Of a DNA stretch of 43,770 nucleotides, positions 1-43,770 are shown in pieces. A program made the position numbers and the translations under genes. Every line of letters starts with the position of its first letter. Position 1 is the first letter of the stretch. The notes under the pieces were generated by a model. That model was not told the DNA's origin and did not search any database. It saw only the letters and a program-made list of their open reading frames with translations. Source of the DNA: a virus; IMG/VR virus record IMGVR_UViG_3300046522_000733, positions 1 through 43,770 of that record; one strand, written 5' to 3'.

Positions 1-513
1 ATGCAAGCTGATGACTTGAAAGGTGCCCGCAAGGCGCTGGGAATGAGCCAAGAGGCGATGGCCGACGCGATCGGCGTGTCGCGCGTGTTGTTGGGTCAGA
101 TGGAGCGCGATCAGGCGCCAATTGAGAAGCGTACTGCGGTAGCTGCCAGCGGCGTTCTGAATGACAAGATGCCGATCTATAATGACCGGCCACTGACCTC
201 GTTTGCTGGCGACGTACCACTCGCAGATGCTGTTATTTTCTGGGAAAAGGGCGTGGAGCCGCCTGTGCGGGTTTTGCGGCACGGCATGGACGATCGCCGC
301 TATTCCAATTCGCAAGGCTCTTGCACCGGCCCATGGCACATTATGGGCGATGGATGGCGTATGACGCGCTTGCTCGCCCTATTCCATGAAATCACAGTGG
401 CGGACAAGATTGATCCGGCGGCTGTTCACGACGCCTTCCTCAGCATCCCGGAATATCGTCGGACGGTATGCCCCGATACGATCCCGGCGCGGTATCAGGA
501 GGGTCGAGCATGA
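1..513 (+). CDS. XRE-type helix-turn-helix protein
   Basis: A 170-residue protein whose first ~45 residues form a Cro/CI-type helix-turn-helix (ARKALGMSQEAMADAIGVSR, then a recognition helix around LGQMERD). This fold normally binds operator DNA. Residues ~60-170 match no family I can name. They contain Trp- and His-rich stretches and could be an effector domain. The gene reads rightward, away from the left edge, and its stop overlaps the start of a 17-codon ORF. It faces the leftward lysis genes tail to tail. It may be the outermost phage gene or a host gene beside the prophage. The HTH is clear; the role is unknown. Confidence 0.75.
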   Translation: MQADDLKGARKALGMSQEAMADAIGVSRVLLGQMERDQAPIEKRTAVAASGVLNDKMPIYNDRPLTSFAGDVPLADAVIFWEKGVEPPVRVLRHGMDDRRYSNSQGSCTGPWHIMGDGWRMTRLLALFHEITVADKIDPAAVHDAFLSIPEYRRTVCPDTIPARYQEGRA

Positions 514-534
514 CCATGCATCCGACCATTGCCG

Positions 535-723
535 TCACCCTTCGCCTTCTGAACCATGACTGATATCATCGGCGTGATCCTGCCGCGATTCACCATCGCG
601 GCGCGCGGCAGGGTCACCTTTTATGGTTTGCATTAGAGCCTTACCGGCCGCCACGGCATAGGTCAGACCCTCCAGCAGTAGCCCCACCTTGCCCACGCCG
701 CGCGCGATCTTACCGATGCCCAT
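535..723 (-). CDS. Small protein at the end of the lysis cluster
   Basis: A 62-residue protein, last gene of the leftward late operon. Its ATG overlaps the stop of the upstream holin-like gene in a TGATG junction, which indicates translational coupling. A longer reading upstream is only a shadow of that neighbour. Residues 1-35 are glycine-rich and amphipathic to hydrophobic (GKVGLLLEGLTYAVAAGKAL). The tail is charged and rich in Asp, Glu, His and Arg. It could be a small membrane-associated lysis accessory such as an antiholin. I recognise no family. Confidence 0.55.
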   Translation of the reverse strand: MGIGKIARGVGKVGLLLEGLTYAVAAGKALMQTIKGDPAARRDGESRQDHADDISHGSEGEG

Positions 724-980
724 CACTTCAACTCCTGCGCCGGCGGATCGGAAGGCGGAGCATTCGCCAGACTTTGGCCCATCCGGTCCAGACTGCGCTG
801 GGTCCACCGTTCTTTGACCGCGCCGACGATCAGGGTCAGCACCACCAAATAGGCCGATGGATCGAATGTGGCGCTGCGCCACAGCCCGATCGCCATGACG
901 AACGCCACCACTGCGGAGATGAAACCCAACAGCCCGATTTCGCTGCCATGATCACTTAGCTTGAGACAGGGGAGCTTCAT
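723..980 (-). CDS. Two-TM membrane protein, candidate holin
   Basis: The chosen start gives 85 residues. Upstream in-frame sequence overlaps the DUF6527-type gene and looks like shadow coding. Two hydrophobic segments are visible: residues ~15-35 (IGLLGFISAVVAFVMAIGLW) and ~42-56 (AYLVVLTLIVGAV). A basic stretch (KERWTQRSLDR) and a Pro-rich polar tail follow. Size, two transmembrane helices and a place two genes after the endolysin all fit a class II holin, which forms lesions in the inner membrane. Holins are too diverse to assign by sequence, so this is inferred from topology and context. Confidence 0.6.
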   Translation of the reverse strand: MKLPCLKLSDHGSEIGLLGFISAVVAFVMAIGLWRSATFDPSAYLVVLTLIVGAVKERWTQRSLDRMGQSLANAPPSDPPAQELK

Positions 981-1306
981 GCGGGCCACTCCGGTATATC
1001 GACCGTCTGGCCCGCGAGCGGGTGCGTGCAGTCGTTCAGGAATTGGATGCGTCCGTCCGTCACGAAAGAATGACACACAGCCGCAGGTGCAGGTCGGCCG
1101 CCACCTTGATCCTGACCAGCATCACCACCGTTGTAGGTGACGAGAACGGAAGGGGTGAAGGTCGGGCGCGCCGGGTCGCCATTATAGCCCCAGCGGAGGC
1201 CGGGGCCGTCGCCGACCGTCACCTTATGCGCACCTTCACAGCCAGGACACCAGAACATCAGCCCGCCGCCTTCGACTGACCGCAATATGGGGGATAGGGC
1301 GCCCAT
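977..1306 (-). CDS. DUF6527-like small phage protein
   Basis: A 109-residue protein. It has an early Cys pair (FWCPGCEGAH), then a TFTPSVLVTYNGG segment, and a C-terminal VCHSFVTDGRIQFLNDCTHPLAGQ block. This Cys/His pattern is the hallmark of the small phage proteins grouped as DUF6527. They are often mislabelled 'ammonia monooxygenase', a name the sequence does not support. The spaced Cys and His residues suggest a bound metal. The start overlaps the endolysin stop (TAATG) and the end overlaps the holin-like start, so it is co-translated with lysis genes. The function is unknown. Confidence 0.7.
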   Translation of the reverse strand: MGALSPILRSVEGGGLMFWCPGCEGAHKVTVGDGPGLRWGYNGDPARPTFTPSVLVTYNGGDAGQDQGGGRPAPAAVCHSFVTDGRIQFLNDCTHPLAGQTVDIPEWPA

Positions 1307-1989
1307 TATTTCGCCCTCCGCGTGTAGGCATCCGCCAGCTTTTCGTCATACTTGTTCTGACGATAGGCGGTCCCGTTGTAGCCGCGCGCGAACGCCGCCC
1401 AGTCCTTACGCTGGAGCGCGCCCTTCAGGCCGCGTCCTTCAACAAAGCGCAGGAAGGCTTCCAACTGGTCACCCTCCGTCTGCGCCTGCCGCCAGGCGAA
1501 GGCCCACGGGTCATAGGCGCCACAGACCGCATAATTCTCGCCAAGGATTTGGAACGCGCCATAGCTGGCCGACATGAAACCCGCATCCACGTCCAGCGCC
1601 ACCGCGTCCAGCAATTGCTGCCACCGCCCAGCCTGCGAGGCGGGATAAAGTTCGCGGTTCCAGACCCGCGACGACAGATTCGGATGACTGGCATCATAGC
1701 GATGGCCGGTCGATTTGCTGAACCTGTGCGGTTCGAACAGGATGGTAGGCCGTCCGTCAATGAACGCCTCCGAAGCCGCTTCCACATCATAGATCGCCCA
1801 GATCGCGGCGGCCTCCACGTTCAGCAGTTTGGCAGCCGCCCCCACATCCCGCGCCTCTATCGGATAGTCAGGCCCCTCTGTCATGCAGGCGAGCAGCGCG
1901 GACTTGCTCAGCTTGCCAAACACGCCGTCGATCACGCCCGAATAAAAGCCAAGCGAATGCAGCCGCCGCTGAAGATCAGCGTGGTTCAT
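1306..1989 (-). CDS. Endolysin, N-acetylmuramidase (DUF3380 type)
   Basis: A 227-residue lysin predicted to cleave glycan strands of peptidoglycan at the end of infection. Residues 1-35 form a short peptidoglycan-binding motif (LQRRLHSLGFYSGVIDGVFG...S). Residues ~55-227 form the N-acetylmuramidase domain, with the likely catalytic Glu70 in IYDVEAASEAF. It also has ILFEPHRF, the SYGAFQILGENY helix and a final ARGYNG...YDEKLADAY block typical of the family. There is no signal peptide or signal-anchor, so export would depend on a holin, consistent with the two-TM gene downstream. It is the first gene of the lysis cluster, and an opposite-strand gene begins about 90 bp upstream. Confidence 0.88.
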   Translation of the reverse strand: MNHADLQRRLHSLGFYSGVIDGVFGKLSKSALLACMTEGPDYPIEARDVGAAAKLLNVEAAAIWAIYDVEAASEAFIDGRPTILFEPHRFSKSTGHRYDASHPNLSSRVWNRELYPASQAGRWQQLLDAVALDVDAGFMSASYGAFQILGENYAVCGAYDPWAFAWRQAQTEGDQLEAFLRFVEGRGLKGALQRKDWAAFARGYNGTAYRQNKYDEKLADAYTRRAK

Positions 1990-2077
1990 ATCCTTACTCC
2001 TGTCGATAATGAGGTGCGCGAAAGGGAGAATTGGCCTAAATCAGATCGCTCGCGCAGCGATCGAGGACCGGAATTTC

Positions 2078-2356
2078 ATGAGCACACAAAAACATCTGGA
2101 TGATTTGCGCCGGATCGCGCAGGCCGCCCCTCCGGCAGCTGGCCCGGCCCGAAACGGAACGCTCGAAGATATGCTGGAGGCAGAAGAGGTCAGGATGTTC
2201 TGTCTGGATGACAGAGGCCGGGTCTTTTCGGTGACGGGTGACTTTTCAATTAAGAACGCAACTTTCCAGCCTCTGGATAATGGCCGCTCCGCAGTTATTC
2301 AGGCCATGGACGAGCTTCAAACCTTAGACGTAAAATGGCCAGTTAGAGAGGGCTAG
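2078..2356 (+). CDS. Hypothetical protein, opposite-strand cargo gene
   Basis: From ATG 2078 this encodes 92 residues. An in-frame start at 2009 is possible, but the extra N-terminus looks like noncoding sequence. A GAGG lies about 11 bases before 2078. The protein is mixed alpha/beta and acidic (EDMLEAEEVRMFCLDDRGRVFSVTGDF) with no family I recognise. It reads rightward between leftward genes, diverges from the endolysin and converges on the 145-residue membrane gene. That is the usual arrangement of an independently transcribed 'moron' gene. Confidence 0.5.
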   Translation: MSTQKHLDDLRRIAQAAPPAAGPARNGTLEDMLEAEEVRMFCLDDRGRVFSVTGDFSIKNATFQPLDNGRSAVIQAMDELQTLDVKWPVREG

Positions 2357-2366
2357 GCCAACACGC

Positions 2367-2804
2367 TTAGAGTAGCTCGGCCGATGCAGCCGGTTCATCG
2401 ATCATGGACATCAAGACGGCGATATCTTCGGGCAGGCCCGGATCGAGCGGGAAGGCCTTATCCAACATGTTCTGGGCCATCTTCAGGTTTGGATGGTCAG
2501 GCTCGTGTCGCCGCAGCGGCTCCGCCACCAGATCGAAGGCCCGGCGCAGCACGCGGATTTCCACCGCCTGTCGACGTAGCTGCGTTTCGATATGCTGTTG
2601 GTACTTGCGGTCCCGCTCGTCCTGCTTGGCTTCGCGGGCCTGCAATTCGTCATGCCAGGCCTGAAGTTTTGCCGCCCGTGATTGAGCGCGGGCGTCGCGC
2701 CAGTTGATCAACCAGGCCGTCCCCCGGCCCAATGCATAAAGGATCGCGATGCTACCCGCGATCAAGCCCCCCGCCTCCCCGGCGGCCGATGTGGCATCGG
2801 CCAT
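2367..2804 (-). CDS. Single-TM coiled-coil protein, possible spanin-like lysis protein
   Basis: A 145-residue protein. One N-terminal hydrophobic segment (residues ~10-33, GEAGGLIAGSIAILYALGRG) is followed by a long charged helix to ~residue 85 (QSRAAKLQAWHDELQAREAK), predicted coiled coil. The tail is Pro- and Asp-rich. One membrane anchor plus a helical rod is the layout of an inner-membrane spanin (Rz-like), and the gene sits just before the endolysin. No nested outer-membrane lipoprotein partner is evident, so a tail-associated membrane protein is an alternative. Confidence 0.5.
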   Translation of the reverse strand: MADATSAAGEAGGLIAGSIAILYALGRGTAWLINWRDARAQSRAAKLQAWHDELQAREAKQDERDRKYQQHIETQLRRQAVEIRVLRRAFDLVAEPLRRHEPDHPNLKMAQNMLDKAFPLDPGLPEDIAVLMSMIDEPAASAELL

Positions 2805-2809
2805 AGGGA

Positions 2810-3115
2810 TTAGTTCGCGCCTTCGGTGGAAAGCAGCTTCGCCATGCGCGTCTGCTCATGGCCCAGCAAGGTCAGCGCATTCTCGCGCATCTTGGCCAGG
2901 CCCGCGATGGCCTTGCCCACCGGCAGATCGCCCAGCGTGTCAGCCAGCGCCACCAGTTCAGCGAAGTTGGTAGCCAGGACATCGCTGCTGATCAGCGCTG
3001 TCGCCTTCTGCACATCATCAATGAGGTCGGCAGCCACCGCCTTTTCCGCGTCGGCAAAATGGGCGAGCACCGCCGCGCGGCGATCGGCTTTCGAGAGAGT
3101 CTTTGCCATGGTCAT
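2810..3115 (-). CDS. Small helical protein between tail spike and lysis genes
   Basis: A 101-residue, mostly helical, Ala/Leu-rich protein without a transmembrane segment. Two ATGs are possible (3115 and 3109). AAAGGA lies 3 bases before the first and 9 before the second, so the shorter form is equally likely. The gene follows the tail spike by 22 bases and precedes the single-TM gene by 5, in the same leftward unit. I recognise no family; a tail-fibre chaperone or a lysis-timing factor are guesses from position only. Confidence 0.55.
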   Translation of the reverse strand: MTMAKTLSKADRRAAVLAHFADAEKAVAADLIDDVQKATALISSDVLATNFAELVALADTLGDLPVGKAIAGLAKMRENALTLLGHEQTRMAKLLSTEGAN

Positions 3116-3137
3116 TGGTCCTTTCGTGGTGGTGGTG

Positions 3138-5912
3138 TCAGACTTCGGGTGCGGTGGTTTTGTACGGGTGGCCGGTCACCAGCAGGCTCTGGATGTTCCA
3201 TTTGTGGGCCAGACCGCCTTCGATCCGCTGCCGCTCGGCATCGGTGCCGCCCCCGGCCAGCTGTGCCGGGTCGATGACGAGAACTTCGGCAATCTTACCT
3301 GGGAAGCGGGACACATTGTTGGAGCCGCCAACTTCTGGGAGGCCGAAGAGAGCAAAGCCCTCGGAAGGTGTACCCGTGCCGATTGCGCCGGCACCGGACG
3401 GCGCAGCCCCGTTCAGACCGATCGAGGTCGTTGCCGCAATCTTGCAGAAGATGATCGCCTTTGAGTCGACAGCCCACGGCGTCGCCGTGGCGCTACCGCC
3501 CCCTGTGCCAGAGGAAAAGATGCTGACGCTGGTTTGATCCGGGTCTGCGCTCGGGGTCTGTACCGACAGATGGACACGATTTCCGCCAGCGCCGCCCGTC
3601 GACACCAGCGCGCGGGAAGACGTGCTGGTGTCGGTGTTGGTCTGGGCAGCACGCTCAGCGACGACGAACAGCCAGTAATTCCCCGGCAGACCCGTCGCGG
3701 TGGACAAGATTTGGCCATCGACGCCGCCGTTGCCAATGAGGCACGGCCGCGCACTGTCGTCCCAACCGATGAGTGAATAAAGGGGCTGCTTCGCGGCCGT
3801 TGGGTTCGTAAGGACCGCGCCGCTGGCCTTGCCCTTATTCCGCAACCGAAGGACGCTCTTGTTAGTGCCGATCAGGTCGAGCGTGCTTTGATCCATCGCG
3901 TCATACCAGCCGATGACCGCCTTCGAGACATAGGACGGGTTCCAGCGCAGCGTCGTATCGGCCCGATAGGTAATGGAACCTTCCACCCGAAGCGTGCCGG
4001 AAAGCCCCGTTAGATCACTGGTCAACACACTGCGCGAAGTCTGGATCGGGAAGCGCAGGCGCAGATAGGTCGCGCCAGCCGGCGCTTCGAGATAGGGCGT
4101 GGTGGCGCCGGACGGATAGGTGATGCCGCCCATGGTGCCGCCTTGCCCATGGCCCGACCCTTTGCCGGTCTCCACCGCCCAAGGCAGGCCAGTCAGCCGG
4201 ATTTCCCCGGAGGTGCCAGCAGGCAGGCCGCTGTAAGGCATGAGGACACGGACATGCACCGTCACCTCATCACCCTTACGCTCATACCAGCTTTCGTGGG
4301 TGGCGTTGGCGGTATCGAAGGTGTGGCCGGTCACGCCCAGGAACAGGATGGTCGGCGTCCATTTGCCGGTGAATGGCAGGCCGTTCAGATATTCGGTCTT
4401 GTCCCCGTTAGGCAGCAGCACTTCATGACGCGAGTTGGGCGCATTGCCGGTATAGGCCACATGCGCCCCGACACTCTCCATCATGATCCGGCTGTGGTTG
4501 CCGAAGGCCCCGTTATTTTCCATGATCCCGATGCCGTTCGGGATGTTGGCAATCCGCCCCGCCAGCTGGTTGCTGCGGCTATCGCTATTGTCATAGTCAT
4601 AATCGCGGAATTCATAGCCCCGGTGTTGAGTGCTATCCTTCCAGTAGCGCATCATCGCATTGAAGTTGATTTCCGCGCCATACAGGCCTTCGGCCATAAT
4701 GACGGCGCTGGCGCTGGGCATCAGGCTCATGTCCTTGGGGTCATAGCCCCAATCCTGCACCACGACATTGTCGATCACCGTTCGGCCATGGCCGCCGAAC
4801 AGGCGGAACGGCCAGCCAACCTTGCTCATCAGGACGTTGGTGATGATGATACCAAGGCCCGGAATGATTGGGGCGCTGCCGACTTCCGTATGCGAGAAGC
4901 CGTTGCGACATTCCAGCACGCGGTCACCCAGCACCTGAAGCAACATGCCGCCGCGTGTCAGGCTTGCGGCGGTGTTGCAGTGAAAATGGGTGTTGCCACT
5001 CATGTAGATGTGGCTCCGCACCGTCTCTGGATCGACCGCCGCTGACAAGCCGGACGGATAGACCGACTTGTCGAGCCAATATTTGAAGAGGTTGCGGGTG
5101 ATCTCCACATAGTCGCAGAGCGTCGGGACCACGCCGCTATCGCCACCGGCATATGGGGTGTTCGGATCAGCAGGGATGACAGGATAGCCATAGCCGCCGA
5201 TCAGGACGCAATTATCGACCGTCGCCTTTTCCAGATTGCGCAGGTTGATGCCGCTGCCCGACGCTTTCTGCGCCAGGAACATGCGCGCGCTGGCGTCGAT
5301 GATCAGACCGGAAATCGACACATAGGGTCGCGCGGTGTCGCCTTCGAACTTCAGAACGGCGTCCGCCTTCGTCGCCTCTTCCTGAAGGCCCACGATGCCT
5401 GACCGGCCCGGCACGCCCTCGATGCAGATATTTTCGGTCGGGCTGAAGGTCAGCGGCGTGGACGCATATTTGAAGCCGTCAAGAACCCCTTTCCGGCCGC
5501 CCTGCACAGCGCCGGCGTTGATGTCGGTGAACAGCTCCAGAAACAGATCGCGATTGTTGTGCGTGGGGTCTTCGATCGTCGGCACCGCTGGCGTGCTTGT
5601 CCCGGCCGCGATCTCGCGCAGCGTCACCCGGTCGCGCGTCTTGTTCACCATCGCCGCTTCAACGGTCACGACGCCCGCTTCGGCGATAGCCTGCTGCCTC
5701 TCCAGGCACGGCATATAGACGGTCTGGCCGTTGACGTTCTTGACCGGATAATAGCCAAGGTCGCCCGTCTTGCCGCCGACCGCATTGAAGCTGGCCGGAT
5801 CGTCTTTCGTGCCCGCCATAAGCGCGACCTGACCATCCGCCCAATCATTTTGGCGCGTCAGAATCGTGCTGGCACGGTCCAGCAACGACGAAAGCTGATC
5901 GTCGGTCGCCAT
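3138..5912 (-). CDS. Tail spike / receptor-binding protein with beta-helix and lectin-like C-terminus
   Basis: A 924-residue virion protein likely to bind, and perhaps cleave, surface polysaccharide. Residues 1-90 are a short helical virion-attachment segment. Residues ~100-460 have the turn-rich, Asn/Gly-rich pattern of a right-handed beta-helix (IEGVPGRSGIVGLQEE, ISGLIIDASARMFL, VDNCVLIGGYG), as in pectate-lyase-fold spikes. The C-terminal ~270 residues resemble a LamG/concanavalin-like jelly roll and end with the characteristic EGGLAHKWNIQSLLVTGHPY motif. AAAGGA sits 5 bases before the ATG. Catalytic residues cannot be assigned by eye. It is probably a host-range determinant. Confidence 0.78.
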   Translation of the reverse strand: MATDDQLSSLLDRASTILTRQNDWADGQVALMAGTKDDPASFNAVGGKTGDLGYYPVKNVNGQTVYMPCLERQQAIAEAGVVTVEAAMVNKTRDRVTLREIAAGTSTPAVPTIEDPTHNNRDLFLELFTDINAGAVQGGRKGVLDGFKYASTPLTFSPTENICIEGVPGRSGIVGLQEEATKADAVLKFEGDTARPYVSISGLIIDASARMFLAQKASGSGINLRNLEKATVDNCVLIGGYGYPVIPADPNTPYAGGDSGVVPTLCDYVEITRNLFKYWLDKSVYPSGLSAAVDPETVRSHIYMSGNTHFHCNTAASLTRGGMLLQVLGDRVLECRNGFSHTEVGSAPIIPGLGIIITNVLMSKVGWPFRLFGGHGRTVIDNVVVQDWGYDPKDMSLMPSASAVIMAEGLYGAEINFNAMMRYWKDSTQHRGYEFRDYDYDNSDSRSNQLAGRIANIPNGIGIMENNGAFGNHSRIMMESVGAHVAYTGNAPNSRHEVLLPNGDKTEYLNGLPFTGKWTPTILFLGVTGHTFDTANATHESWYERKGDEVTVHVRVLMPYSGLPAGTSGEIRLTGLPWAVETGKGSGHGQGGTMGGITYPSGATTPYLEAPAGATYLRLRFPIQTSRSVLTSDLTGLSGTLRVEGSITYRADTTLRWNPSYVSKAVIGWYDAMDQSTLDLIGTNKSVLRLRNKGKASGAVLTNPTAAKQPLYSLIGWDDSARPCLIGNGGVDGQILSTATGLPGNYWLFVVAERAAQTNTDTSTSSRALVSTGGAGGNRVHLSVQTPSADPDQTSVSIFSSGTGGGSATATPWAVDSKAIIFCKIAATTSIGLNGAAPSGAGAIGTGTPSEGFALFGLPEVGGSNNVSRFPGKIAEVLVIDPAQLAGGGTDAERQRIEGGLAHKWNIQSLLVTGHPYKTTAPEV

Positions 5913-5940
5913 GCTTGTCCTTTCGAATTTACGATGTTGG

Positions 5941-8900
5941 TCAGGGCTGTTCGACAGCGATCACACTGGTTCGCTGCGATATTTCCGTGTTGATGATGCT
6001 GGTGCCGATCAGGCTGGGTTGGGAGAAGCTGGCCCACCGCAGCCGAATATAGACGCCGGCAAGAGCGCCAGGTGTCCATGTGTATGTGCCGGCGGCGGCC
6101 ATGGCCCAGCGGACGCGGTCCCTTACGCTCGGATCGCCATCCACCCGCACGAACCGCTCGCTTTCATTGACACCGATGGTCGTAAGCGTGGTCCAGGAGG
6201 AACCGTCGCCACTCCACTCCAATGTCAGCGTGCCGCCGCCCGTGCCCGTGATCGCGCCGCTGCCGGCATTGCACTCATAATTATGCTGGAAGCTGGCAGA
6301 CATGTTGACGTTGACCGGGTTGCCGTTGCTGGCGAAGGGACCGACAATGATGAACGCCGTTTCGCTGATGGTGCTGGAGGTGCCTTCATTTTTGAGCGTG
6401 CCGCTCGACAGCCCGCCACCGAAATAGGCAGCGCCGTCGACGCGGACAAATTTGATGGCGTTCGCCTGAGTGCATTCGGATAGGTCCGATACGATCGGCC
6501 CGGTCCATTCGATAAATTGGTTTGTTGAACCGAACGGCTTGCCCGTGATCGTCATCACAGAACCGCCAATGATGACCTGCCTGCCGTCGCCGAATTCGTA
6601 GCGGTCCCCAGTTCCATTGGATAGAACCCGAAATGTGTCGGCAAGAACGGAGAAGTCAGATTGCTCCCCATCATCGTTGAGGAGGACACCTGTCACAACC
6701 GGATCACCATCCGTCCCTGACCGAATGATGCGTACACCCCAGCGCGCACTAAGCCCGTCGACAGACTCCATCAACATCAGCACTTCGGCCGTGTGGCCGT
6801 CTACCGTGGTTTGCACCGCCGACAGCAGCGACGCGATAGCGCCATCTGCACTGACCCGCGCAGCAGCTTCCGTCTCCACCGCCGCCGACACGTCTGCGAT
6901 ATCGCTGGTCAGGGTCGCCGCCAGCGCCTGCCGGGCCGTCACTTCGGCCGCATCCGCACTGGCGCGGGTGGTGGCCTCCGTCGTCAGGGCGGCGTTCAGA
7001 TAGGCATCGGCGCTTTGCAGCGAGGATATTGCCGCCTCTCGCGCCGTGGTCTCGGCAAGGTCCGCCGTGGCCCGTGTCGTCGCCTCCGACGCTATGGCCG
7101 CCTCCAGATCGGTGACATGGCCGTCGACGGTAGTGGTCAGGGCGGAGATGGCACCGTTGCGCGCCGTCGTTTCCGCCAGATCGGCACTGGCGCGCGTCGT
7201 GGCCTCCGATGTGATCGCAGCCATGGCATCGCTGATCTGGCCGTTCACCGTCGTCTGGAGCGTCGAAATCGCCGTGTTACGCGCGGAGGTTTCCGCCGCG
7301 TCCGCTGTGGCGCGTGCGGTCGCCTCATCCTCGATCGCCGCATTGGCGTCCGCGATGTCGCTGGTCAGCTGGGCTGCCAGCGCCTGACGGGCGGTTGCTT
7401 CAGCGGCATCGGCCGTGGCGCGCGTGGTCAACTCGGTGGTTAGCGCGGCGTTCAGATAGGCGTCGGCGCTCTGCAACGATGATATTGCCGCCTCGCGCAG
7501 GGCGGTTTCGGCAGCATCGTTGGTGGCGCGCGTGGTCGCCTCTGTGACGATCGCCGCATTCAGGTTGGCGTCGACGGTCTGAAGCGAAGATATCGCGGCT
7601 TGCCGGGCCAGCGTCTCAGCGGCATCATTGGTGGCGCGGGTGGTGGCCTCCGACGTGATCGCCGCCCGCGTAACCACCATGTCGCTGTCAATGCGGGACA
7701 CAGCGATTTCGCGTTGCTCAGTCTCCGCCGCGTCGGCAGTAGCACGCGTCGTGGCCTCGGTCGCGATGGACGCCGTGACGACGTCGATTTGACCATCAAC
7801 CTCCGTCCGCAATGTAGAGATGGCTTGCGTTCGCTGGAGCGTTTCCGCCGCATCCGCATTGGCTCGGGTAATAGCCTCGCTGGCGATGGCGGCAGTCACG
7901 ACATCGATCTGACCGTCGACATCTACCCGCAGCTCTGAAATTGCCAGTTCGCGCTGCTCTGTTTCCGCCTCGATCGCATTCGCGCGCGCGATTGCCTCTT
8001 CGATAATCTGGCCCTGCACATCGGCAAAGCCACCCTCCATGTCGGTGCGGACCTCGGCAATCAGCACCTGACGGCTCAACGCCTCCGCACTGTCCGCGTT
8101 GGCCCGGGCTGTTGCCTCCTGTTGGATCAGCGCCCGCACGGCCTGCTGATCCACCGTCATGACCGCTTCCAGGGTGACGATGGTCGACGCCAGCGCCTCG
8201 TCTCCATCGACGCGGGCCACGCTTTCCTCTGTGATCTTGGCGCCGACGGGCACACCATCCATGTGCGTCAGATTGTCAAAATATTCGCGCCGCTCCTGAT
8301 TGAGCACCATCTGTTCAAGCGCCGCCATGTCGGCCGACCGCGCCCGATCCACCAGCGCCTGCGCCCCAGCGACGATGTCATCTGCGCTGGTGGCCAACGC
8401 CATGGCCTTAACCGCATCCGCCAAAGCCTTTGCGCCGGCAACAATCTCCGCTGGATTGGTGGTCAGGCCCAAGGCTTTGAGCGAGGCCGCCACGTCCTGC
8501 GCCGGTGTATCGCCAACATTGGTATCGTCGGGCGCCCCCACCGTCGCATTATCATCTGGCTTCGTACCGTCAGGATCGCCGACATTGTCCCACGGCACCG
8601 TGATGTCATCGCCACTGATGATCGGCGCGATCTTCGCCGCCGCGCTCAGCCCCTCGATCGACAGGGACAGGGTGCTGACATTTTCCCCGACCTCGATCGA
8701 GAAATCCTTGAAGAAGCCATAGACGGTCACGCTTTCCAGCGCGTCGTCTCCGATCCAGAGGGAGGGCAGCGCGCGGACATTGGCAATGCGCCCCGCCACA
8801 ATGTCGAGCGCCGCCGTGTCGATCAGCCCGCGCACAGACATACGCTTGGCCCAGGCCCGCTCGACCAGCGTCACTTCGCCGAAATCGTCGGTTTCTTTGC

Positions 8901-9861
8901 GGCTGTAATCGGTGATGGCGGCCGTGGGCGACGATTCTGTCAGGCCCAGCCCAACCAGACGGCCCATCAGCAGCGTGCCCACAGATAGGTCGCCCGCGCC
9001 CCAGATAGTGACGGTGATAGTCCCCACTGTGACGGGCATGTCCAGAAACACCGCCGCGCCGGGCGACGAAGCCAGCGCCTGCGTCCGATCATAACCGGCC
9101 GTCTCGACCCGCACAGTGGCCGCGGTGACATCAAGCAGCGCGACCGCATTGACCGAACCGACCGGATCGAGGCGGACGACGATCGGCGTGTTAGCCTCGC
9201 TCAGCGATCCAAGCGCCTGATCGAACATCGCCCAACGATTGGTCGGGCCGATGTCGATCCACAGGGCCGACGCGGTCGGGTCATTGCCGGCATTCGCGTC
9301 GGCCGCGCTCTCATAGATGCGGTGCGTCGCCGCCAGCATGACGCGCGCGCCCAGTGCATAGGTCGCCGCGCCCGACCAGGCCGGATAATCATCTTCATCT
9401 ATGGTGGACGACACCAGCACCGCATCGGTGACCGTGACGGGCTGCAACAGGCGCAACGTGGACGTGCGTTGATCCGGTGCCGGATCGGTGCCGGGGTCCG
9501 CATAGGCCACGTCCTGCGCCAGCCCCTCGATCGTCAGCGTGCAATAGCTGACCGGAGGGATGGCTAGGTCTAGCGAAAATTCCTTATAGAAGCCGGTGAA
9601 GGACAGCGCGTCAAAGCGATCATCGGCAATCCAGCGGGCAGGCGTGGCGCGCAGGGCCGCCAGCTGGCGCTGCACCGCGTCGACATCATCCGTATCGACC
9701 TTGACCCGCACTGACATGGTACGGGCAAAGCCGCGCGGAACGACGGTGGTAACCCCGAAATCATCGGTTTCGCGGCGGCTATAATCGACAATGCCGATCG
9801 TCGGCGCGGCTTCCGTCACACCAATTTCGATGACGGTGCCGCCGTCCAGCTCTACCCTCAT
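5941..9861 (-). CDS. Tail hub/fibre protein with duplicated N-terminal domain and coiled-coil repeats
   Basis: A 1306-residue protein, first gene after the tape measure; its ATG overlaps the tape-measure stop. An N-terminal domain occurs twice (residues ~10-115 and ~305-410): IGIVDYSRRETDDFG...RTMSVR...FYKEFSLDL and AAITDYSRKETDDFG...KRMSVR...FFKDFSIEV. Residues ~579-1004 are about eleven 36- or 40-residue repeats of the form EATTRATADAAETxAR, predicted as a long trimeric coiled coil. The last ~300 residues are beta-rich (VDGAAYFGGGLSSG, TLEWSGDGSSW) and may carry a receptor-binding or spike-docking domain. No separate Dit, Tal or NlpC-type tail-tip gene is present, so this protein may combine those roles; that is inference. 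Confidence 0.72.
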   Translation of the reverse strand: MRVELDGGTVIEIGVTEAAPTIGIVDYSRRETDDFGVTTVVPRGFARTMSVRVKVDTDDVDAVQRQLAALRATPARWIADDRFDALSFTGFYKEFSLDLAIPPVSYCTLTIEGLAQDVAYADPGTDPAPDQRTSTLRLLQPVTVTDAVLVSSTIDEDDYPAWSGAATYALGARVMLAATHRIYESAADANAGNDPTASALWIDIGPTNRWAMFDQALGSLSEANTPIVVRLDPVGSVNAVALLDVTAATVRVETAGYDRTQALASSPGAAVFLDMPVTVGTITVTIWGAGDLSVGTLLMGRLVGLGLTESSPTAAITDYSRKETDDFGEVTLVERAWAKRMSVRGLIDTAALDIVAGRIANVRALPSLWIGDDALESVTVYGFFKDFSIEVGENVSTLSLSIEGLSAAAKIAPIISGDDITVPWDNVGDPDGTKPDDNATVGAPDDTNVGDTPAQDVAASLKALGLTTNPAEIVAGAKALADAVKAMALATSADDIVAGAQALVDRARSADMAALEQMVLNQERREYFDNLTHMDGVPVGAKITEESVARVDGDEALASTIVTLEAVMTVDQQAVRALIQQEATARANADSAEALSRQVLIAEVRTDMEGGFADVQGQIIEEAIARANAIEAETEQRELAISELRVDVDGQIDVVTAAIASEAITRANADAAETLQRTQAISTLRTEVDGQIDVVTASIATEATTRATADAAETEQREIAVSRIDSDMVVTRAAITSEATTRATNDAAETLARQAAISSLQTVDANLNAAIVTEATTRATNDAAETALREAAISSLQSADAYLNAALTTELTTRATADAAEATARQALAAQLTSDIADANAAIEDEATARATADAAETSARNTAISTLQTTVNGQISDAMAAITSEATTRASADLAETTARNGAISALTTTVDGHVTDLEAAIASEATTRATADLAETTAREAAISSLQSADAYLNAALTTEATTRASADAAEVTARQALAATLTSDIADVSAAVETEAAARVSADGAIASLLSAVQTTVDGHTAEVLMLMESVDGLSARWGVRIIRSGTDGDPVVTGVLLNDDGEQSDFSVLADTFRVLSNGTGDRYEFGDGRQVIIGGSVMTITGKPFGSTNQFIEWTGPIVSDLSECTQANAIKFVRVDGAAYFGGGLSSGTLKNEGTSSTISETAFIIVGPFASNGNPVNVNMSASFQHNYECNAGSGAITGTGGGTLTLEWSGDGSSWTTLTTIGVNESERFVRVDGDPSVRDRVRWAMAAAGTYTWTPGALAGVYIRLRWASFSQPSLIGTSIINTEISQRTSVIAVEQP
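6850..8125 (-). repeat. Coding repeats of the tail-fibre coiled coil
   Basis: About eleven imperfect repeats of 108 or 120 bp lie within the tail hub/fibre gene. Two copies (around 6970-7060 and 7440-7515) remain nearly identical at the DNA level, which suggests recent duplication or recombination. The reading frame is kept throughout, so this is protein repetition, not a CRISPR or intergenic array. Confidence 0.8.
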
Positions 9862-12800
9862 GCAGCGGCACCTGCCACGCTGACCGCTTCGCCGCCGCTG
9901 GCCGCCGTGACATTGTCCAGCGTGCGCTTCATCGATCCGGTGTTGGCTGCCGTGGCCGCATGACCGGCATTATTGTCGCTGCGCAGTTGCGCCAGTTCCT
10001 CGCGCAGGGCCTTAATCTCGGCCGCCACATCATCATTGGCCGCACTGGACGCGGTCGATGCGGTGCTGGCGGTCGAGGCGGCGGCCAGCACCGCGCTGGT
10101 CGACGTGGCGCCGCTGGCATCCGTGCTGGACGATCCATTGGCGGCCGTGATGACATCATAGACCGATTGCAGCGCAGCGGCCGTCTGCGCCTTCACCCGG
10201 TCCAGTTCCTGCCGACTGGTGGCGTTCAGTTCGGCGGCGGTCAGCAGCGCCTGTGACAGGCCGGGCAGGGAGGATGCCGCATCCTGATCACCCGCCTTTG
10301 CGGCCGTGGTGGCGGCATTGAACTGGCCCAGCAGCGTGGCGAAGCTGCCCGTAGCGCTGCCGTCCGTGATGCCGCGAATCCGGTTGACCTCATCCAGGAT
10401 GCTGTCACCCACCGATGTCCAGGCGTCTTTCAGCGCTGCGGCCGCGTCAGCAGCCTCCTGCGCATCCTGCACCGCCCAAATCTGTTCTTGCAGGGCGCGG
10501 TTGCTTGCATCCAGCTTGGCGAGGTCGAGCGCGCGGATGGCGGCGGTATCGCCCTGCAACTCCAGCAGCTGGCGCTGCAAATCCTGCCGTTCGGATGCTA
10601 TGTCGGCGGCGCTCTTTGCCCCGTTCAGCGCCGATTGCAGATCCGCGAAGGCCGGGGCGAGTTGCAGCAGGGTCGCATAGGTCGACTGACCGGCGGCCGT
10701 CGTCAAATCCTGCGCCTCGACCAGCGCGCGGAAGGCGGCCAGCGTGTCGGGCATGGCCAGGCCAAGGCTGTCGAACACGGTGGCGAACTGCGCGGCCTGC
10801 GCCGTCGCCTGCTCTTCCTTCGTGTAATAGGCCTCGAAATAGCTGTCGACCGCGCTGGTGAAGTCGCTGACGCTGTCGAACTGATCCGCCAGCGCCATCT
10901 TCAGGTCGATGCTCATGTCGATCGCGCCGGACCCCAGCAGCCCCAGCGAGGCCGTGACGCTTTCCACCGTGGATGCCACCCGCACCAGCGTTTCGAACAG
11001 GCCTTCGCCGACCTGCTGGAATTGCGCGATGGTCGGGAAGGCGGCCTTGGCCATGTCATCGGCCGCCGCGCCGAAGACGGCGTTCAGCTTCTCTTCGATT
11101 TCGTCGCCCGTCAGACCCTGCAAATCGATCTTGCCGATATTGACGACAAAGCCATTCAGCTTCTGCGATATTTCATCGGTCGACGCACCCAGCGGCCCGG
11201 CGGCGGCAAGGATCGCGTCATTGAACTGGCGCAGGATCAGTGTGAACTGATTTTCCAGTTCGCTGTCCGCGTCACTATATTGCGTCGAATATTTGGTCGA
11301 CGTGGTGATGCCGAACAGCTTCTTCTTCTTTTTGATGTCGCTGTAGTAGGAGGCATCATAGCCCCCCGACAGGATATCCTCCAGCGTCTGCGCGCTGCCG
11401 TACAGGCCAGACCCCACCACCGTCGTCTTGGTGCCGAACAGGCTGCCCAGCAGGCCGCCGATGACAGGAATGTTGGACAGCACCGACCCGATCGTGCTGG
11501 ACTTGAAGCCTTCAGCCACCCCCTCGGAGGCATTGACATTGTCCGTGCGCAGCACCAGCGAGGCGAAGCCGCCGATCTGACTCTCGATCGAACTGAGCGA
11601 CGCGGCCATCTGGCGCGAATAGGTCAACATCACCGTGTCGACCTCCTTCAGCGCGTCGATCGACCGCTTGATGCTGTCGGATTTGGCCGTCACATCGCCC
11701 AGCACCGTGCCGGTGCCGTCGTTCGCTTTTTCCAGCGTGTTCTTGTTGCCGCCGAACGATCCGGCAATGGCGACGCCTATCGAGGCCAGGGCGGCGATCG
11801 TCGCCGCGCCGGCAGCCAGGTTGAGGGGGAAGGGCAAAGAGGATATCGCGGTGACAACCGCTTCCACCGCCTTGGTCGCCGTGCGGGCGCCGCTCTTCGC
11901 GATCGAGGATGCGGTTTCGATGGCATCCTGCGCCATGGCGCGCACCGACAGGGCGAACTCTACGGCGCGGAAGGCCTTTTCGGCGGTTTCCAGCGCCTTG
12001 TAACCGTCCGACCCTTCCTTGAAAAAGCCCTTCGCGGCGCTGGACATGTCGCCATACAGGCCGATCTGCGACGTGGCGGTCTGCGCGAAATAACGGGCGT
12101 TGGCGCGCTCGATCGCGGCCTGATCATCCCCGGCGGCGCGGACGCGCGCGGCGCGCTCGCTCTCCAGACGCTCGGCCGTGGCATGATAGTCCGCATAGAT
12201 GGACGCCATGTCGCCGATCGCCTGCCCGACATCGCCAAAGGCGTCGGCCATGCCGCGCGCAGCGGTGGAGACATTGGCGGCAAATATGTCCCACTGATCG
12301 GCCGCAAAGGTCAGCGAGTCATTATAGCTATCCTGCGCCTGTTGGTTGCGTTCGGTTGCGTCGGCGATTTCCACCTGACGCGCGACATAGTCCGCCGTCT
12401 GCGCTGGGTCATAGAGCTTGGCCTTGGCTTCCTGCTGCGCCTTCAGAGTGGCCAGCTCATGCACGCGGGCGGCATCGGTCGCGCCGATCTGCGACAATTC
12501 CTTTTCCAGCGTGGCCAGCTGGTCCGCGCCCGCCGCCATGTCCGTGTTGAACTGCGCCTTGCGCTCTGCGGCAGTCAGGGCCTCACGGGCCGCGCGCTGA
12601 TCGTCCAGCGCCTGCTGGGCCGCTCCGACCTCTTTGGCATAACCACGCTGCTGCGCCACCTGAAGGGCGGCCAGCAGGGGCAGGTCGGCAATCTGGTCGC
12701 GGACCATTGTCGCTGCCCGCTCTGCCGGGATCAGTCCCGCCGACACCATCGTATTGACCTGTTCCTGCGCGGCAGCTTGTTCACGCGCCGCCAGACTATT

Positions 12801-15551
12801 CTTGGCCGCGTCGGCAACACGCTGCGCGATGGCGAGGCGCATCTGCCGCTCCACCATCGCCTCGATATCGCCGCGCTTCTTGATCGCCGCGCTTTCCGCC
12901 TTGACGCGGGCCTCCGCCACCAGCGCCGCCGCGCCGGACACCTTATAGGCATCGGCCAGCGCATAGAGGTTGCGGATCTGCGCTTCGGTGGCTTCCGCCT
13001 CGCGCGCCAGCGATTCCGCATGCTTGTCGGTTTTCGGCTTTTCGGGATCAAGATAGCCCTTTTCCGTGGCCTGCGCCTTGATGCGCGCGCGGGCATTATC
13101 CTGCGCCTGTTTCACGATCGCATTCGACGCGGCCGACGCCATGTTGCCGAGATAATCGGTCCCCATCGCCTTCGACATTTCGTCCTTCAGCGTCTTGCCG
13201 AATGTCGCGCCGGCGCCAGCGTACTGGTTCTTGACCTCGGAAATTTGCGGCGCGCTCAGCGTGGGGAGCTTCAGTCCAACCTTTTCCAGCACCCCATTAG
13301 CGGTGGAAATAAAGCCGTTCAGCGCATTAACAGCGCCCTGCACCATCGAATTGATAGCGCCGATGCTCATGTTGACCGCGCTATAGAACAGATCGCCCAT
13401 CACAGCGGGGAAGGTCGACCATGTCTTGCGGATGACATTGAAAGCTCCGACATAATAGCCGATCAGCATGTTCACGACCGTTTTGGCGCCGGAGCCGATC
13501 CAGGCAGCCCATTCCTTCATCACCTCCCAGACTTTGGTTACAGCAGGGCCGATGACGCCCCAGATCGCCGATCCGGCAACCTGAAACACGGCCTTGGCGG
13601 TATCGCCGAAGGTCACCGTCACGTCGTCCAGATTGCGGATTTCCTTGGCGGTCAGGCCCAGAGATTCCGCATATTTCGTCATGTCCGCGCCGTCATTGGC
13701 GGCGTTCTGCAACAGCTTGATGCCGCCCGCGACCAGCGCCAGTGGGACCGCAACCGCAGCCAGACCGACCAACCACGGGGCGAGCGCTCGCGTAGCAGAT
13801 GCGGCGGCGGCGTTCGTAGCATCGGCGGCGGCCGTCTGCGCCAGCGCAAGGCGCGCGTTCGCCGCTTCGGCAATCCCGGCCGTCTCCGCCGCGTGAAGTC
13901 GGGCGCGGGCCAGCATTTCCTGTGCGGCTGCGTCCTGTGTACCTGCGCGCGCCGCAGCTTCCTCTGCCACCGTCAATTCTGCTGCGGCGATGGCGGCCCG
14001 TGCGCCCGAAGTGGCCGCGCCCGACTGGGACGCGATCAGAGCTGTTTCGGCTTCCGTCAATGCTGCAACGGCGGCCGCCGTCGGCGTGGTGACGATCGCC
14101 AGGCCAAGGATCGCCTTCACCATGTCGCCGACGCTGGCGCCGGTCTGCATCATGATGCCGCCCAGCTGCGAACCTTGCGCGATCAAGACGGTCAAGGGCC
14201 GCTGGCCACCTTGCAGACTGACGATGATATCCTGAATCTGGAAGGCGATATTGGTCAGGTCATTGGCGGTCAGTTTCGACTGGCGGCTGACATCATCCAT
14301 CCCGTCGTTCTGCCGCGCTTGGGCGCGTGCGACTTCGTCCAGGCGCTGGCCCAATATGGTCGAGCTGCGTTCATATTCTTCCTGACCGATCGCGCCTGCA
14401 CGATAGAGGCGCACCGCATCTTCCAGTTCGCGGCTCAGGCGCTGTTGCGCGCCATAGAGCGGATCGACCGACGATCGCAGGGAGAGGATGGACGCATCCT
14501 GTGCGGCCTGGGCCGCAGCGGCCTGACGCGCGGCCTCTGCGGATTCCCGACTGGCATCGGCCAACCGGCGCTGTTCTGCCTCCAGGGCCTGCGCCTGTGC
14601 CGTCGCCTGCGCATAGGCTGCACCAGCAGCCCGGATGCGCTCGGCCTGATCGCCAAGGCCCGCGCCATCCGCATCGGCGGCGCGTCTGGCGACCTCCATC
14701 GCGCGCAGTTCGGCCGCATTCTTGCCGATCGCGGCGGTTTCCGCTTCCAGCTTCGCTGCATAGCTGTCGGCCGCATTGATGGCGCTGGCCCGTTCGCGAT
14801 CGGCCGCCGCCTGCGCCGCCTCGACCTCGCGCATGGCCTTCGCGCCTTCACGCGCGCGGGCTTCGAACATCTGATAGGCGAAAGCCGCTTCGCGCGCGGC
14901 CTTGGCCTCTGCCTCCAACGATGCGGCGCGCTCGGCCGCCTCCAACTCGCGCAGCGCCTTGGCGCCCTCACGCACCTTGGCCTGAAACATGTCATAGGCC
15001 CATGCCGCCTCGCGCGTGGCGGTGGCCTCACGCTCCGCTGATGCGATGGCCTGCGCCGCAGCGACAGCCTTATCTTCGGCGGCCGCTTCTGCTGCCTGAC
15101 TGGCCTTGCGCGCGGCGGCAAATTCTTTTTCGTACAGGGCCAGTTCCTGCGCGCGCAGGCGGGTTGCCAGCTCGGTCAGGCCCTGCTGTTCGGCGGCCAG
15201 CGCCGCAGCCTCTACCTTCATGGCGCGCATTTCCTCGCGCGTCTTGCCGAACGACGCCGTTTGCCGATCGAGCTGGCGCGACAGTGCTTCGCCAGCCTTT
15301 TCGGCACGGGCCGTTTCGCGCGCTACTATCGCCATTTCGCGGGTGGTGGCGTTGCTAAAGGACGTGACCTGCGCGGTGGCGCCACCCAGATTGATCATCT
15401 TGCCGGTGGCCGCCTCGATCCGGGCCGCTTCGGCGATGATCTTACCTTCGGTGCTGTCCATCGCGGCCTGCAACTGGCGCAGGACATCGAACGAACCTTC
15501 AGGGTCGATCGCAAAACCGACACCAAGGCCGGGGCTGTCGCTGTCGTCCAT
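9858..15551 (-). CDS. Tail tape measure protein
   Basis: An 1897-residue protein that sets tail length and occupies the tube lumen until DNA ejection. Residues ~20-420 are an Ala/Glu/Arg-rich helix. An internal duplication there gives AYDMFQAKVREGAKALRELE followed by AYQMFEARAREGAKAMREVE. A DDVSRQSKLTANDLTNIAFQ block around residues 415-435 is typical of lambda-H-like tape measures. A hydrophobic stretch lies at ~590-615 (WLVGLAAVAVPLALVAGGIK), then more long helices, and a small coiled coil at the end (EIKALREELAQLRSDNNAG). GGGGG lies 6 bases before the ATG. Using the usual ~0.15 nm per residue, the tail would be roughly 280 nm. Confidence 0.93.
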   Translation of the reverse strand: MDDSDSPGLGVGFAIDPEGSFDVLRQLQAAMDSTEGKIIAEAARIEAATGKMINLGGATAQVTSFSNATTREMAIVARETARAEKAGEALSRQLDRQTASFGKTREEMRAMKVEAAALAAEQQGLTELATRLRAQELALYEKEFAAARKASQAAEAAAEDKAVAAAQAIASAEREATATREAAWAYDMFQAKVREGAKALRELEAAERAASLEAEAKAAREAAFAYQMFEARAREGAKAMREVEAAQAAADRERASAINAADSYAAKLEAETAAIGKNAAELRAMEVARRAADADGAGLGDQAERIRAAGAAYAQATAQAQALEAEQRRLADASRESAEAARQAAAAQAAQDASILSLRSSVDPLYGAQQRLSRELEDAVRLYRAGAIGQEEYERSSTILGQRLDEVARAQARQNDGMDDVSRQSKLTANDLTNIAFQIQDIIVSLQGGQRPLTVLIAQGSQLGGIMMQTGASVGDMVKAILGLAIVTTPTAAAVAALTEAETALIASQSGAATSGARAAIAAAELTVAEEAAARAGTQDAAAQEMLARARLHAAETAGIAEAANARLALAQTAAADATNAAAASATRALAPWLVGLAAVAVPLALVAGGIKLLQNAANDGADMTKYAESLGLTAKEIRNLDDVTVTFGDTAKAVFQVAGSAIWGVIGPAVTKVWEVMKEWAAWIGSGAKTVVNMLIGYYVGAFNVIRKTWSTFPAVMGDLFYSAVNMSIGAINSMVQGAVNALNGFISTANGVLEKVGLKLPTLSAPQISEVKNQYAGAGATFGKTLKDEMSKAMGTDYLGNMASAASNAIVKQAQDNARARIKAQATEKGYLDPEKPKTDKHAESLAREAEATEAQIRNLYALADAYKVSGAAALVAEARVKAESAAIKKRGDIEAMVERQMRLAIAQRVADAAKNSLAAREQAAAQEQVNTMVSAGLIPAERAATMVRDQIADLPLLAALQVAQQRGYAKEVGAAQQALDDQRAAREALTAAERKAQFNTDMAAGADQLATLEKELSQIGATDAARVHELATLKAQQEAKAKLYDPAQTADYVARQVEIADATERNQQAQDSYNDSLTFAADQWDIFAANVSTAARGMADAFGDVGQAIGDMASIYADYHATAERLESERAARVRAAGDDQAAIERANARYFAQTATSQIGLYGDMSSAAKGFFKEGSDGYKALETAEKAFRAVEFALSVRAMAQDAIETASSIAKSGARTATKAVEAVVTAISSLPFPLNLAAGAATIAALASIGVAIAGSFGGNKNTLEKANDGTGTVLGDVTAKSDSIKRSIDALKEVDTVMLTYSRQMAASLSSIESQIGGFASLVLRTDNVNASEGVAEGFKSSTIGSVLSNIPVIGGLLGSLFGTKTTVVGSGLYGSAQTLEDILSGGYDASYYSDIKKKKKLFGITTSTKYSTQYSDADSELENQFTLILRQFNDAILAAAGPLGASTDEISQKLNGFVVNIGKIDLQGLTGDEIEEKLNAVFGAAADDMAKAAFPTIAQFQQVGEGLFETLVRVASTVESVTASLGLLGSGAIDMSIDLKMALADQFDSVSDFTSAVDSYFEAYYTKEEQATAQAAQFATVFDSLGLAMPDTLAAFRALVEAQDLTTAAGQSTYATLLQLAPAFADLQSALNGAKSAADIASERQDLQRQLLELQGDTAAIRALDLAKLDASNRALQEQIWAVQDAQEAADAAAALKDAWTSVGDSILDEVNRIRGITDGSATGSFATLLGQFNAATTAAKAGDQDAASSLPGLSQALLTAAELNATSRQELDRVKAQTAAALQSVYDVITAANGSSSTDASGATSTSAVLAAASTASTASTASSAANDDVAAEIKALREELAQLRSDNNAGHAATAANTGSMKRTLDNVTAASGGEAVSVAGAAA

Positions 15552-15620
15552 TCGAAACCCCCACGCAAAAAGCGCCGCCGGGACGTTCCCGGCAGCTTGA
15601 TCGAAACCGCAAAATGCATT

Positions 15621-15658
15621 CAGCCTGTCAGGGCAGCGTCATCACTCGACAGCCTGTC
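15621..15658. repeat. 9-bp direct repeat in the tape measure / TM2 intergenic region
   Basis: CAGCCTGTC occurs at 15621-15629 and 15650-15658, in the 152-bp region between the divergent tape-measure and TM2 genes. The 29-bp spacing puts the copies nearly three helical turns apart, so a regulator binding both is possible. No convincing -35/-10 pair for the TM2 gene was found. Confidence 0.3.
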
Positions 15659-15703
15659 GCCACTGGACTAGCTTCACCCCTCATTTTTACGGGGGAAGAC
15701 TAA

Positions 15704-16057
15704 ATGGACGCCGGAACAGCGGAAATTGCCAGCAATCATCAACAATCGTTTGATGATGGACGGCGCGGACGCCTCAGCGATACTCAGCGTATGTTGATTG
15801 AACAGCGAGTTGCCAACGAGAAACCCAGCACTGGCGCCGCCTATCTGCTGTGCCTTTTCCTTGGTGCCTTCGGCGTTCACCGACTCTATTTGGGCGAACG
15901 CGGCACCGGAATTCTTATGCTGGTGCTGGGCATCACGTTTATTGGATTGATTATCACGGGGCTATGGGCCTTCATTGACCTCTTTCTGATCCCGTCCATC
16001 ATCCGCAAGCGCATGGACGAAATCCGGCAGCGGCTGACGATCGAGGCCATCGCCTGA
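15704..16057 (+). CDS. TM2-domain membrane protein (cargo gene)
   Basis: A 117-residue protein. Its first ~40 residues are polar and charged. Residues ~41-95 form a TM2 domain: two transmembrane helices joined by a short turn with the family's marks FLGAFGVHRLYLGERGTG and ILMLVLGITFIGL...WAFIDLFLIP. TM2 proteins are small inner-membrane proteins of poorly known function. GGGGGAAG lies 5 bases before the ATG, a strong ribosome site. The gene reads rightward inside the leftward tail operon and ends flush against the tail chaperone stop. This layout fits an independently expressed lysogenic-conversion gene; a role in altering the host envelope is inference. Confidence 0.85.
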   Translation: MDAGTAEIASNHQQSFDDGRRGRLSDTQRMLIEQRVANEKPSTGAAYLLCLFLGAFGVHRLYLGERGTGILMLVLGITFIGLIITGLWAFIDLFLIPSIIRKRMDEIRQRLTIEAIA

Positions 16058-16923
16058 TTAACCCAGCAGCATCTGCAACCGGGCAACCTCCAGTTGCTTT
16101 TCCCGTTCACTGACTTCCGTCCGCCATGGCGCCGGGCAATTCTCGCTCTCTGCCTTTCGGCCTTCAGCCACATAAGCGACGGACAGCGACCGCAGCAGCC
16201 GGGCCTCCCACGGTGACAGGTCGATCGCGGTGCGGTTGCACCACGCATCTATGCTCTGCCAGCTGATCGGCCCGGCACCCATGCCGGCGGCCTCGGTCAG
16301 GCCGATTTCCACCAGTCGGGTGATGATATGGGGCGCGGGATTGGGTGGCATCTGCGGAACGATCTTGTTCCGCTTCATCTGGTCGATCCGGCTAACCGGC
16401 GGCGGCTGATCTTTCGCCGCCGCCCGCTTGCTGCCCGGCGGTGGCTTCGGCGTGGCATTGAGCCACGCCATCTGCCGGATATAGAGCGTCAGCTCGGCGA
16501 CGAACCGGGCTTGAAGTTTCCCCAGTCAGCGACCGCCTTCTGAATCTGCTGCGGAATGAAGCCAAGCCGGGGATCTGCATAGAGCGCCTGAAACAGCTCC
16601 TTCCCCTTCTTCCCTTCAGCTGGCGGATAGTTCAGATTTTCGAAGTCGACCGTAATATCGGCCAAATCCTCGGCGCGTTCGGCGGCGCGCTGGTCAGCCG
16701 GTGCCACCGACACCTTGCCGTCATTCTCCTGCATCCGCTTGACCGCGCGCTGGGTCTGCCGCGCCTCGATCGCGGCATAGGGCTTGGAGCCGGGACCATA
16801 GATGATGATGCGGACCTTCTGGGTCTTTTCCGCATCGGCGTAGAGATATTCGCCATCGGCGCCCTTCACATGGATCGGGGCGGTATCGAGGGCGGCCTGT
16901 AGCATGATATCATAACCGGACAT
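16058..16923 (-). CDS. Tail assembly chaperone, frameshifted long form (gpGT-like)
   Basis: The long product is predicted from a -1 slip at GGGAAAC (16522 to 16516). The first 136 residues come from the upstream ORF, then 152 residues follow from the -1 frame, 288 in all. After the slip it reads LQARFVAELTLYIRQMAWLN and continues with PISWQSIDAWCNRTAIDLSP and SPWEARLLRSLSVAYVAEGR, which resemble DUF1799-type phage tail chaperones. The -1 frame is open from a stop at 16526-16528 down to 16060. The only ATG in it (16471) has no ribosome site, so an independent T-like protein is unlikely. In lambda, gpGT recruits tail tube to the tape measure; the same role is expected here. Confidence 0.82.
16489..16923 (-). 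CDS. Tail assembly chaperone, short form (gpG-like)
   Basis: A 144-residue protein made without frameshifting. It lies between the tail tube gene and the tape measure, where lambda gpG-type chaperones sit. The N-terminus (YDIMLQAALDTAPIHVKGAD) and the middle (VRIIIYGPGSKPYAAIEARQ, then helical RAVKRMQEND) suit a tube-protein-like fold. The 0-frame tail after the slippery site is only eight residues (FKPGSSPS). AAAGGAAAA lies just upstream of the ATG. It probably coats the tape measure during tail assembly and is absent from the finished virion. Confidence 0.78.
   Translation of the reverse strand: MSGYDIMLQAALDTAPIHVKGADGEYLYADAEKTQKVRIIIYGPGSKPYAAIEARQTQRAVKRMQENDGKVSVAPADQRAAERAEDLADITVDFENLNYPPAEGKKGKELFQALYADPRLGFIPQQIQKAVADWGNFKPGSSPS
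16516..16522 (-). promoter_or_regulatory. Programmed -1 ribosomal frameshift site GGGAAAC
   Basis: On the minus strand the 0-frame codons are TGG GGA AAC TTC, giving the heptamer G GGA AAC, a perfect X XXY YYZ slippery site. Lambda's G-T site is GGGAAAG, one base different. A -1 slip enters the frame of the downstream chaperone ORF, and that frame is open only from two codons upstream of the site. No strong stimulatory hairpin is obvious just downstream. Confidence 0.82.
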
Positions 16924-16951
16924 TTTGGCATTTTCCTTTCGCGGGAAGGGT

Positions 16952-16998
16952 GCATCAACCCGCCCCGCAAACCCGCGATATGCGGGGCGGGTTGATGC
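16952..16998 (-). terminator. 18-bp perfect hairpin between tail tube and tail chaperone genes
   Basis: Arms 16952-16969 and 16981-16998 are perfect complements (GCATCAACCCGCCCCGCA) with an 11-base loop. There is no T-run after it in either direction. It sits in the ~110-bp gap after the abundant tail tube gene. The likely roles are 3'-end stabilisation of the tube mRNA or partial termination that lowers chaperone expression. Confidence 0.6.
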
Positions 16999-17035
16999 GC
17001 ATGGACCGGCAGGAGCGCCGGAAACGGGTGGTTTT

Positions 17036-17485
17036 TTAGGTCGCGGCCACCTTGACGATCTTCGTGTTGATCTCGACGGTCGGATTGGCCATCAGGATGC
17101 TATCGGCCCCGCCGACAGACTCCGGCCACCCGAAAACACGGCTCTGGAAGAACCGCTTCGCCCCGTTCGGGAAAGTCACCTTGGTCGAATAGAGCGCATT
17201 ATTGTCGGGATCGGCGGCGGTCTTCATAAGGGTCTGACCGGCGTCCGTATCGTCTAGCGCGATGGCGGGCTGAAGCGAACCATAGTCGGTCGACCCCTTA
17301 TGCTTTTCCTTCGGCCCTTTGAGCGGCTGGAAATCCACCTTGTTGGTCGCTGCGCCGACCGTGCCGATAGACTCGACGCCGCCGACTTCGGTGAAGGTAA
17401 GCGCCGTATATCCGGCCGCGTCGAAAGTGGCGGGGGCGGCGGCCGAAAAGGCGATCGTCGAACCCGCAGCAGTGCTAGAACCCAT
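17036..17485 (-). CDS. Major tail tube protein
   Basis: A 149-residue, beta-rich protein at the position of the tail tube subunit, immediately before the gpG/gpGT-like genes. It starts with Ser/Thr/Ala-rich strands (TIAFSAAAPATFDAAGYTAL), then EVGGVESIGTVGAATNKVDF and GPKEKHKGSTDYGSLQPAIA. This matches the gpV/TP901-like tube family, in which the KG(S/T)..YGS loop is common. It would polymerise as hexamer rings around the tape measure. A strong hairpin follows the gene. Confidence 0.82.
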   Translation of the reverse strand: MGSSTAAGSTIAFSAAAPATFDAAGYTALTFTEVGGVESIGTVGAATNKVDFQPLKGPKEKHKGSTDYGSLQPAIALDDTDAGQTLMKTAADPDNNALYSTKVTFPNGAKRFFQSRVFGWPESVGGADSILMANPTVEINTKIVKVAAT

Positions 17486-17550
17486 GATGATACTCCTGAA
17501 TGGATTGCCGGATCAGCCGGCGAAAGCGTCCGCGCGGGCGGACAGAGCGG

Positions 17551-17727
17551 TTAGGCCTTCTTGGTGTCGACCTTGGTGTCGGTGGTGCTGGCGGCCTCGA
17601 CCAGGCCAGCGGCGGCATAGTTGGCGAACTCGCCTTCGGTCAGGTCGACAACGGCGTCGGCGGCAAACGTCTTTTCGGTGCCCGCATCCTTGAAATCGCG
17701 CAGCACCTTGGCCTTCTTGGTGGACAT
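17551..17727 (-). CDS. Small acidic protein between tail completion and tail tube genes
   Basis: A 58-residue ORF starting MSTKKAKVLRDFKD and ending DTKKA. AGGAGA sits 6 bases before the ATG. The middle has GTEKTFAADAVVDLTEGEFA followed by NYAAAGLVEA, a short beta-strand plus helix pattern seen in small phage head-tail proteins that carry a FKD(A/G)GTGK...F..G..v.L...eA motif. It lies between two tail genes in the same direction, so it is probably a minor structural or assembly factor. The exact role is unknown. Confidence 0.7.
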   Translation of the reverse strand: MSTKKAKVLRDFKDAGTEKTFAADAVVDLTEGEFANYAAAGLVEAASTTDTKVDTKKA

Positions 17728-17740
17728 GTCAGTCTCCTGC

Positions 17741-18148
17741 TTAATCTTCCGCGTCCCAACTGACGCGGAAATCCTGTGTTTTCTCGAAGCTGCCGCCGGG
17801 GCCGTTCACGTCGGGACCGGTCCCGGCGCTCAGCACGGACACATTCTGCCCGCCGCCCAACTGACCGGTGCGAAAGGCGCAGAAGCGCCGCACCAGCGAT
17901 ATGATATCCTTGCGGTCGCGGTGGCTGGCGGCCCGCACGGTGACCGACACGCGATCGGTGCGCCGCACCGGCCCGTTGCGCTTCAACGGCTGCCGGTCGA
18001 CCGAACTGACGCCCCTGACCAGCAGGGCGGGGAGCGTGATGCCCTCTGGAAGTCGGCCCGCCCTGATGCGGTCAGCGGGAACGACGGCGATCAGGTCCGC
18101 TCCCTCCAGCAGCAGCGCGCCGAGGATGTCGCTACCCTCAATCGTCAT
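17741..18148 (-). CDS. Tail completion protein, DUF3168-like
   Basis: A protein of 135 residues from ATG 18148. That start is preferred because GGAGG lies exactly 6 bases before it, and longer N-termini only overlap the upstream gene. It has the DUF3168 pattern: an N-terminal helix (GSDILGALLLEGADLIAVVP), a pro-strand region with RIRAGRLPEGITLPALLVRG, and later strands (VSVTVRAASHRDRKDIISLV, QDFRVSWDAED). Such proteins cap or terminate the tail tube at the head end (lambda gpU-like, SPP1 gp17-like). It overlaps the HK97 gp10-like gene by 11 bases. Confidence 0.75.
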   Translation of the reverse strand: MTIEGSDILGALLLEGADLIAVVPADRIRAGRLPEGITLPALLVRGVSSVDRQPLKRNGPVRRTDRVSVTVRAASHRDRKDIISLVRRFCAFRTGQLGGGQNVSVLSAGTGPDVNGPGGSFEKTQDFRVSWDAED

Positions 18149-18677
18149 GATCATCCTCCGGCCGCCCGATGATCCGGCCCTTGGCGATCCGGGCATTGAT
18201 GTAAGACTGGGCGGCGCGGATCGCCTCGCCCTCCTTCACGTCCAGGGCGGGGCGCAGGAACGGGTGCGGCTGCGCGCCGGGATGCCAGACCGTCGTGCCG
18301 ACGAACTGGCCGCCTATGACCAGCGACCCATCACCGCCCGCTGCGCGGACCTGCTGATTGATGCGGCGGATGCCGCGCCCGCCGCGCTGACGATCATCGA
18401 CCGTAATGAAGTGCGCGTCGGTCCCTTGCTCCAGCCAAAGGCCGATCGACCAACTGAAACCCTTCTTCACCGTGATAGTGACGACGATGCGGCTATCGTC
18501 CATGCGACTGCGGATGACGATATCGTCCGCCACCTCCTGCGATACGACCCGCGCCTTCGCCTCTTCGGCAATGACCTTGCCACCCGCACGGGCAGCACCA
18601 CGCAACACGCTGGTGATCTGGGCTGGCAGGCCCGCCATATAGGCGCGAACCTCGCTCTTGCCCCTGACCTTCACCAT
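18138..18677 (-). CDS. HK97 gp10-like neck/tail completion protein
   Basis: A 179-residue protein with the HK97-gp10 pattern: an N-terminal helix (RAYMAGLPAQITSVLRGAAR), the following AGGKVIAEEAKARV helix, then a beta-rich middle and a C-terminal PHPFLRPALD...AI motif diagnostic of the family. These proteins act at the head-tail joint. A ~25-residue insertion around ITVDDRQRGGRGIRRINQQV lies in the middle. Its ATG overlaps the adaptor stop, and its end overlaps the DUF3168-like gene, so translation is coupled. Confidence 0.85.
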   Translation of the reverse strand: MVKVRGKSEVRAYMAGLPAQITSVLRGAARAGGKVIAEEAKARVVSQEVADDIVIRSRMDDSRIVVTITVKKGFSWSIGLWLEQGTDAHFITVDDRQRGGRGIRRINQQVRAAGGDGSLVIGGQFVGTTVWHPGAQPHPFLRPALDVKEGEAIRAAQSYINARIAKGRIIGRPEDDHDD

Positions 18678-19024
18678 CAGGCCGGATTGCCTGCTGGCCT
18701 ATATTCCTCGACCATGAATTCCAGCGCCTCACGTCGACCCAGTTCCGCCGGGCCGGAGACGATCTGCATGATGCGGCTGCCGAAAATGAACCGCATGTCC
18801 GGAGTGATGTCCTCACGAAAGCGCATGCGCACCCGCGCAGGCCGCGCAGACATGTTTATGCCCTCGGCCAGCTTGTCACCTCGGCTTGGCAGCGCATCTT
18901 TTACGCTGGCCCAGACGGTGACGACAGGCTCCCATGCGCCAGAGCCAGCGCCGTCGAAGCCATTATCTGCGATCGGCCGCTCGATCCGAATGCGGCGATC
19001 TAGCGTCCCAGGGTCAAGCGTCAC
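18677..19024 (-). CDS. Head-tail adaptor / head closure protein
   Basis: A 115-residue protein with the phage head-tail joining pattern (gp16/SPP1-type): an N-terminal LDRRIRIERP...DGAGSGAWEP, then VWASVKDALPSRGDKLAEGI, strands VRMRFREDITPDMRF and final GRREALEFMVEEYR. Such proteins bind the connector after DNA packaging and plug the portal. Its start overlaps the end of the connector gene by 4 bases and its end overlaps the gp10-like start, in the usual connector, adaptor, gp10, completion order. Confidence 0.87.
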   Translation of the reverse strand: MTLDPGTLDRRIRIERPIADNGFDGAGSGAWEPVVTVWASVKDALPSRGDKLAEGINMSARPARVRMRFREDITPDMRFIFGSRIMQIVSGPAELGRREALEFMVEEYRPAGNPA

Positions 19025-19599
19025 GCGCGATATACCCGATAGGGCTGCAACAGGGTTTCCACCCCGACAGACATCGGGATGGCGGATGTCGCCATACTCA
19101 TGTCAGATGCCGTCGTGCGAAAGCGATAGAGGTCACCGACCATCATCAGGATAGCGACGACAATCGGTGCCGGGACGGTTTCATATCCTGCACGGTAGGT
19201 GACACGAACCGATCGGCTCGGACCACGGCACAACTTCGTAGAGGGCCATGAATTGCCCCAAGCGGAGCCAATGACACCGCCGCGGAACTCATATGCCGAG
19301 GGATCAAGCACGCGCTCGATACCGCTGGCATCGTCGTACACAATGCTCTCGACTGAGAGTGTAGGTGGATATGGAAGCGAAATCTGCTCGTAAACGAACC
19401 CGTCAAATCCAGCTTCGAGCGTCTGGACGCCGATCGCCCGCCCCAACCATCCATCCGGGCCGTCGATATGCATGGTGGCGGCATCGATGAAAGCCGTAAT
19501 CAGGAGGTTGTCATCATCACCGTCAACTCGCAAATGCTGTTTAGCCTGATCGACCGAAACGAAGCGTTCGGGTGGAACGGTGACGATGACGCGCCTCAT
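19021..19599 (-). CDS. Head-tail connector (gp6-like)
   Basis: A 192-residue protein from ATG 19599 (MRRVIVTVPPERFVSVDQAK). A longer N-terminus would overlap the preceding gene and looks noncoding. It has the gp6 pattern: the VSVDQAKQHLRVDGDDDNLL helix-turn, ITAFIDAATMHIDGPDGWLG, then SYE-like strands (YPPTLSVESIVYDDASGIER) and a final helix block with VVAILMMVGDLYRFR and LQPYRVYRA. It would form the ring below the portal. AAAGGG precedes the chosen start. Confidence 0.86.
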   Translation of the reverse strand: MRRVIVTVPPERFVSVDQAKQHLRVDGDDDNLLITAFIDAATMHIDGPDGWLGRAIGVQTLEAGFDGFVYEQISLPYPPTLSVESIVYDDASGIERVLDPSAYEFRGGVIGSAWGNSWPSTKLCRGPSRSVRVTYRAGYETVPAPIVVAILMMVGDLYRFRTTASDMSMATSAIPMSVGVETLLQPYRVYRA

Positions 19600-19603
19600 C
19601 GGA

Positions 19604-20305
19604 TTAGCCCTTTGCCTTGCCGGTTTTTGCCGGCTGTTCATCATCTTTGCTGCCGTCGGCAGATGCGTTCCCAGCTTGGCTCACGGGTGTCAGCTTAGCT
19701 TCGAGGAAAGCGATACGATCGCCGCGCTTGTCCAGCTCTTCCCGCGCAGATTTATACTCATTCACGACGTCATCGTGCTGCGTCCGAAGTTCTATCAGAT
19801 CCTTGGCCGCCCGATCGCGCGCTTCCAGCAAATCGGCGTTGTCCTTGCTCAACCGCTCGATGTCGGCGAGCAAGCTGGCTGACTTCTCCTCATGCGAACT
19901 ATTCATATCGCGGAAAAGGTCGTTCCCGGTCGCCAACGCTGCTTTCAGCCGCTCGATTTCGGCTTCCAGCACGACGGCGGGAGCGCCTTCGACACCCGCT
20001 GCCGCTTCGACGAACGGCGCACCGGGACCGGATGTTGCGCGTGGAGGCTGGTCCGTCATGACTTCGCCCGCACGCACAGCAAGGTCTGCGCGCCGTTCAC
20101 CCGGGCGGACGACTTCGACAACGACCGTATCGGTGACGATCGGCAGATGGCTAGCGTCGACCAGTTTCCCGTCGATGACATAAGCGGCAAGGCCTCGACC
20201 GACGAAATAGCGCTCGCTGGTCTCCTCACGAGTGACCTGCTCGCCTTTCTTAAAGGCCTCCGACGGCAAAGACTCCGTCCGATAGTCCACTAGGAACTCG
20301 ATCAT
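19604..20305 (-). CDS. Coiled-coil head-region protein, function unknown
   Basis: A 233-residue protein from ATG 20305, which has the strong site AAGGAGG 6 bases upstream. An upstream extension is shadow. Residues 1-65 are beta-rich (IEFLVDYRTESLPSEAFKKG, then RYFVGRGLAAYVIDGK). Residues ~108-205 form a long coiled coil (EAEIERLKAALATGNDLFRD, LLADIERLSKDNADLLEARD). The tail is basic and Ser/Gly-rich. The N-terminal module resembles small phage proteins that follow capsid genes. It may be a scaffold, capsid-associated or connector-assembly factor. Confidence 0.65.
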   Translation of the reverse strand: MIEFLVDYRTESLPSEAFKKGEQVTREETSERYFVGRGLAAYVIDGKLVDASHLPIVTDTVVVEVVRPGERRADLAVRAGEVMTDQPPRATSGPGAPFVEAAAGVEGAPAVVLEAEIERLKAALATGNDLFRDMNSSHEEKSASLLADIERLSKDNADLLEARDRAAKDLIELRTQHDDVVNEYKSAREELDKRGDRIAFLEAKLTPVSQAGNASADGSKDDEQPAKTGKAKG

Positions 20306-20315
20306 GGCAGCCTCC

Positions 20316-20762
20316 TTAGACCGTTTGCGCGACGGATGCCGCGTCATTGCTCGTGCCGTTGCCCGCACGGAAGTCCGTGCCAAGGATCAGCGCCGCCAAT
20401 TGGGTCGCAGCCCCGCCAACCGTCACGGTCAGACGGAAATAGCGAAAACCCGCATTGCGATCGAAATCCTCCTGCCGGAGGTCGATCTGCGCCTGGCGAT
20501 CGTTACCGCCAGCAGCGACCAGCTGGGTGATCTGGCTGCCCGGTACCACCTTGGCATTCGCACCGTTGCCGTCGGTCGCCTGCTCGATCTGGGCGTCGAT
20601 CGTAGCATTCGCACCAAATGCGCCAATGCTGATGAGCGCCATGACCGTGAACAGCATCTGTATGTCGAGCCAAGGCGTGCTGACGGAGCCGACCGCAGCG
20701 GCCCGAGGACTGATGCCTCCGAGCAGCGCGATCCGCGACGACAGATTGAGATTGTGAAACAT
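20316..20762 (-). CDS. Hypothetical virion protein after the capsid gene, possible decoration protein
   Basis: A 148-residue protein directly downstream of the major capsid gene. It has a hydrophobic middle (STPWLDIQMLFTVMALISIG) and a beta-rich second half (NAGFRYFRLTVTVGGAATQL, AALILGTDFRAGN). The position and size suit a head decoration or minor capsid protein, but no family signature is evident, so the role is by position only. It is followed after 10 bases by the coiled-coil gene. Confidence 0.6.
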   Translation of the reverse strand: MFHNLNLSSRIALLGGISPRAAAVGSVSTPWLDIQMLFTVMALISIGAFGANATIDAQIEQATDGNGANAKVVPGSQITQLVAAGGNDRQAQIDLRQEDFDRNAGFRYFRLTVTVGGAATQLAALILGTDFRAGNGTSNDAASVAQTV

Positions 20763-20782
20763 GGTCGTTTCTCCTCGAAAGG

Positions 20783-22081
20783 TCAGGCGCGCTCGGCGAG
20801 CGTGACGAAGTGAGACTTGGTCCGGCTGCTCTTGGGCATCTGGATCGGCTTCGACAGGACCGGTTGTCCGCCGATGCGGAACATCCAGCGGAATGCTGTC
20901 AGCGCGTAGTCGAAATAAAGATGGATCGACTCGGCGAAGGTAGCGGCATTCTGTCGACGGAACGCCTCATAGCCATTCGGATTGACGAACTGGACGTCAC
21001 CGCGCTGGCCCAGCGAAGGCGAGTGTTCGTTGAAGACGACAGGGCGGCCAAGGATCGCGCCGCCGGGACTGTCGTGGAAATTTTCGAGCCAGACCGGACG
21101 CTTCGCCTCGTCGTTCAGGTCAGCCAGCGCCTCGACCGCTTCGCTGTTCATCAACCAGGTGGCTTGGCTCGGCATGATCATGCGCGAGTAGAGCTGGAAG
21201 AAGTTGCGGCGCGTGAAGGACATGGCCGCCTGACCGACTTCCTTTGGCACCGTGATCGCGGCGGGCGACGCCATCCAGCCCAGCGGCTTTTCGATGCCAT
21301 CGCCAAACATGAAGGCTTCGGCGACCGTCCAGCGGATGGCGGCCGACGCATGATTGGTCAACAGCCCGGCAACGCGGGGGGCATCCTGAAGCAATTCCTC
21401 GCTCGCCAGCACGAAGGCGTAGATTTCGTTCAGCTTGGTTTCGCGCGGCGTCAGCTGGGCGCGCGTGGGACGCATCTGCTCGGCTTCGACCCGCCAATAG
21501 GCCTTTACGCCGGTGGAACCCCATGGGGTGGTCTCGTCGCCCAGACCAATGACACGATTGGAGCCGGTTGCCTCCGGCGCGATCAAATCCATGATCGGAT
21601 CATTGCCGCCGCCGAAGACCAGATCGGTAATCTGCTGGCGGAATTCGGGTGGCACAAGATAGCTGCCCATCTCGTCGCCGCCTTCCATATGGACGTTCGC
21701 GGGGGCGGCCAGACGATCGTCCATGCGGAAGCCCTGACCCGCTTGCGGATTGGCGCATCGGACGGCCTGGGCAAATTCGGCCAGGTCGCGGAAACCACCG
21801 GTGTCGAGCGCGGCGCGCGGCTGCGCCGGCACGGTACCGGCGGGAGGCGCTTGCGACGGGGGTGTTTCGGCGGGCGAGGCTCCCACAGCCGCAGCGGCGG
21901 TCATGGCGGCTTCTGCGCGCTGGATCTGCGCGGTCAGGCGCGCCAGCTTGGCCTTGTCGTCAGCGTCGGCCGCTTCTTCTTCGGCCGTGAAGTCGCGATT
22001 TTCGTCGATTGCCGTCTGGAGACGCGCCTGTTGCCGCTGAGCGGTCGCACGCGCCTCCGCTTTCAGAACCGCAAGGTTCAT
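20783..22081 (-). CDS. Major capsid protein, HK97 fold
   Basis: A 432-residue capsid subunit. Residues 1-66 form a charged coiled coil (QRQQARLQTAIDENRDFTAE, AKLARLTAQIQRAEAAMTAA), the scaffold-like delta domain that is probably cleaved. A Pro/Ala linker follows to ~residue 90. Residues ~95-432 carry HK97-family marks: GSYLVPPEFRQQITDLV, WRVEAEQMRPTRAQLTPRET, LNEIYAFVLASEELLQDAPR and FGDGIEKPLGWM. AAGGA lies 9 bases before the ATG. It sits directly downstream of the S49 protease in the canonical portal, protease, capsid order. Confidence 0.95.
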   Translation of the reverse strand: MNLAVLKAEARATAQRQQARLQTAIDENRDFTAEEEAADADDKAKLARLTAQIQRAEAAMTAAAAVGASPAETPPSQAPPAGTVPAQPRAALDTGGFRDLAEFAQAVRCANPQAGQGFRMDDRLAAPANVHMEGGDEMGSYLVPPEFRQQITDLVFGGGNDPIMDLIAPEATGSNRVIGLGDETTPWGSTGVKAYWRVEAEQMRPTRAQLTPRETKLNEIYAFVLASEELLQDAPRVAGLLTNHASAAIRWTVAEAFMFGDGIEKPLGWMASPAAITVPKEVGQAAMSFTRRNFFQLYSRMIMPSQATWLMNSEAVEALADLNDEAKRPVWLENFHDSPGGAILGRPVVFNEHSPSLGQRGDVQFVNPNGYEAFRRQNAATFAESIHLYFDYALTAFRWMFRIGGQPVLSKPIQMPKSSRTKSHFVTLAERA

Positions 22082-22174
22082 GATGGATTTTCCTTTTCGT
22101 TGGTGGGTGGGCGTGCGCCCGCATCGAGCGGACCACAGCGGCCCGCCCGTCTTACCTCCGGACGGAGGATCTCG

Positions 22175-23050
22175 TTAAATGGCTAAGGCCATTTCCATCG
22201 CCGCTGCCTGCCGCCGCATCAGCGACAGGCGAGCGCGACCGGTGTTATATTTGGCGACAACGTCGCGAAGCGTGCTGACACCATCGATCGCGCCGTTAGC
22301 CATAGCGCGCGGCGCGGAGAATGTCTTACCAGTGCCATGCACCGCAGCGACATCGGACACCTTCATGCCACGGCCGCGCGCAATGGCCGCTGCGAACAAG
22401 GCGTTCGATTCGTCGACGCCCTGCTGGATCTCCGCGCGATCTTCGTCGGCAAGCGGGCCATAAGGATGGCCAGCGATCTTGTCCGGATGCGATGCGACCA
22501 GCGTCGTCACCATCCCGATCTTGCTTTCAAAGCCCGACATGTCGGTATGACCTGACCTGACGCCGACCGAACCCACTTCCCCGCTTGTCGTGCAGTAGAA
22601 GGCGGTGGCCTGGGTCGCGAGCCAATAGGCAGCCGAGAAGCAATAGGGGTCGGCTACCGCAATTATGGGTTTGGACTGTCGCGCTTCAAAAATGGCGTCG
22701 CCGCACTCGGCGCAGCCCCAAACATACCCGCCGGGCGACCGAACCGCGAGGACGATGGCCCCGATCTTGTCATCGGCCGCCGCATCGCGGACCTGATCCG
22801 CCAGAACATTGTAATAGGTCGTGCCGGACAAGCCTTGGGGTGCCAGTGTGCCGCGCACCGGAATGATCAGCGTCGAACCGTCGCGGATCGGATCGGCAGG
22901 CTTGGCAGCCGCCTGTGCGCCGCTCATGGCGCTAACCAACTGGCGGAGCGAATCCGGCAGCATCGCGTCGATCGAGCCGCTCTTGAGCATGGACTCTAGA
23001 AAGCCAGGATGCATCGCCCACAGGGCGGAGGGGGCGTGGAACCGGTCCAT
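22175..23050 (-). CDS. Prohead protease, S49 (SppA/ClpP-fold) family
   Basis: A 291-residue serine protease predicted to remove the capsid delta domain and other prohead parts. It has a ClpP-like fold with LIIPVRGTLAPQG, GAIVLAVRSPGGYVWG (oxyanion strand, SPGG at 105-108) and DPYCFSAAYWLATQA, in which Ser139 is the probable nucleophile. GEVGSVGVRSGHTDMS follows, and then Lys191 in ASHPDKIAGHPY is the probable general base of a Ser-Lys dyad. There is no signal peptide, as expected for a phage S49 enzyme. It starts 4 bases after the portal stop. The final ~50 residues are helical and basic. Confidence 0.88.
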   Translation of the reverse strand: MDRFHAPSALWAMHPGFLESMLKSGSIDAMLPDSLRQLVSAMSGAQAAAKPADPIRDGSTLIIPVRGTLAPQGLSGTTYYNVLADQVRDAAADDKIGAIVLAVRSPGGYVWGCAECGDAIFEARQSKPIIAVADPYCFSAAYWLATQATAFYCTTSGEVGSVGVRSGHTDMSGFESKIGMVTTLVASHPDKIAGHPYGPLADEDRAEIQQGVDESNALFAAAIARGRGMKVSDVAAVHGTGKTFSAPRAMANGAIDGVSTLRDVVAKYNTGRARLSLMRRQAAAMEMALAI

Positions 23051-23053
23051 CGT

Positions 23054-24322
23054 CTAGTTCACCTTGTCTTGTGGGGCAGTTTCACCGCCCGTTGCGGTGT
23101 CGGCTGCACGGTTGCTGTTGAGCGGAGCGCGAGGATCGCGCGACCATTCTTCACCGACGGGCGTCTGTCCAAACCAGTCGGTGCGGATTTCATCGACGCT
23201 CAGGATACCCGCCGTGCGTGCCAGCACCGCGTTTTTCCATTGGGTTGCGGCGTCGCCGCGCAGCATGCTGTCCAGATTGAACTTCGCCCTGACATTTTGC
23301 ATGCGAAGATCCGGTGGGAGCAAGCGCACGGTGATCGCCTGCTCTATGCGGCGCGTCAGTGGCCGAACCGCCCAATTTACAAACGAGCGGGTGTCCTGCT
23401 CATTGTTGCCAGCGTTGCCGCCTTCGTCGCCGGTCATGGAACGAGGGATGCGCCAGTACCGTCCCAGCTCTAATGTCCTCTGTTTAAACAGTTCGACCAG
23501 CTGGGCGTCTGTGTTGCTGTCGCCTACCGGCGCGTATTTAAGGCCCTGTTCGAACACTGGCGTCCCGCCGCGTTTCCACTTTTTTACGCCTTCTGCGATC
23601 CGTTCCGCAGATTCCTCCGTCAGTTTGGCGTCCGTCGTGACGATGCCCGAGGGACGCCGGTCGTTGCGAAAGAAGGCGCGCGCGCCAACCTCCAGCGCTA
23701 GCTGGAAGTCGATCGCGCCCTTCGCCTGTTTCCAAGGCGTAAGAGGCCGCAATCCACCGTCAGCAAGGCCGGTGAACCAAAATAATTCCTGCGGCAGCAG
23801 TCGACGCCGCTGTCCCCGTTCGGGCTGATAGTCCACCGTCAGGCTGCGCTCGCCCCAAGTCGAGACGGTGCGGAGCGGATCGAGCGCCCAGATTTCCAGC
23901 CCGTCCATGCTGACAGTCGGCTCGGCGAATGCTTCGCCCCGTAGAACGCAGGTGAACGCCATGGACGCCCAGAACTCGGCACCGGTCTGAAGATGGTTTG
24001 GTTCGTAGGCCAGCACATTGGCCAGTGGGAAGTCGTTCCGGGGGCCGTTATTGTCCTTAAACTCCAGCGAGAGGCTTCCCACTGCCTCGGCAATAATTGA
24101 AACACAGAAGAATACGGCCGCGACGCGGGCCGCTGTTTCGGCCGTGTTCGCTTCGACAGGCATCGCCGATGCCAACGTGGTCCACATCTCATCGCCAAAA
24201 AAACGACCGTCCGTCACGTTGGAGGGGGCGGGGCGGCTCGCGACTGGGGCGATGGCGGTGTTGCCATCTGCGGCGTTGTAGCGGCCATTAGCGGCGCGGA
24301 TATAATCGTTTGGACTGGGCAT
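23054..24322 (-). CDS. Portal protein, HK97 family
   Basis: A 422-residue protein forming the dodecameric ring at the capsid vertex through which DNA is packaged. Family marks in order: AARVAAVFFCVSIIAEAVGS near residue 65, then PNHLQTGAEFWASMAFTCVL, the GLADGGLRPLTPWKQAK segment, RRPSGIVTTDAKLTEESAER, TPVFEQGLKYAPVGDSNTDA and RIPRSMTGDEGG, then the wing helix with TQWKNAVLARTAGILSVDEI. The length is typical. Its ATG overlaps the terminase stop by one base. The N-terminal 45 residues are polar and poorly conserved. Confidence 0.94.
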   Translation of the reverse strand: MPSPNDYIRAANGRYNAADGNTAIAPVASRPAPSNVTDGRFFGDEMWTTLASAMPVEANTAETAARVAAVFFCVSIIAEAVGSLSLEFKDNNGPRNDFPLANVLAYEPNHLQTGAEFWASMAFTCVLRGEAFAEPTVSMDGLEIWALDPLRTVSTWGERSLTVDYQPERGQRRRLLPQELFWFTGLADGGLRPLTPWKQAKGAIDFQLALEVGARAFFRNDRRPSGIVTTDAKLTEESAERIAEGVKKWKRGGTPVFEQGLKYAPVGDSNTDAQLVELFKQRTLELGRYWRIPRSMTGDEGGNAGNNEQDTRSFVNWAVRPLTRRIEQAITVRLLPPDLRMQNVRAKFNLDSMLRGDAATQWKNAVLARTAGILSVDEIRTDWFGQTPVGEEWSRDPRAPLNSNRAADTATGGETAPQDKVN

Positions 24323-26076
24323 CAGATTACCAACATGCCCCTTTCTTCATAAATGAAGCCGCCAGCGGCCTCGGGATTTCGCGTCATGAGCGTGACAGCG
24401 TTGAACATCGCTGCAAGCGGGTCGATCTTCGCGCCAGGCTCAGATTTCACGATGGCGACGGCGCTGGTACCGCGCGGCTCCATCTTCGCGTTGCCGACAC
24501 ACCACTGCATAAGCGCCGTCCCAGCGTGGCGCATTGTACGGGCCGCGAGCTTCCGCGCCGAACCTTTGACAGCGCCGCTGAGCTTGTAGCCTTGCGGGAT
24601 GGACACCAACTGGGTCGCGCTGTCGAAACTATTGGACGACAGCTCGTCGACGATCGCGGCAACGCCCATAGGGTCAAGCCCGATCGCGCCCGCCTCCGGA
24701 AACAGGCCCGCATCACGAACCTTGACCAGTATCTCGACCACGCCCCGGACGTCCTCGGTCAGATCGCCCTGCTCGGCCTCGGTCTCATCGACATCAGCGT
24801 CGATCACCAGATCATCGTCGACCATCTCACATCGGGTCAGCGACCCTTCAGCAATGAGTTCATTGAGCTTAGTGACGATGTCCTGCCGACGCTTCCAGAC
24901 GATCGACCATGCCCAAGCATGGCACCAGACGAGCCAGCGTTTCGATCCCTTTTCTCGGCCGATAAGGCAAAGCCCCAAAAGGTCGTCGAGACCGCCACCA
25001 TCAACCCCTGCGACGATGACCTCACAACGCCGGATCAGTTCATCGACGGTAATCGTGCGGTCGATCGCACCATCCCAGAATTCAGCCCCGGTCCAGCGGT
25101 CCCGGCTAAGCCGCGTTCCGATCTCGACATTCAGATGCTTGGCCAGGAACGCCTGAAGCGCTCCAGGGTCGCCCAACTTCGCCTCGTCGAACTTTTCGAG
25201 GATGGTCTCGACATCGACTGATCGGCCCAAGTTAGGATTGGTGACATAGAAATTCTTGGGATCAAGATATTCCTCGGCCTCCAGCATCTTCTTCGGAAAC
25301 TCGTACAGTAGGCCAAGCTTGCGCGGATTCGCCACAGTCCCGTCACGAATAGCCCGATATACGTCTAGCTTCTCCTTCATCACGCCCCTGGGCGCTTCGT
25401 CAGAATGCGTGGTCAGAAATGCCACAAAGCCCTCTGGGCGGCTGAGCAGCCCGCCGGTGGCCTCCAGCAGCATATTGCTGGCCTTGGGGTCTTTGCCGAA
25501 TTTCCAAAGCTCGTCGACCAGGACGAAGCCGGCCTTCTTGCCGCTAACGATGCCGCTGTCGGCCGCAACGACCTTCATCTCGGCATGCGTCACCAGATGT
25601 TTGATCGTGCGCTCGGACTCTACGATCTTGAGGATCGTCGATAGGTCTTCGTCCAGGCGTACCATACCCATGGCCGGATCGAAGACGTTGTCAGCGACCT
25701 CCTTCGTCGGCGCCAGCACAAGCAGTTCGTTATAGTGCCGCCAGTTGCGCACTAATGCGGTGACCATGATGCCGGCGGCCAGCGTTGATTTCGTGTTCTT
25801 CTTGCTGATCAGCAGGAAGAATTCACGGATCAGGCGTCGGCCGCTGCTGGCGTCATAGGCACCAAAGATCGCCGCTACGAACTCGAACACGAATGGTTCG
25901 CACGATTCACCGAAGGTCGGCTGACCGATTACATCTGCAATCCGCAGCCCCTTGAAAACATCCAGTGCCGCCGCTGCCTCGTCGGGAAACAGCGGCGGCG
26001 GCACCATGCTTTCACGACGGACAATCCGCTCCTCCCAGTCCGGGCAGGAGGTGGACCATTCGAGCGGAGCCATCAA
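24322..26076 (-). CDS. terL: Terminase large subunit (packaging ATPase/nuclease)
   Basis: A 584-residue HK97-type terminase. The N-terminal ATPase has a Walker A variant SKKNTKST at 91-98, where the usual phage form is SRKNGKS/T. Walker B with catalytic Glu is FVLVDE (184-189), and a coupling segment LTTHSDE follows at ~221-227. The C-terminal RNase H-like nuclease has an acidic set at VAGVDGGGLDDLLG, GLDPMG and KIDPLAAMFNAV. It translocates DNA into proheads and cuts concatemers. Its start follows the putative small subunit by one base. The Thr in place of the Walker Gly is odd but known variation makes it tolerable. Confidence 0.94.
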   Translation of the reverse strand: MMAPLEWSTSCPDWEERIVRRESMVPPPLFPDEAAAALDVFKGLRIADVIGQPTFGESCEPFVFEFVAAIFGAYDASSGRRLIREFFLLISKKNTKSTLAAGIMVTALVRNWRHYNELLVLAPTKEVADNVFDPAMGMVRLDEDLSTILKIVESERTIKHLVTHAEMKVVAADSGIVSGKKAGFVLVDELWKFGKDPKASNMLLEATGGLLSRPEGFVAFLTTHSDEAPRGVMKEKLDVYRAIRDGTVANPRKLGLLYEFPKKMLEAEEYLDPKNFYVTNPNLGRSVDVETILEKFDEAKLGDPGALQAFLAKHLNVEIGTRLSRDRWTGAEFWDGAIDRTITVDELIRRCEVIVAGVDGGGLDDLLGLCLIGREKGSKRWLVWCHAWAWSIVWKRRQDIVTKLNELIAEGSLTRCEMVDDDLVIDADVDETEAEQGDLTEDVRGVVEILVKVRDAGLFPEAGAIGLDPMGVAAIVDELSSNSFDSATQLVSIPQGYKLSGAVKGSARKLAARTMRHAGTALMQWCVGNAKMEPRGTSAVAIVKSEPGAKIDPLAAMFNAVTLMTRNPEAAGGFIYEERGMLVI

Positions 26077-26077
26077 A

Positions 26078-26554
26078 TCAGTTTATAGTCGGCGCGCTCG
26101 GAGCGGCATATTTGCCCGCGACCTTCGCCGCCGCCGCGCGCTCCGCGTCTTTCTTACCTGTCGGCGCAGGCACGGGGTCAGGCGAACGCTGCTGATATCT
26201 CTTGGCTGTCTCCTGCTGCTTGATCCGCTCGATCTTGCGATCCAGCTGAGCCATCGCGGAGACGCTTCCTTCTTCCACTTTTGCCACCAGTGCTGCCATG
26301 TTCTTCATGTCGAGCCGCAGACGGGCAGACAGCTTGCCATCAAGCTCATGAAAATAATGGCGGTTTAGCGTCTTAACGGTGATCCGAAGCGCGGCCGCGA
26401 TGGCATCTTCATCATGGCCGCAAGCCAATGAAAGGGTTACGAAACGGCGGTTTTCTGCGGTTGGCACGTGGGGTGGCCGCCCCTTTTTGCCACGCGACGC
26501 GGGCACGGGGTCACCGAATATGTCGACCTCTCCCTTCAAAAATACATCGCCCAA
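26078..26554 (-). CDS. Putative terminase small subunit (HTH protein)
   Basis: A 158-residue protein directly before the large terminase gene. After a basic lead (GKKGRPPHVPTAENRRF) comes a helix-turn-helix-like block (VTLSLACGHDEDAIAAALRI, then TVKTLNRHYFHELDG), a helical middle (AALVAKVEEGSVSAMAQLDR) and a Lys/Ala/Pro-rich tail. Small subunits bind the packaging site and load the motor, and they vary greatly in sequence. Position and DNA-binding fold make this the best candidate. The start at 26554 leaves a ~80-bp gap to the HNH gene that holds a candidate cos. Confidence 0.72.
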   Translation of the reverse strand: MGDVFLKGEVDIFGDPVPASRGKKGRPPHVPTAENRRFVTLSLACGHDEDAIAAALRITVKTLNRHYFHELDGKLSARLRLDMKNMAALVAKVEEGSVSAMAQLDRKIERIKQQETAKRYQQRSPDPVPAPTGKKDAERAAAAKVAGKYAAPSAPTIN

Positions 26555-26617
26555 AATAAAAAATCCCTACGTGAGACGGATAGCGGTCCGCGCGCCAAAG
26601 CCCTTTCGGCGTTTTTA

Positions 26618-26633
26618 CCCCCCCCGGGGGGGG
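26618..26633. other. C8G8 palindrome, candidate cos or processing site
   Basis: Eight C followed directly by eight G, a perfect 16-bp palindrome immediately after the HNH stop codon. It lies in the ~80-bp gap before the small terminase gene, next to an AT-rich stretch (26540-26570) and an imperfect hairpin near 26594-26612. HK97-type cos sites usually lie between the HNH and small terminase genes, so this gap is the best place for cos. The cut position cannot be read from sequence. Confidence 0.4.
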
Positions 26634-26990
26634 TCAGGCCTCCTGCCGCTCGGCCCGCTGCTTGACCCCGTCGTGACACGGCTTGCAGAGGGTCTGGAGG
26701 TTGCCCTCATCCCAGAACAGGCGCTCATCGCCGCGATGCTGGCGGATGTGGTCCGCCACCAACTGCGACGTGTCGCCCTCGATCCTGCCGCACCCTTCCA
26801 TCTGGCAGGTGAACAGGTCGCGGGCGAAGATGACGAGGCGCAGGCGTTTCCACCGCGCCAGCTTGTACCAACCGCGCCATGCGATGGTGCGACGATCAGC
26901 ATCATATGCCTCGCGGCCCGGCAGGCGTCCAATGGTCGGCTGCATCGATCCAAGCCGCGATCCCATCGCCTTCAGCCGACCCATGCCCAT
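26634..26990 (-). CDS. HNH endonuclease
   Basis: A 118-residue nuclease from ATG 26990 (MGMGRLKAMG). A longer TTG start at 27020 would fall inside a strong hairpin loop, so it is less likely. A zinc-binding frame is visible: FTCQMEGCG, then the catalytic VADHIRQHRGDERLFWDEGN with the HNH His, then LQTLCKPCHDGVKQ. HNH proteins encoded beside terminase in HK97-type phages are needed for cos cleavage and DNA packaging. The gene ends next to the C8G8 palindrome, in the gap before the small terminase, which supports that role. Confidence 0.9.
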   Translation of the reverse strand: MGMGRLKAMGSRLGSMQPTIGRLPGREAYDADRRTIAWRGWYKLARWKRLRLVIFARDLFTCQMEGCGRIEGDTSQLVADHIRQHRGDERLFWDEGNLQTLCKPCHDGVKQRAERQEA

Positions 26991-27002
26991 TGCCCCAGAT
27001 AG

Positions 27003-27038
27003 GAAGCGGGGCCAGTCCAACCAGACTGGCCCCGCTTC
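27003..27038 (-). terminator. 15-bp perfect hairpin upstream of the HNH gene
   Basis: Arms 27003-27017 and 27024-27038 (GAAGCGGGGCCAGTC and complement) with a six-base loop. In the leftward late direction it ends 13 bases before the HNH start and has no U-run. It may be an attenuator or antitermination target at the head of the late operon, or an mRNA 5' stabiliser. Confidence 0.55.
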
Positions 27039-27126
27039 GCCACGCTCTCATTGAGGATGCTCGGGCCGCCCATCCCACACGGTTCGCCCAAGCATATATG
27101 TCAGATAGGCCCATTCATTGCGGAAA

Positions 27127-27176
27127 CGGACACCCTTTATTTATTGCGGAATTATTCCGGTACTTGACAGTGTCCG
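27127..27176. promoter_or_regulatory. Nested dyad in the putative late control region
   Basis: CGGACAC (27127-27133) is complemented by GTGTCCG (27170-27176). Inside, near the same centre, lies the palindrome CGGAATTATTCCG (27147-27159). The stretch is AT-rich for this genome and contains TTGACA at 27164-27169 on the plus strand. It lies between the late-regulator candidate and the HNH gene, where a late promoter would be expected. A protein-binding site is inferred. Confidence 0.4.
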
Positions 27177-27196
27177 CACACGCATTTCTGCGGCTT

Positions 27197-27673
27197 TCAG
27201 AGCCTATTGAGCAAATCCAGCGCAATGCGGCCACGGTTCAAACGGATGGCAATGCCGGTAATCGCCCGCGAGTAGCGCTTGCGCAACGCCTCCGCACTCA
27301 CCTGACCGCCTTCCGATTCGGCAACGTCTATCCAGTCCACGCCCGTCTTGCGCCCCGCCATGCGCAACACCCGCGCCACCAGCGGCCGATCGCGTGGCAC
27401 CACCCATTCGATCCAAGCGCCTTCACCGGTCAGCAGCCGCTCGACCAGATCGACCTGAGCAGACCGCAGCCCAGGACGGCCCGCCCGCGTCTCCAGGATA
27501 TCGCCCGCCCGCACAGACCGCACGACGGCAGGCATGGACGACCGTCCACCCGCCCGCATCCACGCCGCCTCGCCATCAGGCATCCGCATCATATAGCTCC
27601 AAGCCTCCAGCATGCGCTCCTGCACCGCATCGAACGACCACCAATCGGACCCTTCCGCCTTCGGAACCGTCAT
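27197..27673 (-). CDS. Possible late-gene regulator, DUF6362-like
   Basis: A 158-residue protein from ATG 27673, which has GGAAGGA 6 bases upstream. The N-terminus WWSFDAVQERMLEAWSYMMR with RMPDGEAAW resembles small Rhizobiales/Sphingomonadales phage proteins of the DUF6362 kind; that recognition is tentative. Residues ~95-150 carry a helix-turn-helix-like end (DWIDVAESEGGQVSAEALRK, then RYSRAITGIAIRLNRG). Lying last in the early block and first before the late genes is the usual position of Q- or ArpU-like late activators. Function is inferred from that position. Confidence 0.6.
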   Translation of the reverse strand: MTVPKAEGSDWWSFDAVQERMLEAWSYMMRMPDGEAAWMRAGGRSSMPAVVRSVRAGDILETRAGRPGLRSAQVDLVERLLTGEGAWIEWVVPRDRPLVARVLRMAGRKTGVDWIDVAESEGGQVSAEALRKRYSRAITGIAIRLNRGRIALDLLNRL

Positions 27674-27733
27674 CACAAATCCTTCCGACTTATAAACTAC
27701 TGAAAAACCTAACTTATTTAACCTATTTGGAAG

Positions 27734-27840
27734 CTTTGGAAGGATTGGAAGGATATATGTATATTTTCATCGCGCATGTGCCCGCGCGCATATGCATGTG
27801 CGATGGCAACACCCGGCAAATCCTTCCAACCCTTCCAAAG
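27734..27840. repeat. 21-bp inverted repeat of TTGGAAGGA iterons with inner hairpin; candidate origin
   Basis: Three tandem 9-mers TTGGAAGNN start at 27727, 27736 and 27745. Two inverted copies start at 27821 and 27830. Arms 27734-27754 and 27820-27840 pair at 20 of 21 positions. The loop holds a second hairpin (27768-27778 with 27795-27805). AT-rich sequence (27689-27726) flanks it. The 252-bp gap is the only space between the late-regulator candidate and the primase end, and no gene was seen in it. Candidate roles are a replication origin with iterons or a structured transcript end. Confidence 0.5.
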
Positions 27841-27928
27841 GCGCAGAAATCCGCGCTTTCTCCCTTCCAGTGATGCTTCCGCCACCCTTCCGATCCGGAA
27901 GCATTTCAACCTTTCGCCACACCGGCCG

Positions 27929-30900
27929 TCAGAAGCCGGGGACGTAGTCGTCATCATATTCGGGCGGCGGATCGACGGTGTCCGCAGGATCGGACCCGTC
28001 GGGCAGCATGGGCACGCTCTGGCGCACCTTCCCATGCTCATCCACGAAGTCGGACGCCTCCCGCACCAGGCGCATGCCCAGCCACTGCATCCCGTCCGAC
28101 GCCTTCTTGGTGAAACCCTTGTCCAGCATCGCCTTGCTGAAGCCCTTCTGGCTCCACTCGCGTTCACCGGCCGCCTTGCACCAGGCCACGAACACGTCGT
28201 ACAGCCGCGACGACTGGATGCGCCCGGCCGGATCGACTTCCGTGCATAGCTTCAGGAAGCGGGCCAGCGGGTCACTATCCTCGCGATATTGCGCCGTTGC
28301 CTCTCGCACCGCCTCCGGCTCGATCAGCCCATGGTCCAGCCAGTCCAGCAAGCCCCGAACGATATGATTAAGCACGCCGGCAGATTCCGCCCGCAGCTTC
28401 GCCGGCAACTCTTCATCCCGATCGCCGTCCGCCACATGGGCGTTCCAGGGCACCAGCTTCATGCGCCGCCAGATGCCCTCGTCCGTGCCCGGAATATCCG
28501 GCTTATAGTTGCCGCCGATCGTCAGCTTGAACAGCGGCATCAGGTCGAAGAAGCCGCGATGCAGTGCACGCACTGCCATCGGCTCGCCACCTGTAGCCGC
28601 CTTGATCAGCGCTTCATTCAGCTTCGCCCCGCGCTCTGGCTCCGATGCGCGCAGCATGCGGACACCGCCCAGGCGCGCCAGATCTGGCGAAGCCTGTTCC
28701 CCGCGTTTCTTGATCCCTTGGTCGAGAAACGTCTCGATCCCGATCGTGCCGCTATAGTCGCCCAGGACATGCGCCCACAGGTCGATCGCGGTCGATTTGC
28801 CGTTGGCGCCAAGCCCGTACCAGAAATGCAGTTTCTGCTCGGATATGTCGCCGGAAGCCGAATATCCGGCCCATTGGTGCAGATATCGCCGCATAGCCGG
28901 ATCAGGCTGCGCCCATTCCAGGAAGCCGTCATATTTCTCCGACAGGGCTTCCGGATCATAGGTCACCGGCGCCAGCTTCGTATTCAGATCCTCGCGGCGA
29001 TGCGGCTCCAGCGTCACGGTTGATCCGTTCACCTTGTCTCGCACGAAACGCAGCGTGCCGTTCAGCACATTGATGGCCAGCGGATCGCGGTCGAAATCCT
29101 CGATCGGCGCCGTCACCCACCGCTTTGCCAGACCGGCAATGCAGCCCAGCTTGCCCGACGCTTCGGACGTGCGGCCCCATTTCGCGATCTGTTCTGCCAG
29201 GATGACCGGCCCGCTGCCCTTGATCTCGATCACGCGGTTCATCGCGCCGACCAGCTCCCCGCTGGTGATATAGGCGGCCCATTGCGCCTTCAGCAGCAGC
29301 GACGGCTTTTCATCCTCTGGCAAAGACTCGTCCGGCTCGACATAGCCGGTAAAGGCGATGAAATCGGCTTCGCGCTGGATCGCCCGCACCGTGTCGAACA
29401 CGGCCGCCTGCACTTCCGCCGGCAGCGTATCCTTGTCCTGATCCAGCACCTTCCAGCGTCGGCCGTCCCACCCCAGCCATCCCTTGGCCGTGGTGAAACG
29501 GAACTGGCCACCATAGCGCGCCTGAAACCGCTCGGCATTGCCCAGATCGGTCCGCTGATACCGCGCGCATTCCATGTCCAGCAACATCGGCGCCACATCG
29601 AAGTCGCGCTGCATGCCGGCGTCGAACGCCTTGGCGATATCGTCGGCCGTGACATCATCGACGCCCTCGGCCACGGCATCGATCGCGGCATCGGCATCGG
29701 GCCGATCCAGCAGGCCAGCGGCCACACGACGACCCATCCCCCAGGCGAACAGCGTAACGCCATCCTTGGTCCGCGCGGCCGACTTTATCGCGCCGGGCAG
29801 GCGGCCGATCGCCACCGATCGCAACCGCGCCTGCACCTCCGCCGTCTGGTCGGAGAAAGCGGCTTCCACGGTTCCAACCGGAAGCTTTTGCTCTTCCTTC
29901 ACCCACAGGGGGGCAGGGGGGAAGGCTTCGTCATACAGCCGACGCCAATAGGCGTGATATTGCGCCCGCGTCTCGTCATGCCGGATCGTCTGCGCCAGAT
30001 CGTCCAGCTGCTCCCAGATCGCCGCCCGCCCTTCCGGCGTTCCACCGTTGCCGGCGTCGAGGACGGCGCCCCACACATAGCTGGACAGGGAAAGCGCACC
30101 CGCGACCAGATCGTCTATCGCTTCCCGGCCGCACTCGCGCACCAGCGTATCCGGGTCATATCCGTCCGGAAGGGTGGCGATCGACAGCGACCGACCCGGC
30201 CCGGCAAAGGGCAGGGCGCGCACGCATGCCCGCGACGCCGCCTTCCTCCCGGCCGCATCACCGTCCATCAACAGCACTGGCACTTCCGTCACGCGCCAGG
30301 CGCGCTCCAGCTGCTCGGGCGTGATCGCGGTCCCCATCGGCGCGACCGCTTCGGCTATCCCGGCCTGGTCCAGGGCGATGACATCGAAATAGCCTTCGAC
30401 CAGCAACAGCCGCCGCGCCTCGCGCGCTGCCGGCGCCGCGCGGTGCAGGTTGAACAGCACCCGGCCTTTGTCGAAATGCTCGGATTGGTCGCTGTTCAGA
30501 TATTTGGGCTGATGTTCGCCGATGGCCCGGCCGCCAAAGCCGATCGGCCGACCACGCGCGTCATGGATCGGCACGACGATGCGGTTGCGAAACCGGTCCC
30601 GGATCGATCCATCCTCGGTTTCGTACAGCAGCCCGGCCGCCAGCAGCTGATCACGCGCGATGCCGATCGACCCGATAGATCCGCGCGCCGACGCATAGCC
30701 GATGCCGAAACGGGCGATGGCGTCGGCGCCGACGCCGCGATCGGCCAGCGCCTCCATGATCGCGCCTGCCGGCTCCAGCGCCTGGGCGAACCAGTCCACC
30801 GCCTCGCCCAGCACTTCGCTGACATGGTCCAGTCGCCGCGCCCGCTCGGCTTCCTCCGGCGTCCGCGCCGGCATCGCCATGCCCGCATCGGCCGCCAACT

Positions 30901-31156
30901 GCTTCACCGCATCGATGAAGTCCATCCCGCCATGGTCGGTCAGCCAGCGAAAGGCATCGCCATGCGCGCCGCACCCGAAGCAATGATAGAATTCCTTCTC
31001 ATCATTGATGGTGAAGCTGGGCGTCTGTTCATTGTGGAACGGGCAGCACGCCTTATGCTCGCGCCCCGCCTTGTCGACCTTGATCGACTTGCCGATCAGC
31101 GTCGACAATGTCGTGCGGGAACGGATTTCGTCCAGAAATGCAGTTGAAAGAGACAC
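27929..31156 (-). CDS. Primase-helicase fusion (DnaG-like N-terminus, D5/SF3 helicase C-terminus)
   Basis: A 1075-residue replication enzyme. Residues 30-70 form a CHC2 zinc finger (Cys38, His41, Cys59, Cys62 in CCPFHNEQTPSF and FYHCFGCG). Residues ~100-245 resemble the DnaG RNA-polymerase domain (RFRNRIVVPIHDARGRPIGF). Toprim motifs follow: LLLVEGYFDVIAL and VPVLLMDGDAAGR. Then a D5 N-terminal region, the SF3 Walker A FWYGLGANGKST near residue 782, and LARLGGVRMLRASEPE. Residues ~1000-1055 form a Pox_D5-like C-terminal domain (SSRLYDVFVAWCKAAGEREW). It would unwind and prime phage DNA. The gene closes the replication operon and its 3' end abuts the candidate origin. Confidence 0.92.
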   Translation of the reverse strand: MSLSTAFLDEIRSRTTLSTLIGKSIKVDKAGREHKACCPFHNEQTPSFTINDEKEFYHCFGCGAHGDAFRWLTDHGGMDFIDAVKQLAADAGMAMPARTPEEAERARRLDHVSEVLGEAVDWFAQALEPAGAIMEALADRGVGADAIARFGIGYASARGSIGSIGIARDQLLAAGLLYETEDGSIRDRFRNRIVVPIHDARGRPIGFGGRAIGEHQPKYLNSDQSEHFDKGRVLFNLHRAAPAAREARRLLLVEGYFDVIALDQAGIAEAVAPMGTAITPEQLERAWRVTEVPVLLMDGDAAGRKAASRACVRALPFAGPGRSLSIATLPDGYDPDTLVRECGREAIDDLVAGALSLSSYVWGAVLDAGNGGTPEGRAAIWEQLDDLAQTIRHDETRAQYHAYWRRLYDEAFPPAPLWVKEEQKLPVGTVEAAFSDQTAEVQARLRSVAIGRLPGAIKSAARTKDGVTLFAWGMGRRVAAGLLDRPDADAAIDAVAEGVDDVTADDIAKAFDAGMQRDFDVAPMLLDMECARYQRTDLGNAERFQARYGGQFRFTTAKGWLGWDGRRWKVLDQDKDTLPAEVQAAVFDTVRAIQREADFIAFTGYVEPDESLPEDEKPSLLLKAQWAAYITSGELVGAMNRVIEIKGSGPVILAEQIAKWGRTSEASGKLGCIAGLAKRWVTAPIEDFDRDPLAINVLNGTLRFVRDKVNGSTVTLEPHRREDLNTKLAPVTYDPEALSEKYDGFLEWAQPDPAMRRYLHQWAGYSASGDISEQKLHFWYGLGANGKSTAIDLWAHVLGDYSGTIGIETFLDQGIKKRGEQASPDLARLGGVRMLRASEPERGAKLNEALIKAATGGEPMAVRALHRGFFDLMPLFKLTIGGNYKPDIPGTDEGIWRRMKLVPWNAHVADGDRDEELPAKLRAESAGVLNHIVRGLLDWLDHGLIEPEAVREATAQYREDSDPLARFLKLCTEVDPAGRIQSSRLYDVFVAWCKAAGEREWSQKGFSKAMLDKGFTKKASDGMQWLGMRLVREASDFVDEHGKVRQSVPMLPDGSDPADTVDPPPEYDDDYVPGF

Positions 31157-31211
31157 GAAAACCCACCCCGAAAATCAGGCTAAAATCAGACAGCGATGCG
31201 AAGGCAGAAGT

Positions 31212-31865
31212 TTAGGAACCGCCTGCGCCAAGAAGATCCGGCGCGTGGAACGGCGTCAGGACATCATATTGACAGGGACCGTCGCGGCGCGCGTCCCAAA
31301 CGACCCAGATGAATTCCATGGTCGGATTGCCCAGCCCCAGGCAGTCCAGCCGCCAGTTCAGCGCATAGATGCGCACCGGCGTCCGCCAGCGCCAAAGGCC
31401 GGTCCGCTTTTCTGCATGCCAATAGGTCGCCTTCAGCAGCATCGCGACATAGGTGCAGCCCAGATCGCCCAGCAGATGCCGGATCATGTCGGCCGCCAGC
31501 GCGAAGGGCGGATTGGTGATGACGACGGGGGAATAGGCCCGGCCGCACGTCAGCAGATTTTGCTGGGTCACACGATGCGCCGGATCGGCGACCAGATCGG
31601 TCGCGATCGTCGCGAAGCCCGCGCCGTTCAATTCTTTCGCGATGGCGCCGCCGCGTCCGCACGGCTCCCATATTGGATGCTCCAGATCGACCGCATCCAT
31701 GATGTGCAGCCGCTCGGCCGCGATGAAGGCGCGCGTGGCGGTCGGCGGCGTCGGGTAATAATCATTGCCCTGCCGGTCGACCTTCGCGCCGCCGCCAGCC
31801 ATGGCGCGGCCTAGACCGGCGGGGGAGGGCGGCGCGATCGGCGCTTCGGGGAACAGGCCCGTCAT
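31212..31865 (-). CDS. DNA N6-adenine methyltransferase, phage type
   Basis: A 217-residue methyltransferase. The SAM-binding motif is WEPCGRGGAIAKEL near 66-79, and the catalytic motif is NPPF (118-121, in VVITNPPFALAADM). PYYPTPP-type sequence near residue 36 (NDYYPTPPTATRAF) is typical of phage Dam-like enzymes, which transfer methyl to adenine N6. There is no cognate restriction nuclease nearby, so it probably protects phage DNA or marks its own replication. It overlaps the small CxxC protein gene by 4 bases within the coupled operon. Confidence 0.88.
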   Translation of the reverse strand: MTGLFPEAPIAPPSPAGLGRAMAGGGAKVDRQGNDYYPTPPTATRAFIAAERLHIMDAVDLEHPIWEPCGRGGAIAKELNGAGFATIATDLVADPAHRVTQQNLLTCGRAYSPVVITNPPFALAADMIRHLLGDLGCTYVAMLLKATYWHAEKRTGLWRWRTPVRIYALNWRLDCLGLGNPTMEFIWVVWDARRDGPCQYDVLTPFHAPDLLGAGGS

Positions 31866-32146
31866 AGCAGCGGCCTCACAGCGGCGCGTGGGTCGATCGG
31901 CTGATTGTCGTCATCTTCGGCCGTGAACGACAGGCATGCCGGCGAACCATCATCATCCTGCACCCATTCTTCAGGATAGGACGGATGGTCGATATCGAAC
32001 GCCATGGTGCGCGTGACGATGTCGCAGCCGTCAAAAGCATCGCCCTCGCGCCGCGCGCGATCACGCAGGCAGCGATTGCACCATTGCGACATGAATATCT
32101 CGCCTTCCGTGCCGTTCGACGGGCGGTAGGCATGCAATTCAGTCAT
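31862..32146 (-). CDS. Small Cys-pair protein of the replication operon
   Basis: A 94-residue protein from ATG 32146, with GGGGGA about 9 bases upstream. Earlier in-frame starts lie inside the preceding gene. A short zinc-like pair QWCNRCLRDRARREGDAFDG is followed by an acidic tail (FTAEDDDNQPIDPRAAV). The PSYPEEWVQDDDGSPACL stretch recurs in small phage proteins of this type in alphaproteobacteria, but I cannot name a family. It overlaps the methyltransferase and the cysteine-rich gene, so it is co-translated with both. Confidence 0.6.
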   Translation of the reverse strand: MTELHAYRPSNGTEGEIFMSQWCNRCLRDRARREGDAFDGCDIVTRTMAFDIDHPSYPEEWVQDDDGSPACLSFTAEDDDNQPIDPRAAVRPLL

Positions 32147-32303
32147 GATCAAATTCCCCCTGATCATCCACGCAATCGCCGTCGCACCCGTCCTGATCGC
32201 AGATCAGGCAGCGGCTCCAGCAATCTGGCTCATGACAATGGTCGCACCCACACCCGTCAAATTCGTCCGATCCGCAGCACAGATTTCCGCAGGCGTTGCA
32301 CAT
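32139..32303 (-). CDS. Cysteine-rich miniprotein (12 Cys in 54 residues)
   Basis: From ATG 32303 this is a 54-residue acidic protein with 12 cysteines at residues 2, 5, 9, 10, 18, 20, 23, 28, 32, 35, 40 and 44. Motifs include CNACGNLCC, CGCDHCHEPDC and CLICDQDGCDGDC. CxxC pairs suggest bound zinc or another metal rather than disulfides, since it lacks a signal peptide and its neighbours are cytosolic. It starts 4 bases past the sliding clamp stop and overlaps the next gene. A longer start at 32333 would overlap the clamp. Function is unknown; metallothionein-like or zinc-knuckle roles are possible. Confidence 0.6.
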   Translation of the reverse strand: MCNACGNLCCGSDEFDGCGCDHCHEPDCWSRCLICDQDGCDGDCVDDQGEFDHD

Positions 32304-32307
32304 CGGA

Positions 32308-33432
32308 TCAGATCCGCTGCGGCATGAGGACATAGAGCGCGGCGCTTTCGTCGCTCGTCTGCCACAGTGTCGGGGAGGTACTGTCTGCCAGCAGCACGCG
32401 CGCTTTGCCGCCTTCGCCAACCTTCAGATGCGCCAGCATGTCGAGCAGATAGCGGCCATTAAAGCCGATCGTCACGGCAGGGCCAGTCAACTCGATCGGC
32501 ACTTCCTCGCTTGCGGTGCCATGCTCGGGGCTGACCACGCGCAACGTCACCTGACCATCGGCAAAGTCGAGCGCGATCAGCTTCGTTTTCTCGCTGCTGA
32601 TCGTCAGCACCCGGTCGACGGCCTCGGCCAGCGCCGACGGATCGAACCATGCGTCGATCCGGTTTCCCGCCGGTATGACGCGGGTATAATCGGGAAACTG
32701 GCCGTCGATCGTCTTCGTGGTCAGGACCACGGTGCCGAAATCGAACCGGCATTTGCCCGTGCTGACAGCCACGTCCACTTCGCCGCCTTCTTCATCCAGC
32801 AGGTCGGCCAGCGCCTTCACCGCCTTGCGCGGCAAAATGATGCTCGGCATCGCCTCTGCGCCGTCCGGCACCGGGGCATGATAGCGCGCCAGGCGGTGAC
32901 CATCCGTGGCGGCAGCGAACTGACTGTCCGACGCCGACGGCACATGCAGATAGATGCCGTTCAGATAATAGCGTGTCTCTTCGGTCGATATGGCAAAGCG
33001 GACGCTGTCGATCATCTTGGCCAGCGCACCGGCATCATGCGCCCATTCCGCATCCCAATCACCGACGGCAATCATCGGGAAATCGGTGGCGGGGAGGGTC
33101 GGCAGTTTGAAGCGGGACCGGCCGCATTTGATGACGATGCCAGTGTTCCCATCCGCCTCGACAACAGCCACCCCCTCCGCCGGCAGTTTCCCGGCGATCG
33201 AACGGAACGTGCCAGCATGGACTGTAAATTCCATCGCCCGATTGCTGCCCGGTTCCTCCAGATCGATCCGCTTTTCGACCATGATGTCCAGGTCGGTGGC
33301 GATCAGCATTGCCTGTCCCGGCGTCGACCGGATCAGCACGTTCGACAGGATCGGCACGGTGCTGCGCTTTTCGACCACGGCGTCGATCGCCTTCATCGCA
33401 TCGCGCAGCATCTTGACCTGAACTTTCATCAT
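32308..33432 (-). CDS. dnaN: DNA polymerase III sliding clamp (beta), phage-encoded
   Basis: A full-length clamp, 374 residues from ATG 33432 (alternative 33429). Upstream residues are an artefact of overlap with the preceding gene. Marks in order: MLRDAMKAIDAVVEKRSTVP, the NGIYLH segment, FAAATDGHRLARYHAPVPDG typical of domain 2, the TIDGQFPDYTRVIP strand and the final ALYVLMPQRI that packs near the protein-binding pocket. It would ring DNA and tether host DNA polymerase III. The start overlaps the previous gene by 4 bases, inside a replication operon, so it is phage-owned. A host-derived copy captured by the phage is likely. Confidence 0.93.
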   Translation of the reverse strand: MMKVQVKMLRDAMKAIDAVVEKRSTVPILSNVLIRSTPGQAMLIATDLDIMVEKRIDLEEPGSNRAMEFTVHAGTFRSIAGKLPAEGVAVVEADGNTGIVIKCGRSRFKLPTLPATDFPMIAVGDWDAEWAHDAGALAKMIDSVRFAISTEETRYYLNGIYLHVPSASDSQFAAATDGHRLARYHAPVPDGAEAMPSIILPRKAVKALADLLDEEGGEVDVAVSTGKCRFDFGTVVLTTKTIDGQFPDYTRVIPAGNRIDAWFDPSALAEAVDRVLTISSEKTKLIALDFADGQVTLRVVSPEHGTASEEVPIELTGPAVTIGFNGRYLLDMLAHLKVGEGGKARVLLADSTSPTLWQTSDESAALYVLMPQRI

Positions 33433-33959
33433 GCCGCTACGTCTCCCCGTTCGGCGTCCAGCGCCTGCGCCAGCAGCGCGATCATCGCGGCAACCGGCTT
33501 CTGATTGGTCCGCTGGGCATGGCGACAGACGCGCTTCCAGACAGGCTCCCACCGATCGCGCACGATCCCGGCCGCCAGCATCGGCGCGCCGTCCAGCGCC
33601 TTTTCCTGAAGCTGCGCCCCGACCGATACCGGCATGCCGGCGCCGCCGTTCAGACCGATGACGCGGGCAGACTGGCGGGTTTTACCAGCGTCGATCGCCT
33701 CCGCCTTCACCTGTGCCGCCAGACTGACCGGCACAGGCGCGATTTCAGCAGGCGCATCCTGCGCCGCATCCGTTCCCGTCTGTACCAACGACAGGCTGAA
33801 GGCACCGATCTTCCCCTGCGCCCGCAGCCGGGCGACCGCCGCCGCGAAATTGCCGATCGACAGGCCGGTCAGCTTGCGTAGCCCCGGCATGTCCCATCCG
33901 CCTTCCGGCGCCTCATGCTCCGTCATGACCCGGATGATGCTGTCCGCCGCGTCGCTCAT
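33429..33959 (-). CDS. Hypothetical protein with winged-helix-like N-terminus
   Basis: A 176-residue protein. Residues 1-60 read like a winged-helix replication or partition domain (DMPGLRKLTGLSIGNFAAAV, ARLRAQGKIGAF). The middle is low-complexity Ala/Pro/Val and the end is helical with a basic patch (RDRWEPVWKRVCRHAQRTNQ). It lies between the sliding clamp and a ParB-like protein and overlaps both by 4 bases. A DNA-binding accessory role is inferred; no family is certain. Confidence 0.6.
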   Translation of the reverse strand: MSDAADSIIRVMTEHEAPEGGWDMPGLRKLTGLSIGNFAAAVARLRAQGKIGAFSLSLVQTGTDAAQDAPAEIAPVPVSLAAQVKAEAIDAGKTRQSARVIGLNGGAGMPVSVGAQLQEKALDGAPMLAAGIVRDRWEPVWKRVCRHAQRTNQKPVAAMIALLAQALDAERGDVAA

Positions 33960-34765
33960 TGGCCCGCCTCCACCGCTTCATCGATCGCGCGCACGATCGC
34001 CACTTCGGCCGCGCTGCGCATGTCCAGATTGGGATTGTCCGCCTTCACGCGGATGATTTCGTCGCGCCACTCGACCTGCTCGCACCCGCCCAGGACCAGC
34101 GTGATCAGTTCCGGATGCGTCGCCCCATATTTGGCGACGGCGGCGACGATGCCGGGGAACAGCGTCCCGAAATAGCGCAGCACCTGACCATGAAAGGCCA
34201 CCGCACCGGCCAGACAGGACATGCGCAGGATCTTCACGCCATGGACGCGGACGCACCGCTCCAGCCCGGCGATATTGACCACATGCATCGGCTTCCAGCT
34301 GTCCGTGTTGGTCGTGTTGGCGATGCCCAGCCCGGCGGAGGCCAGCGCCTCGCTGATATCATGCGCCTCGACATTGCCGGCAGCCAGCGCTGCCTTGAAC
34401 AACTCCAGCTTGGTCAGCGGCCGACGCTGCTGATTCAGCGCGACGAACGCCGCCGCCTCATCCCGTTCGGAGGATGACGCGATGATGACACAGGGCAGGT
34501 CATAGATATCGCCCCGCTCGCGCGCCGCCGCCAGACGATGCTGGCCATCGATCACGAACAGTGCGCCATCCGGCCGCCGCGCGACATTCAGGGGCTGACA
34601 CAGACCCCAATCCCATTCCCGCGCGATCTTCTTGATCAGCGACTGGCTGGGGCCGACATCGGTCGACCGCTGATAGGTCGGGTCGATCGACAGGTCGGCG
34701 ATCGGCCGGAACTCCAGGCTGGGCCGCAGGCCGCGCTGCGGTAACCGCTTGATGACGCCACTCAT
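33956..34765 (-). CDS. ParB-like nuclease-fold protein (DUF6551-type)
   Basis: A 269-residue protein with the ParB/sulfiredoxin N-terminal fold: RPIADLSIDPTYQRSTDVGP (residues ~20-39), a short helix, VARRPDGALFVIDGQHRLAA (61-80, with the family's DGQHR box) and LPCVIIASSSERDEAAAFVA. Residues ~110-269 are helical and unlike classic ParB. The fold is shared by partition proteins and by phage ParB-like enzymes. No ParA ATPase is in the window. It overlaps the large ParB-like gene by 4 bases. Confidence 0.82.
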   Translation of the reverse strand: MSGVIKRLPQRGLRPSLEFRPIADLSIDPTYQRSTDVGPSQSLIKKIAREWDWGLCQPLNVARRPDGALFVIDGQHRLAAARERGDIYDLPCVIIASSSERDEAAAFVALNQQRRPLTKLELFKAALAAGNVEAHDISEALASAGLGIANTTNTDSWKPMHVVNIAGLERCVRVHGVKILRMSCLAGAVAFHGQVLRYFGTLFPGIVAAVAKYGATHPELITLVLGGCEQVEWRDEIIRVKADNPNLDMRSAAEVAIVRAIDEAVEAGQ

Positions 34766-36486
34766 GCTGCCTGTTCCTCGACGGCTTCGGCATCATAGGC
34801 CTCGACGCTGGGCCAATGCGGGCCGATAATATCGGCACCTGCAAGCAATTCTTCGATATTATTGAAGACACTGCCCTCGTCTGCATCGTGATCTACATCG
34901 CGCGCATCCGCAAACGTGCCGTCGGCCTGACGGAAATAGGGCGCCTCATCGACCAGAATGACCGCCGGAATTTCGGGAAGCGCAAGAATCGCAGACCGCC
35001 GATCTTCGCGTTCGGCGCGTGCGCGTTCTTCCATGTCCCGCCGGGCGGCATCGAGCGCCTCTTGCTTGTCCAGCTGCTCTTCAGCCGCAGCCATCTGCGC
35101 AGCGATGTCCGCTTCGGTCACCATCACCTGAATGCCGACCGGAAAGCATTTGCCGACGCCGGCAACATCTTGGGAGTGCCATAGCGACGGGCGGACATTG
35201 GTCCAGAACTGGCGCCCCTCGATCTTGTCATCGCGAATCTTGCGGGCGGCAAGGAAGGCTGCGACCGATCGCACCTCGCCCAATCGCCTGCGCGCCGCGA
35301 TCTGCTCGGGCGTCTCGCTGGGCTTTTCCTGACCCGGCGGCGGAATGACATCGTCCAGGCGGCCCGCCGGCACGAAGAAACGCTGCTCGATCTTGAATTC
35401 GCCTTCGCGATCGACACTGGCCACGGCAACAATATCGATACCCTTTTCCGTGGCCGTCTTACGCAGATCATCATAGCCGGGCAGGTTGTAGCGATAGCCC
35501 TTGTCGACCAACTTGAAGCCCTTCGGCGGCTTGGGCATGGCCCCTTGCCGGATGGCTGGCGGGATCAGCACGTCGCTGGTCGTGGGAAAGCCTTTCTGCG
35601 CCTCCCTCAGCAGCCTTGGCTTCTGATATTCGGCGACGGCGCGGGCGACCGACAGGACGATCGCGCTATGCATCACCTTCCGGTTGCCGTATCTTTCGGC
35701 GTCGGCGAACAGATCATCCTCATACTGGCCGCCCTGTTCCTCATAGCGCTTCGCGCCCACCAGCTTGAACAGCGCGTCCGACGTGGTCATTTGCTGGGAC
35801 TGATAGGCGAAGCGGATATTCCACGCCTTGTGCGGCTCATAGGACTTCTTGTCCTCGACCGCGAAGACCCGAAGCTGCAACTTGTGATCCTGACTTTCGG
35901 CATAGGCCATCGCCGCGTCGATCGTCAGCTTGCCCGCGCGCATCGCGTCAAGGATATCGGGCGCCAGCGCCGCCAGCCGCAACCGTTGCCGCACATAGCG
36001 CTCACTGAAACCGAACTTCTTGGCCAGATCGGCGGGCGTCACCGTGCCGGATTGCATCAACGCCTGAAACGCCAGGAATTCGTCCGCCGGATTCATGTCC
36101 CGCTTCGCCAGATTTTCCGACAGCGACAGGTCGATCGCCTCCGCCGCCGTGCGCAGCAGCACCGGCACCGGAAACGCATGGTCGATCGCACCGCGCCGGT
36201 ACAGCAGGTCCAGCGCCTGAAGCCGCCGCCCGCCGCCCACGATATAGACCGCCGCCTTGTCGATATCGGTGTCGCCGGCATAACCGATCAGATTCTGCAA
36301 CAGGCCGTGCGCCGCGATATCGTCGGCCAGGCTCTCGACATCGACCGCCTTGTCGGTGTGCCGCACATTTTCCGGCGCGCGCAACAGCCGCCCCAGCGGA
36401 ATCATGTCGATACCGCTGATGATGGAAATTACCGTTTCGCTTTCACTTTCAGGCGCAACCGGCGCCGCTTTCTTCGCTCTGGCCAT
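34762..36486 (-). CDS. Large ParB-family DNA-binding protein
   Basis: A 574-residue protein with an N-terminal ParB domain (PLGRLLRAPENVRHTDKAVD, GLLQNLIGYA, YIVGGGRRLQAL at 81-92), the characteristic SENLAKRDMNPADEFLAF box (123-140) and a helix-turn-helix TPADLAKKFGFSERYVRQRL (150-169). Residues ~200-574 extend well past normal ParB size. They include a possible zinc-free helical region and an acidic C-terminus. It likely binds specific DNA sites. Without ParA nearby, regulation, origin organisation or defence inhibition are alternatives. It starts 12 bases past the upstream gene stop. Confidence 0.85.
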   Translation of the reverse strand: MARAKKAAPVAPESESETVISIISGIDMIPLGRLLRAPENVRHTDKAVDVESLADDIAAHGLLQNLIGYAGDTDIDKAAVYIVGGGRRLQALDLLYRRGAIDHAFPVPVLLRTAAEAIDLSLSENLAKRDMNPADEFLAFQALMQSGTVTPADLAKKFGFSERYVRQRLRLAALAPDILDAMRAGKLTIDAAMAYAESQDHKLQLRVFAVEDKKSYEPHKAWNIRFAYQSQQMTTSDALFKLVGAKRYEEQGGQYEDDLFADAERYGNRKVMHSAIVLSVARAVAEYQKPRLLREAQKGFPTTSDVLIPPAIRQGAMPKPPKGFKLVDKGYRYNLPGYDDLRKTATEKGIDIVAVASVDREGEFKIEQRFFVPAGRLDDVIPPPGQEKPSETPEQIAARRRLGEVRSVAAFLAARKIRDDKIEGRQFWTNVRPSLWHSQDVAGVGKCFPVGIQVMVTEADIAAQMAAAEEQLDKQEALDAARRDMEERARAEREDRRSAILALPEIPAVILVDEAPYFRQADGTFADARDVDHDADEGSVFNNIEELLAGADIIGPHWPSVEAYDAEAVEEQAA

Positions 36487-36498
36487 GTGGGATGTCCT

Positions 36499-36903
36499 TC
36501 AGTTGGGATGATTGACGGGCGTGGCGGTGGAGAGGTCCGCCGCCACGCCCGTTCCGCCGTGCGACCCGAAGGCGGCGGGAATGGAAAGGACGGGGGCGGC
36601 TGTGCAGCCCGCCCCCGCAAGGTTGGCGCCGCCAGGGGAAGCCGCAGGGTAGGGGGCGACGCTGTTGGATTGGGTCGAGGGAACGGCGAATTCCGGCGCC
36701 GCCCCCTCTATGCCGCCACGAAGGGCACGTGACGTGGCGGCAATCTCTTGTTCGGCCTCGCGGTCGATCTCGTCGGCCCAATGCTCGGCCAGATTGATGT
36801 CCAGGCCATAGATATCCGCAAGCTGGCCCAGCATGGACCGCCCGACATTCTGATAGCGCGCGGCGAACTGGCGGCGCGTGATGACCATGTCGATAAAGCT
36901 CAT
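36499..36903 (-). CDS. Hypothetical protein, disordered C-terminus
   Basis: A 134-residue protein. The first ~60 residues are helical (ITRRQFAARYQNVGRSMLGQ, NLAEHWADEIDREAEQEI). The rest is Pro/Ala/Ser/Gly-rich and likely disordered. Its ATG overlaps the stop of the winged-helix gene by 4 bases. I recognise no family. The low-complexity end is unusual for a replication-operon protein and might bind other proteins. Confidence 0.55.
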   Translation of the reverse strand: MSFIDMVITRRQFAARYQNVGRSMLGQLADIYGLDINLAEHWADEIDREAEQEIAATSRALRGGIEGAAPEFAVPSTQSNSVAPYPAASPGGANLAGAGCTAAPVLSIPAAFGSHGGTGVAADLSTATPVNHPN

Positions 36904-37436
36904 AACACCCCCCTCGCGGTGGATTTTCCGGTGCCGACGAAGGTGACGACACGGCGCTGCCGCACGCCGAAATTCTCGACGGCAATGATCTTTTGCTCGA
37001 CCAGCTGGTTAAACAGGTAACGGGCGGCCTCCGCATTCTTCAGCCCCATTTCCCGCGCGATCTCGGCATTGGTGCGGGCCGGGATGCCCAGCCGCACGCA
37101 CCGCTGAAGGATCGCCAGCACCCGGCCGACCGGCGTTTCCGGCACGATCGCCGGCACGGCCTTCACCCGGTCGGCGCCGCGCTCGGGAAAGCGCCGCACC
37201 GCGAAATATTCCCACTCGCCATTGCGCTTGCGCTGGTGCGTGCGGATTTCCTGCTCTTCCACCAGCTCGCGCGCCCGCACGACGATGTCGCGCCGCTGGT
37301 CCAGCGTGACGCCGCGGGCATAGACGAACTCGGCCCCGGCCGACGCACCGGCCAGCCACTCTTCCAGCGCCGATACCGACTCCGAAAAACAGACCGGCGC
37401 ACCCGGAAAGCGTAAATCCTTCACCCGCGTTGCCAT
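36900..37436 (-). CDS. Winged-helix DNA-binding protein
   Basis: A 178-residue protein. Residues 1-90 contain VSALEEWLAGASAGAEFVYA and a basic TLDQRRDIVVRARELVEEQE followed by RTHQRKRNGEWEYFAVRR. Residues ~105-170 look like a winged helix: RVLAILQRCVRLGIPARTNA, EIAREMGLKNAEAARYLFNQ, LVEQKIIAVENFGVRQRRVV. It probably binds DNA as a regulator or replication accessory. It overlaps the next gene by 4 bases and lies 6 bases past the preceding stop. Confidence 0.7.
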   Translation of the reverse strand: MATRVKDLRFPGAPVCFSESVSALEEWLAGASAGAEFVYARGVTLDQRRDIVVRARELVEEQEIRTHQRKRNGEWEYFAVRRFPERGADRVKAVPAIVPETPVGRVLAILQRCVRLGIPARTNAEIAREMGLKNAEAARYLFNQLVEQKIIAVENFGVRQRRVVTFVGTGKSTARGVL

Positions 37437-37442
37437 CCCCCG

Positions 37443-37937
37443 TCAGTCCCCCGCGACCACGGCACGCATCTGCGCCCGCATCTGCAACGCCAGCGCCAGC
37501 AACTGGTCGACATCGTCCAGCAGGCGCAGCCGCGCGATATCGTCGCGGCACACCTTCTGGTCATCGGCCAGCGCGGCACAGATTTTCGTCGTGATTTCGG
37601 CCGTTTCGGTGGACACCAGCCCGACCTTGGTCAGCCAGTCGCCCGCGCCCGCATCTTCCGTCGGCAGCGCGAACAGCTCAAACCCCTGCATCTTGGCCAG
37701 GGCGCGCGTGATATGCGGCCACCCATCCTGACCCGTGCCCAGTTCCTCCAGTTGCGGCACCAGCCGCAACGGAATGAACTCGCGCGCCCGCTTGTCGCCC
37801 CAGGCCATGATGACGGCCCGGCTGCGCTCCAGCTGCATCGCCACGAAATCCTGCTTGCCAGCCGCCATCACCGCATCGGCGGTCGCGGCGCTGATCAGCA
37901 CATCGCTTGGCGTCAGATGGTCTGCCCCCCGCGCCAT
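37443..37937 (-). CDS. First gene of the left replication operon, hypothetical
   Basis: From ATG 37937 it encodes 164 residues; GAGGG lies 8 bases upstream. A start at 37970 adds 11 residues but has a poor ribosome site. The N-terminus (HLTPSDVLISAATADAVMAA) and the middle (AIIMAWGDKRAREFIPLRLV-like) are helical. The end is two helices (LRLLDDVDQLLALALQMRAQ). It is the first member of the coupled replication block, so it may be a regulator or early switch protein. No family is recognised. Confidence 0.6.
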   Translation of the reverse strand: MARGADHLTPSDVLISAATADAVMAAGKQDFVAMQLERSRAVIMAWGDKRAREFIPLRLVPQLEELGTGQDGWPHITRALAKMQGFELFALPTEDAGAGDWLTKVGLVSTETAEITTKICAALADDQKVCRDDIARLRLLDDVDQLLALALQMRAQMRAVVAGD

Positions 37938-38044
37938 GTCATTGACCCTCGACGGGACGATGACAGCCATTCAAAACCGGACTTGTAGCCGGTCCGCTGG
38001 GGCCTATCGTGCGATAGCCACGACTCGCACGGAAGGAATGACGA

Positions 38045-38302
38045 TTGAGTGACCGAGACACGGAAGCAACAGCGGCCTTCGCCTTCGTCACAGCAATCCT
38101 GCAAGAACTGGATAGCAAGCACGCGGGCTTCGCTGAGGCGGTCTTCGCGAGGATAGAGCAGGAAATCGAGCAAAGCGACGACGTCCGCAATCCTGCAATC
38201 CTGGCACACCATGATGAGCTGGTCGAAGGACTGGAGTTGGTTCGTGCCAGCATGAAGGAAATCAGCACGAAGGGGCCTCCTTACACGCCGTTTTGGGACT
38301 GA
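38045..38302 (+). CDS. Small acidic helical protein, opposite strand
   Basis: An 85-residue acidic, helical protein that begins with TTG (AGT GAC following) and GGAAGGA 8 bases upstream. The sequence ATAAFAFVTAILQELDSKHA, then GFAEAVFARIEQEIEQSDDV, and the final PPYTPFWD look like real coding. It reads rightward between two leftward blocks, and its last 41 bases overlap the end of the D5-like gene. No family is recognised. The TTG start and the overlap lower certainty. Confidence 0.5.
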   Translation: MSDRDTEATAAFAFVTAILQELDSKHAGFAEAVFARIEQEIEQSDDVRNPAILAHHDELVEGLELVRASMKEISTKGPPYTPFWD

Positions 38303-38651
38303 CGGACAGGCCGACCCAGTAGACGCCACCGCTCACGATCTTGCGATAACCTGCATCCGACATCGCACGGCTGAATGCTTTGGCGCTCCAAGGCTTCTTG
38401 CCTGTGAGCGCGCACCACCCGACAAAGGCGTCGTAAAGTTCTGCCGATCGAACCTGCGCCCCAACTGACATTATCGTCTGAGCGGCTAGGAACAGCCGCA
38501 GCGGGTCAGTCTCATGCCGCACATCGAGGGAGGGCCGCCCAATGACGAAAGCGGCGAATTCCTGGGCAACTGCGGTAATGCGGTCGCCACGCTCGCCAGC
38601 GCCAATCGCAAGGCGCACGCATTCCAATCTGATATCACGATCATTCATCAC
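38262..38651 (-). CDS. Standalone D5-type C-terminal domain protein
   Basis: A 129-residue protein. Residues ~67-118 (VRSAELYDAFVGWCALTGKK, PWSAKAFSRAMSDAGYRKIV, GGVYWVGLSV) closely parallel the C-terminal domain of the phage's own primase-helicase (SSRLYDVFVAWCKAAGEREW, SQKGFSKAMLDKGF, DGMQWLGMRLV). That is the Pox_D5/P4-primase-type DNA-binding domain. The first ~60 residues are a different helical segment. Without a helicase core it may bind the same DNA site as the primase. It lies directly after the Cro-like gene, overlapping its stop. Confidence 0.72.
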   Translation of the reverse strand: MMNDRDIRLECVRLAIGAGERGDRITAVAQEFAAFVIGRPSLDVRHETDPLRLFLAAQTIMSVGAQVRSAELYDAFVGWCALTGKKPWSAKAFSRAMSDAGYRKIVSGGVYWVGLSVSPKTACKEAPSC

Positions 38652-38869
38652 GCTGCCTCCCCGACAATTTTACGGCTGTTGTCGGGTGACGGGGGCGCTG
38701 CGATCGAGATATTCAAGCGATCAGCCATCGCCTGAACGCCGGGCATGCGCCATTTTGGAATTCTGTCGCCGCTCTTCCAACTGGAAACAGTGGAAGGGGG
38801 AAGCTCTAATTCGCGCGCTACGGCACTGGTGCCGCCAAGTGCGTCAATTATTTCAGATGCTGTTTCCAT
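38648..38869 (-). CDS. Cro-like repressor (YdaS-type HTH)
   Basis: A 73-residue protein with a helix-turn-helix: IIDALGGTSAVARELELPPS, TVSSWKSGDRIPKWRMPGVQ. The GGTSAVAREL...SSWK pattern is the YdaS/Cro-like family. It faces the CI gene across ~48 bp of operator DNA. No ribosome site precedes the ATG, and the predicted PL start would lie on that ATG, so the mRNA is probably leaderless. The role expected is to switch off CI and tune the early leftward operon. Stop and next start overlap. Confidence 0.82.
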   Translation of the reverse strand: METASEIIDALGGTSAVARELELPPSTVSSWKSGDRIPKWRMPGVQAMADRLNISIAAPPSPDNSRKIVGEAA

Positions 38870-38875
38870 GAAGTA

Positions 38876-38896
38876 GAATTACGAATTTCGTAATTC
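38876..38896. promoter_or_regulatory. Operator O1
   Basis: A perfect 10-1-10 palindrome GAATTACGAA-T-TTCGTAATTC. It overlaps the PL spacer and -10, so bound CI would block the Cro-like gene. Confidence 0.82.
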
Positions 38897-38904
38897 AAAA
38901 TCAA
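38876..38904 (-). promoter_or_regulatory. PL promoter for the Cro-like gene
   Basis: On the minus strand TTGATT (38904-38899), a 17-base spacer, then TAATTC (38881-38876) form a -35/-10 pair; the -10 is weak. The spacer and -10 contain operator O1. Six bases separate the -10 from the ATG of the Cro-like gene, so transcription would start at or next to the start codon. The same design recurs at PR. Confidence 0.65.
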
Positions 38905-38909
38905 GTGGG

Positions 38910-38930
38910 AAATTACGATGTTCGTTATCG
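38910..38930. promoter_or_regulatory. Operator O2
   Basis: Imperfect copy of the 21-bp operator; the left half AATTACGA is intact and the right half TTCGTTATCG is diverged. Its centre is 34 bp from that of O1. It overlaps the ATG of the CI gene, so it may give autoregulation. Confidence 0.6.
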
Positions 38931-39583
38931 ACCGCGAGTTACGATTTTCGCAATGTGCGCGTGTGCTAACAAACAACGAATTGATCGCCGAATTGCGGAC
39001 TCAGCTTGAGCAGCGGAGGTTCACCCAGAAGGCCGTGGCCGACCATCTGGGGATCGCCCCCGCACGCATAAGTGAAATGCTCAAAGGTGGTCGTCGCGTG
39101 CAGACTGACGAAGTCGCACCACTTGCTCGCTTATTAGGTATAGCCGCCGATGCGGAGCAGAGAATGGTACCCGATGGCGCTAAGCCCGTTCAATCCGTGC
39201 CGCTGCTAGGAGAGGTGCCTGCTGGCCCATGGCGGGAAGCGGTCAGGAACGCCAGCCGTCATTTGCAGGTCGCGGTCCCTGGAACGCGCCCACATGCCTA
39301 TGCTCTGACGGTATCCGGCGACTCAATGGATCGCATTGTAAGGAATGGTGCCGAAATCATCATCGACCCTGATGACCTCGATCTATTTGACAAGTGGCTA
39401 TATGTCGTTCGCAACCCCGACGGCGAAGTAACCTTCAAACAGTATCGCGATAGTCCTGCACGCTTAGTCCCTTGCTCTAGTAACCCCACACACGCCACGA
39501 TACCCCTGAGTGATCGCGGTTATGAAATTGTCGGGCGAGTGGTACTGATCACTTTCCCGCCCAGTCAGGCCGCCTTGGACTGA
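38918..39583 (+). CDS. CI-type repressor, LexA-like (S24 peptidase)
   Basis: A 221-residue repressor. Residues ~20-75 are a helix-turn-helix (FTQKAVADHLGIAPARISEM). A cleavage site follows at Ala102-Gly103 (GEVPAGPW), and the C-terminal protease/dimer domain has Ser136 in SGDSM and Lys174 in TFKQY, the LexA/CI autocleavage dyad. It would hold PL and PR off and be cleaved when RecA is activated. The start at 38918 has a weak GGGA and overlaps operators O2 and O3; GTG 38963 and TTG 38981 are possible alternatives. The gene diverges from the Cro-like gene. Confidence 0.9.
   Translation: MFVIDRELRFSQCARVLTNNELIAELRTQLEQRRFTQKAVADHLGIAPARISEMLKGGRRVQTDEVAPLARLLGIAADAEQRMVPDGAKPVQSVPLLGEVPAGPWREAVRNASRHLQVAVPGTRPHAYALTVSGDSMDRIVRNGAEIIIDPDDLDLFDKWLYVVRNPDGEVTFKQYRDSPARLVPCSSNPTHATIPLSDRGYEIVGRVVLITFPPSQAALD
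38936..38956. promoter_or_regulatory. Operator O3
   Basis: A more diverged copy (GAGTTACGATTTTCGCAATGT) inside the first codons of the CI gene as drawn, 26 bp from O2 centre to centre. It may set the repressor's own level or mark a later true start. Confidence 0.55.
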
Positions 39584-39732
39584 ACCTGTTCCCGGCGGAC
39601 TTCGAAGTCGCCGGGGACAGTTACATAAAATGCTCCCCATTCATCGTAGCTGCCCAGCCCTTCCGCTATGAGGTCGCGGCGCATTTTGTGCTTGCACTGT
39701 CGCCAAGGTCCAACCGGTTTTCTGAAGCACAT
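39565..39732 (-). CDS. Small hypothetical protein behind the repressor
   Basis: From ATG 39732 it is 55 residues; a TTG start at 39816 would give 83. The core (MRRDLIAEGLGSYDEWGAFY, VTVPGDFEVRREQVQSKAA) has the look of a real small protein with a Trp/Tyr-rich strand segment. No good ribosome site is seen for either start. It reads leftward, and its last 19 bases overlap the end of the CI gene. Function is unknown. The 352-bp stretch from 39584 to 39935 otherwise holds operators O4/O5 and PR. Confidence 0.45.
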   Translation of the reverse strand: MCFRKPVGPWRQCKHKMRRDLIAEGLGSYDEWGAFYVTVPGDFEVRREQVQSKAA

Positions 39733-39860
39733 AGCCCGATACCAAATAATCTCTCGCAACACCGCCTCCCGATTCGCATCGAGAACGATAAAGAACAAAT
39801 TGCGAACATGGATCAAGCGCCTTGCCGAAATTTACCTGTGCATAAACAGGACACTGCGAT

Positions 39861-39881
39861 GAATTACGATATTCGTATTGA
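39861..39881. promoter_or_regulatory. Operator O4
   Basis: GAATTACGATATTCGTATTGA, left half perfect, right half diverged after TTCGTA. It lies upstream of and touches the PR -35. Confidence 0.65.
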
Positions 39882-39906
39882 CGTTGAATTACGAAAACCG
39901 TAATTC
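39878..39906 (+). promoter_or_regulatory. PR promoter for the rightward operon
   Basis: TTGACG (39878-39883), a 17-base spacer, then TAATTC (39901-39906). The spacer begins TTGAATTACGAAA, as in PL, and the -10 hexamer is identical to that of PL. Operator O5 covers the spacer and -10. The first gene downstream starts at 39936 with GGGAGG just before it, giving a leader of about 23 bases. Confidence 0.65.
39886..39906. promoter_or_regulatory. Operator O5
   Basis: GAATTACGAAAACCGTAATTC, outer halves matching O1 perfectly and only the central bases changed. It overlaps the PR -10, so CI binding would silence the rightward operon. Confidence 0.75.
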
Positions 39907-39935
39907 GCCTTCCGTCACCACAACGGGAGGCAATC

Positions 39936-40400
39936 ATGCTTCAGGTTCAATCCAAATTTCCTTTCCCCGGCTCGATCGCGCTGTTTCTGGGCCTGCGCTG
40001 GCGCGTGCAGCAGCATGTCGGCGATCAGGCCCTGATCATCCGCGAAGGCGTGGCCGCCAGTCTGGCCCGCCGCGCGCCGATCGATGAACTGGTCGATCCG
40101 GTAGAGGCAGACCGCAATGCCCTGCTGCCGCTGGAGGACATGAGCGAGACGACAACCCGCATCGCCCTGTTCACTGCCCACAAGCTGCGTGCCGTCAATC
40201 AGATCGCGCTCTACGAACTGGGCGACATGCTGCGCGAACACGCACAGGCCGGCCGCATCCCCCGCTACAGCGACAACAGCCACCTGACCCGCATCATGCG
40301 CCGTCTGGGCTGGCGAAAGCAGGGCTATACCGGCGAAGGCCACGCCCGCAGCCCCCTCTACGTCCGCGCCGCCACCCCCGCAAAGGCGGTGGCGGCATGA
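39936..40400 (+). CDS. First gene of the PR operon, HTH-like C-terminus
   Basis: A 154-residue protein with GGGAGG 5 bases before its ATG, first gene behind PR. The middle is helical (ETTTRIALFTAHKLRAVNQI, ALYELGDMLREHAQAG). The end (HLTRIMRRLGWRKQGYTGEG, HARSPLYVRAATPAK) reads like a winged-helix DNA-binding end. It could be an early regulator of the rightward block. No family can be named. It overlaps the next gene by 4 bases. Confidence 0.65.
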   Translation: MLQVQSKFPFPGSIALFLGLRWRVQQHVGDQALIIREGVAASLARRAPIDELVDPVEADRNALLPLEDMSETTTRIALFTAHKLRAVNQIALYELGDMLREHAQAGRIPRYSDNSHLTRIMRRLGWRKQGYTGEGHARSPLYVRAATPAKAVAA

Positions 40401-41056
40401 TGGTCCTGCAAGACTGGCTAGGCGCCCTGCCGATGATGCAGCAGACCGTCCTCCTGACCGCTATTCGTGGACCGGATGGACTGCCGAAATACGGCCCGAC
40501 CAAAGCGCTTTTGCGCTGGTACCGCCGGTGCATCTTGCTGTCCGCAATGGATGGAGCCGTTCTGGGCGACCCACTCAGCAATAACGGTGGATCGTTCACC
40601 GGCCCCAGCGTCGATCGCGATGCGCTGATTGCGGAGTTCCTCGACCGTCGCCGCCGCGACGATGATGACTATAATCAGGACATCATCGACCATGGCGAAC
40701 CGCTCGTGTTCGCCGTGAGGGATGACCGCAGCCCCTATGCGATGCCTCATGCCGATTTGGTTGAGGCCCAACTGATGCATGACGGGTGGGAACCGCTGTT
40801 GAACGTCGTCGTCGACGGTTATCTTCGCGACCTGGACGCGATCCCGCACCATTTCCAGATGCACTTCATGCATGCCGCTGAGATCGTCGGATACAAGCAT
40901 CCTGATCCGCGCATCCGCGAATGGTGGCACGCGCTCTATCTGCGCCTGGTGCACGACATGCACCTGTTTCCGGAACCGCAGGCGGACATGGACTTGCGCT
41001 TGGGAGACGATCGCAACCAGTGGCTGGCTCGCGCTGACCCAGCGACGGTCGATTAA
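40397..41056 (+). CDS. Second gene of the PR operon, hypothetical
   Basis: A 219-residue protein, mostly helical, with QTVLLTAIRGPDGLPKYGPT at the start, then LRWYRRCILLSAMDGA and a His/Tyr-rich middle (HHFQMHFMHAAEIVGYKHPD) and a Trp/His-rich WWHALYLRLVHDMHLFPEPQ. The spaced His residues could bind a metal, but no nuclease or hydrolase signature is certain. It begins in the last codons of the preceding gene. Function is unknown. Confidence 0.65.
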   Translation: MMVLQDWLGALPMMQQTVLLTAIRGPDGLPKYGPTKALLRWYRRCILLSAMDGAVLGDPLSNNGGSFTGPSVDRDALIAEFLDRRRRDDDDYNQDIIDHGEPLVFAVRDDRSPYAMPHADLVEAQLMHDGWEPLLNVVVDGYLRDLDAIPHHFQMHFMHAAEIVGYKHPDPRIREWWHALYLRLVHDMHLFPEPQADMDLRLGDDRNQWLARADPATVD

Positions 41057-41057
41057 C

Positions 41058-41195
41058 ATGGATCGCCCCAGCTTCAGCCCGGCCGCACCCTTTATCATCG
41101 GCGTGGCGCTGGCGGTCCTTTGGCTCTCCCTCCCGCCCGCGCTGTCCTGGCTGCTCCCCCGCACCGACGCCCTGATATCGAGGTTCATCCCATGA
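41058..41195 (+). CDS. Small single-TM protein of the PR operon
   Basis: A 45-residue protein with one hydrophobic segment (residues ~11-33, PFIIGVALAVLWLSLPPALS) and a short basic end (RTDALISRFIP). It starts one base past the preceding stop and its stop overlaps the next ATG (ATGA). A small membrane protein at this point could act in superinfection exclusion, but nothing in the sequence proves it. Confidence 0.6.
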   Translation: MDRPSFSPAAPFIIGVALAVLWLSLPPALSWLLPRTDALISRFIP

Positions 41196-41617
41196 GCATG
41201 GACTATATCTGCAAATATTATGATGTGCCGGCGAAGTCCGGCGGGCGCATCCGCTATTCTGGCGGGCGCCAGTCGTCCGAAGGAACGATCGTTGCCGCCC
41301 AGGGCGCGCATTTGCTGATCCGCCTGGACGGCGACGACGATGCGATGCCCTATCATCCGACGTGGAAGATCGAATATCTGCCCGACGCGCCGGCTGCCAG
41401 CACACTGACAATGTGGGTCATCACCGAAAACCCGGCCGACCACCCCGGCCAGTTCGTCGCCCGACAGTGGATTATCGGCAAGAATGACAACCGGGCTACC
41501 GCCGAACATCATATCGCCGACACCCTCGACCAGATCCGCGCTCTACTCCCGCCGTTCCTAACCACGATCCCCCGCGATCCGTCGGATGATCCGGTCATCA
41601 TTGAGACGTGGCTATGA
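41192..41617 (+). CDS. Two-part hypothetical protein of the PR operon
   Basis: A 141-residue protein starting at ATG 41192 in the stop of the small membrane gene. Residues 1-63 are beta-rich (GGRIRYSGGRQSSEGTIVAA, GAHLLIRLDGDDDAMPYHPT), like small phage tail or baseplate domains. Residues ~75-141 are a different helix-strand module (HIADTLDQIRALLPPFLTTI). It may be a fused product of two short genes. Function is unknown. Confidence 0.65.
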   Translation: MSMDYICKYYDVPAKSGGRIRYSGGRQSSEGTIVAAQGAHLLIRLDGDDDAMPYHPTWKIEYLPDAPAASTLTMWVITENPADHPGQFVARQWIIGKNDNRATAEHHIADTLDQIRALLPPFLTTIPRDPSDDPVIIETWL

Positions 41618-42015
41618 CCGCGTCATTGGCCCAGCTGCATCGCATCGCCCGCACCGAACGGGCGCGCCGCCAGACCGCTTGGGCGGCTGAAGGCCAGCAC
41701 CAGTCCGATCGTGCCCGCCACGATGATGTCATCTGGTCGAACATCGTGATGATGGTCGGTCAGGCCGCTGGCGATCGGGACTGTCTGAAGGACGGCCGCC
41801 TGCGCTGGAATTCGCAGCAGGTGGACGTGATGGAGCGCCGGACGCGCGCCACCGCCCTCCAGATGGAAAGCAAGCTGGACATGTCGGACCCCAAGGATCT
41901 GAACTTGGTGCGCGGCCTGTGGCAGCTTTACCGATGGGTCCGCGAACAAAATCCCGCTTTCGCGACAGCAGGCCCCGAATATCTGCGCGCGCCGCAGGAA
42001 GGCACGCCGACATGA
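41614..42015 (+). CDS. Hypothetical helical protein of the PR operon
   Basis: A 133-residue protein from ATG 41614, whose ATGA overlaps the preceding stop; the GTG at 41608 is a less likely start. Helices run from LAQLHRIARTERARRQTAWA to a NSQQVDVMERRTRATALQME segment and a Trp-rich LVRGLWQLYRWVREQNPAFA. No family can be named. It is coupled to both neighbours. Confidence 0.6.
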   Translation: MTASLAQLHRIARTERARRQTAWAAEGQHQSDRARHDDVIWSNIVMMVGQAAGDRDCLKDGRLRWNSQQVDVMERRTRATALQMESKLDMSDPKDLNLVRGLWQLYRWVREQNPAFATAGPEYLRAPQEGTPT

Positions 42016-42179
42016 ACGCGCCCTTTCGTCACCCGCCATCGGCCGAAATGATCGATTTCGTGCGCGCCCTTGCGCGCGCGGACGAAGCGCGCGACTTTGA
42101 GCGCCGCACCCGCCCCACAGGAACAACCGCCCATGCGGACCATCATCTACGCGCGCTACAGCACCGACCTGCAAAATAG
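42012..42179 (+). CDS. Small protein overlapping the integrase start
   Basis: A 55-residue basic protein (PPSAEMIDFVRALARADEAR, DFERRTRPTGTTAHADHHL) starting in the stop of the preceding gene. Its last 47 bases overlap the integrase reading frame as chosen. It may be a real small cofactor of integration or a coupled leader for the integrase; an excisionase-like role is possible only by position. Confidence 0.5.
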   Translation: MNAPFRHPPSAEMIDFVRALARADEARDFERRTRPTGTTAHADHHLRALQHRPAK

Positions 42180-43770
42180 TCGATCGATCGCCGATCAGAT
42201 TGCGCTCTGTCGCGAGCGCGCCGCCGCCGAAGGCTGGCAGATAGTCGACACTTTCACCGACGCGGAAATCAGCGGCGCCGCCGGCATCGGCGAAGATCAG
42301 CGCCCCGGCATGAACGCGCTGCTGTCCCGCGTCGAACAGGGCGGCGTCGATCAGGTGCTGGCCGAATCGACCAGTCGTATCGCGCGGCACCAGGGCGACG
42401 GCTTCGCTATCCGCGAACGCCTCTCTTATTACGGCGCCCGCCTCTTCACCCTGTCCCAGGGAGAAATTGACGAAATCAAGGGCTGGGTGCAGGGCTTCCT
42501 CGATTCGCAGGCCCGCAAGGATATCGCCTTCAACGTGAAGCGCGGCCAGCGCGGAACGGTCCGCTCCGGCCGATCGCCTGCCGGTCTGGCCTACGGCTAT
42601 CGCAAAGCGAACCGCCTTGACGATCGCGGCGAACTGACTCGGGGCTTGCGCGCCATCGATGACGATCAGGCAGAAATCGTGCGCCGGATCTTCGCCGAAT
42701 ATGCCAGCCACCGCAGCGCCCGCCAGATCGCGGCGGGCCTGAACGATGAAGCTATTCCCGGCCCGACTGGTGGAACGTGGCGCAGCTCCACCATCGCAGG
42801 TGATCGCCAGCGCAAAAACGGCATCCTTCAGAACCGCATTTACATCGGCAAGATCGTCCACGAACGCACCAGCAAGGTGGCCGACCCGCGCACCCGAAAA
42901 GAGCGTATCCGGCCCAATGCTGAAGCCGACTGGATCGAGGCCGACGCGCCAGCCCTACGCATCATAGACGATGCGACGTGGGACGCGGTGCAGCTGCTTC
43001 GCAACGCATACAGCACCGGCCGCCCTGAACAGGCCCGGCGGCCCAAGCGGCTCCTGTCGGGCATCGGCCGCTGCGGCGTCTGCGGGGGCGGGTGGATCGT
43101 CATCGGCCGCGATCAATGGGCCTGTGGCAAGCATCGCGATGGCGGCGGCTGCACCAACAACCGCACGGTCAAGACGCACGTCTATGAACAAAAGGTGCTG
43201 GACGGCCTGCGCGAAGACATGCTGCACCCCGACGCGGTGTCAGCCTATGTCCGCGAATTTCACGAAAGCCGCCGCCGCCGATCGGCCGATGCTGCCCAGC
43301 AGCGGACCAAGCTGGAACGCCGCCACCGCGACGCATCGGCGAAGGTCGACCGCTTGGTCAACGCGATTGCGGAAGGCGGCGAAGAATTTGTCGAGATCCG
43401 CGCCATCTTGTCGAAGGCCCGCAACGATCGCGACGCCATCGCCCAGCAGATGGCCGATCTGGAGGCCTTTCCCGTCATCACGCTGCACCCCGGCATAGCA
43501 GACGACTACCGCGCCGAAATCGCGGTACTGACACAGGCCCTGGACGAAAACGGCCACGCACAGGCCGAAGCGATTCCCAAGCTGCGCGCGCTGATCGGCA
43601 GCGTCACAGTCTATCCAGCAGAGGAAAGGCGAGGAGTCGAAGTCGAAGCCACCGGCCGCATCGCCAACATGCTCGCCCTGGCCACCGGTCAGAGCCTCAG
43701 TGCGTCGATGTATGTTAACGGTGGAGCGGGTAGCGGGGATCGAACCCGCATCACAAGCTTGGAAGGCTAG
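42133..43770 (+). CDS. Large serine integrase
   Basis: A 545-residue serine recombinase from ATG 42133. The resolvase catalytic domain has Ser10 (YARYS) and conserved Arg in TSRIARHQGDG. The recombinase domain spans SPAGLAYGYRKANRLDDRGE and HRSARQIAAGLNDEAIPGPT. A zinc-ribbon is visible (GRCGVCGGGWIVIGRDQWAC, GGGCTNN) and a coiled coil follows (QQRTKLERRHRDASAKVDRL). It cuts attP and attB with a Ser-DNA link. The last 15 codons and stop are read from the 3' half of a tRNA-Gly gene, so the C-terminus ends GSGDRTRITSLEG. AGGA lies about 10 bases before the start. Confidence 0.9.
   Translation: MRTIIYARYSTDLQNSRSIADQIALCRERAAAEGWQIVDTFTDAEISGAAGIGEDQRPGMNALLSRVEQGGVDQVLAESTSRIARHQGDGFAIRERLSYYGARLFTLSQGEIDEIKGWVQGFLDSQARKDIAFNVKRGQRGTVRSGRSPAGLAYGYRKANRLDDRGELTRGLRAIDDDQAEIVRRIFAEYASHRSARQIAAGLNDEAIPGPTGGTWRSSTIAGDRQRKNGILQNRIYIGKIVHERTSKVADPRTRKERIRPNAEADWIEADAPALRIIDDATWDAVQLLRNAYSTGRPEQARRPKRLLSGIGRCGVCGGGWIVIGRDQWACGKHRDGGGCTNNRTVKTHVYEQKVLDGLREDMLHPDAVSAYVREFHESRRRRSADAAQQRTKLERRHRDASAKVDRLVNAIAEGGEEFVEIRAILSKARNDRDAIAQQMADLEAFPVITLHPGIADDYRAEIAVLTQALDENGHAQAEAIPKLRALIGSVTVYPAEERRGVEVEATGRIANMLALATGQSLSASMYVNGGAGSGDRTRITSLEG
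43722..43770 (-). tRNA. 3' half of tRNA-Gly(UCC), attachment site
   Basis: On the minus strand the end of the window reads CTAGCCTTCCAAGC, then the T-arm GCGGGTTCGATCCCGC and an acceptor end with CCA. It closely matches bacterial tRNA-Gly(UCC), whose anticodon loop is CUUCCAA. The 5' half would lie past 43770. The integrase stop codon falls in the anticodon region, so the crossover is probably in or near the anticodon stem-loop, and integration restores the tRNA with phage sequence. Confidence 0.82.

Follow-up and report, generated by a model that had tools for sequence, protein, structure and literature searches.

A probable mirrored lambda CI-like switch with a 3+2 operator layout and an embedded LexA-box gene in a temperate phage with a sphingomonad-type host

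Does a single repressor silence both the leftward operon that starts with a Cro-like gene and the rightward operon that ends in an integrase gene in this phage? The window analyzed here, a virus contig of 43,770 bases, comes from a temperate phage whose host is of the sphingomonad type, and the question arises at the place where its leftward and rightward operons meet. The leftward genes of the record code for tail, head, protease, terminase, primase, sliding clamp, and ParB-like proteins. The sliding clamp is a phage-borne DNA polymerase III beta clamp (32308-33552) with all three Pfam domains present, and a beta clamp-like ORF was also visible by eye in the related locus L005; eight imperfect 68-base direct repeats, spaced 108-120 bases apart (228 before the last), are located at 6845-7893 within a gene coding for a tail-associated protein of 1306 amino acids. 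The original prediction proposed five related operators in two clusters and two promoters of the same design, each with an operator over its -10, through which one repressor would hold the Cro side and the rightward operon together. Our analyses indicated that this junction is very probably the immunity region of the phage, organized as a two-operon switch similar to that of lambda CI.

The CI-like repressor gene (38918-39583, plus strand) codes for a protein with a helix-turn-helix (HTH) and an S24 peptidase domain that keeps an Ala-Gly site (residues 102-103) and a Ser/Lys pair (Ser136 and Lys174), all of them features of lambda-type repressors. The Cro-like gene (38648-38869, minus strand), which is the first of the leftward operon, is divergent from the CI gene with operators in between, also as in lambda-type switches. 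Its product (73 amino acids) is a YdaS/P22 Cro-like HTH protein that matched PF14549 (E 4.6e-6) and PF15943 (E 3.8e-5), neither of them reaching the curated cut-off, and a PHROG DNA-binding protein (6e-9). The second gene of this operon (38262-38651; 129 amino acids) resembles the C-terminal part of phage primases/helicases. The rightward operon (39936-43770, plus strand) contains four small genes of unknown function (39936-40400, 40397-41056, 41120-41617, and 41608-42015), followed at the right end of the record by a gene for a large serine integrase (42070/42130-43770). Since the final 48 bases of this gene (43723-43770) resemble the reverse complement of the 3' half of a tRNA, probably tRNA-Gly TCC, its 3' end likely carries the attachment core.

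All five operators were found where they had been predicted, and they are the five best dyads of the 43,770-bp record when the 21-bp form GAATTACGA-N3-TCGTAATTC is scored on its 18 fixed bases. The first cluster consists of O1 (38876-38896), a perfect dyad with 0 mismatches; O2 (38910-38930; four mismatches), which overlaps the CI start codon and whose letters are identical in L005; and O3 (38936-38956; four mismatches), within the CI coding sequence. The second cluster consists of O4 (39861-39881; three mismatches) and O5 (39886-39906; one mismatch). Both O2 and O3 are clearly degenerate; the next-best dyad in the window, allowing any spacing from 1 to 5, has five mismatches. At three mismatches or fewer, the pattern was present at O1, O4, and O5 only and gave 0 matches in 100 shuffles, and the inner 14 operator positions found no other site in the record at the same threshold. 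The scan for further copies of the 21-mer that had been suggested together with the original prediction yielded none in the record beyond O1-O5. In the genome carrying the near relative L007, the same scan returned O1 of its prophage and one site with three mismatches on another contig, and nothing else. Two exact matches of the 21-mer were detected in viral contigs, one in L005, a homologous phage, and another in L004, an unrelated contig in which no CI gene was seen beside the match and that was set aside as chance. The portion of the CI gene over O2 and O3 (codons 1-13) showed a third-base identity of 0.97 versus 0.44 in codons 14-100 (window, L005/L006, and L007; same-amino-acid positions), and therefore the DNA under these two sites is constrained by more than the protein.

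The paired putative promoters could be read directly from the sequence: PL and PR both follow TTGAYK-17-TAATTC with an operator over the -10. PL (minus strand) contains a -35 TTGATT (38899-38904), a 17-base spacer TTGAATTACGAAATTCG, and a -10 TAATTC (38876-38881) under O1, and PR (plus strand) a -35 TTGACG (39878-39883), a 17-base spacer TTGAATTACGAAAACCG, and a -10 TAATTC (39901-39906) under O5. Both spacers start with TTGAATTACGAAA, and in the two cases the operator overlies most of the spacer besides the -10. A second cluster of the same operators over an integrase-side promoter is a further lambda-type feature. A generic sigma-70 scan lists neither PL nor PR, and it is uninformative here because the host is GC-rich. 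Since the cro ATG lies six bases past the end of the PL -10, the usual start of transcription would land on this ATG, and the cro mRNA is probably leaderless. At the PR side, GGGAGG is located at 39925-39930, shortly upstream of the ATG at 39936. The sole candidate for a CI promoter (the PRM equivalent), TTCAGA-16-TAGAAT at 38852-38879, showed no apparent conservation in L005/L007.

Related loci were collected in several ways. The CI protein alone found nothing in viral contigs, and a two-sequence CI alignment found five loci. A small gene located next to CI (described below) was used as query against 398 Sphingomonadaceae genomes, and ten-kilobase regions were then read; further loci were gathered with the CI S24 domain as query. 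The close relatives L005/L006 (CI 72% identical) and L007 (CI 62%) contain five operators each, at identical or almost identical offsets. In 12 of the 15 loci with both CI and the small gene (window counted), the dyad preceding CI recurs beyond the small gene, and 11 loci, window included, showed the 3+2 operator layout with matching promoter geometry. Within each locus one dyad is common to both clusters, and between loci this dyad differs, with at least seven types (half-sites ATTACGA, ATGCACC, TTGCTAT, ATCCGAT, CTGCGAT, TTTCCAT, TTGCGAT, and ATGCGAT). Using other parts of the locus and a shuffled second cluster as controls, the score of the own-pair dyad was higher than all 50 controls in nine loci. 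L046 and L047 tied with the best control and L048 fell below it; since the dyad test was not won, these three loci are included for their geometry, with sites at the same offsets. In all of 11 loci, the distance between the PL TTG and the centre of O1 is exactly 18 nt (0.12 expected); the PR TTG is 18-19 nt from the operator centre in 11 of 12, the cro ATG occurs 6-8 nt past the -10 in 11 of 11, and the centres of O1 and O5 are 952-1146 bp apart. In the more distant loci, the -10 hexamers match TATAAT poorly.

These comparisons bear on the explanation that the repeats are not operators but arose by chance or act as hairpins or terminators. Perfect dyads can indeed form hairpins, but shuffles never yield the dyad, its geometry relative to the promoters is fixed and it covaries across loci, and two of the sites lie in or over the CI start. 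The comparison across loci contradicts the repeats being non-operators, an explanation that we regard as extremely improbable. Most of the loci with a weaker S24 match that are devoid of the small gene (L097, L098, and L100-L104) keep one dyad at both sides of CI (in L102, by eye only), and no dyad shared by both sides was found in L096 and L099. Two-cluster control thus appears to be more widely spread than the small gene. L009 and L012 contain CI and the small gene and no second cluster nearby, and L010 has a candidate second site about 1.5 kb downstream of CI. Integrase-like genes are present in the rightward operons of several loci (assigned by reading, except that of the window), and collections of phage and plasmid DNA gave no match to the locus. 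New here is a 3+2 layout that stays fixed across the family, with twin promoters and an embedded LexA-box gene.

Operator similarity correlated with similarity of the CI DNA-binding domain (Mantel r 0.73, p 0.002) and with that of the Cro-like protein (r 0.74, p 0.001). Partial correlations for CI and Cro as operator reader (0.35 versus 0.40) gave no separation, and since operator type tracks both proteins equally, CI alone is inseparable from CI plus Cro. As operator type follows the DNA-binding domains of CI and Cro, both clusters are most likely recognized by a single regulator that is specific to each locus. In an alternative view, some or all of the operators would be read mainly by the Cro-like protein, and CI would work on a subset of them or via Cro. 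In lambda-type phages, Cro-like proteins bind the same operators as CI, and the correlation with Cro is as close as that with CI; however, the stable silencing of the two operons in a lysogen would be left unexplained by a short Cro-like protein devoid of a sensor domain, and the position of O2 and O3 on the CI start is the one that CI autoregulation predicts. We consider this alternative improbable. With the dyad recurring in 12 of 15 loci and operators following the CI HTH, the best reading of the sequences is the one originally put forward, that one repressor would control the Cro side and the rightward operon. The original prediction did not include the LexA-box gene between the clusters, the probably leaderless cro transcript, the operator overlapping the CI start, or the DnaA-box-like site described below.

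The small gene (39565-39759, minus strand) is convergent with CI and overlaps its 3' end. It has a TTG start preceded by a good Shine-Dalgarno, GGGAGG (39770-39765), and codes for a 64-amino acid protein that is a candidate antirepressor. Its predicted promoter, TTGATC-17-CTTTAT, faces left between CI and O4 (-35 at 39816-39811; -10 at 39793-39788), and between both hexamers lies the LexA box GTTCGCAATTTGTTC (GTTC-N7-GTTC; 39793-39807, minus strand). GTTC-N7-GTTC is the alphaproteobacterial LexA motif (PMC8565304), four of the five genomes checked have it in front of recA, and, as a sequence motif, it is at the same place in 15 of 15 loci with the small gene. The small proteins share the consensus ..WYRAxCFGxPxGPWR..RRDLI..LGSYDEWGxFYxTVPGDIE... 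The small protein fits no Pfam, NCBIfam, or PHROG family; its predicted fold (pLDDT 86) gave no match in PDB or BFVD, and neither the small protein nor those of the rightward operon had a match in PADLOC. Members of this protein family occur in 22 of the 398 Sphingomonadaceae genomes. In a class-wide search of 385 genomes the small protein was found in the starting genome alone, and the family therefore looks restricted to Sphingomonadaceae, although few candidates were scored per genome and some may be missed.

Near the LexA box, a DnaA-box-like site, TTATGCACA (39837-39845, minus strand), is the sole TTWTNCACA of the record and is kept in seven of the seven closest loci. Among these seven it is located at +43/44 from the LexA box, except for L012 (+38 and inverted), and it is absent from L041-L048, in which O4 occupies about that place. 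Footprint-confirmed DnaA sites are known in lambda DNA (PMC3985674).

What the small protein does bears on how repression would be lifted. Induction might occur by RecA-stimulated cleavage of CI alone, the small protein being an SOS effector with another target (e.g., a DinI-like modulator or a lysis or host-takeover factor). CI keeps the Ala-Gly, Ser, and Lys residues, and most CI relatives without the small gene still share a dyad upstream and downstream of CI. In addition, the small protein has no fold match, and weaker members of its family occur without a neighbouring CI, so that antirepression is not its sole possible role. Conversely, in nine of the ten closest S24-CI loci of the 398 genomes the small gene is convergent to CI, and it remains in place when the DNA-binding half of CI has been swapped, a pattern consistent with action of its product on the C-terminal domain of CI. 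Moreover, Ala-Gly is replaced by Gly-Gly, Ala-Ser, and Ala-Arg in the CI proteins of L042, L043, and L045, respectively, with Ser and Lys kept; all three loci carry the LexA-box small gene, a sample too small to prove a link. Cleavage alone is a credible explanation that falls somewhat short of an even chance. That the small protein acts as an antirepressor is, from the sequence evidence, likewise a tentative assignment, conceivable at a little under even odds. We also propose, at the same tentative level, that it represents a new family of prophage antirepressors, so far only from Sphingomonadaceae among the sampled genomes, which might act on the CI C-terminal domain and so survive swaps of operator specificity, and that the conserved DnaA box might tie the subgroup of the window to replication initiation.

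The operators, their co-variation, the promoter geometry, the LexA box, and the gene order come from sequence and its comparison between loci, and they suggest the following mechanism. CI dimers would bind O1-O3 and O4-O5; on O1 and O5, CI would cover the spacer and the -10, shutting PL (cro and then replication genes) and PR (the integrase-ending operon), and O2 and O3, over the CI start, would probably set the level of CI itself. The two clusters may loop, as in lambda, which the roughly constant distance of 1 kb between them would allow. When PL opens, cro would be expressed from an mRNA starting at its own AUG. DNA damage could lift repression by two routes, self-cleavage of CI through its S24 domain and the LexA-controlled small convergent protein, as a putative antirepressor acting on the CI C-terminal domain.

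As in lambda, the CI gene is located between two clusters, one over the cro promoter and another over the promoter of the integrase-side operon; the order integrase operon, CI, cro operon, the S24-type CI, and the presence of several operators per cluster are also shared. Lambda has 3+3 operators, rex genes, and a leaderless cI. In contrast, the layout here is 3+2, the rex genes are absent and a LexA-box gene lies between CI and the second cluster instead, and the gene predicted to be leaderless is cro rather than cI. Furthermore, unlike in lambda, PL and PR are near-identical in spacer and -10, the CI start codon is within an operator, and the operator sequences are unrelated. The clusters are about 1 kb apart here versus 2.3 kb in lambda, where they loop (PMC5880393). 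By sequence the locus does not belong to the lambda lineage, since no DNA match to the immunity region was found in 50,697 phage records and the best phage match of CI was 38% identical. Gifsy GfoA/GftA, 186 Tum, and N15 AntC are LexA-controlled phage antirepressors (PMC3121763); the small gene resembles them in coding for a small prophage protein behind a LexA-box promoter (here, the box is a sequence motif), and it differs in being inside the immunity region and convergent with CI. Gifsy repressors are not cleaved, whereas CI here keeps the cleavage residues. The telomere phages PY54, N15, and phiKO2 also have a CI/Cro immunity region with a leaderless cro, which is predicted here and was shown for PY54 (PMC4488713); PY54 differs in its single Cro operator, genome type, and operators. 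A literature search found no studied switch for this bacterial group.

Across these loci, a single switch can be compared in roughly a dozen natural variants that keep one architecture (twin promoters and 3+2 operators, with a spacing of about 1 kb) and change the operator code. Such a set would help to decipher repressor-operator specificity and to predict cross-immune prophages in the family, and the small protein, predicted to be LexA-controlled, may explain the induction of these prophages.
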